Shown here: positions 1-64,000 of the stretch, piece by piece
Position numbering within the stretch: position 1 is the first letter of the stretch
Layout of the letters: every line of letters begins with the position of its first letter
Assembly: GCF_001187435.1 (NCBI RefSeq)
Contig: NZ_LFXA01000007.1
Location: 62,001-126,000, forward strand
Source of the DNA: Streptomyces caatingaensis
GTDB lineage: Bacteria; Actinomycetota; Actinomycetes; Streptomycetales; Streptomycetaceae
Length of the DNA stretch: 64,000 nucleotides
Direction: 5' to 3'
Position numbers and translations under genes: made by a program
The notes under the pieces: model-generated
What the model saw: the letters and a program-made list of their open reading frames with translations, nothing else
Databases searched by the model: none
Told to the model about the DNA's origin: nothing

Positions 1-2
1 CC

Positions 3-449
3 CTGGACGAGAAGGCGTGCCTGCCCGTCCAGAGCGTCAAGTCCGCCCGGGCGCTGGAGCGTTACGTGCTCGACCGCGCCCGGGGCACCCGGGCCTGGCT
101 CGGTGGCACCGGCTTCGTCGACGAACTCGGCGACGGCAGCGCGGTCCTGCGCCCGGCGGTCCACCAGCTCGCCTCCGCCGACGCCCCGCAGCTGGGCGCC
201 GAAGTGCCGTTCCCCTGCGTCTGGATCGCCCCCTGGAGCCGCGCGGACGGTGTCGCCCCGCTGCGCGACACCCTGGTGCTGACGGCCGTGACCGAGGACG
301 AGGAGCTCGTCGACGCCCTCGTCGCGGAGCCGACGATCAGCAACCTGTACCTGGGCGGCAGGGCCACCCACTGGCACCGCGCGGGCCTTCCGCACGACGG
401 CTACCTCGGCGAGTTCCTCATGCGCAGCAAGACGACGGTGCGCGCCTGA
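3..449 (+). CDS. C-terminal part of a dehydrogenase / acyl-CoA reductase-like protein (5' truncated)
   Basis: The frame is open from base 3 and stops at 447-449, so only the last 148 residues are inside the window. The tail contains a segment ISNLYLGG followed by PHDGYLGEFLMRSK close to the C terminus, which reminds me of the end of aldehyde-dehydrogenase or acyl-CoA-reductase type proteins in biosynthetic clusters. The catalytic core lies outside the window, so the family call is weak. It runs in the same direction as the carrier protein gene that starts 55 bp downstream and is probably part of the same cluster. A reductive step on a carrier-bound acyl chain would fit, but that is inference. 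Confidence 0.35.
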   Translation: MDEKACLPVQSVKSARALERYVLDRARGTRAWLGGTGFVDELGDGSAVLRPAVHQLASADAPQLGAEVPFPCVWIAPWSRADGVAPLRDTLVLTAVTEDEELVDALVAEPTISNLYLGGRATHWHRAGLPHDGYLGEFLMRSKTTVRA

Positions 450-504
450 GGCGGCTCCGGAGCCCGGTTGTCCGCAACAACGCCTGTCAAAGAATGGAGG
501 TCGC

Positions 505-867
505 ATGGACCCGCGTGCGGGCGATGCCCGGGAGGGCGCGACGGACCTGGTCCGGACGGTGTCCGAGCTCTGGTGCGAGGTGCTCGGACTCCCCTCGGTG
601 AACCCCTCGGACAACTTCTTCGACCTGGGCGGCCACTCGCTGCTGCTGCACACCGTGCGCGACGGGCTCCACCGCCGGCTCGGCCGCGACGTCCCCCTGG
701 TCGACCTCTTCCAGCACCCCACGGTCCGCTCCCTGGCCGCCCACCTCGCCGCCGCCGCGTCCGGCGGCCCGGCGGACACCGGCGGGGGGCGGCTGGCCCG
801 GCTGGAGGCCCGGCGCACGGGCCGCCGCGTCGGCGGCCGCGACCACGAGGAGACGGAGGAATGGTGA
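505..867 (+). CDS. Free-standing acyl/peptidyl carrier protein
   Basis: A 120-residue protein with one phosphopantetheine-attachment domain. The motif DNFFDLGGHSLLL lies at about residues 36-48 and Ser45 is the expected attachment site. The last 35 residues are an Arg/Gly-rich tail without a recognisable fold. ATG 505 follows a GGAGG at 496-500, which supports this start. Its stop overlaps the start of the ketosynthase gene (ATG 861, TGA 865-867), implying coupled translation. It probably carries the acyl chain handed to or from the single PKS module downstream. The GGHS form occurs in both NRPS and PKS carriers, so I cannot say whether the starter is an amino acid or an acyl group. Confidence 0.85.
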   Translation: MDPRAGDAREGATDLVRTVSELWCEVLGLPSVNPSDNFFDLGGHSLLLHTVRDGLHRRLGRDVPLVDLFQHPTVRSLAAHLAAAASGGPADTGGGRLARLEARRTGRRVGGRDHEETEEW

Positions 868-3608
868 CCGCCCGAGACACCGCCCCGCCCCGCCCCGGCG
901 CGGCCGCCGACGGGCCCGGACGGGCCGTGGCCGTGATCGGCATGGCCTGCCGCTTCCCCGGCGCCGACGGCCCCGACGCGTTCTGGCGCAACCTCGCCGA
1001 CGGCGTCGAGTCCGTGACCCGGTTCCCCCCGGAACCGGTCCCCGGCGCACGCGCCGACGGCGCCACCGCGACCTACACGCCCGCCCGGGGACTCCTGGAC
1101 CGGCCCGAGTGGTTCGACGCCGGCTTCTTCGGCTGCTCGCCGCGCGAGGCACGGCTGTTGAGCCCCCAGCACCGGCTCTTCCTCGAATGCGCCGCCGAGG
1201 CGCTGGAGGACGCCGGCCAGGACCCGGCACGCCCCACGGACGTCTTCGGCGTCTACGGCGGCGGCACCACCACCGACTACGCGCGCATCCTCCACGAACG
1301 CCGCGCCGAACTGCCGTCCGTCACCGACCTGGACATCCTCCTCGGCACCGCGCCCGACTACCTGGTCTCCCGCACCGCCTACAAACTCGGCCTCACCGGG
1401 CCCGCCGTGACCGTCCAGACCGCCTGCTCCACCGCGCTGGTCGCCGTCCACCTCGCCGTCCAGGGGCTGCTCGCCGGCGACTGCGACGTCGCCCTGGCCG
1501 GCGCCGCCGCCGTCCACGTCCCGGACAAGAAGAGCCAGTTCACCCACGGTGGCATCCTCTCCGCCCGCGGGCAGTGCCGCGCCTTCGACGCCTCGGCCGA
1601 CGGAACCGTCGGCGGCGACGGCGTCGGCATCGTCGTCCTCAAACGGCTCGCCGACGCCGAGGCGGACGGCGACCACGTCCTCGCCGTCCTGCGCGGCACC
1701 GCCGTCAACAACGACGGCGGCGCCCGCGTCGGCTACACCGCGCCCGGCACCGACGGACAGGCCGCCGTGGTCCGCGAGGCGCAGCTCGTCGCCGGCGTCG
1801 ACGCCGGAACCATCGGCTACGTCGAGGCGCACGGCACCGCCACCCCCCTCGGCGACCCCATCGAACTCACCGCGCTCACCCGGGCGTTCCGCCAGGACAC
1901 CGACCGCACCGGCTTCTGCTGGATCGGCTCGGTGAAGACCAACATCGGGCACACCGACGCGGCCGCCGGGGCCGCCGGGCTCATCAAGGCGGTGCTCGCC
2001 CTGCGGCACCGCCGCATCCCGCCCAGCCTCCACTTCACCGAGCCGAACCCGCAGTTCGACTTCGCCGCCAGCCCCTTCCGGGTCGCCACCCGGCTCGTCC
2101 CGTGGGAGGCGCCGGACGGACCGCGGCGCGCGGCGGTCAGCGCGTTCGGCATCGGCGGAACCAACGCCCACGCCGTCCTGGAGGAGGCCCCGCCGCGTCC
2201 GCCGTCCCCCCGGCCCGCGGCCCCGGAACAGCTCCTGGTGCTCTCCGCCGCGTCGCCCCGGGCCCTGGACGCCGCCGTGCACCGGCTCGCGGACCGGCTC
2301 GCGTCGGCCGCACCGGACACCGAACTCGCCGACGTCGCCTGGACGTTGCAGACCGGGCGCCGTGAGCACCCGTACCGTGCCGTCGCCGTCGCGCGCGGCG
2401 CCGCCGACGCCGTCCGGGTGCTCACCGGCCCCGCCGGCGGCCGTCCGGCGGTCCCCGCCGCGCCCGCCGTGGAGGGCCGTCCCACCGCCTTCCTCTTCTC
2501 CGGTGCCCCCGGGCGGCGGCCCGATCCCGCCCGGTGCGCGGCCGAACCCGCCTACCGGCAGGCCGTCGAGGAGTGCTGCGCGGCCGCGGGCCTGTCCGCC
2601 GCCGACCGCGACGCGGTGCTGCACGGCCGCCCGGCGGCCGGCTCCGGCCCGGTGGCGGTGGCCGCCTTCGCCCGGGAGTACGCCACCGCCATGACCTGGA
2701 TCCGGTGGGGCGTCAGGCCGGACGCGGTGCTCTGCTCGGGACCGGGGACACCCGCCGCCATGGCCGTCGCCAAGGTCCTGCCCCTGGCCGACGCGCTGCG
2801 CCTGGCCCTCGGCCACGCCCGCGCCGGGGAGACGGCCGGCGACGACCCGGCGGCCTGGGCCGCCCTGGTGGCCCGCACCGCCCTGCGCCCGCCCAGAGTC
2901 CCGGTGTTCTCCCCGGCGTCGGGCCGCCGGCTCACCGCCGAGGAGGCCGCCGACCCCGGACAGTGGGCCCGCGCAGCGGCCCGGCCGGACCCCGCCCTCG
3001 TCCGCCGCGCCCTGGCGGAGCTGCTCGCCGACCCGCACCGCGTCCTCCTGGAGGTCTCGCCGGACCGCGCGCTGCTCGCCGCGGCCCGGACGCTGCCGCA
3101 GGAGCCCGCCGCCGGCCACCTGCTGCTCCCGGAGGGCGACGGGGACGGCGAGGACGACGGCGGGCAGGGCCACGCCGCGGCGCTCGCCGTGCTCGGCCGG
3201 CTCTGGGCCGGCGGCGCGGCCGTGCGCTGGAAGCACGTCCACGGCGGCGAGCGGCGTTCGCTGACACCCCTGCCCACCTACCCCTTCCAGCGCGAACGTT
3301 TCCTCGTGGAACCCGCCGCACCCGCCGCTCCCGCCGCCACGGAACCCACCGGGCCGGCGGAGGAGGCGCCGCACGCCCGCAAGGACGTCCTGACCACCCT
3401 CCTCCGTCTCTACGCCGAACTCCTCGGCCTGCCCGACGTCGGACCGGACGACGACTTCTTCGACCTCGGCGGGGACTCCCTCGTCGCCGCGCGGCTCGCC
3501 GAACGCGTCCGCGAGCTCTACCCCGTGGACATCGACGGCCTCACCGTCTACGAGGCCGGCGCGCCCGCCGAACTCGCCGCGGCCGTCGAGGAACTGATGG
3601 CCGTCTGA
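861..3608 (+). CDS. Single PKS module KS-AT(degenerate)-ACP
   Basis: A 915-residue modular polyketide synthase protein. The ketosynthase spans about residues 20-450 and is intact: Cys189 in TACSTA, His324 in EAHGTAT and His364 in NIGHTDA. An acyltransferase-like region follows (about 540-800). Where active ATs have GHSxG, this one reads CSGPG (about 625-629), and the segment with the catalytic His is missing, so it should not load extender units. A post-AT linker (LPTYPFQRERF) and a C-terminal ACP follow, with Ser873 in FFDLGGDSL. No KR, DH, ER or TE is present. The start ATG 861 overlaps the carrier gene. A trans-acting AT, or a KS doing one condensation with a ready-made unit, would be needed. 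Product length and extender unit are unknown. Confidence 0.9.
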   Translation: MVTARDTAPPRPGAAADGPGRAVAVIGMACRFPGADGPDAFWRNLADGVESVTRFPPEPVPGARADGATATYTPARGLLDRPEWFDAGFFGCSPREARLLSPQHRLFLECAAEALEDAGQDPARPTDVFGVYGGGTTTDYARILHERRAELPSVTDLDILLGTAPDYLVSRTAYKLGLTGPAVTVQTACSTALVAVHLAVQGLLAGDCDVALAGAAAVHVPDKKSQFTHGGILSARGQCRAFDASADGTVGGDGVGIVVLKRLADAEADGDHVLAVLRGTAVNNDGGARVGYTAPGTDGQAAVVREAQLVAGVDAGTIGYVEAHGTATPLGDPIELTALTRAFRQDTDRTGFCWIGSVKTNIGHTDAAAGAAGLIKAVLALRHRRIPPSLHFTEPNPQFDFAASPFRVATRLVPWEAPDGPRRAAVSAFGIGGTNAHAVLEEAPPRPPSPRPAAPEQLLVLSAASPRALDAAVHRLADRLASAAPDTELADVAWTLQTGRREHPYRAVAVARGAADAVRVLTGPAGGRPAVPAAPAVEGRPTAFLFSGAPGRRPDPARCAAEPAYRQAVEECCAAAGLSAADRDAVLHGRPAAGSGPVAVAAFAREYATAMTWIRWGVRPDAVLCSGPGTPAAMAVAKVLPLADALRLALGHARAGETAGDDPAAWAALVARTALRPPRVPVFSPASGRRLTAEEAADPGQWARAAARPDPALVRRALAELLADPHRVLLEVSPDRALLAAARTLPQEPAAGHLLLPEGDGDGEDDGGQGHAAALAVLGRLWAGGAAVRWKHVHGGERRSLTPLPTYPFQRERFLVEPAAPAAPAATEPTGPAEEAPHARKDVLTTLLRLYAELLGLPDVGPDDDFFDLGGDSLVAARLAERVRELYPVDIDGLTVYEAGAPAELAAAVEELMAV

Positions 3609-3656
3609 CGGCCCGCCCGCCCCCGCCCCACCGGACCCCCGACCTCCGAGGAAGCC

Positions 3657-4439
3657 ATGCCCTCAAGAACAGGCCCGCCGCGCCGGCTGGCCAGCCGCCG
3701 CGAACGCCCCGAGGCCGCGCTCGACCTGTACGTCTTCCCGCACGCGGGCGGTTCGGCCGGCGAGTACCTGATGTGGTCCGACCACCTGCCCGACCTCCAG
3801 GTCCGGGGCGTCCAGTACGCCGGCCGGGCGTCGCGCCGCGCCGAGCCCGCCCACACCGACGTCGCGGCACTGGTCGACGACCTGGCCGGCCACCTCCCCC
3901 TCGACCGCCCGGCCGTCTTCCTCGGGCACAGCTTCGGCGCCCTCGTGGCCTACGAGACGGCCCGCGCCCTGCGCGCGCTGGGCCGCCCGGAGCCGCGCCA
4001 CCTGCTGCTGTCCTCCTTCCGGCCGCCGCACACCGTCACGGCGGCCCGGCACGGCGGACCGCTGCACCTCCTGAACGACGAGGAGCTGGCCACGGCCGCC
4101 GAACGCCTCTGGGGCCGGCTCCCGGACCAGGTGCGGACCGACCCCGGAGTGCGTGCGCTGGCCCTCGCCCCGCTCCGCGCCGACCTCACCGCCCTGGAGA
4201 CGTACCGGTACGTCCCCGGGCCGCCGCTCGACGTACCGGCCACCCTCGTCCGGGGCGCCGCCGAGGCGCTGGACCTCGACGGGTGGACCGGGCACCTCGC
4301 CCACATCACGGGCCGGCACACCCTTCCCGGCGGCCACTTCCACTTCCGCGGCGACCCCGCGCCCCTGCTGGACCTGATCCGGGACGTGACCCGCCGGACC
4401 GCACCACGGACGGGAGCCACCGCACGATGCGCCACATGA
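3657..4439 (+). CDS. Type II thioesterase (alpha/beta hydrolase)
   Basis: A 260-residue serine hydrolase of the external thioesterase family found beside PKS and NRPS genes. The nucleophile sits in GHSFGAL (about residue 89). The oxyanion segment FPHAGGSAGEY lies near the N terminus and the catalytic His is in GGHFHF near the end. Such enzymes hydrolyse misloaded or stalled acyl groups from carrier domains. They may also release product when, as here, the PKS has no integrated TE. ATG 3657 is preceded by a GAGGAAG. Its stop overlaps the start of the aldo/keto reductase, which places it in the same operon as the KS module. Confidence 0.88.
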   Translation: MPSRTGPPRRLASRRERPEAALDLYVFPHAGGSAGEYLMWSDHLPDLQVRGVQYAGRASRRAEPAHTDVAALVDDLAGHLPLDRPAVFLGHSFGALVAYETARALRALGRPEPRHLLLSSFRPPHTVTAARHGGPLHLLNDEELATAAERLWGRLPDQVRTDPGVRALALAPLRADLTALETYRYVPGPPLDVPATLVRGAAEALDLDGWTGHLAHITGRHTLPGGHFHFRGDPAPLLDLIRDVTRRTAPRTGATARCAT

Positions 4440-5482
4440 CCTTCGGCCGGCGCTGCGGACTGAGGGTCTCCGCCTACGCGCTGGGCACCGTCAACTTCGG
4501 CACCGGCTGGGGCGGCGGCACCGAACGGGCCGAGGCCCGGCGGATCCTGGACCGCTTCGCCGATGCCGGCGGCACCCTCCTCGACACCGCCGACTGCTAC
4601 CACGACGGGGAAGCCGAGACCTTCCTCGGCGCGTTCCTCGCCGGCCGCCGCGACCGCTTCACCCTGGCCACCAAGTTCTCCTTCGGCTGGGGGAAGGAGT
4701 CCTCCGGCGTCCTCACCACCGGCAACGCCCGCGGCAACATGATCCGTTCGCTGGAGGGCAGCCTCCGCCGGCTCGGCACCGACCACGTCGACCTGTACTG
4801 GGTGCACTTCCCCGACACCGTCACCCCCGTCGAGGAGGTCGTGGCGGGCCTCGACGACCTGGTGCGCGCCGGGAAGATCCGCTACGCAGGGCTGTCCAAC
4901 TTCGCCGCCTGGCAGGTCTCCCGCGCCGTCACCCTGGCCGAGGTCCACGGCCGCGCCCCGGTGGCCGGCATCCAGACCGAGTACAGCCTCGTGGAGCGCA
5001 CCGCCGACCGCGAACTGCTGCCCATGGCCGAGGAACTGGGCCTCGGGGTGGCCCAATGGGGGCCGCTGGGCGGGGGGCTGCTGACCGGCAAGTACCGTCA
5101 GGGCTCCGCGGGCCGGCTCACCGACTGGAACGGCCGCGTGATGCGCCACGAGTCCGACGCCCACCGCACGGCCGTCCTCGACGAGGTCCTCGCCGTCGCC
5201 CGGGAGACCGGCGCCCCGCCCGCACAGGTCGCCGTGGCCTGGCTCAACTCCCGGGCCCGCACGGCCGGCACGGCCCACGTCCCCGTCATCGGCCCGCGCA
5301 CCGTCGAGCAGCTCGACGGCTACCTCGCCGCCCTCGACCTGACCCTCGACGCCGCGCACCTCCGGCGCCTCGACGAGGTCAGCGCCGTCCCCCTGGGCTC
5401 ACCGCACGATCTCGTGCGCGGGGCCCGCGACAACCTGCTGGGCGGCGACGCCGCCCGCTTCGAAGGAGCCCGACGCGCGTGA
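4427..5482 (+). CDS. Aldo/keto reductase
   Basis: A 351-residue NADPH-dependent oxidoreductase with the TIM-barrel aldo/keto reductase fold. The catalytic tetrad is visible: Asp and Tyr in DTADCYHDGE, Lys in LATKFSFGWG and His in WVHFPD. The C-terminal cofactor-binding part contains VIGPRTVEQL. Likely role: reduction of a carbonyl in the cluster product or intermediate, since the PKS module has no KR domain. The ATG at 4427 is 13 bp before the thioesterase stop, and a second in-frame ATG at 4436 is an alternative. The stop overlaps the GTG of the next gene. The substrate cannot be read from the sequence. Confidence 0.88.
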   Translation: MRHMTFGRRCGLRVSAYALGTVNFGTGWGGGTERAEARRILDRFADAGGTLLDTADCYHDGEAETFLGAFLAGRRDRFTLATKFSFGWGKESSGVLTTGNARGNMIRSLEGSLRRLGTDHVDLYWVHFPDTVTPVEEVVAGLDDLVRAGKIRYAGLSNFAAWQVSRAVTLAEVHGRAPVAGIQTEYSLVERTADRELLPMAEELGLGVAQWGPLGGGLLTGKYRQGSAGRLTDWNGRVMRHESDAHRTAVLDEVLAVARETGAPPAQVAVAWLNSRARTAGTAHVPVIGPRTVEQLDGYLAALDLTLDAAHLRRLDEVSAVPLGSPHDLVRGARDNLLGGDAARFEGARRA

Positions 5483-5883
5483 ACGAACTGGCCGGAGTGT
5501 GGACGCTGGTGTCCTTCCACACCCTCGACGAGCAGGGCGGCGTCCGCCCCGGACCCCTCGGCGACCACCCCGCCGGGCTGCTCTTCTACAGCGAGGACGG
5601 CCACGTCGCCGTCCACATGATGCCCGCCGGCGGGCCGCCCGACTACCTCAGTTACGCCGGCACGTGGCGGCGCGAGGGCGACCGCGTCGTGCACACCCTC
5701 ACCGTCGCCGCCCGGGCCGAATGGCTCGGCACCGAACAGACCCGCTCACTGACCCTGGACGGCGACCTCCTCACCCTCACCGGCAGCTCGCTCTCGACCA
5801 CCGACCGGCGCGTCCTGGTCTGGCGACGGCTCACCGGCACCGCGCCCCTCGTCCCCGACCCCCGCACAGGAGAACCGGCATGA
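5479..5883 (+). CDS. Lipocalin-like domain protein
   Basis: A small (134-residue) beta-rich protein that begins ELAGVWTLVSF and contains a LLFYSEDGHVAVHMM strand pair, resembling the lipocalin-like family often found in actinomycete biosynthetic clusters. There is no signal peptide, so it should be cytosolic. It could bind a hydrophobic intermediate or act as a small cyclase-like or isomerase-like enzyme. No catalytic residues can be assigned. GTG 5479 overlaps the previous stop, and its own TGA overlaps ATG 5880, so it is translationally locked into the operon. Confidence 0.7.
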   Translation: MNELAGVWTLVSFHTLDEQGGVRPGPLGDHPAGLLFYSEDGHVAVHMMPAGGPPDYLSYAGTWRREGDRVVHTLTVAARAEWLGTEQTRSLTLDGDLLTLTGSSLSTTDRRVLVWRRLTGTAPLVPDPRTGEPA

Positions 5884-6719
5884 ACGACACGGCACACACG
5901 ACGGACCGCCCCGCCTGGACGCCCGGGGACATCGACCCCGACCGGCCCAGCGTGGCGCGGATGTACGACTACTACGTGGGCGGCGAGCACAACCTGGACT
6001 CCGACCGGCGGACCGCGCGCACCGCGCTCGACGCGCTGCCCGGCCTCGACATCGCCATCCGCGCCAACCGGGCGTTCCTGCGCCGCGCCGTGCGCACCGT
6101 CGCCGAGAGCGGCATCACCCAGTTCCTGGACATCGGCTCCGGCATCCCCACCGCGGACGGCGGCAACGTCCACGACGTGGCCCGTCGCGTCCACCCCGGC
6201 GCCCGCGTCGTCTACGTCGACCACGACCCGGTGGCCGTCGCCCGCGGCCGCGAGCTGCTCGCCGGCGACCCCGACGCCACCGCCGTCGCCGGGGACTTCC
6301 TCCGGCCGCGGGACATCCTGGGCCACCCGGAGGTGCGCGCGCACATCGACTTCGACCGCCCCGTGGGGCTGCTCCTCGTCGCCGTCCTCCACTTCATCGA
6401 GGACGACGACGACCCCTGGGAGAAGGTCGCCCTGCTGCGCGACGCCCTCGCCCCGGGCAGCCACCTGATCCTCTCCCACGCCTATGTCGAGGCCACCCCC
6501 GAGGCCGGCCCGTCGAGCGGACAACTCCAGGACGTCTACCGGGCGTTCGGGGCCCGGCTGCAGAACCGCGGGCCCGCCGCGACCGGACGGTTCTTCGAGG
6601 GCTTCCGGCTGCTGGAGCCCGGCCTGACCGGCATGGCCGACTGGCGCCCCGACGCCGACGCCGGGAACGGGCACCCGATGACCCGCTCGGGCGTCGTCGG
6701 CGTGGCCGTCAAGGACTGA
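5880..6719 (+). CDS. SAM-dependent methyltransferase, DUF574 type
   Basis: A 279-residue protein of the actinomycete-specific S-adenosyl methyltransferase family (DUF574). Family hallmarks are visible: SVARMYDYYVGGEHN near the N terminus, QFLDIGSGIPT as the SAM-binding loop and VVYVDHDPVAV as the acidic-loop strand. Family members are very common in Streptomyces and few have a known substrate. Here the gene sits inside the biosynthetic operon with 4-bp overlaps on its 5' side, which makes a tailoring methylation possible, but a general role is not excluded. Start ATG 5880 is fixed by the overlap with the lipocalin-like gene. Confidence 0.85.
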   Translation: MNDTAHTTDRPAWTPGDIDPDRPSVARMYDYYVGGEHNLDSDRRTARTALDALPGLDIAIRANRAFLRRAVRTVAESGITQFLDIGSGIPTADGGNVHDVARRVHPGARVVYVDHDPVAVARGRELLAGDPDATAVAGDFLRPRDILGHPEVRAHIDFDRPVGLLLVAVLHFIEDDDDPWEKVALLRDALAPGSHLILSHAYVEATPEAGPSSGQLQDVYRAFGARLQNRGPAATGRFFEGFRLLEPGLTGMADWRPDADAGNGHPMTRSGVVGVAVKD

Positions 6720-6723
6720 CGGG

Positions 6724-7596
6724 ATGCACCCGTTCGCCCTGCACCGGTGGAACGCCGCCCGCCTGGGCGGACGGGACGTCGTCGTCGCCGGCTACCCGGC
6801 CTCCGGAGCCGCGCTCGTCGGCAACATCCTGACCGAGCTCGGCTTCGGGCACCTCGACCCCTACACCGAGACCGTTCTCCCCGACGGCACCTCGGCCGTC
6901 GTCGAGGACCGGATGACCTACCGCCGCCGGCTCGCCGCCACCGCCGCCGAGGACCGGCGGCACGGCGTCCACCGCTCCGCCGACGGCCTCCGGTTCGTCA
7001 AGAACCACCTCCACCCGGACGCCTTCGACGCCGGCCGGCTCGCGGGCGCCGTCCTGCTGGTCCGCGACCCCAGGGACGCCATCCACTCCGCGTACCACTG
7101 GTTCCGCGGCTTCGCGGAGCGCTGGCGGCTCGGCGACAACGGGCGCGGCACCTTCGCCGCGTTCCTCGACGGCCCCGTCGTCAACGGCGAACCGCCCGTC
7201 GAGGGCTGGACCCGCTTCTGCGCCGCCTGGCTCGACGCCCTGCCCGCCTTCCGCCGCTCCGCCGTCGTCCGCTTCGAGGACCTCAAGAGCGACCCGGCGG
7301 CGGCGACGGCCGCCCTGCTGCGCGCTCTCGGGCAGGAACGCGCCCCGCGGGAGATCGCCCGCGCCGTGCGCGCCAGTTCGTACGAGGCCATGCGCGCCCA
7401 CGAGACCGCGGCCATGGCCGAGGACGGGGACCGGGGCGCGGACGGGCCCCGGATCATGCGCCGGGGACAGGTCGGGGAGTGGCGCGAGTGGATCGGCGAC
7501 CCGGCCCTCGCCGCCCGCTTCCGCGACCCGGACCTCGCGGCCACCGCCGCCCGCTTCGGCTACCGGCTCTCCACCAGTGAAGGGACCGCACCGTGA
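6724..7596 (+). CDS. Sulfotransferase-fold protein, candidate phosphoramidate transferase
   Basis: A 290-residue protein with the sulfotransferase layout. The 5' phosphosulfate loop region reads GYPASGAAL (residues 23-31). The 3'-phosphate pair is Arg114...Ser122 in VRDPRDAIHS, with the usual eight-residue spacing, and an RRGQVGEWREW block near 240-250 matches the RKGxxGDW motif. Cytosolic sulfotransferases have Lys in the loop (PKSGTT). Here it is Ala26, and the two Thr are Ala29 and Ala30. The 3'-phosphonucleotide grip is kept while the sulfuryl-contact residues are lost. Because the operon makes a 3'-phospho-CDP-amidate, a PAPS look-alike, I infer that it may transfer phosphoramidate rather than sulfate. 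Ordinary sulfation remains the alternative. An AAGGA lies upstream of ATG 6724. Confidence 0.75.
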   Translation: MHPFALHRWNAARLGGRDVVVAGYPASGAALVGNILTELGFGHLDPYTETVLPDGTSAVVEDRMTYRRRLAATAAEDRRHGVHRSADGLRFVKNHLHPDAFDAGRLAGAVLLVRDPRDAIHSAYHWFRGFAERWRLGDNGRGTFAAFLDGPVVNGEPPVEGWTRFCAAWLDALPAFRRSAVVRFEDLKSDPAAATAALLRALGQERAPREIARAVRASSYEAMRAHETAAMAEDGDRGADGPRIMRRGQVGEWREWIGDPALAARFRDPDLAATAARFGYRLSTSEGTAP

Positions 7597-8375
7597 CCAC
7601 GACCTTCGACTACTCGCCCTACGCGGTGGCCTACCGCGAACGGGCCGAGTACGTGCCCGGCGTCGTCCGCGCCCTGCTGCGGACGGCCGCCGTGCGCCCC
7701 GGCGACCTCGTGTGCGACATGGGGGCGGGCTCGGCCCATCTCACCGCCCCGCTCCTGGAACACGGGCTGCGGGTGGACGCGGTCGAACCGACGCCCGCCA
7801 TGCGGGCGGTGGGGGAGCGGCGCACCGCCGGCGCCCCGGGCGTCACCTGGTACGAGGGGACCGGCGAGGCGTCCGGCCGGCCGGCGGGTCACTACCGGCT
7901 CGTCACCTTCGGCTCCTCCTTCGACCGCACGGACCGGCCGGCCGCCCTGCGGGAGACCGCCCGCATCCTGGCGCCCGGCGGCCACTTCGCCTGCCTGTGG
8001 AACCACCGCGACCTGGACGACCCGCTCCAGGCCCGCGTCGAGGAGCTCATCCACGAGCGCGTCCCGGGCTACGGCTACGGCGTCCGGCGGACCGACCAGC
8101 GGCCCGTCATCGAGGAGAGCGGCCTCTTCGCCCCGCCGGTCGCCCTCTCCGGCCGGCAGGTCTTCCGGCTGCCCGCCGCGGCCTGGGTCCGGGCCTGGGC
8201 CTCCCACGCCACGCTCGGCGAACAGGCCGGGCCGCGCTTTGCCGAGGTGTGCGACGCCATCGGCGACCTGGTGCGCCGCGAGACGGGCGAGTGGATCGAC
8301 GTCCCGTACACCACCCGCGCCTGGACCGCCCGCCGCCTCGACCCGCGCGGCACCGACGCGGACGCGCGGCGATGA
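7593..8375 (+). CDS. Class I SAM-dependent methyltransferase
   Basis: A 260-residue methyltransferase with motif I as VCDMGAGSAHLT (about residues 41-52), a motif II acidic strand VDAVEPTPAMR, and a motif IV/V-like YRLVTFGSSFDR. The N-terminal FDYSPYAVAYRERAEYVP resembles methyltransferases of the type-11 family. GTG 7593 overlaps the sulfotransferase-like stop, and its TGA overlaps the glutamine kinase ATG. In C. jejuni, methyltransferase genes lie next to the glutamine-kinase cassette and are linked to the O-methyl group of methyl phosphoramidate. The position here makes O-methylation of a phosphoramidate a reasonable inference, although methylation of the carbon skeleton is equally possible. 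Confidence 0.82.
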   Translation: MTTTFDYSPYAVAYRERAEYVPGVVRALLRTAAVRPGDLVCDMGAGSAHLTAPLLEHGLRVDAVEPTPAMRAVGERRTAGAPGVTWYEGTGEASGRPAGHYRLVTFGSSFDRTDRPAALRETARILAPGGHFACLWNHRDLDDPLQARVEELIHERVPGYGYGVRRTDQRPVIEESGLFAPPVALSGRQVFRLPAAAWVRAWASHATLGEQAGPRFAEVCDAIGDLVRRETGEWIDVPYTTRAWTARRLDPRGTDADARR

Positions 8376-10720
8376 GCGGCCCCGCCGTCCGCCTCGGGAC
8401 CAAGGCCGAGACCCTGGACCGCCTGGCCCCGCTGCTCACCACCGCACGCGTCCTGCCCCGCGCCTCCTTCACCCTCCGGCAGTGGCGGGCGTCCCGCGCG
8501 CGCCTCCTCGACGAGGTGCTGGCCCGGCCGTGGGCCGCCGGACCGCTCATCGTCCGCAGCAGCGCGGTCACCGAGGACACCGCCGCGGGATCCCAGGCGG
8601 GCCGCTTCCGTTCCCTCCCCGGCCGCCGCGGCCGGGCGGCCGTCGCCGACGCCGTCGACGAGGTCTTCGCCTCCTACGACGCGGAACGCCCCGAGGACCA
8701 GGTGCTCGTGCAGCCCGAGCTGACGGGGATCCGGCTCGGCGGCGTGGCCCACTCCCACGACCCCAGCGGCGGCGCGCCCTACACCGTCGTCAACTGGAGC
8801 GAGAGCGACCGCAGCGGGGCCGTCACGGGCGGCTCCGAGGACGGCCTGTGGCTCTCCTGCTCCGCCGCCGGGGCGCCGCCCGGCGCCGACCGCCACCCGC
8901 TGGTCCCCCGTGTCCGCGCCCTGCTGGCCGAGATCGCCGGACTCACCGGGGAGCCCCGGCTGGACATCGAGTTCGCCGTGGCGGCGGACGGCGACCTGGT
9001 CCTCTTCCAGGCCCGGCCCCTGGCCCGGCCCGCCGCGCCGGTGCCCGTCGCGGCCCACCGGGCGGCCGTCGCGGCGGCCGCGGACGCAGTGGACCGCGCC
9101 GCACGGGCCGGGGCCCCGCTGCCGGGCACCCGCCCCCTGTTCGGGGTGATGCCCGACTGGAACCCGGCCGAGATGATCGGCCTGCGCCCCCGGCCCCTGG
9201 CCCTGTCCCTGTACCGGCTCCTGATCACCGACTCGGTCTGGGCCCGCGCCCGCCACCGCCACGGCTACCGCGACCTGCGCGGCACCCCGCTGCTCGTGGA
9301 CTTCGCGGGCCTGCCCTACATCGACGTACGGGCCAGCGTCGCCTCCTTCCTCCCCGCCGACCTCCCCGAACCGCTCGCCGCCCGCCTGGCCGGCCACTGG
9401 CTCGGCCTGCTCCGGGCCGCGCCCGACCTGCACGACAAGATCGAGTCCCGTGTCGTGCTCTCCGCCCACGGCTTCCGCACCCGGGAACGGCTGGCCGCCC
9501 TCGCCCCCGCCGGCTTCGCACCCGGCGAGCGCGCCCTGCTGCGGGAGTCCCTGCGCCGGCTGACGGACCGTCTGGTGAGCGGCCCGCTCCGGGAGGCCGA
9601 CCCGGCCCGGCTCGGCCGGCCGGACGCGGCCCGCCGGCCCGCCGTCCACGCCGACGGCTGCGCCGCCGACCGCCCCGGCTGCTGCGGGGCCTCCCTCGCC
9701 GCCCGCCTGGCCGCCTGCGCGGAGGGCGGGACGCTGCCCTTCGCCGTCCTGGCCCGCGCCGCGTTCGTCGCCACCGAGTTCCTCGACGACCTCGTCGCCG
9801 AGGGCGCCCTCACGCCCGCGGACAAGGCCGCGTTCGTCGGCGGCATCGGCCTGGTCGCCGGTGAACTGCGGCACGACTTCCACGCGTTGGAGCGCGAGAC
9901 GTTCCTCAAGCGCTACGGCCACCTCCGCCCCGGCACCTACGACATCCTCTCGCCCCGCTACGACGAGGCGCCCGAGCGGTACTTCGACTGGGCCGCCCGC
10001 CGCCCGGACCCCGCCGAGCGCCCGGTGTTCCGGCCCGGCCCCGCGCTGCTGCGCGCCGTCGACGCCCTGACCGCCCGCGAGGGGTTCTCCTTCGGCGCGG
10101 CCCGGCTGCTGGAGTTCATGGCCGAGGCCCTGCGCGGCCGCGAGCACGGCAAGTTCGCCTTCACCTCCGTGCTCAGCGACGTCCTCACCGACCTCCGCGG
10201 CCTCGGGGAGCGGCACGGCCTCGACGCCGACGCGATGTCCTACGTGGACCTCCCCACCGTCGCCGCGCTACCCGCCGGCCGCCGTGCCGCCGCCGCGGTC
10301 CTCCGGGACGCCGCCGACCGGGGCCGCGCGGCCCACGCCGTCACCCGCTCCCTCTGCCTGCCGCCCCTGGTCACCGACGGGCGGGACGCCTGGAGCTTCG
10401 TCGTGCCGCAGGCCCGCCCCACCTTCGTCACCCAGGGCCGGGTGCTGGCCCCCGTCGCCGACATCGACGCCGGTGATCCCCCCGAGGGCGCCATCGCCCT
10501 GGTGACCAGCGCCGACCCCGGCTACGACTGGCTCTTCGCCCGCGGCGTCGCCGGCCTGGTCACGGCCTTCGGCGGCGCCAACTCCCACATGGCCACCCGG
10601 GCGCTGGAGCTCGGCGTCCCCGCGGTGATCGGCGCCGGAGAACCGCTGTTCCACCGGTGGTCGAAGGCGGCCGCCCTCGACATCGACGCGGCCGCCGGCC
10701 TGGTGGCGGTGGTCTCGTGA
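8372..10720 (+). CDS. L-glutamine kinase-like enzyme (PEP-synthase/PPDK superfamily)
   Basis: A 782-residue two-domain enzyme. The N-terminal ATP-grasp half has LIVRSSAVTEDTAAGSQAG (about 60-80) and the nucleotide-binding end DIEFAVAADGDLVLFQARP. The C-terminal swivelling phosphohistidine domain has GGANSHMATRALELGVPAVIG, with His739 as the expected phosphocarrier. There is no PEP/pyruvate-binding barrel, so it is not a true PEP synthase. Length, domain order and His position match C. jejuni Cj1418, which phosphorylates the amide nitrogen of L-glutamine with ATP. The three genes downstream encode the matching next steps, which makes this assignment much stronger than homology alone. A rifampicin-phosphotransferase-like role is the main alternative. 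ATG 8372 overlaps the previous stop. Confidence 0.85.
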   Translation: MSGPAVRLGTKAETLDRLAPLLTTARVLPRASFTLRQWRASRARLLDEVLARPWAAGPLIVRSSAVTEDTAAGSQAGRFRSLPGRRGRAAVADAVDEVFASYDAERPEDQVLVQPELTGIRLGGVAHSHDPSGGAPYTVVNWSESDRSGAVTGGSEDGLWLSCSAAGAPPGADRHPLVPRVRALLAEIAGLTGEPRLDIEFAVAADGDLVLFQARPLARPAAPVPVAAHRAAVAAAADAVDRAARAGAPLPGTRPLFGVMPDWNPAEMIGLRPRPLALSLYRLLITDSVWARARHRHGYRDLRGTPLLVDFAGLPYIDVRASVASFLPADLPEPLAARLAGHWLGLLRAAPDLHDKIESRVVLSAHGFRTRERLAALAPAGFAPGERALLRESLRRLTDRLVSGPLREADPARLGRPDAARRPAVHADGCAADRPGCCGASLAARLAACAEGGTLPFAVLARAAFVATEFLDDLVAEGALTPADKAAFVGGIGLVAGELRHDFHALERETFLKRYGHLRPGTYDILSPRYDEAPERYFDWAARRPDPAERPVFRPGPALLRAVDALTAREGFSFGAARLLEFMAEALRGREHGKFAFTSVLSDVLTDLRGLGERHGLDADAMSYVDLPTVAALPAGRRAAAAVLRDAADRGRAAHAVTRSLCLPPLVTDGRDAWSFVVPQARPTFVTQGRVLAPVADIDAGDPPEGAIALVTSADPGYDWLFARGVAGLVTAFGGANSHMATRALELGVPAVIGAGEPLFHRWSKAAALDIDAAAGLVAVVS

Positions 10721-11325
10721 CCCTCGTCGGCGTCACCCAGCGCTCCCTGCCGCCCGACCGGTCCGGCGAGCGCCGCTACGCCCTGGACGCCCGCTGGTTC
10801 CCCTTCCTCGCCGCCTGCGGGCTCACCCCCGTCCCCCTCCCCAACGACGCGGACCTCGCCGTGCGCACCGCCTCGGCTGCGGGCCTGCGCGGCGTGCTGC
10901 TCACCGGCGGCGACGACCTCGCCGAGTACGGCGGGCCGACGCCCGAGCGCGACGCCGCCGAACTGCGGCTCCTGCGCTGGGCGCTGGACGCCGGCCTGCC
11001 GGTGCTCGGCGTGTGCCGGGGCATGCAGGTGATCCTCCGGGCGCACGGTGCCGCACTCGTCCCCGTCGACGGCCACGTGGCCGTCCGGCACACCGTCGTC
11101 ACCGCGGGCGGCGGACGCCGCGAGGTCAACAGCTACCACCGCATGGCCGCCCGCTCGGTGCCCGCGCCCCTGGAGGCCACCGCCCGCTGCGGGGACGTGA
11201 TCGAAGCGGTGCGCCACCGGACCGCCCGCGTCGCGGGCGTCATGTGGCACCCCGAGCGGGAACCGGTCCCCCACCCCGAGGACGTCCGCGCCGTGCGCGG
11301 CCTGCTGGGCGGCGGCGACCGGTGA
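10717..11325 (+). CDS. Class I glutamine amidotransferase-like gamma-glutamyl-CDP-amidate hydrolase
   Basis: A 202-residue stand-alone class I amidotransferase fold. The nucleophile Cys100 is in LGVCRGMQ, the catalytic pair is His178/Glu180 in MWHPERE, and an oxyanion-type LLTGGDDLAEYGG lies near residues 60-73. In the C. jejuni pathway the homologous Cj1417 cleaves the gamma-glutamyl bond of L-glutamyl-CDP-amidate, releasing glutamate and cytidine diphosphoramidate. That step fits the neighbours on both sides. Generic annotation would call it a gamma-glutamyl-GABA hydrolase. There is no synthetase partner to use released ammonia. The GTG start at 10717 and stop both overlap the flanking genes by 4 bp. 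Confidence 0.83.
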   Translation: MTLVGVTQRSLPPDRSGERRYALDARWFPFLAACGLTPVPLPNDADLAVRTASAAGLRGVLLTGGDDLAEYGGPTPERDAAELRLLRWALDAGLPVLGVCRGMQVILRAHGAALVPVDGHVAVRHTVVTAGGGRREVNSYHRMAARSVPAPLEATARCGDVIEAVRHRTARVAGVMWHPEREPVPHPEDVRAVRGLLGGGDR

Positions 11326-12059
11326 AGGCGCTGGTCCTGGCCGCGGGCCGCGGTTCGCGGCTGATGCCCTTCACCGCCGACCGCCCCAAGTGCCTGGTGG
11401 AGATCGGCGGGAAGACCCTGCTGCGACGCCACGTCGAGGCCCTCACCGCGGCCGGGGCCGAGGAGGTCGGCGTCGTCGCCGGCTGGCGCGCCGAGGCGTT
11501 CGACGGCCTCGGCCCCAGGGTGTTCGTCAACCCCCGCTGGGCCGGCACGTCCATGGTGGAATCCCTCGCCGCGGCCGACCTCTGGCTGCGGGCGGGCCCG
11601 GTGCTCGTCGCCTACGGGGACATCGTCTACGCGCCCGCCACGGCCCGCCGGCTCGCGGCCGCCGCGGCCGGGCTCGCCGTCGCCTACGACCCCCACTGGC
11701 TCGCCCTGTGGAGCAGCCGCTTCGCCGACCCGCTCGACGACGCCGAGACGTTCGTCCACCGGGACGGCCGCCTCCTCGACATCGGGGGCCGCCCCGGCTC
11801 GGCGGCGGAGGTCCAGGGCCAGTACATGGGGCTGCTGCGGATCACCCCGCCGGCCTGGGGGACGATCCGCCGGGCGCGCGCCGCGGACCCGCGCACCGCC
11901 GCACTCGACATGACGGGACTGCTCCGGCACCTCGTCCGCCGCAACCTGCTGGACGTCGCCACGGTCGCCGCGGACGGCCCGTGGTGCGAGTTCGACCATC
12001 CGTCCGACATCGCCGTCGGCCGCCGGGTGCTGCGCCTGCTCGACGAGGCCGGCGCGTGA
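11322..12059 (+). CDS. CTP:phosphoglutamine cytidylyltransferase-like nucleotidyltransferase
   Basis: A 245-residue nucleotidyltransferase of the LicC/GlmU-N type. The signature is ALVLAAGRGSRLMPFT at residues 3-18, followed by RPKCLVEIGG. A metal-binding Asp is in VAYGDIVYAP, and a second acidic site occurs in WCEFDHPSDIAVG near the end. By order and size it corresponds to C. jejuni Cj1416, which joins CTP and N-phospho-L-glutamine to give L-glutamyl-CDP-amidate. A phosphocholine or sugar-phosphate cytidylyltransferase is the alternative, but no choline kinase or sugar pathway gene is nearby. GTG 11322 overlaps the previous stop. Confidence 0.83.
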   Translation: MKALVLAAGRGSRLMPFTADRPKCLVEIGGKTLLRRHVEALTAAGAEEVGVVAGWRAEAFDGLGPRVFVNPRWAGTSMVESLAAADLWLRAGPVLVAYGDIVYAPATARRLAAAAAGLAVAYDPHWLALWSSRFADPLDDAETFVHRDGRLLDIGGRPGSAAEVQGQYMGLLRITPPAWGTIRRARAADPRTAALDMTGLLRHLVRRNLLDVATVAADGPWCEFDHPSDIAVGRRVLRLLDEAGA

Positions 12060-12577
12060 GGCCGCCGGGGCCCGGGGTGCTGTGGATCACGGGCCTGTCC
12101 GGGGCGGGGAAGAGCACCGTGGCGGGAATCCTGCGGGACAGGCTCGCCGCCGGGGGCGTCCTGCCCGTCCTGCTGGACGGGGACCGGCTGCGGGCGACCC
12201 TTCCGGTGCGGCCCGGGCACCGGGAGGAGGACCGCCGCCGCCTCGCCCGCTACTACGGAGCCCTGGCCGGTGAACTGGCGGCCCAGGGACACCTGGTGAT
12301 CTGCGCGACGGTCTCCCTCTTCCACGAGGCCCACGCCCGCAACCGCCGCCGACTCCCCGGCTACTACGAGGTGTTGCTCCGCGTCCCCCTCGACGACCTG
12401 CGCCAGCGCCGCGACCGCGCCTCCCTCTACGGAGCGCCCGACACGCGCGACGTGGTCGGCCTCGGCACGCCGGCCGAATTCCCCCTCGCCCCCGACCTGG
12501 TGGTGGACAACTGCGGCGACACGACCGCCGAGGACGCCGCGGAGGCGATCCTGCGGGGGTGGGCGGGGCGGGGGTGA
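12056..12577 (+). CDS. Cytidine diphosphoramidate kinase-like (APS-kinase family)
   Basis: A 173-residue P-loop kinase resembling adenylylsulfate kinase. Walker A is GLSGAGKST at residues 13-21, followed by VLLDGDRLRATL, and a later ICATVSLFHEAHARNRR segment. It ends DLVVDNCGDTT, a typical APS-kinase-like finish. In C. jejuni the relative Cj1415 phosphorylates the 3'-OH of cytidine diphosphoramidate, producing the activated donor. No ATP sulfurylase gene is present in the visible cluster, and the three upstream genes supply exactly that substrate, so a role in PAPS synthesis is less likely. It is the last gene of the operon. Start GTG 12056 overlaps the cytidylyltransferase stop. Confidence 0.83.
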   Translation: MRPPGPGVLWITGLSGAGKSTVAGILRDRLAAGGVLPVLLDGDRLRATLPVRPGHREEDRRRLARYYGALAGELAAQGHLVICATVSLFHEAHARNRRRLPGYYEVLLRVPLDDLRQRRDRASLYGAPDTRDVVGLGTPAEFPLAPDLVVDNCGDTTAEDAAEAILRGWAGRG

Positions 12578-12604
12578 ACCCGGCGGGGACGCCGCGCGCG
12601 GCGC

Positions 12605-13423
12605 CTACCCGGCGAGCAGTTCGCCGTCGACGACGGTGACGGCCTTGCCGGTCAGCAGGGTGCGGTCGCCGCGCAGGGCCACCCGTACCAGGCCCCGCCG
12701 GGCGCCGCCCTGGAGGCCCGTCAGTTCGGTGCGGCCCAGGCGGGCCGACCAGAACGGGGCGAGGGCGGTGTGGGCGCTGCCGGTGACCGGGTCCTCGTCG
12801 ATGCCCGCGTTGGGGAAGAAGCCGCGGGAGACGAAGTCGTACCCGCGGGACGGGTCCTCGGCGGGGGCGGTGACGATGACGCCCCGGCGGGACCGTTCGG
12901 AGAGGGCCCGCAGGTCGGGGGCGAGGGCGTGGACGGTCTTCTCGTCGGCCAGTTCGACCAGGAGGTCGCCGAGGTGCTCGCCGGTGTCGTGCACGCCGAG
13001 CGGCCGGGTGCCGAGGCAGTCGGCCAGCCCCTCCGGGGCGGCGACCGGGGTGAGCGGCGAGGTCGGGAAGTCCAGGGTCACCGAGCCGTCGTCCGCCACC
13101 GTCGTGCCCAGGGCCCCGCAGCGGGCGGCGAACCGCACAGGGCCCGACGCGGCCCCCGTCGTGTGCAGCACGTGCGCCGTGGCGAGCGTGGCGTGCCCGC
13201 ACATGTCCACCTCGGTCGTCGGGGTGAACCAGCGCAGCGCCCAGTCCGCCTCCGCGGCCGGGCCGAGCGGATGGGCGAACGCGGTCTCGGACAGGTTGAC
13301 CTCGGCGGCGACCCGCTGGAGCCACCCGTCGTCGGGAAAGCCCTCCGGGCCGAAGAGCAGGACCCCCGCGGGGTTGCCGGCGAAGGGGCGGTCGGTGAAG
13401 GCGTCGACGATTCGGATGCGCAT
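12605..13423 (-). CDS. PhzF-family isomerase/epimerase-like protein
   Basis: A 272-residue protein of the phenazine-biosynthesis PhzF fold (two related alpha/beta barrels, diaminopimelate-epimerase-like). It opens RIRIVDAFTDRPFAGNPAGV, has the catalytic-Glu segment NLSETAF near residue 45 and a second-half GIDEDPVTGSAH block that binds an anion. Most members act on unknown substrates and no phenazine genes are present. It lies convergent to the phosphoramidate operon with a 27-bp gap and is probably a separate housekeeping gene. Its stop region abuts the operon end, which sets the cluster border. Confidence 0.88.
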   Translation of the reverse strand: MRIRIVDAFTDRPFAGNPAGVLLFGPEGFPDDGWLQRVAAEVNLSETAFAHPLGPAAEADWALRWFTPTTEVDMCGHATLATAHVLHTTGAASGPVRFAARCGALGTTVADDGSVTLDFPTSPLTPVAAPEGLADCLGTRPLGVHDTGEHLGDLLVELADEKTVHALAPDLRALSERSRRGVIVTAPAEDPSRGYDFVSRGFFPNAGIDEDPVTGSAHTALAPFWSARLGRTELTGLQGGARRGLVRVALRGDRTLLTGKAVTVVDGELLAG

Positions 13424-13520
13424 GGCCCGACCGTAGGCGGGCGGGCGGCGCGGCGTACACGGCCAATGGGGGAGAAGTGGACCGGGCGGGGGGCTTTCCG
13501 GCCGCGAGGGAGTCGGGGGC

Positions 13521-13548
13521 TTGTCGGGCGAGCGTTTCCGATATATCG
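13521..13548 (+). promoter_or_regulatory. padR promoter with palindromic operator
   Basis: A -35-like TTGTCG (13521-13526) is followed after 17 bp by TATCGT (13544-13549), a good match to a primary-sigma promoter. The perfect 10-bp palindrome CGATATATCG (13539-13548) overlaps the -10. ATATAT-centred palindromes are typical PadR operators, so the downstream regulator probably represses its own transcription. Confidence 0.6.
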
Positions 13549-13587
13549 TCGAAGCATCGTGAACGATCGATGATCGGAGGGAACACC

Positions 13588-14172
13588 ATGTACACCCACC
13601 ACGAACACGAGCATCACCGCCACCCCGGCCGAGGCTGGGGCGAGCGCGGCGGACGGCGCGCCTTCGGGCCGTTCGGCCCGCCCTTCGGCGGCCCCTTCTT
13701 CGGCGGACGCGGGCGCGGCGGCCCGGGCGGCCGCGCCCGCCGCGGCGACGTGCGGGCCTCGATCCTGGCGCTGCTCCGCGACCGGCCGATGCACGGCTAC
13801 GAGATGATCCGCGAGATCGCCGAGCGCAGCGGCGGCGCCTGGAAGCCCAGCCCGGGATCCGTCTACCCGACCCTCCAGCTCCTGGAGGACGAGGGGCTGA
13901 TCAGCAGCGCCAGCGAGGGCGGCAAGAAGCTGTTCACGCTGACCGACGAGGGCCGCGCCGAGGCCGAGGCCGGCTCGCCGACCCCCTGGGAGGAGGTCGG
14001 CGGCGGCATCGACCTCCAGGCCATGCAGGAGATCCGGCAGGCCGGCTTGGGGCTGATGGAGGCCTTCGGCCAGGTCTGGCGCACCGGCACCCCGGAGCAG
14101 AAGGAGGCGGCGCTCGCCGTCATCAACGAGTCCCGCAAGAAGCTCTACCTGATCCTCGCCGAGGAGGGGTGA
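13588..14172 (+). CDS. PadR-family transcriptional regulator
   Basis: A 194-residue repressor. The first 50 residues are His/Gly/Phe/Arg-rich (HHEHEHHRH, then FGPFGPPFGGPFFGGRG) and look disordered and possibly metal-binding. The winged-helix domain follows, with RASILALLRDRPMHGYEMIREIAER and SPGSVYPTLQLLEDEGLI, the classic PadR recognition region. The C-terminal helices suit dimerisation. ATG 13588 is chosen because GGAGGG (13576-13581) lies at ideal distance; an upstream in-frame ATG at 13570 overlaps that site. Its operator lies in its own promoter. No exporter is adjacent in the same direction, so the target, apart from itself, is unknown. Confidence 0.9.
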   Translation: MYTHHEHEHHRHPGRGWGERGGRRAFGPFGPPFGGPFFGGRGRGGPGGRARRGDVRASILALLRDRPMHGYEMIREIAERSGGAWKPSPGSVYPTLQLLEDEGLISSASEGGKKLFTLTDEGRAEAEAGSPTPWEEVGGGIDLQAMQEIRQAGLGLMEAFGQVWRTGTPEQKEAALAVINESRKKLYLILAEEG

Positions 14173-14236
14173 GCCCGAGGAGGACGAGGTCTTGCCGAGG
14201 AGGGTGAGTTCTTTCGAGGGGGGCGCGACCCGGAGA

Positions 14237-14277
14237 GGCCGCGTCCCCGTCTCCTCCTCAAGGAGGAGCACGCGGCC
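14237..14277 (+). terminator. Long hairpin after padR
   Basis: GGCCGCGT (14237-14244) pairs with ACGCGGCC (14270-14277). Inside it CTCCTCCT (14251-14258) pairs with AGGAGGAG (14261-14268). This nested stem 65 bp after the padR stop is probably an intrinsic (U-tract-poor) terminator. Confidence 0.55.
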
Positions 14278-14358
14278 GTACGCGCCCACCTCCCGTCGGA
14301 CGCGCGAATGCTTCCCTTCGGGGATGCCGTGACGGCCCACGACTGATGGGGTGGGAGG

Positions 14359-14880
14359 GTGCACAGCCGGACCCCCGACCCCAGCGCCCCCGGCGGGAGA
14401 CCGCTGACCGCGGAGCTGACGGCGGCGGTCGCCGGTGCCCGCAGACGCGCACAGCGCGACGGCGACCGGCAGATCGACACCGCCCACCTCCTGCACTCCC
14501 TCCTGGAGGCCGACGCCGACGCCCGCCGCGCCCTGCCCGGCGGGCCGCCCCAGGTCGCCCGGCTGCTCGGCTACCTCGTCCAGCGCTCCATCGGCTACGG
14601 ACTGCGCTGGTCCGCCACGGTCGAGGACTCCCAGGCGCTGCCCCGGCCCCCCGCCGGCGGGGCGCCCGGCTGGTCGCCCGCCGCCGCCACCGCCATGGCC
14701 GCGGCCGCCACGCGGGCCGGCGCCCGCGGAGCCCGCCGCGTCCACGGCACCGACCTGCTCGCGGCCCTCGCCCACGACCCCCGCTGCCGCGCGGTCGACG
14801 TGCTGCGGCGGGCCGGGGTGGACCTGATGGCCCTCGACGCCCGGCTGCACCCGGAGGTCCGCCAGGCGCGAAGTGGCTGA
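14359..14880 (+). CDS. Clp N-terminal domain protein
   Basis: A 173-residue soluble protein made of two Clp-N repeats without AAA+ modules. The first covers about residues 17-70 (TAAVAGARRRAQRDGDRQIDTAHLL), the second about 105-165 (AAATRAGARGARRVHGTDLLAALAHDP). Such stand-alone Clp-N proteins are common in actinomycetes and may act as substrate adaptors for ClpC, but none is well characterised. GTG 14359 lies just after a GGTGGGAGG. A 41-bp gap separates it from the EamA gene downstream. Confidence 0.8.
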   Translation: MHSRTPDPSAPGGRPLTAELTAAVAGARRRAQRDGDRQIDTAHLLHSLLEADADARRALPGGPPQVARLLGYLVQRSIGYGLRWSATVEDSQALPRPPAGGAPGWSPAAATAMAAAATRAGARGARRVHGTDLLAALAHDPRCRAVDVLRRAGVDLMALDARLHPEVRQARSG

Positions 14881-14921
14881 CACTCCTGACAGGGCCCGCG
14901 CGGCCTTGGCATGATGCAGCG

Positions 14922-15941
14922 ATGCAGACGTCTCAGGGGAGGGGCGTGGGGCTGGGGCTCGCCCTCGTCTCCGCGCTCGCGTTCGGCGGATCGGGAGTCG
15001 CGGCCAAGCCGCTCATCGAGGCGGGCCTGGACCCGCTGCACGTGGTCTGGCTGCGGGCGGCAGGCGCCGCCCTCGTCCTGCTGCCCGTCGCCTGGCGGCA
15101 CCGCGCCCTGGTCCGCCGCCGCCCCGCCCTGCTCGCCGGCTTCGGGCTGCTGGGCGTCGCGGGCGTCCAGGCCTGCTACTTCGCGGCCATCTCCCGGATC
15201 CCCGTCGGCGTCGCCCTGCTCGTCGAATACCTCGGGCCCGCGCTGCTGCTGGGCTGGGTCCGGTTCGTCCAGCGGCGGCCGGTGAGCCGGGCGGCCGCCG
15301 CCGGGGTGGTGCTCGCCGTCGGCGGGCTCGCCTGCGTCGTCGAGGTGTGGTCCGGCCTGCGCTTCGATGTCCTCGGCCTGATCATCGCGCTGGGCGCGGC
15401 CTGCTGCCAGGCCGGCTACTTCGTCCTGGCCGACCACGGCGCCGACGGGGCCGCCGCCGGTGACGGCGCCGGTGGACGGGCCGGTGCCGCGGACCCGGTG
15501 GGCGTCACCGCCCACGGGCTGCTCGTCGGCGCCCTCGTCCTCACCGCCGTCGCCCGGCCCTGGACCATGGACTGGCAATTCCTCGCCCACAGCGCCCGGT
15601 TGGGCGGCACCGGCGTGCCCGCCGGACTGCTGCTCGCCTGGCTCGTACTGATCGCCACCGTCGCCGCCTACCTCACCGGCGTGGTCTCCGTGCGCCGGCT
15701 CTCCTCCCAAGTCGCCTGCGTCGTCGCCTTCCTGGAGGCGGTCGTGGCCGTCGTCCTGGCCTGGGCGCTGCTCGGCGAGGGCCTCTCGGCACCGCAGGCG
15801 GCCGGCGGCGTCCTGGTGCTCGCCGGCGCCTTCATCGCCCAGACGTCCGCGCCCCGGCACGCCCGCCCCGGACCCGTCGCGCGCGGGGAGGGGACGGCGG
15901 ACGCCGAACGGGAGTTGTCCGACGGCCCGCTGCGGACGTAG
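14922..15941 (+). CDS. EamA/DMT-family transporter (first of three)
   Basis: A 339-residue inner-membrane protein with about ten hydrophobic segments and two EamA repeats: LALVSALAFGGSGVAAKPL at the start of the first and LVLIATVAAYLTGVVSVRRL in the second. A Gly/Ala-rich loop of about 25 residues lies between the halves. Members export metabolites or amino acids. ATG 14922 is preferred over an earlier one because the hydrophobic stretch begins directly after it. The C-terminal 30 residues are hydrophilic. The substrate is unknown. Confidence 0.88.
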   Translation: MQTSQGRGVGLGLALVSALAFGGSGVAAKPLIEAGLDPLHVVWLRAAGAALVLLPVAWRHRALVRRRPALLAGFGLLGVAGVQACYFAAISRIPVGVALLVEYLGPALLLGWVRFVQRRPVSRAAAAGVVLAVGGLACVVEVWSGLRFDVLGLIIALGAACCQAGYFVLADHGADGAAAGDGAGGRAGAADPVGVTAHGLLVGALVLTAVARPWTMDWQFLAHSARLGGTGVPAGLLLAWLVLIATVAAYLTGVVSVRRLSSQVACVVAFLEAVVAVVLAWALLGEGLSAPQAAGGVLVLAGAFIAQTSAPRHARPGPVARGEGTADAERELSDGPLRT

Positions 15942-16180
15942 GGTGCCGATCATGCCGACGACCGCTGTTCTTCCGCCTCCCGCCGCCGCGTAGCGCGGGC
16001 GGCCGCCGCTCCAGGCTCCGACTTCCGGCTCCGGACCCGACTCCCGGCTTCCGGTGCCCGGTTTCCGGTTCCCGAGGGAGACCCTCCCCGGTGGACGCGT
16101 CCTGACGCGCCCCGGGGCGATCGCCGCTGCCCGCACAGAGGACCACGCGATCCCTTCACGTCTTCCGCGGGAGAACAGTC

Positions 16181-17377
16181 ATGTCCGACTCCACCCTCGC
16201 GCCGTCCCGCCCCAGGCGGGACGAGCCCGGCAACTCCGCCGCGTCCACGGCCCCTTCGGCCCTCCGCGGCCTGCTCTACCTCACCTTCACCGCCCTCTCC
16301 TGGGGCACCACGGGCGCCACCGCCACCCTTGCCCTCGCCGCCAGCGGCCTCGGGCCCATGGCGCTCACCTTCTGGCGCGGCGCGGGCGGCTTCGCGCTGC
16401 TGCTCGCCGTGCGGTACCTCGCGCCCTCCCACCGGACGGCCCGCCGCCGCGGGCGCGCCACCGGCCCGCTGCGCCGGCGGATCGTGCCCGCCCTCGTCAA
16501 CGGCCTCGGCCTGACCGTCTTCAACGCCGCCTTCTTCGCCGCCGTCGAGGCCACCGGCACCGCCGTCGGCACGGTCGTCACCCTCGGGGCCGCGCCCGTG
16601 CTGGCGGCGGCCGGCGGGCGGCTGCTCCTGGGCGAACGCCTCGGCACCGGCGGCCGGCTGTCCGTCGCCGGGGCGGTCACCGGGCTGGCCGTCCTCGTCC
16701 TCGGCGCCGACGGCACCGGCACGGTGCGCCCGGCGGGGGTGGCGCTCGCGCTGCTCTCGGGGGCGGGGTACGCCCTGTTCACCGTCTACACCCGGTACCT
16801 CGGCCGGACGGGCCGGGCCACGGACCCGTTCGCCACGACGCTGACCTCCTTCGGCATCTGCACGGTGGCCCTCCTCCCGCTCGCCGCCGCGGAGGGCCTC
16901 GTGCCGCGCACTCACGAACTCGGCCTCACCCTGGGCCTGATGACCTACCTCGTCACCGTGCCGACGGCACTGGCCTACGCCCTCTTCTTCACCGCCCTCC
17001 AGTCGGTGCGGGCCACCACCGCCACGGTGATCACCCTCCTCGAACCCGTCACCGCCGCGGTCATCGCCGTGACCCTGCTCGGCGAACGCCTCACCGCCGC
17101 CACGGTGACCGGCACGGCCGTCCTCATGTCGTCGGTGGCCGCCCTGGCACTGGCGGAGGCGCGCGGCGGGACGCGGGCGGAGGGGGCCGGCGGGGAGCCG
17201 ACGACGTCGGCCGTCGGGCTCGCGGAGGTCGCGGGGGCCGCACGGGCGGTTGGGGCTGTGGGGGATGCCGGGGTCGCCGGGGCCGCCGGAGCCGCCGGGC
17301 GGGGTGCCGACTGCCCGGCGTCGGCCGCGGCGGAGCCCGCGCCGGCCGGCGAACGGCCGGTGGACGAACGGCTGTAG
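16181..17377 (+). CDS. EamA/DMT-family transporter (second of three)
   Basis: A 398-residue multi-spanning exporter of the drug/metabolite superfamily. Segments such as [22 protein letters not shown] and [19 protein letters not shown] mark the two EamA halves. After the last membrane helix (about residue 320) comes an 80-residue Ala/Gly-rich tail ([26 protein letters not shown]) that is low-complexity and probably cytosolic. ATG 16181 follows a GGGAG. The N-terminal 30 residues are hydrophilic. The sequence is clearly different from the two neighbouring EamA genes, so this is not a recent tandem duplication. Confidence 0.87.
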
Positions 17378-17634
17378 CCGGGCAGCCGGGCGGCGACGGC
17401 CGGTCGGCTGGTGCTGAGACCGCCCGCACCGGTGCCGGGAGCGAGTTCGTTCGCCGGGGCGGGGCGGTGCCGCCCATGGTGGCTACCGGGGCCGGGCGCG
17501 GCCCCGAGCGCGGAAGGGCGGAAGGGCGGAAGGGGGGGGGCGTTCTTCCTGGGTTTCCTCGGCCACTGGGCCTGGGGACGGGAGCCGGCGGTCCCATCAC
17601 CCTGGGCCCGCCCGGGCCCGTCGCGGCAAGCGCC
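17378..17634. other. Gap with G-tract and short tandem repeat
   Basis: 257 bp between convergent transporter genes with no credible gene. It holds about three tandem copies of GCGGAAGG ending in a run of nine G (about 17508-17540). Confidence 0.5.
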
Positions 17635-18804
17635 CTAGGCCGGCGAGCCGCCGGCAGGGGCACCGCCGTCCGGCGAACCGCCGACTGACGTGCAGCGGAC
17701 TGCCACGCCGTCCACGGCCACGCCGCCAACAGGCGCGCGGCCAACAGGCGCGCGGCCGGCCGTCGTGGCACCGGCCGTCACGGCGCCAGCCCCCGAACCC
17801 CCGGCCCCGCCCCGCACCAGGCCGCCGCGGGGCCGCCCCGCGCGGGGTGTGCGGGTCTGGGTGAGGGCCGCCCCGGCCAGGACGACGGCCGCGCCCACCG
17901 GCGTGTTCCAGCTGAGGTGTTCGCCCAGGAGGGCCGCGCCGGCCGCGGTGGCGACGACCGGGATGAAGTAGGTGCTCAACGCGGCCGTCGTGGGGCCGAC
18001 CTCGGCGACCAGGCCGTACTGGACGAGCATGGCGAGGCCGGTGCCGAGCGCGCCCAGCGCGGCGATCGCGAGCACCGGCACGAGGTGGAAGGAGGACGGC
18101 AGCGGCGCCGCCAGCGGTGCCACCACCGCCAGTTGGAGGGTGCCGACCAGCAACTGCCCGGTGCTCAGCGACAGATGGGACTCACCCGTGCCCGAGAGCG
18201 TGCGCTTCACATAGATCCAGCCGACCGCGTAACTGGCGGAGGCGGTCAGCGCCATCGCGGTGCCCCACGGGTCCTGCCCGGAGAACCCCTTCCATGCGCC
18301 GAGCACGATGAGCACCCCGGCGAAGCCCAGGACGAGCCCGGCGAACCGGCGCCGGGTCGGGCGGTCCTCGGAGAGCGCCACGAGCGAGAGCACCATCCCC
18401 CACAGCGGGGTGGTGGCGTTGCAGATGCCCGCCAGTGAGGAGGGGATCGTCAGCTCGGAGTAGGCGAACAGGGAGAAGGGCAGGGCGTTGAGGAGGAAGG
18501 CCGCGACCGTCAGATGCGCCCAGGTGCGCCCGGTCCGCGGCAGCCGCTCCCGCCGCAGGAGCAGCACCAGGGCGAGCACCGCCGTGCCGAAGAGCATGCG
18601 GCCGAAGGAGACGAAGAGCGGCGCGTAGCCGTCCGTCCCGAGCCGCATGAACAGGAAGCTGAAGCCCCAGACGAGGGCGAGTGCGCCGAAGCGGACACGC
18701 CAGTCAAGAGCAGGGACGTGCGGGGAAGAAGGGGAAGAGGTGGCTGGCGGGGTGGAGGAGCGGGGGGTGGCGGTGGTCATGAGCACACAAGATGGCGTGT
18801 TCAT
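17635..18804 (-). CDS. EamA/DMT-family transporter (third of three)
   Basis: A 389-residue membrane exporter with two EamA halves: FGALALVWGFSFLFMRLG opens the first, and TAMALTASASYAVGWIYVKR opens the second. The C-terminal 70 residues are a repeat-rich Gly/Ala/Val tail (VGRAPVGRAPVGGVAV), reflected at DNA level by two 15-bp copies at 17727-17756. Neither start candidate (ATG 18804 or ATG 18780) has a clear ribosome-binding site. I chose the outer one, assuming a leaderless or weakly led transcript. It is divergent from the HipA-like gene 64 bp away. The third EamA gene in 4 kb. Confidence 0.85.
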   Translation of the reverse strand: MNTPSCVLMTTATPRSSTPPATSSPSSPHVPALDWRVRFGALALVWGFSFLFMRLGTDGYAPLFVSFGRMLFGTAVLALVLLLRRERLPRTGRTWAHLTVAAFLLNALPFSLFAYSELTIPSSLAGICNATTPLWGMVLSLVALSEDRPTRRRFAGLVLGFAGVLIVLGAWKGFSGQDPWGTAMALTASASYAVGWIYVKRTLSGTGESHLSLSTGQLLVGTLQLAVVAPLAAPLPSSFHLVPVLAIAALGALGTGLAMLVQYGLVAEVGPTTAALSTYFIPVVATAAGAALLGEHLSWNTPVGAAVVLAGAALTQTRTPRAGRPRGGLVRGGAGGSGAGAVTAGATTAGRAPVGRAPVGGVAVDGVAVRCTSVGGSPDGGAPAGGSPA

Positions 18805-18868
18805 GCCGTTAGGACAAGTAAATAACGGCCGGCGCCGGCCACGCGGCAGCGCACAGTAACCTGGGGCG

Positions 18869-19693
18869 ATGCTCCCCGAAGTCACCGCCACCCGCTACGT
18901 CACGCCCTTGCGTGAGGGCGGCTCGCTGCCGGGCATCGTCGAGGCCGACGATCTCGGGACGTACGTCATGAAGTTCACCGGGGCCGGGCAGGGCCGCAAG
19001 AGCCTCGTCGCCGAGGTGATCAGCGGCCGGCTGGCCCGGGCGCTCGGCCTGCGCGTCCCGGATCTGGTGGGCATCCGGCTCGACCCGGTCATCGGCCGGG
19101 CCGAGTCGGACCCGGAGGTGCAGGGGCTGCTCAAGGCCAGCGGCGGGCTCAACCTCGGCATGGACTACCTCCCCGGCGCCCTCGGCTTCGACCCGCTCGC
19201 CTTCGAGACGGACGCCGCCGAGGCGGGGCGCGTGGTGTGGTTCGACGCGCTGGTGGGCAACGTGGACCGCTCCTGGCGCAACCCCAACCTCCTGGTGTGG
19301 CACGGCGCCCTGTGGCTCATCGACCACGGGGCGACGATGATCTGGCACCACAACTGGCCGTCCGCGCCGGCCGCCGCCGCCAAACCGTACGACGCCTCGG
19401 ACCACGTCCTCGCGACCTTCTCCCCGGACCTCGCCGGGGCCGCCGCCGAGCTGGCTCCCCGGGTCACCGAGGAGCTGCTGACCGAGGTCGTCGCGGACGT
19501 CCCGGACGAATGGCTGGACGGGGAGCCCGGATTCGACGGCCCGGACGCCGTGCGCCGGGCCTACGTCGAGGTGCTGCGGGACCGCGCCGCCGGCGTCGGC
19601 GACCGGATCACCGTCGGCGAACGCAGCGCGGACAAGCCCTCGCAGGCGCCCGAGTGGGTGCGGGTCAGGTTGGACAGGAAGGCCGGCAAGTGA
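18869..19693 (+). CDS. HipA-like kinase domain protein
   Basis: A 274-residue, single-domain protein similar to the short HipA-like kinases of actinobacteria. Features of the kinase fold are visible: a nucleotide-binding GTYVMKFTGAGQGRKSLVAEV (the Lys is in MKF), a catalytic-loop-like FDALVGNVDRSWRNPNLL and a DFG-like LIDHGATM. It is much shorter than HipA toxins (about 440 residues) and lacks their N-terminal domain. The downstream DUF3037 gene starts inside its stop codon (GTGA). The pairing is conserved in my experience of actinomycete genomes, but no function is established. Confidence 0.75.
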   Translation: MLPEVTATRYVTPLREGGSLPGIVEADDLGTYVMKFTGAGQGRKSLVAEVISGRLARALGLRVPDLVGIRLDPVIGRAESDPEVQGLLKASGGLNLGMDYLPGALGFDPLAFETDAAEAGRVVWFDALVGNVDRSWRNPNLLVWHGALWLIDHGATMIWHHNWPSAPAAAAKPYDASDHVLATFSPDLAGAAAELAPRVTEELLTEVVADVPDEWLDGEPGFDGPDAVRRAYVEVLRDRAAGVGDRITVGERSADKPSQAPEWVRVRLDRKAGK

Positions 19694-20094
19694 CGGATCA
19701 CGGCAAGGACCCCAAGGAGCGGGCCGTCTTCGAGTACGCGCTGCTGCGCGTCGTGCCCCGGGTCGAGCGCGGCGAGCAGATCAACGCCGGCGTCGTCGTC
19801 TACTGCCAGGCCGAGTCCTTCGTGGAGGCCCGGGTCCACCTGGACGAGCGCCGGCTGCTGGCCCTCGACCCGGCGGCGGACGTGGCGGGCGTCCGCGCCG
19901 CGCTGCGCGCCGTCGAAGGGGTCTGCGCCGGCGGGGAGCGCGCCGGCCAGGCCGCGTGCGACGACGCGGGACGGCGTTTCCGCTGGCTGATCGCGCCGCG
20001 CAGCACCGTCGTCCAGCCGGGCCCGGTGCACACCGGGCTGACCACCGACCCCCGGGCGGAGCCGGAGCGGCTGCTCGACCTGCTGGTCAGGTGA
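19690..20094 (+). CDS. DUF3037 protein
   Basis: A 134-residue protein of the DUF3037 family. It opens with an acidic/basic stretch, then FEYALLRVVPRVERGEQINAGVVVYCQ, the conserved family core, and ends with a ...PRSTVVQPGPVHTGLTTDP region. No catalytic motif or membrane segment is visible. GTG 19690 overlaps the HipA-like stop, so the two are translated together. The partner arrangement suggests that it modulates or is modified by the kinase, which is inference only. Confidence 0.8.
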   Translation: MTDHGKDPKERAVFEYALLRVVPRVERGEQINAGVVVYCQAESFVEARVHLDERRLLALDPAADVAGVRAALRAVEGVCAGGERAGQAACDDAGRRFRWLIAPRSTVVQPGPVHTGLTTDPRAEPERLLDLLVR

Positions 20095-20116
20095 GACGCC
20101 GGGGAGTACGGGGGCG

Positions 20117-20177
20117 TTGACAGCGGGTGGGCGGGCTTCTAGCGTCTGATCGGCCGAAGCTACTGAGCGGTTGCTCA
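20117..20177 (+). promoter_or_regulatory. Consensus promoter plus TetR-like operator before the SDR operon
   Basis: TTGACA (20117-20122), a 17-bp spacer and TAGCGT (20140-20145) form a near-ideal HrdB-type promoter. A perfect inverted repeat TGAGC-GGTT-GCTCA (20164-20177) lies about 20 bp downstream of the -10, where a bound TetR-type repressor would block transcription. No regulator gene is adjacent. Confidence 0.65.
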
Positions 20178-20266
20178 CCCGCGGTTCTCCGTGGTCCCCG
20201 GGGCCCGTCCCCGCCGTCCGCGCCACTGCCCGGCGGGGAGCGCCCCCCGAGGTGAGGAGACACGGC

Positions 20267-21028
20267 ATGTCCACCAGCGAGCGACGGGTGGCCGTCGTCA
20301 CCGGAGCGGCCCGCGGCATCGGCGCCGCGACCGCCCTGCGTCTGGCCCGGGACGGCCACGCGGTCGCCGTCCTCGACCTCGACGAGGCGGCCTGCGCCGG
20401 CACCGTGGAGCGGATCACCGGCGCCGGCGGCACCGCCCTCGCCGTCGGCTGCGACGTCGCCGACACCGACCGGGTGACCGCGGCCGTCGAGCGGGTGACC
20501 GCCGAACTCGGCGCCCCCGCCGTACTGGTGAACAACGCCGGCGTGCTCCGCGACAACCTGCTGTTCAAGATGAGCGACAGCGACTGGGACACCGTCATGA
20601 ACGTGCACCTGCGCGGCGCGTTCCTGATGGCGCGCGCCTGCCAGAAGCACATGGTCGACGCCGGCTGGGGCCGCATCGTCAACCTCTCCAGCAGCTCCGC
20701 CCTCGGCAACCGCGGCCAGGCCAACTACTCGGCCGCCAAGGCCGGTCTGCAGGGCTTCACCAAGACCCTCGCCAAGGAACTCGGCAAGTTCGGCATCACC
20801 GTCAACGCCGTCGCCCCCGGCTTCATCGCCACCGACATGACCGCCGCCACCGCGGCACGCGTCGGCGTCGGCTTCGAGGACCTCCAGGCCGCCGCCGCCA
20901 AGGAGATCCCGGTCGGCCGGGTCGGCCGGCCCGAGGACGTCGCCGAGGCCATCGCCTTCTTCGCCGGGGAGAACGCCGGGTTCGTCTCCGGCCAGGTGCT
21001 GTACGTGGCCGGCGGGCCGCTCGACTGA
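20267..21028 (+). CDS. Short-chain dehydrogenase, 3-oxoacyl-ACP reductase (FabG-like)
   Basis: A 253-residue classical SDR. The cofactor loop is VTGAARGIGAAT, NNAG follows near residue 90, and the catalytic Ser is in NLSSSSA with Tyr/Lys in YSAAK. Length and motifs fit FabG-type NAD(P)H-dependent beta-ketoacyl reductases. ATG 20267 has GAGGAGA six bases upstream. It is followed 14 bp later by a second SDR gene, both apparently driven by the promoter at 20117-20145. Such SDR pairs often belong to lipid or fatty-acid catabolism. A role in the main fatty acid synthase is unlikely because no fab genes are nearby. Confidence 0.87.
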   Translation: MSTSERRVAVVTGAARGIGAATALRLARDGHAVAVLDLDEAACAGTVERITGAGGTALAVGCDVADTDRVTAAVERVTAELGAPAVLVNNAGVLRDNLLFKMSDSDWDTVMNVHLRGAFLMARACQKHMVDAGWGRIVNLSSSSALGNRGQANYSAAKAGLQGFTKTLAKELGKFGITVNAVAPGFIATDMTAATAARVGVGFEDLQAAAAKEIPVGRVGRPEDVAEAIAFFAGENAGFVSGQVLYVAGGPLD

Positions 21029-21042
21029 ACGGGAGCAGCAGC

Positions 21043-21822
21043 ATGACCGCACAGGAGCGGGAGCGCGCACAGGAGCCGGCCGGCACCGGCCGGGTCGCCC
21101 TGGTCACCGGGGCGAGCCGGGGCATCGGCCACGCCGTCGCCGCGGCCCTCGTCGCCCGCGGCGACCGCGTCGTCATCACCGGCCGCAACGAGGAGGCGCT
21201 CAAGGACGCCGTGGAGGCGCTCGGCGCCGACCGGGCGCTGGGCGTGCCCGGCAAGGCCCACGACGAGGCCCACCAGGCCGCCGCCGTCGAGGCGGCGATG
21301 GAACGCTTCGGCCGCATCGACTACCTCGTCAACAACGCCGGGACGAACCCGGTGTTCGGCCCCATCACCGACACCGACCTCGGCGTCGCCCGCAAGGTCT
21401 TCGAGACCAACGTCGTCTCCGCGCTCGGCTTCGCCCAGCGCACCTGGCACGCCTGGCAGCAGGAGCACGGCGGGGCGATCGTCAACATCACCTCCGTCGC
21501 CGGCCTCGCCGCCTCGCCCTTCGTCGGCGCCTACGGCATGAGCAAGGCCGCCATGGCCAACCTCACGCTTCAACTCGCGCACGAGATGGCCCCGAAGGTG
21601 CGCGTCAACTCCCTGGCGCCCGCCGTCGTGAAGACGAGGTTCGCCGCCGCCCTCTACGAGGGACGCGAGGCGGAGGCCGTGGCGTCGTACCCGCTGGGCC
21701 GCCTGGGCGTGCCCGAGGACGTGGCCGGGGCGGCCGTGTTCCTGCTCTCGGACGCCGCCGGGTGGATCACCGGGCAGACGCTCGTCCTGGACGGGGGACT
21801 GTTCCTGAACGCCGGGATCTGA
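21043..21822 (+). CDS. Short-chain dehydrogenase/reductase
   Basis: A 259-residue classical SDR with a 16-residue hydrophilic lead, then VALVTGASRGIGHAVA, VNNAGTNPVFGPI, a catalytic Ser in NITSVAG and YGMSK as the Tyr-Lys pair. The C terminus (SDAAGWITGQTLVLDGGLF) is typical. It is translated from ATG 21043 with GGGAGCAG upstream and co-transcribed with the FabG-like gene. The substrate is unknown. The two proteins differ enough that they probably act on different oxidation states or substrates of one pathway. Confidence 0.87.
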   Translation: MTAQERERAQEPAGTGRVALVTGASRGIGHAVAAALVARGDRVVITGRNEEALKDAVEALGADRALGVPGKAHDEAHQAAAVEAAMERFGRIDYLVNNAGTNPVFGPITDTDLGVARKVFETNVVSALGFAQRTWHAWQQEHGGAIVNITSVAGLAASPFVGAYGMSKAAMANLTLQLAHEMAPKVRVNSLAPAVVKTRFAAALYEGREAEAVASYPLGRLGVPEDVAGAAVFLLSDAAGWITGQTLVLDGGLFLNAGI

Positions 21823-21938
21823 GCGCCGGGGACCGCCACGGACCGCAGGGGACGCCGGGACCGTCCGGGACGCCGGGGCCGTTGTCAGTGGGCCCCGGTA
21901 TGTTCTCAGCGAGTTCAAGAACGACCCCGGAGGTTGTG

Positions 21939-22625
21939 GTGACGGTCACCGACGTGCTGCCCGAGTCCTGGCGCGCAGTCCTCGGCGAGGAGCTGGAGAA
22001 GCCCTACTTCAAGGCGCTGACCGAATTCGTCGAGGAGGAGCGGACGAAGGCCCCGGTGTACCCGCCGCGCGGCGAGGTCTTCGCCGCGCTGGAGGCCACC
22101 CCCTACGAGCGGGTCAAGGTCCTCGTCCTCGGCCAGGACCCCTACCACGGCGCGGGCCAGGGCCACGGCCTGTGCTTCTCGGTCCGCCCCGGGGTCAGGA
22201 CGCCGCCCTCGCTGCGCAACATCTACAAGGAGATGCGCGAGGAGCTGGGCTACGACATCCCCGACAACGGCTACCTGCTGCCCTGGGCCCGGCAGGGCGT
22301 CCTCCTGCTGAACGCGGTGCTGACGGTCCGCGGCGGCGAGCCCAACTCCCACAAGGGCAAGGGCTGGGAGAAGTTCACCGACGCGGTCATCCGCGCCGTC
22401 GTCGCCCGGCCCGACCCGGCCGTCTTCGTCCTCTGGGGCAACTACGCCCAGAAGAAGCTGCCGTTGATCGACCAGTCGCGGCACGCCGTCGTCAAGGGCG
22501 CCCACCCGTCGCCGCTGTCGGCCAAGCGCTTCTTCGGCAGCCGCCCCTTCACCCAGATCAACGAGGCGATCCTGGCCCAGGGCCACGAGCCGATCGACTG
22601 GCGCATCCCGGACCTGGAGGTCTGA
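21939..22625 (+). CDS. ung: Uracil-DNA glycosylase, family 1
   Basis: A 228-residue base-excision repair enzyme that removes uracil from DNA. Family-1 motifs are complete: GQDPYHG (water-activating Asp and Tyr), the uracil-sensing LLLNAVLTVR and HPSPLS (catalytic His). The start is GTG 21939, five bases after GGAGG (21929-21933); an adjacent GTG at 21936 is the only close rival. It ends 5 bp before the convergent DUF3224 gene. A housekeeping gene. Confidence 0.95.
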   Translation: MTVTDVLPESWRAVLGEELEKPYFKALTEFVEEERTKAPVYPPRGEVFAALEATPYERVKVLVLGQDPYHGAGQGHGLCFSVRPGVRTPPSLRNIYKEMREELGYDIPDNGYLLPWARQGVLLLNAVLTVRGGEPNSHKGKGWEKFTDAVIRAVVARPDPAVFVLWGNYAQKKLPLIDQSRHAVVKGAHPSPLSAKRFFGSRPFTQINEAILAQGHEPIDWRIPDLEV

Positions 22626-22630
22626 GCGGC

Positions 22631-23077
22631 TCAGCCCGCGGCGGGCCCGGGCAGGGTGTGGTCGAAGCGGTAGGGCACGGCCTCGACGCCGTGCTCCGCC
22701 GTGAACGTGCCGCTGCCCGTCAGCCCGGCGAGCGCGCCGCCGCCCGAGCCCTCCATGACCTCGAACGAGCCCTGCACCGTGCCGCGTTCGTCGAAGGTGC
22801 CGCTCTCGCGCACCACGAACGAGCCGCGCCGGCCGCCCACGGCTCCCTCGAACTGCTGGTGCCCGGTGAACGTGCCCGTGCCGTCCGGGCGGTAGACGAT
22901 GGTGTACGCGCAGTGGGTGCCGGCGGCTTCGACGGCACCGGTGAAGGTGTTGCGGACCGAGGCGCGCGCCAGGCGCGTCCCGTCCGCGGTGCGGGAGAGC
23001 TCCTCCTCGTCCCAGCCGTCGTAGGTGAAGGTGCCGGTGACGGTGGTGTCCGTGGTGTTGGTGGCGTTTGTGGTCAT
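22631..23077 (-). CDS. DUF3224 protein
   Basis: A 148-residue beta-rich protein of the DUF3224 family, a small barrel of unknown function. The recurring GTFT...Y, SVRNTFTGAVEAAGTHCAY and VVRESGTFDERGTVQGSFEV strands are typical. No signal peptide. ATG 23077 is chosen because the upstream in-frame residues are not conserved-looking. It is divergent from the WYL regulator across a long palindrome, so it is likely to be that regulator's target. Confidence 0.82.
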   Translation of the reverse strand: MTTNATNTTDTTVTGTFTYDGWDEEELSRTADGTRLARASVRNTFTGAVEAAGTHCAYTIVYRPDGTGTFTGHQQFEGAVGGRRGSFVVRESGTFDERGTVQGSFEVMEGSGGGALAGLTGSGTFTAEHGVEAVPYRFDHTLPGPAAG

Positions 23078-23090
23078 GCGGACGATCCTG

Positions 23091-23127
23091 CCGCCCGTAC
23101 CTGACACCTTCTGTCAGGTACGGGCGG
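23091..23127. promoter_or_regulatory. 37-bp perfect palindrome in a divergent promoter
   Basis: Two 16-bp arms (23091-23106 and 23112-23127; core TACCTGACA ... TGTCAGGTA) are exact inverse complements around a 5-bp CCTTC centre. They lie between the DUF3224 start and the WYL-regulator start. This is best read as the operator of the WYL regulator, controlling both genes. Confidence 0.75.
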
Positions 23128-23148
23128 GGAATCCGGAACAATGCCGGG

Positions 23149-24123
23149 GTGCGCGCCGACCGTCTGCTGTCCCTGCTCCTCCTGCTCCAGAACCGGGGGC
23201 GCATGACGGCCCCCGAACTCGCCGCCGAGCTGGAGGTCTCCGTCCGCACGGTCTACCGGGACGTCGAGGCGCTCGGCGCCGCCGGCGTCCCCGTCCGCGC
23301 GGACCGCGGGCCCGACGGCGGCTACTCGTTGCTCGACGGCTACCGCACCCGGCTCACCGGGCTCACGGAGGACGAGGCCGGCTCCCTCGCCCTGGCCACC
23401 GTGCCCGGTGCCGCCGCCGAACTGGGGCTCGGCGCCGATCTCGCGGCCGCGCGGCTGAAGCTGGAGGCCGCCCTTCCCGCCGGGCTCGGCGACCGGGCCC
23501 GCCGGGTCGGCGAGCGCTTCCACCTCGACGCCGACGGGTGGTTCCGCGACCCGGAGCCCGTGCCGCACCTGCCGGCCGTCGCCGACGGCGTCTGGCGGCA
23601 GCGGCTGCTGCGCGTGCACTACCGGCGGTGGAAGGGCGAAGTGCGCCGCGACCTGGAGCCGTGGGGGCTCGTCCTCAAGAGCGGCATCTGGTACCTCGTG
23701 GCCCGGTGCGACGGGGACGTCCGTACGTACCGGGTCGGGCGGATCCTCGCCGCCGAGGTGCTGCCCGAACGCTTCGAGCGGCCCGCCGGGTTCGACCTCG
23801 CCGGCCACTGGGAGCGGTCCGCGCGGCGGCTGGAGGACGCGCGCCTGCGGGGTGAGGCGCTGCTGCGGCTGAGTCCGGCGGGACTCGCCCTGCTGCCCGT
23901 CAAGTTCGGGGCCGCCGGGCGGCGCGCGGCGGAGGGCGCGGGCGCGCCCGACGCGGAGGGGTGGGTGACGGTGACCCTCCCCGTCGAGGCGCTGAAGGTC
24001 GCCGCGCACGACGTGCTGGGGCTCGGGGCGGAGGCGGAGGTCCTGGGGCCGGAGGAGCTGCGGGCCGCCGTCGCGGAGATCGTCTCCGCGCTCGCCGCCC
24101 GCTATCAACCCCCGTACACCTGA
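23149..24123 (+). CDS. WYL-domain (YafY-type) transcriptional regulator
   Basis: A 324-residue regulator with an N-terminal DeoR-like HTH (RADRLLSLLLLLQNRGRMTAPELAAELEVS, then VRTVYRDVEAL) and a WYL/WCX ligand-sensing half (VHYRRWKGEVRRDLEPWGLVLKSGIWYLVAR at about 160-190). WYL domains bind nucleic acids or small ligands and are common in actinobacterial stress and defence control. GTG 23149 is the first start that gives the typical N terminus. No Shine-Dalgarno is close, so translation may be leaderless. It overlaps the convergent lipoprotein gene by 19 bp at its 3' end. Confidence 0.88.
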   Translation: MRADRLLSLLLLLQNRGRMTAPELAAELEVSVRTVYRDVEALGAAGVPVRADRGPDGGYSLLDGYRTRLTGLTEDEAGSLALATVPGAAAELGLGADLAAARLKLEAALPAGLGDRARRVGERFHLDADGWFRDPEPVPHLPAVADGVWRQRLLRVHYRRWKGEVRRDLEPWGLVLKSGIWYLVARCDGDVRTYRVGRILAAEVLPERFERPAGFDLAGHWERSARRLEDARLRGEALLRLSPAGLALLPVKFGAAGRRAAEGAGAPDAEGWVTVTLPVEALKVAAHDVLGLGAEAEVLGPEELRAAVAEIVSALAARYQPPYT

Positions 24124-24827
24124 CGGCAGATGCGCGCCGCGTCGCTCCCCGGCTGCCACCGGCCGTAGCGCTCGCCCATCGCACACGTGCCGGAGCGCGC
24201 CGGCGGCGGCTGCGGCGCGGGGTGCGCCGGCTCCCCGGAGGACGGGGACGAGCGGTGCGGCGGGGGCGGCTGCGGTGCCGGAGGGGGCGGGGGTGCGGGG
24301 GCCTCCCGGGGTGGTGGGGGCGCTTCCGGGTGGTGGAGGTCCGGGGTGTGGGGGGCCTCGTCGTGGCGCGGGGTGGTGAAGTCCCTTGCTCTGGCCGGGC
24401 GGGAGGGGCCCGGGGGCGTGCGCGGGGGGTCGCCGCCAGGGTCCGTCGAGGCGTCCCGGGCGGGGGCTTCGGTGTCCTCGTCCTCCCGCCGCCCTTCCCC
24501 GGAGGGGGTGTCGCCGGCTGGGCCGGGGGAGGGGCTCGTCGCGGCCTCCGGGAGGGGGTGGCTGCCGGATCCGGCGCCCTGCCTTTTCTCCCCGTCCGTC
24601 CCGACCGTCCCGTCCGTCCCGACCGTCCCGTCCGTTCCGGTGTCGGCCAGGGACTCGCGGTCCCGTCCGGGGAGGATCGCGCGCTGGTCCGCGGCGGGGT
24701 GGGAGGCCGGGGAGCGGGGCGGGTGCGGTGACAGCGAGACGCAGCCCGTGACCATGACCATGGCCATGGCCGGGGCCGTCAGGGTGAGGACGGTGGCGAG
24801 GGTGGCGGCGGCGGGGAGGCGGCGCAT
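24105..24827 (-). CDS. Proline-rich lipoprotein
   Basis: A 240-residue secreted protein. A signal peptide of about 30 residues ends in a lipobox (VTGC), so the mature protein should be lipid-anchored at the membrane surface. The middle is disordered and Pro/Glu/Ser-rich. It includes an 18-bp DNA tandem repeat coding DGTVGT units (about 24595-24640) and a run of prolines (APPPPPAPQPPPP). The end is compact: CAMGERYGRWQPGSDAARICRQVYGG, with two Cys that may pair. I recognise this C-terminal motif from other Streptomyces exported proteins but know of no function. ATG 24827 is set by the signal peptide. Confidence 0.75.
   Translation of the reverse strand: MRRLPAAATLATVLTLTAPAMAMVMVTGCVSLSPHPPRSPASHPAADQRAILPGRDRESLADTGTDGTVGTDGTVGTDGEKRQGAGSGSHPLPEAATSPSPGPAGDTPSGEGRREDEDTEAPARDASTDPGGDPPRTPPGPSRPARARDFTTPRHDEAPHTPDLHHPEAPPPPREAPAPPPPPAPQPPPPHRSSPSSGEPAHPAPQPPPARSGTCAMGERYGRWQPGSDAARICRQVYGG
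24595..24645. repeat. 18-bp tandem repeat within the lipoprotein gene
   Basis: About two and a half copies of an 18-bp unit built from CCGTCC/CCGACC steps, coding DGTVGT on the minus strand. The length keeps the frame, so it may vary in copy number between strains without breaking the gene. Confidence 0.7.
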
Positions 24828-25086
24828 CTGTCCAACGCTGCGGGCCTGCTCGGGAGTTGGGAACTCCCCGCAGGGGTGGTGGTGGGGTGGGGTCCGTGGG
24901 GGCGCGCCCTGTCGTGCGTCGTTGCGCCGTGGGCGCCGGGTTCCGCCCCCGCCCGCCCTTTCACCGTTTCCCAGGGGATCCGCCCCCCGAACCGCGCTCC
25001 GCACGGACGGGCGGGGGCTGCGCCCCCTGCGCCCCCTGCGCCCCCTGCACCCCCGAAACCGCTCCGCGCTCCGCGCGGTTCGCGGT

Positions 25087-25137
25087 TGTCCTCAAGCGCC
25101 GGACGGGCTGAATCAGCCCGTCCGGCGCTTGAGGACA
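25087..25137. repeat. REP-like perfect palindrome
   Basis: Two exact 25-bp inverse-complement arms (25087-25111 and 25113-25137) around a single A. The arm sequence (TCCTCAAGCGCCGGACGGGC core) is of the kind found many times between genes in Streptomyces chromosomes, where it probably acts as a transcription terminator or a repetitive extragenic palindrome. Confidence 0.8.
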
Positions 25138-25472
25138 GCGCGGCGCAGCCCCGGTTGCGCGACTCCGGGACGCAGGGGCCCCGGCCCCGGCTCCGGCCCC
25201 GGCTCCGGCCCCGGCTCCGGAGCGGGGCGCAGGGGGCGCAGCCCCCGCCAGGGCGCAGGGGCGGAGCCCCGCCCCACCGCGCGGAGCGCGGTTCCCGAGG
25301 CCGGGGGCCCGCCCACCGCGCGGTGCCCTCCCGCGAGGCCGGGGCGAAGGCCCCAGTCCGCTGCGCGGAGCACGGTCCCCGAGGCGCAGGGCACAGTCCA
25401 ACCCACTCGCGCCGGCGTGGTCCAGGGGCGCAGGGGGCTCCGCCCCCGCCCACCCGCGCGGAGCGCGACACC

Positions 25473-25555
25473 CCCCGGCACCCCCGCACCCCTGCACCCC
25501 CGGCACCCCCGGCACCCCCGCACCCCCGCACCCCCGCACCCCCGCACCCCCGGGC
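25473..25555. repeat. C-rich short tandem repeat
   Basis: Roughly eight imperfect copies of a CGCACCCCC/CGGCACCCC unit in a row. The spacing is too short and the units too similar to flanking DNA for CRISPR. Confidence 0.65.
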
Positions 25556-25717
25556 CTCGTGTACCCCCGAGCCCCCAAGAAACGGTCCCGCCCCCCAGGA
25601 AACGATCCCGCCCCCAAGAACCCGCGAACCCCCGAAACCGCGAGACCAGGGCGCGAATCAGAGCACCCCCCAGAGCGCACGTATGCTGCCACGGACGGAC
25701 ACCACCAAGGAGGAACC

Positions 25718-26594
25718 GTGAAGGTCGGCTGCATCGGGCTCGGTGATATCGCGCAGAAGGCGTACCTGCCGGTTCTTGCCACCCGGCCGGGTGTCGAGCT
25801 GCACCTCCAGACCCGTACCCAGAGCACGCTCGTCCGCGTCGGGGACGCGTATCACGTCCCGGGGGAGCGGCGTCACGGGGACCTCGATTCGCTGCTCGCC
25901 GCCGGCCTGGACGCGGCGTTCGTGCACGCACCGACGGCCGTCCATCCGGAGATCGTCTCGCGGCTGCTGGAGGCCGGGATACCGGTGTACGTGGACAAGC
26001 CGCTCGCCTTCGAGCTCGCCGCGAGCGAGCGGCTGGTGCGGCTGGCGCGGGAGCGCGGGGTGGGCCTGGCCGTCGGGTTCAACCGGCGGCACGCGCCGGG
26101 CTACGTCCAGTGCCTGGACCACCCGCGGGATCTGATCGTTCTGCAGAAGAACCGGCTGGGGCTGGCCGAGGAGGCCCGGCCCCTGGTCCTCGACGACTTC
26201 ATCCACGTCGTGGACACGCTCCGGTTCCTCGTGCCGGGCCGGGTCGAGCACGTCGACGTCCGCGGCCGCGGCCGGGACGGGCTGGTCGAGCACGTCGTCC
26301 TCCAGCTCTCCGGCGACGGCTTCACCGCCCTCGGCATCATGAACCGGGCGAGCGGCTCGACCGAGGAGGTCCTGGAGGTCTCCGGCCAGGACTCCAAGCG
26401 GCAGGTCGTCAACCTCGCCGAGGTCATCGACCACAAGGGGCAGCCGACGGTGCGCCGCCGCGGCGACTGGGTGCCGGTCGCCCGCCAGCGGGGCATCGAG
26501 CAGTGCGTCGACGCGTTCCTCGAGGCGGTGCGCGCCGGCAAGGCGCTCGACGCCGAGGACGCCCTGCACACCCACGAGTTGTGCGAGCGGATCG

Positions 26595-26623
<29 letters not shown>
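25718..26623 (+). CDS. Gfo/Idh/MocA-family oxidoreductase
   Basis: A 301-residue NAD(P)-dependent oxidoreductase. The Rossmann start is KVGCIGLGDIAQKAYLPVL. The family's catalytic Lys lies in VYVDKPLAFE, followed by a GFNRRHAPGY motif. The C-terminal half supplies the substrate-binding sheet. Members act on sugars, inositols or biliverdin-like substrates. Nothing nearby tells which. GTG 25718 follows AAGGAGGA (25708-25714), a strong ribosome-binding site. Its 3' end overlaps the convergent lnt gene by 29 bp. Confidence 0.88.
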
Positions 26624-28154
<1,531 letters not shown>

Positions 28155-28727
28155 CACGCTCTCCCTCGTCGGATCCCTCGGCGGGCCGCCGTCAGGCCGG
28201 ATTACAGTGTGCGCGAGGGGCCGGGACACGCCCGGACAGGGGCGGCTGCGACACACGGGAACGCCCTGGAAACCGGAGGACGCCGTGAAAGGGCGCATGC
28301 GCACAAGTGCTAGCGCCCCCTTCGCTCGCCTGCACACCACACGCATGAGCGGGATCCGGCCATCCACCGGGCGTCCGGATATCGGTCCGCATGGAGGCCA
28401 AAACCCCGACAACAGCGCGCAATTTTAAGCCTTTCTGGTCGCTACACAGTGCAGAAACAGTTCTATACGGTCGGGAGGAAACAGAAGTGATCCGAGGGTG
28501 GGGTTCCAGAACGGCGCACGGCGGTACGTATCGCGGGTTGTCGCCGTCCCGCCGTGGGCAGGTAGCGGGCAAAACTGGACAGGAATGCTGGTCGCTTGTT
28601 GCTGGGGGGCGGCGTGACTCGCGCATGTGATCGAACGGCAATCCAGTCGTCGCGGGAGGGACAGCCCTTCCGGGATGCGGCTCCCCGTCCATCCGTCCAC
28701 CGACAGCCGACGTCCCGGAGGGATCCC
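28155..28727. other. Divergent intergenic region with an AT-rich patch
   Basis: 573 bp between lnt and the methyltransferase gene. About 28415-28470 is strikingly AT-rich (CAATTTTAAG, then TTCTATACGG) and is followed by GGGAGGAAAC, which looks like a promoter reading right, some 250 bp before the first gene. I see no convincing ORF. A long leader or a second promoter closer to ATG 28728 is possible. Confidence 0.5.
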
Positions 28728-29642
28728 ATGGACCATCTCGTTGCCGAAGTGACCGCGGCCACGGACGGCGCCGCGTGTGAAGAGACCCCGGTGCCCTCCT
28801 ACTACTCGAGGAAGACCGCCGAGATCCTCCACAAGTACGGTCCCGGGCCGCGCGTCCACTTCCACGTGGGCATGTTCGAACCGGGCCTCAGCCCCAACAC
28901 CACCGTCTCGCAGCGCGTCCTGCGCAACCGCCTCAAAGCCTCCCAGGAGGCGGCCCTCGACCACGCGGCCCGCTCCTGGGGGGTGCCCGACAACCCGCCC
29001 GGCCAGCTCTTCGACATCGGCTGCGGCATCGGCGGCGGCTCCATCTACTGGGCCCAGGAGTACGGCTGCCACGTCACGGCGATCACCGTCACGGCCAAGC
29101 ACGTGCCCGTGATGGCCGACCTCGTCCGCCGGGCCGGCGTCGAGGACCTCGTCACCCCCGTCCTCGGGGACATCCACGACCTGCGCGAGGAGACCGCCTA
29201 CGACGCGGCCGTCGCCATCGAGAGCTCCGGCTACATGGACCGCGAGCGGCTCTTCGCCGTCGTCGCCAAGGCCCTGCGGCCCGGCGGCTGGTTCGGCATC
29301 CAGGAGCACTTCCTGTGCCGTCCCGAGTGGACCTCGTTCATCGACGGCTACTACAAGACCCGCCTCGGCACCCTCGCCGAGTACATCGCGGCCGCCCGCG
29401 CCTCCGGCTTCGAGCTGGAACAGGACGAGGACATCACCGACCGCGTCGCCGAGTTCTGGGTGCAGTCCATGGCCTGGACCAACGCCGAGCTCGACCGGGT
29501 CGAACTGGCCGGCGCCACCTCCCCGTTCACCCGCGAGCGACTGCTGGAGTCCGCCCTCACCCACGGCAAGCTGTTCCGGGCCTGGCGCGATCACGCGGTC
29601 GAGACCCGCATGCTGCTCTTCCGCATGGAGGGCGACGGATGA
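28728..29642 (+). CDS. Prenyl-diphosphate C-methyltransferase (GPP 2-methyltransferase-like)
   Basis: A 304-residue SAM-dependent methyltransferase. The SAM loop is [20 protein letters not shown], and an N-terminal [18 protein letters not shown] segment is characteristic of the geranyl-diphosphate C-methyltransferase group. These add a methyl to the C2 of an allylic diphosphate, giving the C11 precursor of 2-methylisoborneol-type terpenes. ATG 28728 has GGAGGGAT upstream. The terpene synthase follows with a 4-bp overlap. GPP is the likely substrate, but FPP or IPP methylation cannot be excluded from sequence alone. Confidence 0.82.
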
Positions 29643-30970
29643 CATCCCTCCCGCGGGACGACTCCGCCTCCCGGGCCCCGGCGATCGGCTGGCGGCTGCC
29701 GCCCTTCTACTGCCCCATCGAACCCGCCGTCCACCCGCGCCGCGCCGAGCTGGAGCAGCGCGCCGTCGCCTGGCTCGACCGCACCGGCATCTTCCGCGAC
29801 GCCACCGAACGGGCCTGGAGCATCGCCACCCACAGCACCGACTTCAGCTGCCGGATGATCCCCCACGGCCGCGACGAACCGCTTCTGCTGTTCATCGAGT
29901 GGAACCACTGGGCCTTCGCCCTCGACGACTTCTGGCACGACACCGGCGCCGCCGACACCAGAACCGCGTGGATCGTCGACCTCAACGCCCGCATATCCCG
30001 CAGCCTGGAGGCGCCGGGCTCGGCGATGCTCGGCAGCTCCCCCTTCGACCGCGCCCTGGAGGACCTCACCGCCCGCACCCGGGCCCTGGCGAACCCCGTC
30101 CAGCTCCGGCGCGTCGCCGAGGGGCTGCGCGACTGGCTCTTCGGCGCCGCCTGGCAGGTCAGCAACATCGAACGGCGCGTCATGCCCACGCTCTCCGACT
30201 ACGTCGCCCTGCGGCCGTCCATCAACGGAACCCGCTTCTCGCTGGCCTGGAGCCAGATCGCCGCCGGCATCGAGGTCTCCGACGAGGAGCTCTCCGCCGC
30301 CCCCGTCCAGGCCCTCACCGAGGCCGCCGGCTTCATCGTCAGCTGCGACAACGACCTGTTCTCCTACGCCAAGGAGGACGACCACGAGACCACCGACCAG
30401 AACATCGTCAACGTCCTCGCCCACCACAACGGCACCTCCGTGGCCCGCGCCCTGGAGGAGGCGGTCGCCATAAGGGACCGCTCCATGACCCTCTTCCTGA
30501 CCCTGCGCGACCGGATCGCCCGCACCGCGGGGCCGCAACTCGCGCGCTACCTGGAGGCGTTGGGACACTACATCGCCGGCTGCATCCGGTGGATGAACGA
30601 CGCCCCGCGCTACGCCAGCCCCCGGAACCGCCACGCGCTTCCGGTCCCGGGGGCGACGTACGGGATCACCTGGCGGGACACCCCCAGCGACCCCCGGACC
30701 GACCCACTGCCCATACCGTCGGCGGCGTGGTGGTGGGAGCAGCTCGACGCGCCGCCTCACTCACCGCCGAACCAGCGCACCAGCGACCGCCACCACGAGG
30801 AACGCGGACGCTCCCCCGGGGACGCGGGCGCCGCGGTCCCCCCCTCGCCGCCGCCGGCCGGGGCCACGGTCTCCCCGCCCACGGGCTCCGCGGCCGGCGG
30901 AAGGGCCGCCGGCGCGGGCGCCGGCTGGGGCACCCCGGGGGTGAACGCCACGGGCAGCGCCGTGAGGTGA
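29639..30970 (+). CDS. Class I terpene synthase (2-methylisoborneol synthase-like)
   Basis: A terpene cyclase of 443 residues as read. The aspartate-rich motif is DDFWHD (about residue 98), the NSE triad is NDLFSYAKE (about 238-246) and a late RY pair occurs in DAPRY. The opening [18 protein letters not shown] resembles 2-methylisoborneol synthases. The real fold ends near codon 375. The frame then runs on for about 70 low-complexity residues antisense to the convergent P450 gene, overlapping it by 214 bp. Paired with the methyltransferase it should make a methylated monoterpene. Gene order (methyltransferase first) and the lack of a cyclic-nucleotide-binding gene differ from usual MIB operons. 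Confidence 0.8.
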
Positions 30971-32205
30971 CGGGACATCAGTGCCGAGACCCACCGCAGC
31001 TCCGACTCGGCGACCGCGAGCCGGACGTCGGGCAGCCGGGTCATCAGCGCGTCGATGCCCGTGTCCGCGATGGCCCGGCCGATGTCCTGGCCGGGGCATT
31101 CGTGGGCGCCGCCGCTGAACGCCAGGTGCGAGCGGTTGCCGTGCACGGGGGCGGTCGGGTCGGGGCGGACGGAGGTGTCCATGTTGGCCGCCGCCAGCCC
31201 GAGGACGAGCGCGTCCCCCGCCTTGATCTTCTGGCCGCCCAGCTCGGTGTCCTGGGTCGCCCAGCGGCCCAGGATGGTGGTGAACGGCGGCTCGTCCCAC
31301 AGGGTCTGCTCGACCGCGTCCGGCAGGGTCATGTGGCCGCCCGCCAGGTGGGCCCGGCACCGGGGATCGGTCAGCACCATCCGCAGCGTGTTGGCGATGA
31401 GGTTGGCGGTGGTCTCGAAGGCGGCGACGAGCACCAGCCGCAGGTGCTGCTGGACCTCGTCGTCGGAGAGCTTGGCCGGGTGCTCCAGCAGCCAGCTGGT
31501 GAAGTCCGGGCCGGGAGCCTTGCGCTTGTGCTCCACCGTCCTCCCCAGCACCTCCTGGACGTAGGCGTTGCTGGCGACCGCCGTCTCCGTGCCCTTGATC
31601 ATGTCCCGGGCGGCCTGCACCAGCCGGGGGCTGTACTCCTCGTGCATCCCGAGGAACTGGGTCATCACCATCATGGGCAGCGGCTCGGCGAAGGCGTGCA
31701 CCAGGTCCGCCGTGCCGGAGACGCAGAACTCGTCGATCAGCTGGTTGGCGAAGCGGGTGATGTGGCGGCGGACGCCGCGCCGGTCGAAGCGGTTCATGGC
31801 GTCGTTGATGGCGCCGCGCCAGCGCTCGTGCGCCGCGCCGTCGACCATCGAACAGATCGGCTGCCACATGCTGATCGGCCCCAGCGGATGCAGGGGGCCG
31901 ACCTCGCCGGTTCGGATCGCCCGCCAGTTGCGCGAGTCGCGCGAGAAGCGCGAGGGGGTGCGGGTGACGTCCAGGTTCTCCCGGTAGCCCAGGACGAGCC
32001 AGGCCGGGACGTCGCCGCTCAGCAGCACCGGGGCGACGGCGCCGTGCCGTTCGCGCAGCTGCTCGTACAGCCCCATGGGGTCGGTCTCGGCGGCCGGCCC
32101 GTACAGCCGGGCGACGCCCCCGGAACCGTAGGCGTGGGCCGGGCACTCGGGCGGGGGAGCGGCCTGCGCCGCGTCGGCGCGGGTGTGCTCGTCGGGTGGG
32201 GTCAC
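30757..32205 (-). CDS. Cytochrome P450, CYP157-like, conservon-linked
   Basis: A 482-residue soluble P450. The heme loop FSGGAHECPGQDIGR puts the thiolate at Cys370. The K-helix motif, normally ExxR, reads EQTLW (Glu299-Trp303), so the Arg is missing. That variant is the mark of the CYP157 family, whose genes sit in Streptomyces conservons. I-helix residues (LVLVAAFETTANLI) look normal. A Pro/Ala/Gly-rich tail of about 60 residues ends in an amphipathic [14 protein letters not shown] that could touch the membrane. GTG 32205 overlaps the CvnD stop, so it belongs to the conservon operon. It might act on the terpene made next door. Confidence 0.87.
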   Translation of the reverse strand: MTPPDEHTRADAAQAAPPPECPAHAYGSGGVARLYGPAAETDPMGLYEQLRERHGAVAPVLLSGDVPAWLVLGYRENLDVTRTPSRFSRDSRNWRAIRTGEVGPLHPLGPISMWQPICSMVDGAAHERWRGAINDAMNRFDRRGVRRHITRFANQLIDEFCVSGTADLVHAFAEPLPMMVMTQFLGMHEEYSPRLVQAARDMIKGTETAVASNAYVQEVLGRTVEHKRKAPGPDFTSWLLEHPAKLSDDEVQQHLRLVLVAAFETTANLIANTLRMVLTDPRCRAHLAGGHMTLPDAVEQTLWDEPPFTTILGRWATQDTELGGQKIKAGDALVLGLAAANMDTSVRPDPTAPVHGNRSHLAFSGGAHECPGQDIGRAIADTGIDALMTRLPDVRLAVAESELRWVSALMSRHLTALPVAFTPGVPQPAPAPAALPPAAEPVGGETVAPAGGGEGGTAAPASPGERPRSSWWRSLVRWFGGE

Positions 32206-32822
32206 TGTGGCTCCGGGGTGTTCGCGAGGCGGTACAGGTAGCGCATGAGGGTCATCAGGGCGTCCCGGCAGGACGCCCGGTCGCGGGCGTCGCAGGCGAA
32301 GATGGGCACGGACTCCGGCAGGTCCATCGCGGCCCGCAGCTCCGGGATGGGGTGGACGGGGGCGCCCGGGAAGGTGTTGACGGCGACCACGAACGGCACG
32401 CCGCGCTCCTCCAGGATGCCCACGACCTCGTAACTGACCTCCAGCCGGCGGGTGTCGAGCAGGACCACCGCGCCCAGCGCGCCCTCGAAGAGGCCGTCCC
32501 AGAGGAACCAGAACCGCTCCTGCCCGGGGGTGCCGAACAGGTACAGCACCAACTGCTCGTTGATGCTGATGCGGCCGAAGTCCATGGCCACGGTGGTCTC
32601 GATCTTCTGCTCGATCCCCGCGATGTCGTCCACGCCGACGCCGGCCTGGGTCATCGTCTCCTCGGTGGTCAGCGGTCTGATCTCGCTCACCGTGCCGACC
32701 AGGGTGGTCTTGCCCACCCCGAACCCGCCCACGATGACGACCTTCACCGCCGCCGCGGCGGTGGCCGGGAGGATGTCCTCCCTCCTGGGACCGGCGGGTG
32801 GGTCAGAGGTTTTGTAGTCCAT
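32202..32822 (-). CDS. cvnD: Conservon GTPase CvnD
   Basis: A 206-residue small GTP-binding protein of the conservon type. P-loop GGFGVGKTT, switch-II-like FGTPGQERF, and AVNTF in the place of NKxD. In conservons CvnD associates at the membrane with the CvnA kinase-like protein, CvnB and CvnC, resembling a eukaryotic G-protein complex that signals developmental or metabolic state. ATG 32822 lies 20 bp inside cvnC. Its stop overlaps the P450 start. Confidence 0.92.
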   Translation of the reverse strand: MDYKTSDPPAGPRREDILPATAAAAVKVVIVGGFGVGKTTLVGTVSEIRPLTTEETMTQAGVGVDDIAGIEQKIETTVAMDFGRISINEQLVLYLFGTPGQERFWFLWDGLFEGALGAVVLLDTRRLEVSYEVVGILEERGVPFVVAVNTFPGAPVHPIPELRAAMDLPESVPIFACDARDRASCRDALMTLMRYLYRLANTPEPQ

Positions 32823-33165
32823 GCATCACCGCCTCCAAGAGGCCTACGTCAGGAAGGGCAGCGACCGGAACCGGGGGCCTGGCCTCCACGTGTCCCCGCG
32901 CGAGCAGGTCGTTGAGCAGGACGGTCACGGTGCTGACGGGCAGCGTGAGGTAAGCGGATATCTCGGCGACGGACAACGGGTAGTCGCACATGCGGACGAT
33001 CGTCTCGTGCTCGGGCTGGAGGCCGGGGTCGGTCTCCGTGCGGGCGACGATCAGGGTCACCAGGTCGAGCCTGGTGACGCCCGGGTCCGCCTGCCCGCAG
33101 CTCTTCGTGACGATGTACAGCCGGTCCGGGTTGCCGGGATCCCACGCCCTTTCGGGTTTGCTCAT
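32803..33165 (-). CDS. cvnC: Conservon protein CvnC (DUF742)
   Basis: A 120-residue DUF742 protein with an HTH-like core: LSVAEISAYLTLPVSTVTVLLNDLLARGHV. It probably binds partner proteins rather than DNA. It starts 4 bp inside cvnB and runs 20 bp into cvnD, so the set is tightly coupled. Family members always sit between a roadblock protein and a CvnD GTPase, as here. Confidence 0.92.
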   Translation of the reverse strand: MSKPERAWDPGNPDRLYIVTKSCGQADPGVTRLDLVTLIVARTETDPGLQPEHETIVRMCDYPLSVAEISAYLTLPVSTVTVLLNDLLARGHVEARPPVPVAALPDVGLLEAVMHGLQNL

Positions 33166-33569
33166 GCCACCGGCCCGCTGACGCGCGGCGGGCTGGTGAG
33201 GTGCTCGCCGATGCGGGCCACCAGGTCCCGCATCCGCTGCCCGATCAGCCCGGCGTCCACGTCGTCGTCGGCGAGCACCGCCAGGTAGGCGCCGGCGCCC
33301 GCCGCCATCAGGTAGAAGAAGCCGCCGTCCACCTCGATGACGACCAGTCTCATCTGCCCGTCGCCGTCGGGGAATTCGGCGGCGATGGCGGTGGACAGGC
33401 TCTGCAGTCCCGCGCAGGCGGCGGCCAGCCGGTCCGCGGCGTCCGTGTCCGTGCCGTGCTGCGCCATGCGCAGGCCGTCCGAGGACAGCACGATCACGTG
33501 GCGGGTCTGCGGGACGCTGGATGCCAGATCCTTGAGCATCCAGTCCATGTTGAACCGCTGCTGCGTCAC
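33162..33569 (-). CDS. cvnB: Conservon roadblock/LC7 protein CvnB
   Basis: A 135-residue roadblock/LC7 fold protein (FNMDWMLKDLASSVPQTRHVIVLSSDGLRMA, then FYLMAAGAGAYLAVLAD). It resembles regulators of small GTPases and likely acts on CvnD. I place the start at GTG 33569, four bases after the cvnA stop and behind GAGAAAGAG. The longer frame from 33602 would overlap cvnA and adds residues unlike the family. Confidence 0.9.
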   Translation of the reverse strand: MTQQRFNMDWMLKDLASSVPQTRHVIVLSSDGLRMAQHGTDTDAADRLAAACAGLQSLSTAIAAEFPDGDGQMRLVVIEVDGGFFYLMAAGAGAYLAVLADDDVDAGLIGQRMRDLVARIGEHLTSPPRVSGPVA

Positions 33570-33573
33570 TTGA

Positions 33574-35052
33574 CTACTCTTTCTCGTCTGACGGGTCATC
33601 ACTGAGCGCTCCCCGGTCGCCCACCGGGGCGTCGCCCTTCAGGGCGTTGGTGAAGGCGGCCAGCCAGATGCCCGGCTGGGTGGGTTGTGCCGCGGGCTCC
33701 GTGCGCCGGGGCGGATCGGCCGGGGCGACGGCCGCCGCCCGGGCGGCCAAGCCCAGCGCGCGCCGGCGGCGCTGCGGAAGACCGCCCGGTGTGTGCCCGT
33801 CCGCGGCGGAGTGTTCCATCTGCGGCGGGTCGGGCAGCGGACGGCCGGGCTTCTTCCGGACCTTGGGCGGCGGCAGGGTGGCGGCGCGGGCGATCTCGCC
33901 GCCGGGGGTGGCGCTGGCGGTCACCAGCTCGGACGGGACGATCAGCACGGCCCGGACGCCGCCGTAGGCGGAGGGGCGCAGCGACACCCGGAAGCGGTAG
34001 TTGCGGGCCAGCCGGCTGACGACGGCCAGGCCCAGCCGGGGGGTCTCGCCGAGGTCGTTGAGGTCCAGGCCGCGCTCCGCCAGCTCCAGCACCCGCTCGG
34101 TGCGGCGCCGGGTCTCGTCGGTGAGCCCGACGCCGGCGTCCTCGATCTCGATGGCGACCCCGGACTGGATCTCCACGGCGGTCAGGTGCACCCGGGTCTC
34201 CGGCGGGGAGTAGCGGGTGGCGTTGTCCAGCAGCTCGGCGGCGGCGTGGATCACCGGCTCGACGCCCGGGCCGGTGATCGCGACGTCCGCGACCGAGTGG
34301 AGGTCGACCCGGCGGTAGTCCATGATCCGCGACATGGCGCCGCGCAGCACGTTGTACAGCGGCACCGGGTTCTTCCACTGGCGGCCGGGGCGGGATCCGC
34401 CGAGCACCGCGATGCTGTCGGCCAGGCGGCCGATCAGCGCGGTGCCGTGGTCGAGGTGCAGCAAGTCGCTGAAGACCTCGGGGTTGTTGCCGTGGCGGTC
34501 CTCCATCTCCCGCAGGTCGGTGGCCTGTTGATGAATGATCGCCTGGAGGCGGCGGGCGATGTTGACGAAGGCCCGGTGCGCGGAGTCGCGCAGGCCCTCC
34601 TCGGCCTGGACCGCGTACACCACGGAGCGGAGCACGGAGCGGTGTTCGGCCGCGAACGGGGTGCCGGCATGGGGCGACGGGGCGACGTGGCCGAGCACCT
34701 CGTCGGCGGAGGCGCCCTGTTGGAGCATCTTGAACGCGGCGGGCAGCAGCAGATCCGCCAGCCGCCGGGTCTCGGCCTCCTGCCGTTCCAGCAGGCCGCG
34801 GAGCTCGGCCTCCCGCTCGTCGCACCGGCGGCGCAGCGCGTGGATCACACGGCCCCGCCGGGCCGCCACCGCCGAGGCGAGGGCGACGGCGACGCTGGCC
34901 GCGGCCCCGCACCACACCACCGGGACGCGGGCCTCGCCGGGTGCCAGGAGGCCGGCGGAAGCGGTGCAGACCGCCAGCACCACAGGGGGAACCAGCCATA
35001 TGAGGGAGGAGGCGGGCCGCCTGACGTGAGGTGACGAACCAGTACCAACCAT
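33574..35052 (-). CDS. cvnA: Conservon sensor kinase-like protein CvnA
   Basis: A 492-residue membrane sensor. Two transmembrane helices (LIWLVPPVVLAVCTASAGLL and a second about 20 residues later) are followed by a coiled region rich in Arg/Glu and a GHKL ATPase domain (ELLDNATRYSPP, EDAGVGL, LGLAVVSRLA). There is no clear phosphorylatable His box, as is usual for CvnA. The C-terminal 100 residues are Pro/Arg-rich and disordered. ATG 35052 is chosen because GAGGAA lies five bases upstream and the first helix follows at once. It heads the conservon operon. Confidence 0.9.
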   Translation of the reverse strand: MVGTGSSPHVRRPASSLIWLVPPVVLAVCTASAGLLAPGEARVPVVWCGAAASVAVALASAVAARRGRVIHALRRRCDEREAELRGLLERQEAETRRLADLLLPAAFKMLQQGASADEVLGHVAPSPHAGTPFAAEHRSVLRSVVYAVQAEEGLRDSAHRAFVNIARRLQAIIHQQATDLREMEDRHGNNPEVFSDLLHLDHGTALIGRLADSIAVLGGSRPGRQWKNPVPLYNVLRGAMSRIMDYRRVDLHSVADVAITGPGVEPVIHAAAELLDNATRYSPPETRVHLTAVEIQSGVAIEIEDAGVGLTDETRRRTERVLELAERGLDLNDLGETPRLGLAVVSRLARNYRFRVSLRPSAYGGVRAVLIVPSELVTASATPGGEIARAATLPPPKVRKKPGRPLPDPPQMEHSAADGHTPGGLPQRRRRALGLAARAAAVAPADPPRRTEPAAQPTQPGIWLAAFTNALKGDAPVGDRGALSDDPSDEKE

Positions 35053-35482
35053 CGAGTTCCTCGGGGCTTGCGGGGGCGACGTGGGAAGGGGCGCCGCCGG
35101 GCGCGGGGAGCGGAGAAGACGGCGGGGGGTTCCCGGAATTCCCGGGTCGCCCCGGGGGTCGCGGGGTCCTCCGGTCGCGTCGGCGCGGCGCAGGGCGGCA
35201 GCGAGCCGCAGTCGCCACGACCCGCTGCGGGGAAGGAGCGTAGCCGGTCGCGCGGTGTTCCGGCGCGAAGTTGTCATATTCGCGGAAAGGGCTGACGAGC
35301 GAATTCGAAAGGCATCACAATGACCCCACGACCCGTTTATCGAAAGGATTTTTGAACGCCTCCGGGCGCGTTCGGCACGATCGGCCGGTCATGCTCGCGG
35401 GTGGTCTGTCCGGCGAACCCTTCCCCCGCCCTCCGCGCGTACGGCTAGGCTCGCCCCACCACACTCATACGGGAGACACGTC
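35053..35482. other. Divergent intergenic region of the conservon
   Basis: 430 bp between cvnA and the STAND ATPase. About 35265-35360 is AT-rich for this genome (TCATATTCGCG, TTTATCGAAAGGATTTTTG) and should carry the conservon promoter, though no clean -35/-10 pair stands out. TAGGCT (35446-35451) could be the -10 for the rightward gene. No credible ORF. Confidence 0.5.
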
Positions 35483-38170
35483 ATGACGGGGCAACAGCAC
35501 GAACGCCGCCCGTACACGGCCCTGTTCGAGCGCGAGCAGGAGCTCGCCACGGCGGAGCGCGCCGTCTCGGCCCTGTGCGGCGGCGCGGACGGGAGCGGCC
35601 CCGCGACCGGCGGGCTCCTGCTGTTCAGCGGCGAAGCGGGCATCGGCAAAACGGCGTTGCTCGGCGAGGTGCGCCGGCTGGCCGCCGAACGCGGCTGCGC
35701 CACGGTGCTCTCGGCGCGCGGCAGCGAGCAGACCCGGACGCTTCCCTTCCACGTCGTACGGCAGTTGCTCCAGCCCGCCCTCGCGCCCCTGGCGGAGGAG
35801 GAGCGCCGCACCCTGCTCGGCGACTGGTACGACATCGCCGGCCCCGCCCTCGGCATCGCCCCGCCCACCGGCCCGCAGGCCGACCCCCAGGGCGTCCGCG
35901 ACGGAATCGACTGGCTCGTCATGCAGTTGGCGATGAGCCGCGACCGGCTCCTCCTCGTCGTCGACGACGCCCACTGGGTGGACGCGGCCTCGCTGTCCTG
36001 GCTCACCTCCTTCGCGCTGCGCCTCGCCGACCTGCCGATCCTCCTCGTCGTCGGCTACCGGCCCGAGGAACTCCCCGACCACTCACCGGCGTTCAAGGAG
36101 CTCGTCACCGCCCGCGGCAACCGCCCCGTCACCCTCCACCCGCTGACCCCGGGCGCCGTCGCCGAGATGGTGCGCGCCGCCATGGGCCGCGAGGCCGACG
36201 ACCCGTTCTGCCGCGAGGTCTGGGCCGTCACCGGCGGCAACCCCTACGAGGCCGTCGAGCTCGTCGCCAAGGCCCGCGACCGCAACCTGCTGCCCATGGA
36301 GGAGTCCGCCGCCCTCCTGCGCGAGCTGGGCGCCGCCGCCCGCGGCAGCGGCCTGGTTGCCCGCCTGGAGCGGCTGGGCAACGCCACCACCCGCTTCGCC
36401 TGGGGCGCCTCCGTGCTCGGCACCGAGATCTCCGTCCGGGTGGCCGCCATGCTCGCCGGGATGAGCCCGGCCGAGGGAGCCGTCTGCGCGGACCGGCTGC
36501 GCGAGGCCCGCATCCTCACCGGCGCCACCGAGCTCGAATTCGTCCACCCCCTCATCGCCACCGCCGTCTACCAGGCCATCCCGCCCGCCGCCCGCACCGC
36601 GATGCACGGCCTGGCCGCCTGGGCCGTCACCAACGCCGGCCACGGCGCCGCCGCCGCCTCGCGGCACCTGCTGGAGGTGCACCCCGAGGGCGACGCCGAC
36701 CTCGTACGGCAGCTCCGCGAGGCCGCCCGCGAGCACCTCGCCGTCGGCGCCCCCGAGGCCGCCCAGCGCTGTCTCGAACGCGCGCTGGCCGAGCCGCCCC
36801 CGGAGGACGAGCGCGCCGCCGTCCTCTACGAGCTGGGCTGCTCCGCCCTGCTGACCTCGCCGCCCACCACCATCAACCACCTGCGCTCGGCCCTCGCGCT
36901 CTCCGGCCTCCCCGAGGAGCTGCGCGTGGACGCCACCTACCGCCTCTCCCAGGCGTACGCGCACAACAGCCAGCTCACCGAGGCCGCCAAGATCGTCGCC
37001 GAGCACGCCGCCCGCACCTCCGACGGCCTCGGCCGGATGCGCCTCCAGGCCGCCCACTACCTCTGGAAGGGCATCCAGCTCGAGGAGGAGGGCGCCCAGG
37101 AGCGGTACCAGGAGGTCGCCGAGCTGGCCCGGCGCCTGGGCGGGCGCGACAACTCCGAGCGCGCCCTCCTCGCCATCCGCGCCTTCGACGCCATGATCCA
37201 CGCCGAGAACGCGCTGGAGGTCGTCGACCTCGTCGACCGCTCCCTGGTCGACGGCCGTCTCGCCGAGGGCATGGGCTGGACCAACACCGAGTGGGGCTTC
37301 GAGCTCCCCAGCATCGTCGGCATCACCTACGTCTACACCGACCGCCTCGACAGCGCCGAGGAGCTCTTCACCGAGGCCGTCCGGGAGTTCGAGATCTCCG
37401 GCTGGCGCGGCGCCCACCTGGCCTTCGCCCACGAGTACCTCGGCCTCGTCCACCGCCGGCGCGGCGACCTGGAGAGTGCCGAGGGCTTCCTGCGCGAAGG
37501 GCTGCGGCTGGCCGACCGGCTAGGCCCGGGCGTGCCCATCCAGTGGGACGGCACCTGCCTGCTCATCGACACCCTGCTCGCCCGCGGCCGGGTCGACGAG
37601 GCCCAGGCCGTCGCCGAGAAGTACTCCTTCGGCCCGCCCTACCCGCCCGCCATGGTGATGCCCGACGCCGCCTGTGTGGTGGGCCGCCTGCTCCTCGCGC
37701 TCGGCCGCACCAAGGAGGCCGTCGCCGAGCTGGAGGCCGCGGGCCACCGCCTGGAGGAGCGCGGCCGCCACAACACCCTCTGGGCGCCCTGGGCCCTCGA
37801 CCTGGCCGCCGCCGTCGCCGACGACGAGCCCCGGCGCGCCCGCGAGCTCGCCGACCGCGCCGTCCGGTACGCCCTGCGGTTCGGCACCGACACGGCCATC
37901 GGCGAGGCGCTGCGCCGCGCGGCGCCCCTGATGGAGCCGGAGAAGGGCCTGGCCCGCCTGGAGGAGGCCGTCCGGCACCTGGCCGCCTCCCCGTGCCGCC
38001 ACGAGTACGCCCTGGCCCTGGTCGACCACGGCCGGGCCCTGGAGCGGGCCGGGCGCCCGGCCGAGGCCGTCGGGCCGCTGCGCGAGGGCCTGCGGCTGGC
38101 GGGGGAGTGCGGGGCCGACGGGCTCGCCGAGCGGGCGCGGGAGGCGCTGGCGCTGGCGGGGGCGGCCTGA
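35483..38170 (+). CDS. LAL-type STAND ATPase without the LuxR DNA-binding domain
   Basis: An 895-residue protein. The ATPase part has Walker [12 protein letters not shown] (about residue 50), Walker [13 protein letters not shown] (about 160) and the GGNP sensor motif (about 250). TPR-like helices fill residues 400-890 (for example [19 protein letters not shown] and [16 protein letters not shown]). LuxR-family LAL regulators are built the same way but end in a LuxR HTH. Here the protein stops directly after the TPRs, and no HTH coding is seen in the next 90 bp. It may act as a scaffold or partner of another regulator. ATG 35483 follows GGGAG. Confidence 0.85.
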
Positions 38171-38256
38171 CGGGCCCGGCTCGGGATGCGATCTCCGGTG
38201 CCCCGGGGTGCCATGGAGGAGGAAAGCGGAAGGGGATCACCGGGCCGGAGGACGTC

Positions 38257-39249
38257 ATGGCACATGCGGTGTGGAGCGGTGCCCTCTCGTTCGGGCTGGT
38301 CACCCTTCCGGTGCAGATGTTCGCCGCGACGGAGAGCCACACGATCCGGTTCAACCAGCTCCAGCGCGGCACCTCGGACCGGGTGCGCAACCGGCGCGTC
38401 AACGAGCGCACGGGCGAGGAGGTCCCGCTCACGGAGATCGTCAAGGGCTACGACGTCGGGGAGGACTACGTCGTCGTCGAGCCCGGCGAGCTGGAGGACA
38501 TCGCGCCCGGCCGCTCCAAGTCCCTGGAGATCAGCGGCTTCGTGGACGTGGACGCCATCGACCCCGTCTACTTCGACAAGACGTACTACCTCGGCCCGAA
38601 GAGCAAGGAGTACGCCAAGGTCTACGCCCTGCTGCACGAGGCCCTGGCCCGGTCCGGCCGGGCCGGCATCGCCACGTTCGTGATGCGCAACCGCGAATAC
38701 CTCGTCGCGGTGCAGGCCGAGGGCGATCTCCTGACCCTGCACACCCTGCACTGGGCCGACGAGATCCGCGACCCGCGCACCGAGGTCGGCACGCTGCCGG
38801 AGCGCGAGAAGGTCGCCGAACGCGAACTCGCCACCGCCGTCCAGCTCGTGGAGGCCCTCAGCGTGGACTGGGACCCCGAGTCCTACCACGACACCTACCA
38901 GGAGAAGGTCCTCGACCTCGTCCGGGCCAAGCGCGCCGGGGGCACGGTCGAGAAGAGCGAGCCCGCCCCGAAGTCCACCAACGTCATCGATCTCATGGGC
39001 GCGTTGCAGGCGAGCATCGAGAAGGCGAAGGGCAAGGGGGAGGCCAGGGGCGAGGCCGGCGGCGGGGAGGGGCGGAAGGTCCGGCCGCCCACCCAGCTGA
39101 AGGAGGCCGCCAGGAAGCGCGCGAAGGCGGGCGGGCTGGAGGAGCTCACGAAGAACGAGCTCTACCGGCGGGCCACCGACGCGGGGATTCCCGGGCGCTC
39201 CCACATGACCCGTGACGAGCTGGTCAAGGCGCTGAAGAGGGCGTCCTGA
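38257..39249 (+). CDS. ku: Ku DNA end-binding protein
   Basis: A 330-residue bacterial Ku. The core ring domain ([21 protein letters not shown] to about residue 255) binds double-strand ends for non-homologous end joining. A Lys/Glu/Gly-rich linker follows, then a SAP-like C terminus ([30 protein letters not shown]), an extension seen in actinobacterial Ku. ATG 38257 follows a GGAGGA. The LigD polymerase domain gene follows 29 bp later. The ligase component is not in this window. Confidence 0.95.
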
Positions 39250-39278
39250 ACGCGGGACCGGCCGGCGGCCGCCAGACG

Positions 39279-40163
39279 GTGGAGGTCGAGGGACGGCGGC
39301 TGTCCCTCTCCCACCTGGAGCGGGTCATCTTCCCCGCCTCCGGCCACACCAAGGCCCAGCTGCTGCACTACTACGCGCGGATCGCGCCCGTGATGCTCCC
39401 GCACGTCGCCGGACGCCCCGCGTCCTTCGTGCGGGCGCCCGAGGGGCTGGCGGGCGAGAGCTGGATCGCCAAGACCCCGCCGACCGGGGCGCCGGACTGG
39501 GTGCCCGTGGTCGAGGTCCCGCACCGCGACGGGGCGACGGAGCAGGTCGTCATCGACTCGGCGGCCGCGCTGATCGCGATGGTGAACCTGGGCGCGTACG
39601 AGGTGCACGTACCGCAGTGGACGGCCGCGGCCGGCCGCGACGCGCACGACCGCCTCGTCCTCGACCTCGACCCCGGGCCCGGCACGGACCTCGTCGTCTG
39701 CTGCCGCATCGCCGAGCGGCTGCGGCAACTGCTCGACGAGGACGGGCTCATGGCCTGCCCGGTCGTCTCCGGCTCCAAGGGCCTGCACCTCTACGCGCCC
39801 GTCCGGCCCGTGTCCGGGCGGGCGGTCAGCGCCTACGCCAAGGGGCTGGCGGAGCGGCTGACGTCCGAGCACCCGGGCCTCGTCGTGGCGTCCATGGCGA
39901 AGCTGGAGCGGCGCGGCCGGGTGCTGATCGACTGGAGCCAGAACGCGTCGGCGAAGACGACGGCCGCGCCCTACACCGTGCGGTTGCGGGAGGGGGCGCG
40001 GGGGCCGGGGGTGGCGGCGCCGGTGACGTGGGACGAGGTGGGGGCGTGCCGTTCGCCTTCCGATCTGGCGTTCACGCCGGAGGACGTCGTCGAACGGGCC
40101 GACGGTCTCGGCGACTTGCTGGCGGGGCTGGGGAGCGACGACGTGCGGGCACGGGTGCCCTAG
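39279..40163 (+). CDS. LigD-type NHEJ polymerase/primase domain protein
   Basis: A 294-residue stand-alone LigD polymerase (PolDom) of the archaeo-eukaryotic primase superfamily. It has the metal-binding LVLDLDPG (about 128-135) and the nucleotide-binding SGSKGLHLY. It fills gaps and adds ribonucleotides at broken ends during Ku-dependent repair. Ligase and phosphoesterase domains are absent, so they must be encoded elsewhere. GTG 39279 is the first good start in frame; the preceding codons lead back to the ku stop. It overlaps the convergent meaB by 4 bp. Confidence 0.9.
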   Translation: MEVEGRRLSLSHLERVIFPASGHTKAQLLHYYARIAPVMLPHVAGRPASFVRAPEGLAGESWIAKTPPTGAPDWVPVVEVPHRDGATEQVVIDSAAALIAMVNLGAYEVHVPQWTAAAGRDAHDRLVLDLDPGPGTDLVVCCRIAERLRQLLDEDGLMACPVVSGSKGLHLYAPVRPVSGRAVSAYAKGLAERLTSEHPGLVVASMAKLERRGRVLIDWSQNASAKTTAAPYTVRLREGARGPGVAAPVTWDEVGACRSPSDLAFTPEDVVERADGLGDLLAGLGSDDVRARVP

Positions 40164-41164
40164 AGGGTTTGCCCCGGCCCCTCCCCGCGGAACGCCGAAA
40201 GGATCCGCTCCGCCGCCAGCGTGGCCGTCAACGTCCCGGCGCGCAGCCGCCGTTCGAGGTCGGGTGCGACCGCACGGACCCCCGCGTGGCCGCGCAGCTC
40301 GCCGAGGAGCTGATCGCGCACCATCGACCACGCCCACTCCACCTGCTGCTCGCTGCGCCGCCGCGCCAGCTCCCCGGTGACGTCCAGGATCCGCCGGTGC
40401 TGCTCCAGCCGCTCCCAGAGCTCGGTCAGGCCCGTGCCCTCGCGGGCGCTGCAGGTGAGGACGGGCGCGTTCCAGGCCGCGTCCGGCGAGCGCATCAGCC
40501 GCAGCGCGCCCGCCAGTTCGCGGGCGGCGGAGCGCGCGTCGCGCTCGTGCGGCCCGTCGGCCTTGTTGACGGCGACGACGTCGGCGAGTTCGAGGACGCC
40601 CTTCTTGATGCCCTGGAGCTGGTCGCCGGTGCGGGCCAGGGTCAGCATCAGGAAGCTGTCGACCATCCCCGCCACCGCCGTCTCGGACTGCCCGACGCCG
40701 ACCGTCTCGACGAGCACGACGTCGTAACCGGCCGCCTCCATCACGACGATGGTCTCCCGGGTGGCCCGGGCGACCCCGCCCAGCGTCCCGGCCGTGGGCG
40801 AGGGCCGGACGAAGGCGGCGGGGTCGGTCGCGAGGCGTTCCATGCGCGTCTTGTCGCCGAGGATGGAACCGCCGGTGCGGGAGGAGGACGGATCGACGGC
40901 GAGGACGGCGACGCGGTGGCCGAGGCCGGTCAGGAGCGTGCCGAGGGCGTCGATGAAGGTGGACTTGCCGACACCGGGCACCCCCGTGACGCCGACCCGC
41001 CGCGCCGCACCGGAGTGCGGCAGCAGCTGGACCAGCATCCGCTGGGCGAGTTCGCGGTGGTCGGCGCGGGTGGACTCGACGAGGGTGATGGCCCGCGCGA
41101 CGGCCGCCCGCCGCCCGTCGAGCACTCCCTTGACGATCGCGTCCAGATCGATGGGCCGGGCCAT
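40160..41164 (-). CDS. meaB: Methylmalonyl-CoA mutase-associated GTPase MeaB
   Basis: A 334-residue G3E-family P-loop GTPase. Walker A GVPGVGKST, then VLAVDPSSSRTGGSILGDKTRM, ETVGVGQSE and NKAD. MeaB loads and protects the adenosylcobalamin cofactor of methylmalonyl-CoA mutase. It is the last gene of the mutA-mutB-meaB operon, 4 bp after the mutB stop. Confidence 0.95.
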   Translation of the reverse strand: MARPIDLDAIVKGVLDGRRAAVARAITLVESTRADHRELAQRMLVQLLPHSGAARRVGVTGVPGVGKSTFIDALGTLLTGLGHRVAVLAVDPSSSRTGGSILGDKTRMERLATDPAAFVRPSPTAGTLGGVARATRETIVVMEAAGYDVVLVETVGVGQSETAVAGMVDSFLMLTLARTGDQLQGIKKGVLELADVVAVNKADGPHERDARSAARELAGALRLMRSPDAAWNAPVLTCSAREGTGLTELWERLEQHRRILDVTGELARRRSEQQVEWAWSMVRDQLLGELRGHAGVRAVAPDLERRLRAGTLTATLAAERILSAFRGEGPGQTL

Positions 41165-41168
41165 GGGC

Positions 41169-43376
41169 CTACAGCTCGTGGCCGAGGGCCCCGGCGAGGG
41201 TCCTCAGCAGGTCGCGGGCCGCGTCGGGGATCACCGTGCCGGGCGGGAACACGGCGGTGGCACCGGCCTCGTGGAGCGCCGGCACGTCCTGCGGGGGGAT
41301 CACACCACCGACGACGATCATGATGTCCTCGCGGCCCTCCTCGGCGAGGCACTCGCGCAGCGCCGGCACGAGCGTGAGGTGCCCGGCGGCCAGCGAGGAG
41401 ACGCCGACGACGTGCACGTCGGCCTCCACCGCCTGTCGGGCGACCTCGGCCGGGGTCTGGAAGAGCGGGCCGACGTCGACGTCGAAGCCGAGGTCGGCGA
41501 AGGCAGTGGCGATCACCTTCTGGCCGCGGTCGTGGCCGTCCTGGCCCATCTTGGCGACCAGGATGCGCGGCCGGCGGCCCTCCTCCCGCTCGAAGGCCTC
41601 GACCAGTTCACGGGTGCGCTCCACGCCGGACGACGGTCCGGCCTCCTGCCTGTACACACCGGAGATGGTACGGATGCGGCCGGCGTGGCGCCCGTACACC
41701 TTCTCCAGGGCGTCCGAGATCTCGCCGACGGTGGCCTTGGCGCGGGCCGCGTCCACCGCGAGGGCGAGGAGGTTGCCCTCCAGGCCGGGGCCGGGGCCGG
41801 ACTCCGCCGCGGCCGTCAGCGCGCGCAGGGCGTCCTGGCAGACGGCCTCGTCGCGCTCGGCCCGCAGCCGCCGCAGCTTCTCGATCTGCCGTTCGCGGAC
41901 GGAGGAGTTGTCGACCTTGAGGACCTCGATCTGCTCGTCGCTGTCCACCCGGTACTTGTTGACGCCGATCACCGGCTGGCGGCCGGAGTCGATGCGCGCC
42001 TGGGTGCGGGCCGCGGCCTCCTCGACGCGCATCTTGGGGATGCCGGCGTCGATCGCCTGGGCCATGCCGCCGGCCGCCTCGACCTCCTGGATGTGCGCCC
42101 AGGCGCGGCGGGCGAGGTCGTGGGTGAGCCGCTCGACGTAGGCGCTGCCGCCCCACGGGTCGATCACCCGGCAGGTGCCGGACTCCTGTTGGAGCAGGAG
42201 CTGGGTGTTGCGGGCGATGCGGGCGGAGAAGTCGGTGGGCAGGGCGAGGGCCTCGTCCAGCGCGTTGGTGTGCAGCGACTGGGTGTGGCCCTGGGTGGCG
42301 GCCATGGCCTCGACGCAGGTGCGGGTGACGTTGTTGAAGACGTCCTGGGCGGTCAGGGACCAGCCGGAGGTCTGCGAATGGGTGCGCAGCGACAGCGACT
42401 TGGTGTTCTCCGGCTCGAACTGCGAGACCAGGCGCGCCCACAGCAGCCGGGCCGCGCGCATCTTGGCGATCTCCATGAAGAAGTTCATGCCGATCGCCCA
42501 GAAGAAGGACAGGCGGGGGGCGAACGCGTCGACGTCCAGGCCGGCTTCGCGTCCGGCCCGGATGTACTCGACGCCGTCCGCGAGGGTGTACGCCAGCTCC
42601 AGGTCGGCCGTCGCGCCGGCCTCCTGGATGTGGTAGCCGGAGATGGAGATGGAGTTGTAGCGGGGCATCCGCTGCGAGGTGTACGCGAAGATGTCCGAGA
42701 TGATCCGCATCGAGGGCTTCGGCGGATAGATGTAGGTGTTGCGGACCATGAACTCCTTGAGGATGTCGTTCTGGATGGTCCCGGCCAGCTTCTCGGGCGG
42801 TACGCCCTGTTCCTCGGCGGCGACGATGTACAGCGCGAGGACGGGCAGCACGGCGCCGTTCATCGTCATCGAGACGGTCATCCGGTCCAGCGGGATGCCG
42901 TCGAAGAGCTGCCGCATGTCGTAGATCGAGTCGATGGCGACGCCCGCCATGCCGACGTCGCCGGTGACGCGCGGGTGGTCGCTGTCGTAGCCGCGGTGGG
43001 TGGGCAGGTCGAAGGCGACGGACAGCCCCTTCTGGCCGGCCGCGAGGTTGCGGCGGTAGAAGGCGTTGGACTCCTCGGCGGTGGAGAAGCCCGCGTACTG
43101 CCGGATCGTCCACGGCTGGTTGACGTACATCGTGGGGTAGGGGCCGCGCAGGTAGGGCGCGATGCCCGGGTACGTGCCCAGGAAGTCCAGCCCGCGCAGG
43201 TCCTCGGCGGTGTAGAGGGGCTTGACGCCGATGCCCTCCGGGGTCTCCCACAGCAGGTCGCCGGCGTCGCGGCCGGTGCTCTCCTTGAGGGCGGCCTGCC
43301 AGCGGCCGGTGTCGGTGCCCGCGGAGTCTCCCGGCCCCAGGTCGACGGCTGTGAAGTCGGGGAAGTCGGGGCTCAT
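41169..43376 (-). CDS. mutB: Methylmalonyl-CoA mutase large (catalytic) subunit
   Basis: A 735-residue AdoCbl-dependent mutase interconverting methylmalonyl-CoA and succinyl-CoA. The substrate barrel has [36 protein letters not shown]-type sequence (about 85-120). The C-terminal cobalamin domain carries DGHDRG in [14 protein letters not shown] and a GVSSLAAGH loop. ATG 43376 overlaps the mutA stop. It can feed methylmalonyl-CoA to polyketide synthases or carry propionate and odd-chain carbon into the TCA cycle. Confidence 0.96.
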
Positions 43377-45235
43377 CGCGCCACTCCCAGGTGGTCGAGG
43401 ACGGAGGTCAGGACGGCGACGGCGTCGCCGCCCGCGTGGACGAACGCGTCGACGTCCGGCGGCGGCTGCTCGCCCGGCCGGCCGGCCAGGAAGATCCTGC
43501 CCGCCCCGGCCGCCCTCAGCGTGGCGGCGACGGGCCCGGCCTGCTCGGCGTAGACGGCGTCGGAGGAGCACAGGCAGGCGACGGCCGCGCCGCTGCGGCG
43601 GAAGGCCTCGGCGGCGGTCCCCGCGTCGACGGAGGCCGGCTCGTGCACCGGCTCGATCCCGCCCGCCTGGAAGAGGTTGGCCGCGAAGGTGGCGCGCGCC
43701 GTGTGCGCCGCGGGCGAGCCGAGGGCGGCGAGGAAGACCCGGGGGCGGGCGCCGGTGGCGGCCAGGTGGGCGTCGGAACGGGCGCGCAGCGCCTCGTACG
43801 CCTCGTCGCGCCGCACCCGCGGCAGCCCGCCGGCCGGCGGGCGGGGCGCGGCCTCGCGCTCGACGGGCTGCTCGGCCAGGTGCGGGAACTCGCTGACGCC
43901 GGTGACCGGTTCGCGCCGGGTGGCGAGCCGCTCGGAGCGCTCGGCCCAGGTGGCGGCCAGCCGCTCGGCGATCGCCCCGGAGCGCAGGGCGGCCTCCTGC
44001 CCGCCGGACCGCTCGATCTCCTGGAACCACGCCCAGGCGGCGCGGGCCAGGTCGTCGGTGAGCCGCTCGACGTACCAGGAGCCGCCGGCCGGGTCGATGA
44101 CGCGGGCGAGGTGCGATTCCTCCAGCAGGATCGACGAGGTGTTGCGGGCGATGCGGCGGGCGAACGCGTCGGGCAGGCCGATGGCGCTGTCGAAGGGCAG
44201 GACGGTGACGGCGTCCGCCCCGCCGACGCCCGCGCCGAGGCAGGCGACGGTGGTGCGCAGCATGTTCACCCAGGGGTCCCGGCGGGTCATCATCACCGGG
44301 GAGGTCACGGCGTGCTGCCGCTGGGCGCGGGCGGCCGGGGACGCGCCGCAGACCTCGGTGACGCGGGCCCACAGGCGGCGGGCGGCGCGCAGGGTCGCGA
44401 TGGTGAGGAACTGGTCGGCGCCGGCGGCGTAGCGGAACTCGAGCTGGGCGCAGGCGTCGTCGACGCCGATACCGGCGCCGGTGAGGGTCCGCAGGTAGGC
44501 CACGCCGGTGGCGAGCGAGCAGCCGAGCTCCTGGGCGGCGGAGCCGCCGGCCTCGTGGTACGGCAGGGCGTCGACGACGAGGGCGCGCAGGCCCGGCCGG
44601 TCGTCCAGGCACGTGGCGGCGAGGGCGGCGGCGTCGAGGACGGGTGCCGTGCCGGTGCGGGCGAGGGTGCCGAGCGGGTCGGCGCCGAGGCTGCCGCGGG
44701 CCTCGGTGCGGGCCGTGCCGCGCTCGTCGTACAGGCGCAGCAGGGCGCGGGCCGCGGCCTCGGTGTCGTGGCCGGCGTCGAGGACGACGGGGGCGAGGTC
44801 GAGGAGGACGCCGTCGAGGGCCGTCCCGAGGTCCTCGACGGGCGGGCCGCCGGCCGCGCCGACGGTCAGCCAGAGGGAGGTGACGCCGTTCTCCAGGTCC
44901 GCGAGGACGGCCTCGTTGGTGCGGCGGGCGTCCGGGTGGGCGTGGAGCTGGCGCACGTCCCAGCCGGAGACGGCCGTGCCCTCGGGGCGTCCGCCGCGGA
45001 CGAACGGCGGAAAACCGGGCAGACCGGGGTCGGGTGACGTGTCGTCGGCCGTGTACAGCGGGCTGGTGCGCAGCCCGTCCTGGAGGGCGGTGGCCAGCGC
45101 GTCCTCCGCCGCCGCCCCGGCCGCCTCCGTGCCCGACCTGCGCAGGACGCCCTCGACGAGGCGCTGCCACTGCTCGCGGGTCGCGTCCGGGAACTCGGCG
45201 GCCAGGGAGAGGCCTTCTTCGGGCGGGACGGTCAT
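43373..45235 (-). CDS. mutA: Methylmalonyl-CoA mutase small subunit
   Basis: A 620-residue paralogue of MutB that forms the structural half of the heterodimer. The barrel region is kept ([55 protein letters not shown]), while the C-terminal cobalamin-like domain lacks the DxHxxG motif, as is normal for MutA. ATG 45235 starts the operon. A TAGCCT 7 bp upstream (45243-45248) could be its -10, implying a leaderless or very short leader. Confidence 0.94.
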
Positions 45236-45371
45236 GGGGTGAAGGCTAGGCGCTCCGGTGCGCCTCGGAAGAGGGTGTGCGGCTGTGACCTTGGCCTCTT
45301 CCGGCCGGGAGGGTGCCGCGGCCGCGCCGGCGCGACGGTGAAAGGGGGCTCCCAGGGGTGAGGGCCGGGGC

Positions 45372-47447
45372 TCATCCCCCTCCCAGCACGAACTCGCACC
45401 AGACCGACTTGCCGCCGCCCCGCGGCTCCACCCCCCACACGTCCGCGAGCCGGTCGACCAGCAGCAGACCTCTCCCGGAGACCCCTGACTCCCCCGGTTC
45501 GCGCCGCCGCGGCAGCGCGCTGGAGCGGTCCTCGACCTCGACCCGCAACCGCCGCTCGGGCCCGGCGAGCATGCGGATGGTCACGACGGCGGCCCCGTCG
45601 GTGTGCAGCAGCGCGTTCGTCGCCAACTCGTCGGCGACGAGCTCGATGTCGTCGGAGCGGTCCCGCGCCCCCCAGGCCCGCACGGCGGTGCGGATCATGT
45701 GGCGGGCGGCGGAGAGGGCCTCGGGGTCGGCGGGGGCGATGTGCTGCTGGAGGCGTCCGCCGGGACGGGCGCCCGCCGCGCCCTGACGGCGCAGCAGCAG
45801 GACGGCCATGTCGTCCTCGCCGACGCGGCCCTCGACCATGTCGCAGAGCCGGTCGGCGAGTTCCTGCGGGTCCTCGGGCCCGGCGGCGACGAGCCGGGAG
45901 AGCTGTTCCACGCCCTCGTCCAGGTCGGCCCCGGGCTGTTCCACGAGGCCGTCGGTGAAGAGCAGGAGCGTCTCCCCGGCATCCAGCTCGACGCCGGTCA
46001 CGGGGTAGTCGAGCCGTCCGAACTCGGCGGAGAGGCCCAGCGGGAGCCCGCCGGCGACGGGCAGCCGGCGGGAGGTGCCGTCGCAGTGCCGCAGCAGCGG
46101 GTCGATGTGGCCGGCGCGCACGAGCTGGACGACGCCGGTCGACAGGTCGGCCTCGGCGTAGGTGCAGGTCGCGAAGCGGTCGGTGTCGAGGTCGTGGAGG
46201 AAGGACGAGGCGCGGGCCATGACCGTGGCGGGGGAGTGGCCCTCGGTCGCGTAGGCGCGCAGCACGATCCGCAGCTGCCCCATGACGGCCGCGGCGTGCG
46301 TGTCGTGGCCCTGGACGTCGCCGATGACGGCCCCGACCCGGCCGCCGGGCAGCGGGATCACGTCGTACCAGTCGCCGCCGATGTCCCGCCCGAGGCGGGC
46401 GGAGCGGTAGCGGACGGCGATCTGTGCGCCGGGCACGTCGGGGATGCGCCGGGGGAGCATGGACTGCTGGAGGCCCTCGGCGAGGTCGTGCTCCTGGTCG
46501 AAGAGCATGGCGCGGGCGATGCTCTGCGCGAGGCCGCTGCCGAGGGCGATGAAGAGGTTGCGCTCCTGCCGGCTGAAGCCGCGGGCCTCCCGGTAGAGCA
46601 GGCCCAGCGCGCCGATCGGCTTGGCCTGGGCGATGAGCGGGAGGTAGGCGGCGGAGGCGATGCCGATGTCCTTGATGCGCTCCCACAGCCAGGGGTAGCA
46701 GCGGGCGAACTCCTCGCGGGACTCGATGAAGCGCGGGGTCATGGTGCGGATGACCTCGCTCATCGGGAAGTTGTCGTCGATCCGGGTGTAGCGGGTGCCC
46801 GGGATGAAGTGCTCGGACGGGCCCTCCGCGACCAGGTGGATGCGGCCGGACTCGACCAGCCCGAGGACGAGCAGGTCGGAGCCGAGGTGTTCGACGGCCC
46901 GGGCGTCCTGGAAGAAGTCGATCACGTCCTGGACGGTCCTGGCGTGCGCCAGGGCCGCGGTCGTGGTCTCGACCACGCTCGTCTGGTGGCGGCGCTCGCC
47001 GTCGCTCTCGCCGGGCCGGTCGGACAGGGCCAGCTCCGCGTCGGCGTCCCGCAGGAGGCCGAGGATCCGGCAGGGCCGCCCGGCCGCGTCCCGTTCGATG
47101 TGGCCCTGGGAGTAGGCCCAGTGCAGAGAACCGTCGTTCCCGCGTACCCGGTGGTAGGTGCCGTAGCTCTCGCTGCCGTCCTTCAGCGCCCGGGCGACGA
47201 GGGCGTCGAGGCGGGCGCTGTCGGCCCGCGGCACCCGGCCGGTCCTGGCCAGGTCGGCGATGCGGCCGCTGAAGCCCCCCGGGGGCAGGCCGAGGATGGC
47301 CAGGGCCATGCGGTCCAGGTGCACGCGTCCGCTGGCGAGGTCCCAGTCGAAGGTCCCCACGCGGTTGCGGACGAGAATGGGCTCCGGCCGGGCGGGCCAG
47401 TCATCCGGCAGCGCTCCGGAGGCGGGCGTCACTTCCCGGTCAACCAC
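45372..47447 (-). CDS. PAS-GAF-SpoIIE phosphatase with anti-sigma kinase domain
   Basis: A 691-residue signalling protein. A PAS-like domain (about 20-110), a GAF-like domain (about 150-300), a PP2C/SpoIIE phosphatase (about 330-550: DIGGDWYDVI, GDVQGHD, LLFTDGLVE, DDMAVLLL) and a C-terminal RsbW-like HATPase (ELVADELATNALLHT, SGVSGRGLLLVDRLAD). Such proteins tune partner-switching control of alternative sigma factors in streptomycetes. No membrane segment is seen. GTG 47447 is the only in-frame start after the AT-rich spacer. Confidence 0.88.
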   Translation of the reverse strand: MVDREVTPASGALPDDWPARPEPILVRNRVGTFDWDLASGRVHLDRMALAILGLPPGGFSGRIADLARTGRVPRADSARLDALVARALKDGSESYGTYHRVRGNDGSLHWAYSQGHIERDAAGRPCRILGLLRDADAELALSDRPGESDGERRHQTSVVETTTAALAHARTVQDVIDFFQDARAVEHLGSDLLVLGLVESGRIHLVAEGPSEHFIPGTRYTRIDDNFPMSEVIRTMTPRFIESREEFARCYPWLWERIKDIGIASAAYLPLIAQAKPIGALGLLYREARGFSRQERNLFIALGSGLAQSIARAMLFDQEHDLAEGLQQSMLPRRIPDVPGAQIAVRYRSARLGRDIGGDWYDVIPLPGGRVGAVIGDVQGHDTHAAAVMGQLRIVLRAYATEGHSPATVMARASSFLHDLDTDRFATCTYAEADLSTGVVQLVRAGHIDPLLRHCDGTSRRLPVAGGLPLGLSAEFGRLDYPVTGVELDAGETLLLFTDGLVEQPGADLDEGVEQLSRLVAAGPEDPQELADRLCDMVEGRVGEDDMAVLLLRRQGAAGARPGGRLQQHIAPADPEALSAARHMIRTAVRAWGARDRSDDIELVADELATNALLHTDGAAVVTIRMLAGPERRLRVEVEDRSSALPRRREPGESGVSGRGLLLVDRLADVWGVEPRGGGKSVWCEFVLGGG

Positions 47448-47543
47448 GGATCCACTCTGCCACTTTTTGCCGTTTTCTTCGATTTCTTCATTTTTCCGGC
47501 CCGCGGTGGGGGGCCCGGGACGGCCGGGGGTACAGATACCTGG
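47448..47543. promoter_or_regulatory. AT-rich divergent promoter region
   Basis: The 96 bp between the phosphatase and the membrane protein holds the most AT-rich patch nearby (about 47458-47500, with TTTTTGCCGTTTTC and ATTTTT). A TACAGAT at 47531-47537 lies seven bases before GTG 47544 and could be the -10 of a leaderless transcript for the rightward gene. Confidence 0.45.
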
Positions 47544-48974
47544 GTGGAGTGGTTCACGGCATCCGGCTCCTGGCTGAGCAGGCTGGTCGTCCAGCGCGGG
47601 CTGGCGGCCGTCTACCTGGTCGCCTTCCTCTCCGCCGCCCGCCAGTTCCGCGCCCTCATCGGGGAGCGCGGCATGCTGCCCGTCCCCCGCTTCCTCGCCC
47701 ACGCCCCGGCCCGCCGGGCGCCGACCCTGTTCCGGCTGCACTACTCGGACCGCTTCTTCGCCCTGTGCGCCTGGACGGGGGCCGCGCTCGCGGCGGGGGC
47801 CCTGGCGGGCGCCGCCGACGAGGTGCCGCTCGCGGCCGCCATGGCCTGGTGGGCGGTGCTCTGGGCGCTCTACCTGTCGATCGTCAACGTCGGGCAGACC
47901 TGGTATGGCTTCGGCTGGGAGTCCCTGCTGCTGGAGTCCGGCTTCCTCGCGGTCTTCCTGGGCAACGCGCGCACCGGCCCGCCCGTCCTCGTGCTCTTCC
48001 TGATGCGCTGGCTGCTCTTCCGGGTCGAGTTCGGCGCCGGGCTGATCAAGATGCGCGGCGACCCCTGCTGGCGCGATCTGACCTGCCTCTACTACCACCA
48101 CGAGACCCAGCCCATGCCCGGCCCGCTGAGCTGGTTCTTCCACCGGCTGCCCCGGCCCCTGCACCGGGTCGAGACCGCCGCCAACCACGTCGCCCAGCTC
48201 GTCGTCCCGTTCGGGCTCTTCGCCCCGCAGCCCGTCGCGAGCGTCGCCGCCGGGCTCGTGATCGTCACCCAGCTCTGGCTGGTCGCCTCCGGCAACTTCG
48301 CCTGGCTCAACTGGCTGACCGTCGTCCTCGCCTTCTCCGCCGTGGACGGCGACGCCATGGCCGAGCTGTTCGGCCTGCCCCCGCACGGCCCCGTGCCCGG
48401 CACCCCCCTGTGGTTCGCGGCCCTCGTCTGCGCCGCGACCGCCCTCGTCGCCGTCCTCAGCTGGTGGCCCGTGCGCAACCTGCTCTCCCGCGGCCAGCGC
48501 ATGAACATGTCCTTCAACGCCTACCACCTGGTCAACACCTACGGCGCCTTCGGCAGCGTCAACCGCAGCCGCTACGAGGTGGTCGTCGAGGGCACCGAGG
48601 ACACGACGCCCGGCCCCGGCACCGAGTGGAAGGAGTACGGCTTCAAGGGCAAACCCGGTGACGTCCGGCGCACACCGCGCCAGTTCGCCCCCTGGCACCT
48701 GCGGCTGGACTGGCTCATGTGGTTCGCCGGGATCTCCCCCGCCTACGCCCGGGAGTGGTTCGGCCCCTTCGTCGAACGCCTGCTCCTCGGCGACCGCGAC
48801 ACCCTGCGGCTGCTGCGCCACAACCCCTTCCCCGACGCCCCGCCCGCCCACGTCCGCGCCCGGCTCTACCTCTACCGCTTCACCACCTGGCGCGAACTGC
48901 GCGCCACCGGCGCCTGGTGGCACCGGACCCTGGTGCGCGAGTACCTGCCGCCGGCCGCCCTGCGGAGGCCCTGA
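47544..48974 (+). CDS. Lipase maturation factor family membrane protein
   Basis: A 476-residue integral membrane protein of the lipase-maturation-factor family. Several hydrophobic helices, and conserved QTWYGFGWESLLLESGFLAVF, KMRGDPCWRDLTCLYYHHETQPMP (first Asp/Cys region) and a C-terminal soluble part (RSRYEVVVEGTEDT, WHLRLDWLMWF). In vertebrates LMF1 helps fold lipases in the ER; bacterial members have no proven role. GTG 47544 is the first start that retains the N-terminal amphipathic segment. The next gene starts 1 bp inside its stop codon. Confidence 0.85.
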   Translation: MEWFTASGSWLSRLVVQRGLAAVYLVAFLSAARQFRALIGERGMLPVPRFLAHAPARRAPTLFRLHYSDRFFALCAWTGAALAAGALAGAADEVPLAAAMAWWAVLWALYLSIVNVGQTWYGFGWESLLLESGFLAVFLGNARTGPPVLVLFLMRWLLFRVEFGAGLIKMRGDPCWRDLTCLYYHHETQPMPGPLSWFFHRLPRPLHRVETAANHVAQLVVPFGLFAPQPVASVAAGLVIVTQLWLVASGNFAWLNWLTVVLAFSAVDGDAMAELFGLPPHGPVPGTPLWFAALVCAATALVAVLSWWPVRNLLSRGQRMNMSFNAYHLVNTYGAFGSVNRSRYEVVVEGTEDTTPGPGTEWKEYGFKGKPGDVRRTPRQFAPWHLRLDWLMWFAGISPAYAREWFGPFVERLLLGDRDTLRLLRHNPFPDAPPAHVRARLYLYRFTTWRELRATGAWWHRTLVREYLPPAALRRP

Positions 48975-49984
48975 TGGACCCCGTCGACGCCCTCGAACGC
49001 ATCGCCTTCCTCCTCGAACGCGGCCGCGCCCCCACCTACCGCGTCCAGGCGTTCCGCACCGCCGCCGACGTCGTCGCCGCGATGCCGCCCGACGAGGTGC
49101 GCCGCCGCGCGGAGTCCGGCTCCCTCACCGACCGCAAGGGGATCGGGCCCAAGACGGCCGCGGTCGTCGCGGAGGCGCTGCGGGGCGAAGTGCCCCGGTA
49201 TCTCGCGCGGTTGGAGGACGCGGACGACTGGCCGCCCGTCGAGGGCGGACGCGCCCTGCGGGACGCCCTGCGCGGCGACTGCCACCTGCACTCCGACTGG
49301 TCCGACGGCGGCAGCCCCATCGAGACGATGGCCCGCGCGGCGGCCTCGATCGGCCACGAATGGGCCGTGCTCACCGACCACTCGCCCCGGCTGACCATCG
49401 CGGGCGGGCTCTCGGCGGAGCGGCTGCGGCGCCAGCTCGACGTCGTCGCCGACGTCAACTCCCGTCTCGGCGACGGCTTCCGGCTCCTCACCGGCATCGA
49501 GTGCGACATCCTGCCCGACGGCTCGCTCGACCAGGAGGACGCCCTCCTCGAACGGCTCGACGTCGTCGTCGCCTCCGTCCACTCCAAGCTGCGCATGGAC
49601 GCGGAGAGCATGACGCGGCGGCTCGTCGCCGCGGTCGCCAATCCGCTGGTCGACGTCCTCGGCCACTGCACCGGCCGCATCGTCGGCGGCAAGCGGCCGG
49701 AGTCCTCCTTCGACGCGGAACTCGTCTTCGCGGCCTGCGCCCGCTTCGGCACCGCCGTCGAGATCAACAGCCGGCCCGACCGGCTGGATCCGCCGCGGCG
49801 GCTGCTGCGGCTGGCCCTCGACGCCGGGGTGCTCTTCGCGATCGACAGCGACGCGCACGCGCCGGGGCAGCTGGAGTGGCAGATCCTGGGGTGCGCGCGG
49901 GCGGAGGAGTGCGGCGTGCCGGTGGAACGGGTGGTGACGGCGTGGCCGGAGGCGCGCCTCCGGTCGTGGACCGCGGGAGGCTGA
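48974..49984 (+). CDS. PolX-like HhH plus PHP-domain phosphoesterase
   Basis: A 336-residue protein. The N-terminal 80 residues form a PolX-type 8-kDa helix-hairpin-helix DNA-binding region (DRKGIGPKTAAVV). A PHP metallo-phosphoesterase follows with GDCHLHSDWSDG, LTDHSPRL, DVLGHCTG and IDSDAHAP as metal ligands. The polymerase palm is absent, so it is a truncated PolX relative, perhaps a 3'-phosphatase or endonuclease in DNA repair. ATG 48974 overlaps the previous stop by one base. Confidence 0.87.
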   Translation: MDPVDALERIAFLLERGRAPTYRVQAFRTAADVVAAMPPDEVRRRAESGSLTDRKGIGPKTAAVVAEALRGEVPRYLARLEDADDWPPVEGGRALRDALRGDCHLHSDWSDGGSPIETMARAAASIGHEWAVLTDHSPRLTIAGGLSAERLRRQLDVVADVNSRLGDGFRLLTGIECDILPDGSLDQEDALLERLDVVVASVHSKLRMDAESMTRRLVAAVANPLVDVLGHCTGRIVGGKRPESSFDAELVFAACARFGTAVEINSRPDRLDPPRRLLRLALDAGVLFAIDSDAHAPGQLEWQILGCARAEECGVPVERVVTAWPEARLRSWTAGG

Positions 49985-50015
49985 CCCTCCCCGCCCCGCC
50001 CTTTCCCCGCTTCCC

Positions 50016-50030
50016 AGGGGCGGCGCCCCT
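50016..50030. terminator. Hairpin between convergent genes
   Basis: AGGGGC-GGC-GCCCCT (50016-50030) lies 32 bp after the PHP gene stop and 73 bp from the convergent HAD gene stop, in a run of G and C blocks. A likely bidirectional terminator without a U-tract. Confidence 0.45.
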
Positions 50031-50102
50031 CCCCCCGGGCCGCGCCCCGCGCGGGGGCGGGGGCTGCCCCCCCCGCACGGGGCGGGGCGGGGAGAGATCC
50101 CC

Positions 50103-50828
50103 TCAAGGCGACTGACCTGCCGTCGTCGCCCCCGCCCGCTCCACCACGGGCAGCAGCCCGTCCCGTCGCTCCTCCACGGCCGGTGCGCCGTCCACGAGGA
50201 GGACATCGCACCCGAGGGCCGACGCGCCGCCGTCCGCGGCGGGGTTGTCCCCGACCATCAGGACGTCGGGCCCGGGGGCGAGCCCGAGTTGACGGCATGC
50301 TGCGGCGAAGAGGCGGGGGTCCGGCTTCTGGAGGCGGTGTTCGTAGGACAGGACGTAGGCGTCGACGAGGTCGTCGAGGCCGTGTGCGCGGAAGACGGGC
50401 CGCAGGTCCCAGCCGATGTTGCTCACCACGGCGATGCGGATGCCGTGCCGGCGCAGGGCGGTCAGGACCGGGACGGCGTCGGGGTAGGGGGCCCAGGCGG
50501 CCGGCTCCATGTGCCGGGCGTAGAGGGCGTCGTACAGGGCGGGCGACGGCAGCGGCACGCGGCGGGCGAGGCCGCCGTACGCCGCGCGGTGCTCCGCCGG
50601 GCCGAGGTCGCGCCGCTCCCAGGCGGGCGCGAGACGCGCGGGCACGGTACGCGGCGGCGGCCCGCCAGGGAGCGCGCCCGCGTCGGCCAACTCACCGGCC
50701 AGGCGGCGGAATTCCGGCTCGGGAAGCGCGAGGCCGCAGCGCCGCAGCGCGGCGCCCAGCCAGGACGCGGGGGACTCGATGTGGAAGAGGGTTCCGGAGA
50801 AGTCGAAGAGCACGCCTTTGACCGTCAC
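50103..50828 (-). CDS. HAD-superfamily hydrolase (DxS variant)
   Basis: A 241-residue HAD phosphatase-like protein. Motif I reads LFDFSGTLF: the nucleophilic Asp is present, but the second Asp of DxD is Ser. Motif II is VVSNIGWD, motif III Lys is in LQKPDP and motif IV is GDNPAAD. Replacement of the acid/base Asp usually lowers phosphatase activity or signals other chemistry. GTG 50828 gives the typical N terminus (VKGVLFDF); the longer frame to 50945 looks non-conserved. Substrate unknown. Confidence 0.82.
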   Translation of the reverse strand: MTVKGVLFDFSGTLFHIESPASWLGAALRRCGLALPEPEFRRLAGELADAGALPGGPPPRTVPARLAPAWERRDLGPAEHRAAYGGLARRVPLPSPALYDALYARHMEPAAWAPYPDAVPVLTALRRHGIRIAVVSNIGWDLRPVFRAHGLDDLVDAYVLSYEHRLQKPDPRLFAAACRQLGLAPGPDVLMVGDNPAADGGASALGCDVLLVDGAPAVEERRDGLLPVVERAGATTAGQSP

Positions 50829-50943
50829 GGGCGCCAGTCTGCCAGGGGGCTCCCGGAAGCGCCGCCGCGCGCCGATACTGCGTCGTGTACGCGCTACCGG
50901 CATGTACACGTAAAGCCTCGCATCGGCACGCAAGGGGACCGCC

Positions 50944-51540
50944 ATGCTTCACGGCGTCGACGTCAGCAGCTACCAGAGCACCGACTACCCCATCTCCGGG
51001 CAGGACTTCGCCTTCGTCAAGGTCACCGAGGGCATGTCGTACACCAACCCCCGCTGGGTCGCCCAGCGCGACCACGCCCGCAGGGGCGGACTCGTCGTCG
51101 GCTACTACCACTTCGTGACGCCGGGGTCGATGTCCGCCCAGGCGAATCGTTTCCTCGGAAAGATCGCCTTACGCGAGGGCGACATCCTCGCCCTCGACTG
51201 GGAGCACACCGGCGTCCCCTGCGCCGACAAGGACCGCTGGCTCGCGCACGTCCGCGGCAAGGCGCCGGGCCACCGCGTCGTCCTCTACTGCAACCGGGAC
51301 TTCTGGTTCCACCGCGACACCACCGCCGACGCGGGCGACGGCCTGTGGATCGCCGACCCGGCGCACCCGGCCGGGAAACCCGGGGTGCGGCACCCGTGGA
51401 CGTTCCACCAGTACAGCATCTCGGGAGGGATCGACCGGAACGTCGCCCGCTTCTCCACCCGGGCACAGCTGAAGGCGTGGGCGCGCCGCCGCACCGGGTT
51501 CGAGGAGACGGGAGGAGAGGCGGGGCGGACGGAGAGCTGA
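50944..51540 (+). CDS. GH25 lysozyme (muramidase) with a TTA codon
   Basis: A 198-residue glycoside hydrolase family 25 enzyme: GVDVSSYQ at the N terminus, FVKVTEG, GYYHFV, and the catalytic pair in LALDWEH. It would cleave peptidoglycan, but there is no signal peptide or cell-wall-binding domain, as in phage endolysins that need a holin. A Leu codon at 51169-51171 is TTA, so translation should depend on the bldA tRNA and be limited to late growth. ATG 50944 follows AAGGGGA. It is divergent from the HAD gene. Confidence 0.87.
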   Translation: MLHGVDVSSYQSTDYPISGQDFAFVKVTEGMSYTNPRWVAQRDHARRGGLVVGYYHFVTPGSMSAQANRFLGKIALREGDILALDWEHTGVPCADKDRWLAHVRGKAPGHRVVLYCNRDFWFHRDTTADAGDGLWIADPAHPAGKPGVRHPWTFHQYSISGGIDRNVARFSTRAQLKAWARRRTGFEETGGEAGRTES

Positions 51541-51839
51541 CACGCACTTGCGAAAACCGCACACGCACGGTGCGATGGTCGCGAGCGGATACCACGCAGC
51601 CCGGAGGAGCACACGTCGTGCGGACCCGTGGGACCGAGGCGGAGCGCCGCAGACGCGCGCTGCCGCACCAGGTCATGGAGGAAGGCGCGGTCCGCGTGGA
51701 CGCGCTCCACCGACTCCCTGCGGAACGCCGGGCTGTCGGGCGAGGGCGGCGCCGCCGTCGCCTTCTCCTCGCCGACCGCCGTCAGCTCCGGGCGGCCACG
51801 ACCTCGTCGTCACCACTCCTGAGAGGTGATCGCCCCGCC
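51541..51839. other. Gap containing a decayed regulator
   Basis: 299 bp before the dehydrogenase gene. It holds the DeoR-like remnant listed separately and a GAGAGGTGA (about 51821-51829) that can serve the dehydrogenase. Nothing else is evident. Confidence 0.5.
51618..51822 (+). pseudogene. DeoR-family regulator remnant (frameshifted, truncated)
   Basis: GTG 51618 has a good GGAGGAG upstream and opens EAERRRRALPHQVMEEGAVRVDAL, which resembles the start of a DeoR-type HTH. One extra base then shifts the frame, after which TDSL appears in the next frame and the expected recognition helix (VSxxTVHRDL) is missing. A stop follows at 51820-51822. DeoR repressors normally precede polyol or xylulose operons like the one downstream. 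The reading is mine from pattern alone and could be chance. Confidence 0.45.
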
Positions 51840-52838
51840 ATGCGCGCACTGGTCATCGAGACCCCCGGCGAATTCTCCGTCCGCACCGTCCCGGATCCCA
51901 CGCCCGGCCCCGGAGAGGTGGTCGTGAAGGTGGCCGCCGTCGGCATCTGCGGCACCGATCTGCACATAGTGCGGGGGGAGTTCGCGCCGACGCCGTACCC
52001 GATCGTCCCCGGGCACGAGTTCACCGGCGAGGTCGTCGCGCTCGGCCCGGGGGTGCGCGGGGTGCGCGCCGGCCAGGAGGTGGCCGTCGACCCGTCGCTG
52101 TTCTGCGGCTCCTGTCACTACTGCGCCGTCGGCCGCGGGAACCTCTGCGAGAACTGGGGCGCGGTCGGTGACACCGTGGACGGCGCGATGGCCGAGTACG
52201 TCAAGGTGCCGGCCGCCAACTGCCACCCGCTGCCGGAGAACGTGAGCCCCGCGCACGGCACGCTGATCGAGCCGCTGTCCTGCGCGGTGCACGCCTTCGA
52301 CAGGCTGCCCCGCGAACTCGGCGCGCACTACCTGGTCTACGGCGCCGGGACCATGGGCCTGATGATGCTCCGGCTCGCCGCGCGCGCCGGGGCCGCCTCC
52401 GTGTCCGTCGTCGACGTCAACGAGCGGCGCCTGGCGGTCGCCGCGCGGCTGGGCGCGGACGCCGTGGCCACGAGCGCCGAGGAGCTGGACCGTCCGCAGG
52501 GCTGGGAAGTCGTGATCGACTGCACCGGCGCCGTCCCGGTGATCGAGGACGCGCTGCGGCACGTCCGCCGCGGCGGGACCTTCCAGGTGTTCGGCGTCGC
52601 GCCGGCCGGTGCCACCGCGTCGTTCTCCCCGTTCCGGATCTACAACGACGAGATCACCGTCGTCGGTTCGATGGCGGTGGTGCACAGCTTCGGGCGGGCC
52701 GTCGAGCTGATGGGCGAGGGCGTCCTCGACGCCGACACGATGATCACGCACAGCTTCGCGCTCGACGACTTCCCCGCCGCGCTGGAGACCTTCACCGGCG
52801 GCACGGGCCGCAAGATCCAGATCCGGCCGGCCGGTTGA
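51840..52838 (+). CDS. Zinc-dependent medium-chain alcohol/polyol dehydrogenase
   Basis: A 332-residue MDR enzyme. Catalytic zinc ligands are in GICGTD and PGHEFTGEV, and the structural zinc site is the four-Cys FCGSCHYCAVGRGNLC. The Rossmann segment is LVYGAGTMGLMMLRLAARAG. Members oxidise sorbitol, threitol, arabitol or similar polyols with NAD. The neighbouring sugar kinase suggests a polyol-to-ketose-to-ketose-phosphate route. ATG 51840 and the 4-bp overlap with the kinase region (TTG 52835) show co-translation. Confidence 0.9.
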   Translation: MRALVIETPGEFSVRTVPDPTPGPGEVVVKVAAVGICGTDLHIVRGEFAPTPYPIVPGHEFTGEVVALGPGVRGVRAGQEVAVDPSLFCGSCHYCAVGRGNLCENWGAVGDTVDGAMAEYVKVPAANCHPLPENVSPAHGTLIEPLSCAVHAFDRLPRELGAHYLVYGAGTMGLMMLRLAARAGAASVSVVDVNERRLAVAARLGADAVATSAEELDRPQGWEVVIDCTGAVPVIEDALRHVRRGGTFQVFGVAPAGATASFSPFRIYNDEITVVGSMAVVHSFGRAVELMGEGVLDADTMITHSFALDDFPAALETFTGGTGRKIQIRPAG

Positions 52839-52867
52839 CAGCCGGCGGGGCGAGAGGGGAGGGGCAG

Positions 52868-54277
52868 GTGGCCGCCGTCGCCGGGGTGGACAGCTCCACC
52901 CAGTCCTGCAAGATCGTCGTCTGCGACGCCGGGACCGGTGAGGTGCTCCGCCGCGGGCGCGCCCCGCACCCCGAGGGCACCGAGGTGGCCCCCGAGGAGT
53001 GGTGGCGGGCGCTGTGCGCGGCGGGGGAGGGGCTGCTGGACGGCGTGGCCGCCGTCGCCGTCGCCGGGCAGCAGCACGGTCTGGTCGCCGTGGACGAGCG
53101 GGGGCGTACGGTCCGCGACGCCCTGCTGTGGAACGACACCCGGTCGGCCGCCGCCGCGGGGCGGCTCGTCGCCGAACTCGGCGGGCCCGACGCCTGGGCC
53201 GCGGCCACCGGCACCGTGCCCGTCGCCGCGATCACGGCCGCCAAGCTGCGCTGGCTCGCCGACCACGAGCCGGCGAACGCCGACCGCACCGCCTCGGTCA
53301 TGCTCCCGCACGACTGGCTGACCTGGCGGCTGCGCGGAGGCGCCGAGGCGGAGGCGGAGCCCGTGACCGACCGCGGCGACGCGTCCGGCACCGGCTACTG
53401 GGCGCCCGCCGAGGGCCGTTACCGCCCCGACCTGCTCCGGCTCGCCTTCCGCGGCCGCGCCCCCCGCCTCCCGCGCGTCCTCGGACCCCGCGACGCCGCG
53501 GGCCGCACCCCGGGCGGTGCCCTGGTGGCCGCGGGCACCGGCGACAACATGGCCGCCGCCCTGGGCCTGGACATCGGCGACGGCGACGCCGTCGTCTCCC
53601 TCGGCACCAGCGGCACCGCCTTCGCCCGGTCCGCCCGGCCCACCGCCGACCCGTCCGGCGCGGTGGCCGGATTCGCCGACGCCACGGGGCGGTTCCTGCC
53701 CCTGGTCTGCACGCTCAACGCGGCCCGGGTGATGAGCTCGGCGGCCCGGATGCTCGGCACCGACCTGCCGGGGCTGGAACGGCTGGCGCGCCGGGCCGCG
53801 CCGGGCGCCGGCGGCCTCGTCCTCCTGCCGTACCTCGGCGGCGAACGCATGCCCGACCTCCCCGGCGCGGCCGGGAGTCTGCACGGGATGCGCGTCGCCA
53901 ACACCACGCCGGAGAACCTCGCGCGGGCGGCGGTCGAGGGCATGCTGTGCGGCCTGGCGGACGCGCTCGACCGGCTGCGCGCGCGGGGCGTGCGCACCGG
54001 GCGGGTCCTGCTGACCGGCGGCGCGGCCCGCTCCCCGCTGGTGGGGGAGCTCGCCGCGCAGGTCTTCGGCGCCCCGGTGACCGTGCCCGAGCCGGACGAG
54101 TACGTGGCGCTCGGCGCCGCCCGGCAGGCGGCGTGGGCGCTCGACGGCGGCGCGGAGCCGCCGGCCTGGCGGACGGCGGGGGCCGTGGAGATCCCGGCGC
54201 CGGACGACGGGGGAGCGGCGGGGGCCGCGGTGCGCGCGGCGTACGCGGAGGCGCGCAGGGCGCTCCACGGCGTGTGA
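52868..54277 (+). CDS. FGGY-family sugar kinase (xylulokinase-like)
   Basis: A 469-residue FGGY carbohydrate kinase. N-terminal phosphate-binding GVDSSTQSCKIVV, substrate loop VAGQQHGLV, and the second-domain GTSGTAF and GGAARSPLV motifs. With the polyol dehydrogenase it would phosphorylate the ketose product, xylulose being the simplest guess. I prefer GTG 52868 because GAGGGGAGGGG lies right before it. TTG 52835, which overlaps the dehydrogenase stop, is possible. Confidence 0.9.
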   Translation: MAAVAGVDSSTQSCKIVVCDAGTGEVLRRGRAPHPEGTEVAPEEWWRALCAAGEGLLDGVAAVAVAGQQHGLVAVDERGRTVRDALLWNDTRSAAAAGRLVAELGGPDAWAAATGTVPVAAITAAKLRWLADHEPANADRTASVMLPHDWLTWRLRGGAEAEAEPVTDRGDASGTGYWAPAEGRYRPDLLRLAFRGRAPRLPRVLGPRDAAGRTPGGALVAAGTGDNMAAALGLDIGDGDAVVSLGTSGTAFARSARPTADPSGAVAGFADATGRFLPLVCTLNAARVMSSAARMLGTDLPGLERLARRAAPGAGGLVLLPYLGGERMPDLPGAAGSLHGMRVANTTPENLARAAVEGMLCGLADALDRLRARGVRTGRVLLTGGAARSPLVGELAAQVFGAPVTVPEPDEYVALGAARQAAWALDGGAEPPAWRTAGAVEIPAPDDGGAAGAAVRAAYAEARRALHGV

Positions 54278-54383
54278 CGCCCGGGGGAGCGCGGAGCAAC
54301 TGCCCCGTGCCGTCCCGGCGTTCCCGCGGCGCGCGGCGAACGCGCATGGGAAATCCGGACGATCACGGATAGGGTTGCCCAAT

Positions 54384-55730
54384 ATGGGGCGAGTCGATCG
54401 AGTGCGGAAACGGCGGCTGACGGCCGCGCTGGGCGCGTGCGGCCTGGTCGTCCTGGCCCTGCCGTCGGCCCTGGGCGGAGGCGGCGGCAGGGGCGTGCCG
54501 CCCAAGGCGCGGCGGCAGCCCGCCGCGGAGCCGGGGTGGGGGGTGACGCACACCCGGTACACGGCGGACCACGGCCCGGCGGCCGCCACCCGGCGGGCGG
54601 CCGGCCTGCTCTCGGCGCGGTCCCTGCCGCAGAACCAGCACATCATGGGCTGGGGCGCGGAGAACCCCGAACCCTCCCCCGGGCACTACGACTTCGCCGC
54701 CCTGGACGAGCGCGTCGCGCTGATGCGGTCGACCGGCGCCACCCCCGTCCTGACCCTGTGCGGCGCCCCGGACTGGATGAAGGGCGGGCGCGCGGGGCAC
54801 ACCGACTGGTCCCGGCTGGAGACCGCGCCGGACCGCCGGCACTACGCGGACTTCGCGCGGCTCGCCGGGGTCGTCGCGCGCCGCTATCCGGACGTCCGGC
54901 ACTTCCTCGTGTGGAACGAGCTGAAGGGGTTCTGGAACGACGACCGGAACCGCTGGGACCACGAGGGGTACACCGAGCTGTACAACCTCGTGTACGCCGA
55001 GCTGAAGCGGCGGGATCCGCGGAACCTCGTCGGCGGCCCGTACGTCGTGATGGACCACGAGCCGCCCGACGACGAGGACGGCTCGCCCGAGGTGCGCGGC
55101 GCCTGGGGCGCGCTCGACCGGCGCGCGGTCGATGCCCTGCGGTACTGGAACGCGCACAAGGCCGGCGCGGACTTCGTCGTCGTGGACGGCGCCAGCTACA
55201 CCCGCGAGGGGCACCGGACCGTCCCCGACGAGTTCACGGCCACAGGGAAGTTCGCCGATGTCACCCGCTGGCTGACGGGCGTCACGGGGCTGCCGGTGTG
55301 GTGGGCCGAGTGGTACGTCGAACCGCCCGCCGACGACGGCCGGCCGGGCGGCCGGGACGGCTGGAGCGAGCGGCACCGCACCGCCGTCCAGGCCGTCGCG
55401 ATGATGCGGCTCGCGGAGGGCGGCGCCTCCGCCGCGCTGTACTGGAACCCCCAGCGGCCCGGGGGCGACTGCCCCGGCTGTCTGTGGCGCGGCACGCACG
55501 GGGACGGCGGGGGCGGGGAGTTGCCGATGGGTCGGCTGCTGGGCCGCTTCGCGCGGGAGTTCCCGCCGGGCACCGCCTTCCGGCCGGTCGCCGCGCCGGC
55601 CGGGCTCCAGGTCCTCGCCGACGACGACGCCGTGCTCGTGGTGAACACCCGGCGGTGGCCCGTCGCGGCCCGGGTGGACGGGCGGACGCTGGGGCTCGCG
55701 CCGTACGAGGTGCGGTGGCTCGCCCGTTGA
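54384..55730 (+). CDS. Secreted clan GH-A glycoside hydrolase (GH39-like)
   Basis: A 448-residue protein with a basic N terminus and one hydrophobic signal/anchor segment (about 8-25). The (beta/alpha)8 barrel shows HFLVWNELKGFW (acid/base Glu after Asn) and PVWWAEWYVE (probable nucleophile Glu), the layout of GH39/GH5-type enzymes. Substrate unknown; a plant-polymer or xylan-derived sugar would suit the upstream polyol genes. A TAGGGT (54370-54375) lies nine bases before ATG 54384, so the mRNA is probably leaderless or nearly so. Confidence 0.78.
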   Translation: MGRVDRVRKRRLTAALGACGLVVLALPSALGGGGGRGVPPKARRQPAAEPGWGVTHTRYTADHGPAAATRRAAGLLSARSLPQNQHIMGWGAENPEPSPGHYDFAALDERVALMRSTGATPVLTLCGAPDWMKGGRAGHTDWSRLETAPDRRHYADFARLAGVVARRYPDVRHFLVWNELKGFWNDDRNRWDHEGYTELYNLVYAELKRRDPRNLVGGPYVVMDHEPPDDEDGSPEVRGAWGALDRRAVDALRYWNAHKAGADFVVVDGASYTREGHRTVPDEFTATGKFADVTRWLTGVTGLPVWWAEWYVEPPADDGRPGGRDGWSERHRTAVQAVAMMRLAEGGASAALYWNPQRPGGDCPGCLWRGTHGDGGGGELPMGRLLGRFAREFPPGTAFRPVAAPAGLQVLADDDAVLVVNTRRWPVAARVDGRTLGLAPYEVRWLAR

Positions 55731-55832
55731 GGGCGCGGCGCGGGAGGTCTGCCGCGCCCGGCGATTGACCGCGGGTCAGGGGACGGGGGAGACTCGGCGG
55801 TCACCATCGGCCGACGATCACCCTGGAAGCGC

Positions 55833-56678
55833 ATGTCCCCCTCCTCCTCCGCCAGCCGCAGAACGGTCCTCACCGCTCTCGCGATGACGCCCCTCCTCTC
55901 CGCGCTGGGCACCGGCACCGCCCGCGCCACGGGCGCCGACGACGTCTACGCCTCCAACACCGACCTGTACACCCGGCTGCCGAACGGCGAGGGCACCGAC
56001 TACGCCCGCCGCTACCGGCGGCACGAGATGGCGGACGCGAGCCCCGAGAAGCGCTTCCCCTTCCAGCGCACGACCGTCATGGCCCTGCACGGCGGCGGCA
56101 TCGAGGCCGGCACCTCCGAACTCTGCCTCGGCGTCGCCGGCTACCACCCCGCCACCCTCGAACGGGAGGCCGCGGACGGCCCCGTCCACGACTACTGGAT
56201 GTTCGAGGGCCTGCGGAACGCGGACAACCGCGAGCTGCACGTCACCTCCAAGCACTGCGACGACCGCGTCGCCCTCGCCATGGCCGCCGGCAGCCTCAAC
56301 GTCCTGAGCCTGCACGGCTGCACCGCCGCCCAGGCCGGCGCCCCCGCCTCCCGCCCCGAGGCCGTCGTGGTCGGCGGCCGCAACGCCGACTTCCGCCGCC
56401 ACCTCACCGAGGAACTGCGCGCGGCCGGCTTCCAGACCGTCGACGGCACCAGGATCCCCGAACTGGCCGGCGACGACACCGACAACATCTGCAACCGCAC
56501 CCTGCTCGGCAAGGGCGGACAGCTCGAACTCACCACCGAGCTGCGGCAGAGCATGTTCGGCACCTTCACCCGCCAGGGCCGGCCGAAGACCGCCAACGAC
56601 ACCTTCCGGCGCTTCACCGCAGCCTGCCGCGCGGCGATCGCCCGGCTGGAGGCCGGACCCGACCAGGTCGTCCTCTAG
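55833..56678 (+). CDS. Tat-exported poly-gamma-glutamate hydrolase family protein
   Basis: A 281-residue protein with a twin-arginine signal (SRRTVLTALAMTPLL, cleaved near residue 32). The mature domain matches the poly-gamma-glutamate hydrolase family first known from Bacillus phages: VMALHGGGIEAGTSEL (zinc His and Glu) and VLSLHGC. It should cut gamma-linked glutamate polymers outside the cell. No capB/C-type polymer synthesis genes are in the window, so it probably acts on foreign polymer. ATG 55833 is fixed by the signal peptide. Confidence 0.85.
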   Translation: MSPSSSASRRTVLTALAMTPLLSALGTGTARATGADDVYASNTDLYTRLPNGEGTDYARRYRRHEMADASPEKRFPFQRTTVMALHGGGIEAGTSELCLGVAGYHPATLEREAADGPVHDYWMFEGLRNADNRELHVTSKHCDDRVALAMAAGSLNVLSLHGCTAAQAGAPASRPEAVVVGGRNADFRRHLTEELRAAGFQTVDGTRIPELAGDDTDNICNRTLLGKGGQLELTTELRQSMFGTFTRQGRPKTANDTFRRFTAACRAAIARLEAGPDQVVL

Positions 56679-56720
56679 GCGGACGCCCCACGAGGACGGC
56701 GCGGCCCGCGCGGCGGCCGG

Positions 56721-57806
56721 TCACTCGCGCAGCAGCACCCCGACGCCGTCCGGCACGGACAGCAACTCCTCGGGAACGACGACCAGTTCGGCGCCCGTGC
56801 CCATGACGGACCACAGCAGCGCGTCCTCGCCGGCCTCCTCGCGGACGTCCACGGCCCGGAAGGCCCGCAGCTCCTCCTCGGTCAGCGCGATCTGCGGCGG
56901 CTCGGCGCCGGCCCACAGGCGGGCGGCGATCCGCGGCGGCGCGGTGACGAACACGGCCTCCGCCAGGCCCCGTTGCAGGGCCGAGACCACGGCGGGCAGC
57001 CCCTCGGACGCCCGGGGGCGCCGGTCCCGCTGCGCCCCGTAGCGGTGGAGGCGGCGGTGGTCGTCCGCGTTGAGGCGCCCCGCGAGCAGGCCGAGGAGCC
57101 CGGTCTCCAGGAGCGCCCGCCCCTCCTCCGCGACCGCGGCGCCCGGGACCGTGACCAGCGTCTCGCGCACCCGCCGCGGCAGCCGGTTCACCAGCACCCC
57201 GCGCGCCTCCTCGGCCCCGGCGCCGGCGGACACGACGACCACCTCGGCGTCCCCCCGGCCGGCCAGCTCCTCCACCTGCCGGGCGAGGTCGGGCGCCGCC
57301 CGCCGCCACGCCCCGGCGGGCACGCGGTGGACCTCGCAGGGGCCGGGCAGGACCCGGCTCAGGGGCCAGCGCCCGTTCTCCACCGCGGCGACCACCTCCG
57401 CCGGGCCCTCCGTCTCCCCGCCGGCGAGGAGTTCGAGGGCCACGACCGCGTACGGGATGTCGGGCGCGCACTGCACGGCCAGCGGCAGGGCGTGCGGCAG
57501 GCGGCCGAACCGGGCCACGTCGCGCGGCGGCGGCTCGGGCAGCTCCCCGGCCAGCACCAGCCGGCCGCGCGCCGCGAACAGTGCCTGCCCGTGCCGCCCG
57601 GCCACCGCGCGGTCGGCGCCGACCACGTCCGCCAGGGCCTCGACGGTCGCCTCGTCCGCGCCGCCGGCGACGAGGTCGTCGCGCAGGTGCCGCCAGCGCA
57701 GGGCGGTGGCCCGCTCGGGGTCGGCGACGTCCCGGGAGGTGTCCAGGTAGACGGCGGCCCAGGGGCCCGGCTGCTCGTACAGCCGGTCGAGCAGCGACAG
57801 CCTCAC
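56721..57806 (-). CDS. Release-factor-like protein (baeRF / Rv2629 type)
   Basis: A 361-residue soluble protein similar to the bacterial archaeo-eukaryotic release factor-like family (mycobacterial Rv2629). Conserved-looking parts are the start LSLLDRLYEQPGPWAAVYLDTSRD and the C-terminal DALLWSVMGTGAELVVVPEELL. There is no GGQ tripeptide. The family is linked to ribosome or dormancy functions, but roles are unproven. GTG 57806 follows AGGAGGTG at ideal distance. Confidence 0.75.
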   Translation of the reverse strand: MRLSLLDRLYEQPGPWAAVYLDTSRDVADPERATALRWRHLRDDLVAGGADEATVEALADVVGADRAVAGRHGQALFAARGRLVLAGELPEPPPRDVARFGRLPHALPLAVQCAPDIPYAVVALELLAGGETEGPAEVVAAVENGRWPLSRVLPGPCEVHRVPAGAWRRAAPDLARQVEELAGRGDAEVVVVSAGAGAEEARGVLVNRLPRRVRETLVTVPGAAVAEEGRALLETGLLGLLAGRLNADDHRRLHRYGAQRDRRPRASEGLPAVVSALQRGLAEAVFVTAPPRIAARLWAGAEPPQIALTEEELRAFRAVDVREEAGEDALLWSVMGTGAELVVVPEELLSVPDGVGVLLRE

Positions 57807-57884
57807 GGCACCTCCTGTTCGCGGACGGGCCGGCCCGGACGGCCCCTCGCTCCACGCTCACACGGGGCCCCGCCCTCCGCACGC

Positions 57885-59792
57885 TCAGCCGACGTAGCGG
57901 CGGGCGGCCGACACCCGCTGTGGTGCTTCCAGCAGCCGGAGGCGTTCCTCGACGGCCGGGGGCACCGGGCGCCGCTCGCGCAGCACCCAGGGCAGCCCGG
58001 CGGCCGCCTCGGCGAAGGCGCGCAGCGAGGTCGCGTCGCGCGGGACCGTGCGGGCCAGGTGGAGGGTGCGCCGCAGGGCGGCGGGCACCGGGCGGCGCAG
58101 CCAGGTGAACCACAGGGTGTTGCGGATGCCGTGCCGGCGGCGCAGGCGCGGGTCGCGGCTGGGCGACGGGCGGTGGTGGACGGTCAGTTCGTCGGCGTAG
58201 CCGAGCCACCAGCCGGCGGCGGCCAGGTCCGCGGCCATGAGCTCCTCCTCGCCGCCGAGCCACAGGCGCGGCGAGAACCCGCCGGCGGCCCGGAACGCGT
58301 CGGTGCGCAGCACGGTGGCGGCCGCGAGGAAGGAGCCGAGGGCGGGGCCGGGCAGCCAGGGCGGGCGGGGCAGGGGCGAGTCGCGCAGCTCGGCGACGAT
58401 CGGGTCCTCGTACGGCTCGCCCGGCGGCCGGCCGTCGGCGGGGCGGGCGTGGACGAGGATGCGGGCGGTGACCGAGACGAGCCCCGGGTGGCGGTCCAGC
58501 AGGTCGGCGGCGGCGCTGAGCGAGCCGGGCTCCCACCACGAGTCGTCGTCGCAGAAGGCGAGGTAGGGGGTGGTGACCAGGCGGGCGGCGAGGTTGCGGC
58601 CGACGGCGCCCAGGTTGCGGCCGGGCGTGAGCAGGCGCATCCGGGGGTGCCGCGCGCGGACCGCGTCGGCGGTCCCGTCGGCGGAGGCGTTGTCGACCAC
58701 GATCACCGGCGGGCGCTCGGGGAGCGCGGCCAGCCGGCCGAGCGTGTGGAGGAGCTCGTCGCGGCGGTTGTGGGTGATGACGACGACGGTGGTGCGGTGG
58801 TCGGTCACGGCCGGTCCCCCTGACGGCGCCGCCGCTGCGCGGCGTGGGCCGGGGCCGGGGCCGGGGGCCGGCCCGGCGGCCACCGCCCCCGCCCCGGGCC
58901 GCGGCGGCGCGGGGCCGGGGCTCTCCAGGAGCCGCAGGGCGTGTTCGACGGCGGGCGGTACGGGGCGGCGGCGGGCGGTCGCGGCGGGCAGGCGGCGCAG
59001 GGCGGAGGCCAGCGCGGCGCGGGCCTCGCGGTCGGCGGGGCAGGCGCGGACCAGCGACCACGTCGCGCCGAGGGCGCGGGGCCACGGCCGGCGCATCCAC
59101 AGGGTGAGCAGCTCGTTGCGCAGGAGCCTGGCCGTGCGGCCGGCGCGCGGGCCGGGCTCGGGGTCGTGCCGGGCGACGACGCCGGGGCAGTACGCGAGCC
59201 CCCAGCCCCGGCACGCCAGGTCGAGGGCGAGGAGGGACTCCTCGCCGCCGAAGTGCAGCAGCGGGTCGAAGCCGCCCACGTCGAGGAACGCGGCCCGGCG
59301 CACCACGGCCGCGCAGGCGAGGAACCCCAGCACCGACGGCCCCGGCAGGTCGGCGGCGCGGCCCAGGGGCGAGGCGGCCAGCACCTGGTTGATCGGGTCC
59401 GGGCGGCCGTCGGGGCCCACCCGGGTCGCGGCGGCGACCAGACCCAGACGGGGATGGGCGCCGAAGAGCCCGGCGGCCCGGGCGAGCGAGCCCGGCTCCC
59501 ACCACGAGTCGTCGTCGGAGAACGCCACGTAGGGCGTGGTCAGCGTCTCGGCGCCCAGGGTCCGCCCGGCCGCGCCGAGGTTGCGCCCGACGTCCAGGAG
59601 CCGCACGCCCGGGTGGGCGGCCCGTACGGCGTCCGCGGTGCCGTCCGCGGAGCCGTTGTCCACCACGACGACGGGCGGCCGTTCGGGGAGCGCCGTCAGC
59701 CGGCCGAGCGTGTCCAGCAGCCGGTCGCGCCGGTCGCGGGTGATGACCACGACGCCGACCCGGGCGGCGGCGGTGCTGTGGATTCCGGGCAC
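57885..59792 (-). CDS. Fused tandem GT2 glycosyltransferase (two catalytic domains)
   Basis: One 635-residue frame with two homologous family-2 glycosyltransferases (about 1-290 and 328-635). Each has VVVITxxRRDxLLxTLGRL, VVDNxSADGTADAVR and a DDDSWWEPGS metal motif, so both look active. They are joined by a Pro/Ala/Gly linker (PGPAPPRPGAGAVAAGPAPG). Inside the linker end, GTG 58808 has AGGGGGA six bases upstream, so the second domain may also be made separately. The start GTG 59792 is preferred to 59801 because GGAGGTGA is spaced correctly. No membrane segment. Acceptors are unknown; a cell-wall or surface polymer is likely. Confidence 0.82.
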   Translation of the reverse strand: MPGIHSTAAARVGVVVITRDRRDRLLDTLGRLTALPERPPVVVVDNGSADGTADAVRAAHPGVRLLDVGRNLGAAGRTLGAETLTTPYVAFSDDDSWWEPGSLARAAGLFGAHPRLGLVAAATRVGPDGRPDPINQVLAASPLGRAADLPGPSVLGFLACAAVVRRAAFLDVGGFDPLLHFGGEESLLALDLACRGWGLAYCPGVVARHDPEPGPRAGRTARLLRNELLTLWMRRPWPRALGATWSLVRACPADREARAALASALRRLPAATARRRPVPPAVEHALRLLESPGPAPPRPGAGAVAAGPAPGPGPGPRRAAAAPSGGPAVTDHRTTVVVITHNRRDELLHTLGRLAALPERPPVIVVDNASADGTADAVRARHPRMRLLTPGRNLGAVGRNLAARLVTTPYLAFCDDDSWWEPGSLSAAADLLDRHPGLVSVTARILVHARPADGRPPGEPYEDPIVAELRDSPLPRPPWLPGPALGSFLAAATVLRTDAFRAAGGFSPRLWLGGEEELMAADLAAAGWWLGYADELTVHHRPSPSRDPRLRRRHGIRNTLWFTWLRRPVPAALRRTLHLARTVPRDATSLRAFAEAAAGLPWVLRERRPVPPAVEERLRLLEAPQRVSAARRYVG

Positions 59793-59844
59793 GCAGGTCA
59801 CCTCCGCCGACCCGGGTACCCCTCCCGTCCCACCGCACGCGGGA

Positions 59845-59884
59845 TCGTCCCCCGGAATCCCGGATTCCCGTCGCGAGGGGACGA
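59845..59884 (-). terminator. Nested hairpin after nrdF
   Basis: TCGTCCCC (59845-59852) pairs with GGGGACGA (59877-59884) around an inner GGAATC-CCG-GATTCC stem (59854-59868). It lies about 95 bp beyond the nrdF stop and would end the nrdIEF transcript. Confidence 0.5.
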
Positions 59885-59977
59885 CCCGGCCGAGGAGGAG
59901 CCCGAACCGGACGCCGGCGAGCCGCCCGACCCCGACGGACCGCCCGACCCCGACGACCCCGGCTGAGCCCCGGGCCC

Positions 59978-63141
<3,164 letters not shown>

Positions 63142-63530
63142 AACTTCCGAAGTCCTTCCCTCACGGCACGGACGTCGCGTTCCGTGCCCAGCAGTTCGAA
63201 TCGGTACAGCTCCGGGACCCCGCACTTCGCCGAGACGACCCGTCCCGCGAGGCAGTAGTCCGCGCCGAAGTTGGTGTTGCCGGAGGCGATCACGCCCCGC
63301 AGCAGGGCCCTGTTGGCCTCGATGTTCAGGAAGCGGATCACCTGCTTGGGGACCGCGCCCCCCGGCGCGCCGCCGCCGTACGTCGGCACGACCAGCACGT
63401 ACGGCGCGGTGACCGCCGGCACGCCCTCGCGGTGCGGGTGCAGGGGGATCCGCGTGGCGGGCAGCCCCAGCCGCTCCACGAACCGCTTGGTGTTCTCCGA
63501 GACGCTGGAGAAATACACGAGACCGCTCAT

Positions 63531-63714
63531 CGGCCGCCGCCTCCTCTCGCTCGCTCCCACGTCGTCCGTCCGAGGACCGGGAGGGCGGGGGCGTCGCGGC
63601 GGGTGCGAACGGGCGCCGGGGCGGCGGAAGAAGACACACCCGTCCCGGACCGTGCGACTGCCACGCGGCCCTCCCTCGGGGCCTCGGAGCGCGTACGCCG
63701 TTCCTCGGCGCACG
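63531..63714 (-). promoter_or_regulatory. nrdI leader between riboswitch and start codon
   Basis: About 180 nt of leader after the riboswitch. Short complementary blocks near 63690-63715 (GCGCCGAGG, CGGCGTACGCGC) could form the regulatory hairpin that couples aptamer folding to termination or translation, but I cannot model it by eye. No ORF. Confidence 0.4.
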
Positions 63715-63940
63715 CGCCGGTGGCAGGTCTTCGGACTCGCGGGCACGCCCCGGCCGTACGCGCATGGGTACGGAGGACTTCTACTGGCCGTCGCTTCCCG
63801 GGCCCGCGGGCCGGGCCCAGTGCTCATGACGGCGGTCGTTCCACGCTCACCGCTGCGGGGCAGTCCCGGACTTCCACCGGATTCCCTCTTGCCTCGCCCG
63901 GCACGGCAGTGCCCGGCGAACCACCAGCACCGCCAACACT
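63715..63940 (-). promoter_or_regulatory. Cobalamin (B12) riboswitch of nrdIEF
   Basis: On the minus strand the conserved blocks occur in order: GGTGCTGGTGG, GAGGGAATCCGGTG, AAGTCCGGGACTGCCCCGC, GCGGTGAG, the B12 box AAGCGACGGCCAGTAG (opposite 63781-63796) and CGAAGACCTGCCACC. This is a complete cobalamin aptamer upstream of nrdI. In streptomycetes such riboswitches turn off the B12-independent reductase when B12 is present, because a B12-dependent NrdJ can then take over. Confidence 0.92.
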
Positions 63941-63983
63941 ACATGGAGGAACGAGCGGGTGATGCCACCCCCACATGTTGTGG
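63936..63983 (-). promoter_or_regulatory. Pair of candidate NrdR boxes
   Basis: Two 16-bp sites, 63936-63951 (minus TCCATGTAGTGT core) and 63968-63983 (minus CCACAACATGTGG core), are centred 32 bp apart, about three helical turns, the spacing of NrdR boxes. A TAGTGT (-10-like) lies in the first box. NrdR would repress the operon when dATP is high. Confidence 0.6.
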
Positions 63984-64000
63984 TGCACGGGCCGGACGGG

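Follow-up and report, generated by a model that had tools for sequence, protein, structure and literature searches.

A predicted phosphoramidate-donor cassette adjoining a sulfotransferase-fold gene in Streptomyces caatingaensis

Introduction

What might a Streptomyces make with the enzyme folds that serve phosphoramidate activation in Campylobacter jejuni? The question is raised by a stretch of 64,000 nucleotides from S. caatingaensis (the window), in which genes of four cassette families, with functions that are inferred, lie contiguously at 8372-12577. The O-methyl phosphoramidate donor pathway of C. jejuni (Cj1415-Cj1418; PMC6429109, PMC3907429, PMC10971088) has the same set of folds: a PEPS/PPDK-like glutamine kinase, a GATase hydrolase, a cytidylyltransferase and an APS-kinase-like kinase, with a methyltransferase alongside. 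The window differs in its setting, which is that of a natural product and not a capsule, and in the sulfotransferase-fold gene that adjoins the cassette.

A first-pass annotation had proposed that the window genes supply an activated phosphoramidate for a small molecule. The reading favoured here, to which we give a probability of roughly 0.7, is that the cassette makes 3'-phospho-CDP-amidate and that the adjoining sulfotransferase-fold enzyme phosphoramidates a small molecule with it. No report of a Streptomyces phosphoramidate cassette, of a sulfotransferase-type phosphoramidate transferase or of a phenazine phosphoramidate was found in open-licence PMC texts, the only ones searched; such absence is weak evidence.

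Organisation of the gene run

The annotation described the kinase, amidotransferase-fold (GAT), nucleotidyltransferase (NT) and APS-kinase-like (APSK) genes as consecutive with 4-bp overlaps, and both the coordinates and the Pfam families agree (Table 1). An overlap of 4 bp is found at each of the four junctions from the methyltransferase (MT) gene to that of APSK. The methyltransferase in front had also been recognised, but the sulfotransferase-fold (ST) gene, which overlaps it by a further 4 bp, had been missed, as had the upstream start of the run, which continues from 6724 back to 3657 with gaps of at most 4 bp. No acyltransferase family was reported by the Pfam scan for the KS protein, and no capsule gene was noticed among the neighbouring genes scanned.

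Table 1. Features of the gene run and its upstream neighbours, numbered from the first nucleotide of the window
Feature	Position	Strand	Family or match	Predicted role or remark
EhpF-like AMP ligase	-2087 to -930		EhpF 3l2k 1.8e-84	upstream of window; reductase follows
Aldehyde-dehydrogenase-family reductase	1-449, start at -930	+	PF00171 7.7e-16 (upstream part)	3' end in window
Carrier protein	505-867	+	PF00550 2.2e-18	
KS-ACP protein	861-3608	+	PF00109, PF02801, PF00550	no recognisable AT
Thioesterase	3657-4439	+	PF00975 1.2e-29	
Aldo-keto reductase	4427-5482	+	PF00248 5.1e-67	possible aldehyde-to-alcohol step
Lipocalin_5-like protein	5479-5883	+	PF13924 1.4e-18	same gene run, no role assigned
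Methyltransf_19 protein	5880-6719	+	PF04672 3.5e-85	same gene run, no role assigned
Sulfotransferase-fold protein (ST), 290 aa	6724-7596	+	PF00685 7.3e-18	predicted phosphoramidate transferase
SAM methyltransferase (MT)	7593-8375	+	PF13649	predicted O-methylation of phosphoramidate
L-glutamine-kinase-type PPDK/PEPS-fold kinase, 782 aa	8372-10720	+	NF004508; PEP-utilizers, PPDK_N	ATP-binding N domain, middle domain, phosphohistidine C domain with His739
Class-I amidotransferase-fold hydrolase (GAT), 202 aa	10717-11325	+	PF07722 (Peptidase_C26), PF00117 (GATase)	predicted gamma-glutamyl-CDP-amidate hydrolase
MobA/LicC-like nucleotidyltransferase (NT), 245 aa	11322-12059	+	NTP_transf_3, PF12804 2.4e-20	predicted CTP:phosphoglutamine cytidylyltransferase
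APS-kinase-like kinase (APSK), 173 aa	12056-12577	+	PF01583 2.1e-24	predicted CDP-amidate 3'-kinase

Identity of the kinase

The kinase exceeds the cut-off of NF004508 (PRK05849 type) with 710.5 bits against 501, residues 5-781 of 782 being aligned, and we take this model to be the one that covers Cj1418. Its NCBIfam name is 'hypothetical protein'. In a tree that carried long-branch warnings, 26 kinases of the window type, the window's own included, formed one clade (100/100) separate from 15 outgroup proteins, ten of which were scanned; seven passed an NCBIfam cut-off (four Rph, two PEP synthases and one RedH). Grouping with rifampicin phosphotransferases or PEP synthases would, according to the first-pass annotation, have refuted the proposal. 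This did not occur, since the kinase passes the NF004508 cut-off and its clade stands apart from Rph, PEP synthases and RedH; identity as either of the first two enzymes is rejected on the same grounds.

Relatives of the kinase are numerous, with at least 543 stretches in a scan of the whole genome collection, the best 80 of which span many phyla. These 80, together with four loci from a genus search and less one duplicate, make up the 83 loci compared below. Fourteen plasmid records hold a relative at E <= 1e-20, none of them an actinobacterial plasmid. This breadth contrasts with the available part of a 2022 review, where glutamine kinase is termed specific to C. jejuni (PMC9561416).

The donor cassette and its conservation

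Kinase, GAT, NT and APSK homologs occur together in 71 of the 83 loci (which include the best 80 of at least 543). Taken singly, and within 3 kb of the kinase, GAT is found in 80, NT in 78, APSK in 66 and MT in 64 of these 83 loci, again drawn mainly from the best 80 of at least 543. Catalytic positions are invariant: His739, R62 and DWNP 262-265 of the kinase in 84/84 aligned sequences (83 loci, the best 80 of at least 543 among them, plus the window), the GAT triad C100, H178 and E180 in 80/80, K23, D100 and D225 of NT each in 78/78, and the P-loop K19 of APSK in 74/74. All totals count the window; left out are one GAT (locus L093), which scored below 60 bits, and an NT whose reading frame was not closed. 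The numbering given earlier for His739 and for Cys100, His178 and Glu180 is correct.

The best NCBIfam model for GAT is that of gamma-glutamyl-CDP-amidate hydrolase, NF045546 (96.2 bits, E 2.5e-27; next model 1.1e-12). The score lies below the equivalog cut-off of 250 bits for this model (GCDPHdlase), which was likewise missed in all 25 other genomes tested; in 23 of these 25 the best match to it (86-137 bits) was the cassette GAT. The protein is not assigned to the equivalog, though it may function like a gamma-glutamyl-CDP-amidate hydrolase. NT matches the CTP:phosphocholine cytidylyltransferase 1jyk (5.5e-9). APSK exceeds the Pfam APS_kinase cut-off (86.7 against 21.1 bits) and falls under the NCBIfam APS kinase cut-offs (TIGR00455, 90.4 against 138.7; NF004041, 120.7 against 127, just under). 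A role for APSK in sulfate assimilation was considered and is unlikely, a stronger APS_kinase match (191 against 86.7 bits) being present elsewhere in the genome.

By analogy with C. jejuni, the kinase would phosphorylate the amide nitrogen of L-glutamine, NT would convert the product to gamma-glutamyl-CDP-amidate, GAT would remove glutamate to leave CDP-amidate, and APSK would add a 3'-phosphate. Gene content, families, catalytic residues, linkage and the loss of the sulfuryl-loop base described below are computed; all substrates and all reactions are inferred. It could be argued that, despite the folds shared with the C. jejuni set, the four enzymes have a different amide or phosphate as substrate and yield another CDP-activated group. 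GAT and APSK do fall under the narrow equivalog cut-offs, and a direct comparison with Cj1415-Cj1418 is lacking. The joint occurrence of the four folds with invariant catalytic residues, and the identity of the best GAT model, speak against that argument and make it improbable. The kinase clade, the GAT model and the gene setting support the annotation's phosphoramidate-donor reading, in the absence of any C. jejuni alignment or activity data, and we consider it very probable that the four genes form a cassette making 3'-phospho-CDP-amidate.

The sulfotransferase-fold protein

We think that the sulfotransferase gene is the most informative part of the cluster. Its product scores 65.3 bits against PF00685 (cut-off 22) and is the only match to this family in the genome at E <= 1e-4. 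An AlphaFold model (pLDDT 84.2) superposes on SULT2B1b with Z 18.9 and rmsd 2.8, 233 residues being aligned over 1-282 of 290. With the PAPS-dependent sulfotransferases of the SULT family it shares the fold, a KTH-type histidine motif and the 3'-phosphate-binding RDPRDxxxS and RRGxxGEW motifs, retained here as KNH, LLVRDPRDAIHS and MRRGQVGEW, whereas the lysine of the 5'-loop is lost (GYPASGAA).

This loss sets the cassette-linked proteins apart from the SULT family, in which Lys or Arg lies in the 5'-phosphosulfate loop. The base is absent from 7/7 aligned cassette-linked proteins, replaced by Ala in the window and by Gly or Ser in the other six, and present in 19/19 readable control sulfotransferases not linked to a cassette. 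The controls were 20 genes from the PF00685 listing, less L174, which lies inside the L033 cassette locus by contig and position and whose match starts past the loop. Both L053 proteins and L033, with loops that are not settled, are excluded from the seven. The 3'-phosphate motifs are largely kept in the cassette-linked proteins, imperfectly in L088, L037 and L084. The loops of L030, L056, L058 and L063, outside the count, appear non-basic by eye; a Fisher value computed on 10 of 10 proteins, three of which were judged in this way, carries no weight here.

Linkage to the cassette was assessed in several ways. Nine related actinobacterial genomes have 14 PF00685 genes between them, and 6 of these are no more than 10 kb from the kinase, against 0.03 expected (p ~4e-13). 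This count omits one genome with a kinase but no cassette (G236, locus L023), and another, G220, has only kinase, GAT and NT; eleven further genomes, chosen with knowledge of the loci, stand outside it. Sulfotransferase-superfamily genes flank the cassette in 31 of the 83 loci (best 80 of at least 543 included) at E <= 1e-8 and none of 20 control regions, drawn from 20 of the 25 genomes scored with NF045546, where they lie around GATase-type matches other than that of the cassette. The profiles were built from the cassette-flanking genes themselves, so this control is partly circular, a fault that the nine-genome count does not share. With the independent Pfam profile, matches coincided with a known sulfotransferase-type reading frame in 12 loci of 30 chosen genomes; 17 of these genomes were already known to have one, and two more weakly, and the result confirms the family without measuring enrichment. 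A structural model for one other flanking family resembles TPST in its fold (Z 14.3, rmsd 5.9).

The window protein could nevertheless be an ordinary PAPS-dependent sulfotransferase, the product being both sulfated and, through an unrecognised transferase, phosphoramidated. It is a clear PF00685 member with the SULT fold, a catalytic-type histidine and the 3'-phosphate motifs, and PAPS should be available from the strong APS_kinase gene elsewhere in the genome. Against this stand the consistent difference in the loop, the lack of a second transferase candidate in the gene run, and the distribution of close homologs, which in a search of eight genomes gave one match in each of five, all five adjoining the cassette. 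This makes ordinary sulfation unlikely as an explanation. We consider it likely that the cassette-linked sulfotransferase-fold proteins are phosphoramidate transferases that use 3'-phospho-CDP-amidate like PAPS, although the reaction is inferred, and Cj1421 and Cj1422, the characterised C. jejuni transferases, have not been shown to be sulfotransferase-like. The window protein would bind the 3'-phosphonucleotide in the way that sulfotransferases bind PAPS, and would pass the phosphoramidate to a hydroxyl group, releasing 3',5'-cytidine bisphosphate; MT would O-methylate the transferred group.

Such transferases cannot be the whole answer. By our own profiles, even at E <= 1e-3, a sulfotransferase-type reading frame is absent from 47 of the 83 loci (again including the best 80 of at least 543), so other transferases must exist; Pfam detects one in two of the 47, L040 and L060. 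No homolog was found in the actinobacterial loci L024, L027 and L071. Nor is loss of the loop base general: of 11 members of another cassette-linked family (GRSG), read with a pattern that allowed Arg or Ser, 10 retain the loop Arg.

A phosphatase may complete the parallel with sulfation. Members of the Inositol_P family, to which CysQ belongs, are found in 8 of the 83 loci (best 80 of at least 543 included), one of the eight having been examined with Pfam, as well as in a Kibdelosporangium cluster, and fit recycling of a 3',5'-bisphosphate. A speculative extension is that phosphoramidation in bacteria is a general system organised along the lines of sulfation, yielding phosphoramidate esters of reduced phenazines in Streptomyces and Kibdelosporangium. 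Glutamine kinase, cytidylyltransferase and hydrolase would replace ATP sulfurylase, an APS-kinase homolog would add the 3'-phosphate, sulfotransferase-superfamily enzymes would act as transferases, and CysQ-type phosphatases would recycle the by-product. The cluster suggests that a bacterial equivalent of sulfation has been overlooked. In C. jejuni the transfer step still looks open, to judge from the available part of a 2025 paper, which states that its oligosaccharides will now enable study of decoration pathways (PMC12409886). Now that there is a sulfotransferase-fold candidate, recognisable by a clear sequence signature, this step becomes directly testable in harmless organisms.

The acceptor

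The small-molecule use suggested by the annotation fits the setting of EhpF-like ligase, reductase, carrier proteins, KS, thioesterase and aldo-keto reductase. The ligase matches EhpF over residues 37-385 of 385; on this match EhpF takes the place of GriC/GriD, first considered the nearest relatives of the ligase and reductase. The reductase is called EhpG-like from family and gene order only, and a PDB search with it returned general aldehyde dehydrogenases alone. In the Ehp operon of the phenazine griseoluteic-acid pathway, as described in the available parts of two sources, an EhpF-like AMP ligase is likewise followed by an aldehyde-dehydrogenase-family reductase (PMC3175449, PMC11278526); in S. 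caatingaensis, by contrast, the phenazine core genes are not beside the pair but on another contig (C2:434512-441157).

In a Kibdelosporangium cluster the same genes are joined to phenazine genes and repeat the order ligase-reductase-ST-MT-kinase-GAT-NT-APSK. Common to the two regions are the genes from ST to APSK, the ligase and reductase, and a BBE oxidase; Methyltransf_19 (38%) and PhzF (34%) match weakly. In locus L028 the homologs are 61% (reductase) and 64% (ligase) identical to those of S. caatingaensis. The upstream ligase and reductase, the Kibdelosporangium cluster and the phenazine genes of the genome make a reduced phenazine the likeliest acceptor. The ligase and reductase, perhaps with the aldo-keto reductase, would provide a hydroxymethylphenazine, and we infer such a reduced phenazine carboxylate only tentatively. 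If true, phosphoramidate esters of reduced phenazines are an undescribed natural-product class, and new P-N natural products could be found by genome mining.

There is, however, not far short of an even chance that the phosphoramidate goes instead to an aromatic polyketide or its sugar, or to a polyketide of the KS protein. Type II PKS and deoxysugar genes lie ~10-27 kb upstream on the same contig, with a FabF-like KS, an EryCIII-like glycosyltransferase and neighbours that are by eye CLF, ACP and KR; this cluster is nearer to the window cassette, and PhzA/B accompanies the cassette in only two genomes, co-occurrence of phz and EhpF-like genes with it being based on two of nine. Sugars serve as acceptors in C. 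jejuni, according to the available part of one source (PMC3907429). On the other side, the window's genome does hold phenazine genes, and the Kibdelosporangium phenazine cluster, with its cassette run and ligase-reductase pair, shares none of the PKS or sugar genes of the window region.

Natural P-N compounds of Streptomyces, EM2487, 1100-50 and K-563, are described in the available parts of two sources as nucleoside-cyclopentane-glycinamide compounds (PMC6429109, PMC6434342). Nothing in the window cluster suggests that skeleton, and P-N nucleotides of the EM2487/K-563 type were rejected as the product on this mismatch. Just beyond APSK, a PhzF-like gene on the minus strand (12605-13423), which may or may not belong to the cluster, shares 34% identity with PhzF of Kibdelosporangium; for the copy on contig C2 the figure is 60%.

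The proposed phosphoramidate donor cassette

The first-pass annotation had proposed that window positions 7593-12577 hold a complete C. jejuni-type phosphoramidate donor cassette serving a small molecule. The five-gene run is present as described, every junction being a 4-bp overlap, and every feasible test, narrow equivalog cut-offs excepted, favours reading it as a phosphoramidate donor cassette. The cassette belongs to a known type met here in a new context; the new, testable element is its sulfotransferase-fold partner (ST), which lacks the sulfuryl-loop base. The ST gene precedes the methyltransferase gene (MT), again with a 4-bp overlap, and the run extends upstream to 3657 with gaps of at most 4 bp. 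Ahead of it lie a carrier protein gene and a KS-ACP protein, for which no acyltransferase family was reported between the domains, as well as an AMP ligase preceding a reductase gene that spans the window start. Directly behind the cassette, on the opposite strand, is a PhzC-PhzF family gene.

Features of the window (G000:C7:62001-126000; genome size 7.06 Mb) and of other loci
Feature	Contig or locus	Coordinates	Strand
AMP ligase	window	-2087 to -930, upstream of the window start	
Aldehyde-dehydrogenase-family reductase	window	-930 to 449	
KS-ACP protein	window	861-3608	
Carrier protein	upstream of run, with KS-ACP protein		
ST	window	6724-7596	
MT	window	7593-8375	+
PPDK-like kinase	window	8372-10720	+
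Amidotransferase (GAT)	window	10717-11325	+
Nucleotidyltransferase (NT)	window	11322-12059	+
APS-kinase-like protein (APSK)	window	12056-12577	+
PhzC-PhzF family gene	window	12605-13423	-
Phenazine (phz) core	own genome, C2	434512-441157	
phz core and following genes	own genome, C2 (L154, L155)	434512-443487	
Type II PKS genes	own genome, L009 to L010	L009:12411-19808 to L010:9239	
Response-regulator-like ORF	own genome, L009	6673-7320	-
Response-regulator-like ORF	own genome, L009	11325-11972	+
Divergent kinase with neighbouring genes	Streptomyces G236, L023	4909-12927	
Cytidylate-kinase-type gene	Streptomyces sp. F001, L024	13403-14311	-
ST-ketosynthase fusion	Streptomyces, L025	2808-4928	-

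The kinase matches NCBIfam NF004508 over its whole length (710.5 bits, cut-off 501), its second-best model being a PEP synthase at 51 bits. Grouping of the kinase with Rph or PEP synthases would have refuted the proposal; this was tested by a tree and did not occur. Twenty-six kinases of this type form one clade (100/100) separate from 15 outgroup proteins, the branch parting the two measuring 2.32 changes per column, a length of which the tree program warns. Seven of ten outgroup proteins scanned exceed an NCBIfam cut-off (four Rph, two PEP synthase, one RedH). His739, R62 and a DWNP motif are invariant in the 84 kinases aligned, those of the 83 loci plus the window's own. A divergent family member (39% identical) in Streptomyces G236 lacks GAT, NT and APSK homologs, and sits behind genes resembling, by eye, Mur ligases and an alanine racemase.

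The top NCBIfam model for GAT is gamma-glutamyl-CDP-amidate hydrolase (2.5e-27; runner-up 1.1e-12), although at 96 bits GAT misses that model's cut-off of 250. No match over this cut-off was found in any of 25 other genomes; 23 have an 86-137-bit match, always positioned at the cassette GAT, with an extra 91-bit match elsewhere in one (G620), and the loci of the remaining two (G610, G612) also lack GAT. NT is similar to 1jyk, a CTP:phosphocholine cytidylyltransferase, and to MurU-like enzymes. The genome holds two APS_kinase matches, of 86.7 bits in the cassette and 191 bits on contig C2.

The kinase exceeds its cut-off in 1/61 relatives and 1/346 genomes of a phylum sample, in both cases the own genome, and in 5/246 genus genomes, own included. 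In a genome-collection scan at least 543 stretches encode a kinase relative. The best 80 of these and four genus loci, minus a duplicate (L029 = L024), give 83 loci, several cut by contig ends, with homologs of GAT in 80 (weak in L093, at 52 bits on the opposite strand), NT in 78, APSK in 73 and MT in 66. Kinase, GAT, NT and APSK are all present in 71/83, and MT as well in 63/83. In Streptomyces sp. F001 the kinase, GAT and NT genes are not accompanied by an APS-kinase homolog; a neighbouring cytidylate-kinase-type gene, assigned by eye, perhaps takes its place.

The order of the cassette reactions is inferred from the C. jejuni pathway, in part after a review. In the literature, O-methyl phosphoramidate sugars are reported as identified only in Campylobacter (PMC6429109), the wording 'C. 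jejuni-specific glutamine kinase' is used (PMC9561416), decoration pathways remain to be elucidated (PMC12409886) and cj1421/cj1422 are named as transferases, mutants included (PMC3907429); PMC10971088 is a further source on the C. jejuni phosphoramidate pathway.

The sulfotransferase-fold partner

ST is the sole PF00685 match of its genome at E <= 1e-4. Among 14 PF00685 genes counted over nine actinobacterial genomes (G000, G093, G182, G220, G605-G609), six are no more than 10 kb away from the kinase (expected 0.03, p ~4e-13). A search with the ST protein gave a match at E <= 1e-15 in five of eight genomes, one each, all adjoining the cassette. One Streptomyces protein of 706 aa fuses the ST-fold domain to a ketosynthase-like domain.

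The AlphaFold model of ST (pLDDT 84.2, from a 6-sequence alignment) superposes on SULT2B1b with Z 18.9 and rmsd 2.8 over 233 residues. In an alignment with mouse estrogen sulfotransferase its KTH, R-D-x-x-D-x-x-x-S and R-x-G-x-x-G-x-W motifs are matched, whereas the Lys of its PKSG loop faces Gly. In SULTs the Lys at this position touches the sulfuryl group, and the His acts as catalytic base. The loop position is Ala, Gly or Ser in all seven aligned cassette-linked ST proteins, but Lys or Arg in 19/19 control relatives (20 fetched, minus one found to sit in a cassette locus). The other motifs are mostly retained in the seven; L088 has Ala for Ser and an altered last motif, L037 deviates in the last motif, and L084 is without the Lys that precedes the His.

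Beyond the actinobacteria, a second sulfotransferase-superfamily group, defined by BLAST clustering and bearing a GRSG loop, adjoins the cassette in 18/83 loci. It is assigned to Sulfotransfer_3 from a Pfam run on one member, its model (pLDDT 79.7) resembles TPST2 (Z 14.3, rmsd 5.9, 263 residues), and the loop Arg is retained in 10 of 11 members read. Profiles of both groups find an ORF in 31/83 loci at E <= 1e-8 and 36/83 at E <= 1e-3, and none in 20 control regions, a partly circular control given that the profiles were built from cassette loci. Pfam Sulfotransfer_3 adds L040 and L060. Since the remaining loci show no sulfotransferase-type ORF, other transferases must exist. Inositol_P-family phosphatases occur in 8/83 loci, between GAT and NT in five, and would suit recycling of nucleoside 3',5'-bisphosphate.

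The acceptor

A hydroxymethyl- or formyl-phenazine is the best guess for the acceptor, held at somewhat less than even odds; four observations point to it. First, the upstream AMP ligase matches EhpF of the griseoluteic-acid pathway (1.8e-84) and is followed by an aldehyde-dehydrogenase-family gene, much as a table of a Proteus phenazine operon places ehpG next to ehpF (PMC11278526). Secondly, Kibdelosporangium banguiense repeats the order ligase-reductase-ST-MT-kinase-GAT-NT-APSK, the proteins being 53-64% identical. Behind this run are genes for an MFS transporter and a BBE oxidase, which share 45-52% identity with two genes located upstream of the window; ahead of it lie genes of the PhzE, PhzD, PhzC, PhzA/B, PhzF and PhzG families (named by family and order), MetE and an Inositol_P phosphatase. 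Thirdly, a full phz core occurs in the window's genome too, sharing 51-64% identity with the Kibdelosporangium one. Finally, PhzA/B exceeds its cut-off in 2/9 genomes, the two with an EhpF-like ligase in their loci. Related work covers Streptomyces P-N nucleotide compounds (PMC6434342) and the griseoluteic-acid Ehp pathway (PMC3175449); the string 'phosph' is absent from the available part of a phenazine review (PMC11477647).

Against a phenazine acceptor, however, the window's genome carries the phz core and the cassette cluster at unlinked sites, and nearer to the cassette sits a type II PKS/deoxysugar cluster, which would point to a polyketide instead.

By eye, methyltransferase-like and FAD-hydroxylase-like genes follow the phz core. 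The type II PKS region, which lies some 10-27 kb before the window start, has a KS by NCBIfam, CLF, ACP, KR and cyclases by eye, and an oxygenase; an EryCIII-like glycosyltransferase and deoxysugar genes accompany them. Also upstream of the window, in L009, halogenase/GG-reductase-like and antiporter-like genes are flanked by two oppositely oriented response-regulator-like ORFs, each 215 aa long and without a difference in the 80 residues compared, a possible inverted duplication.
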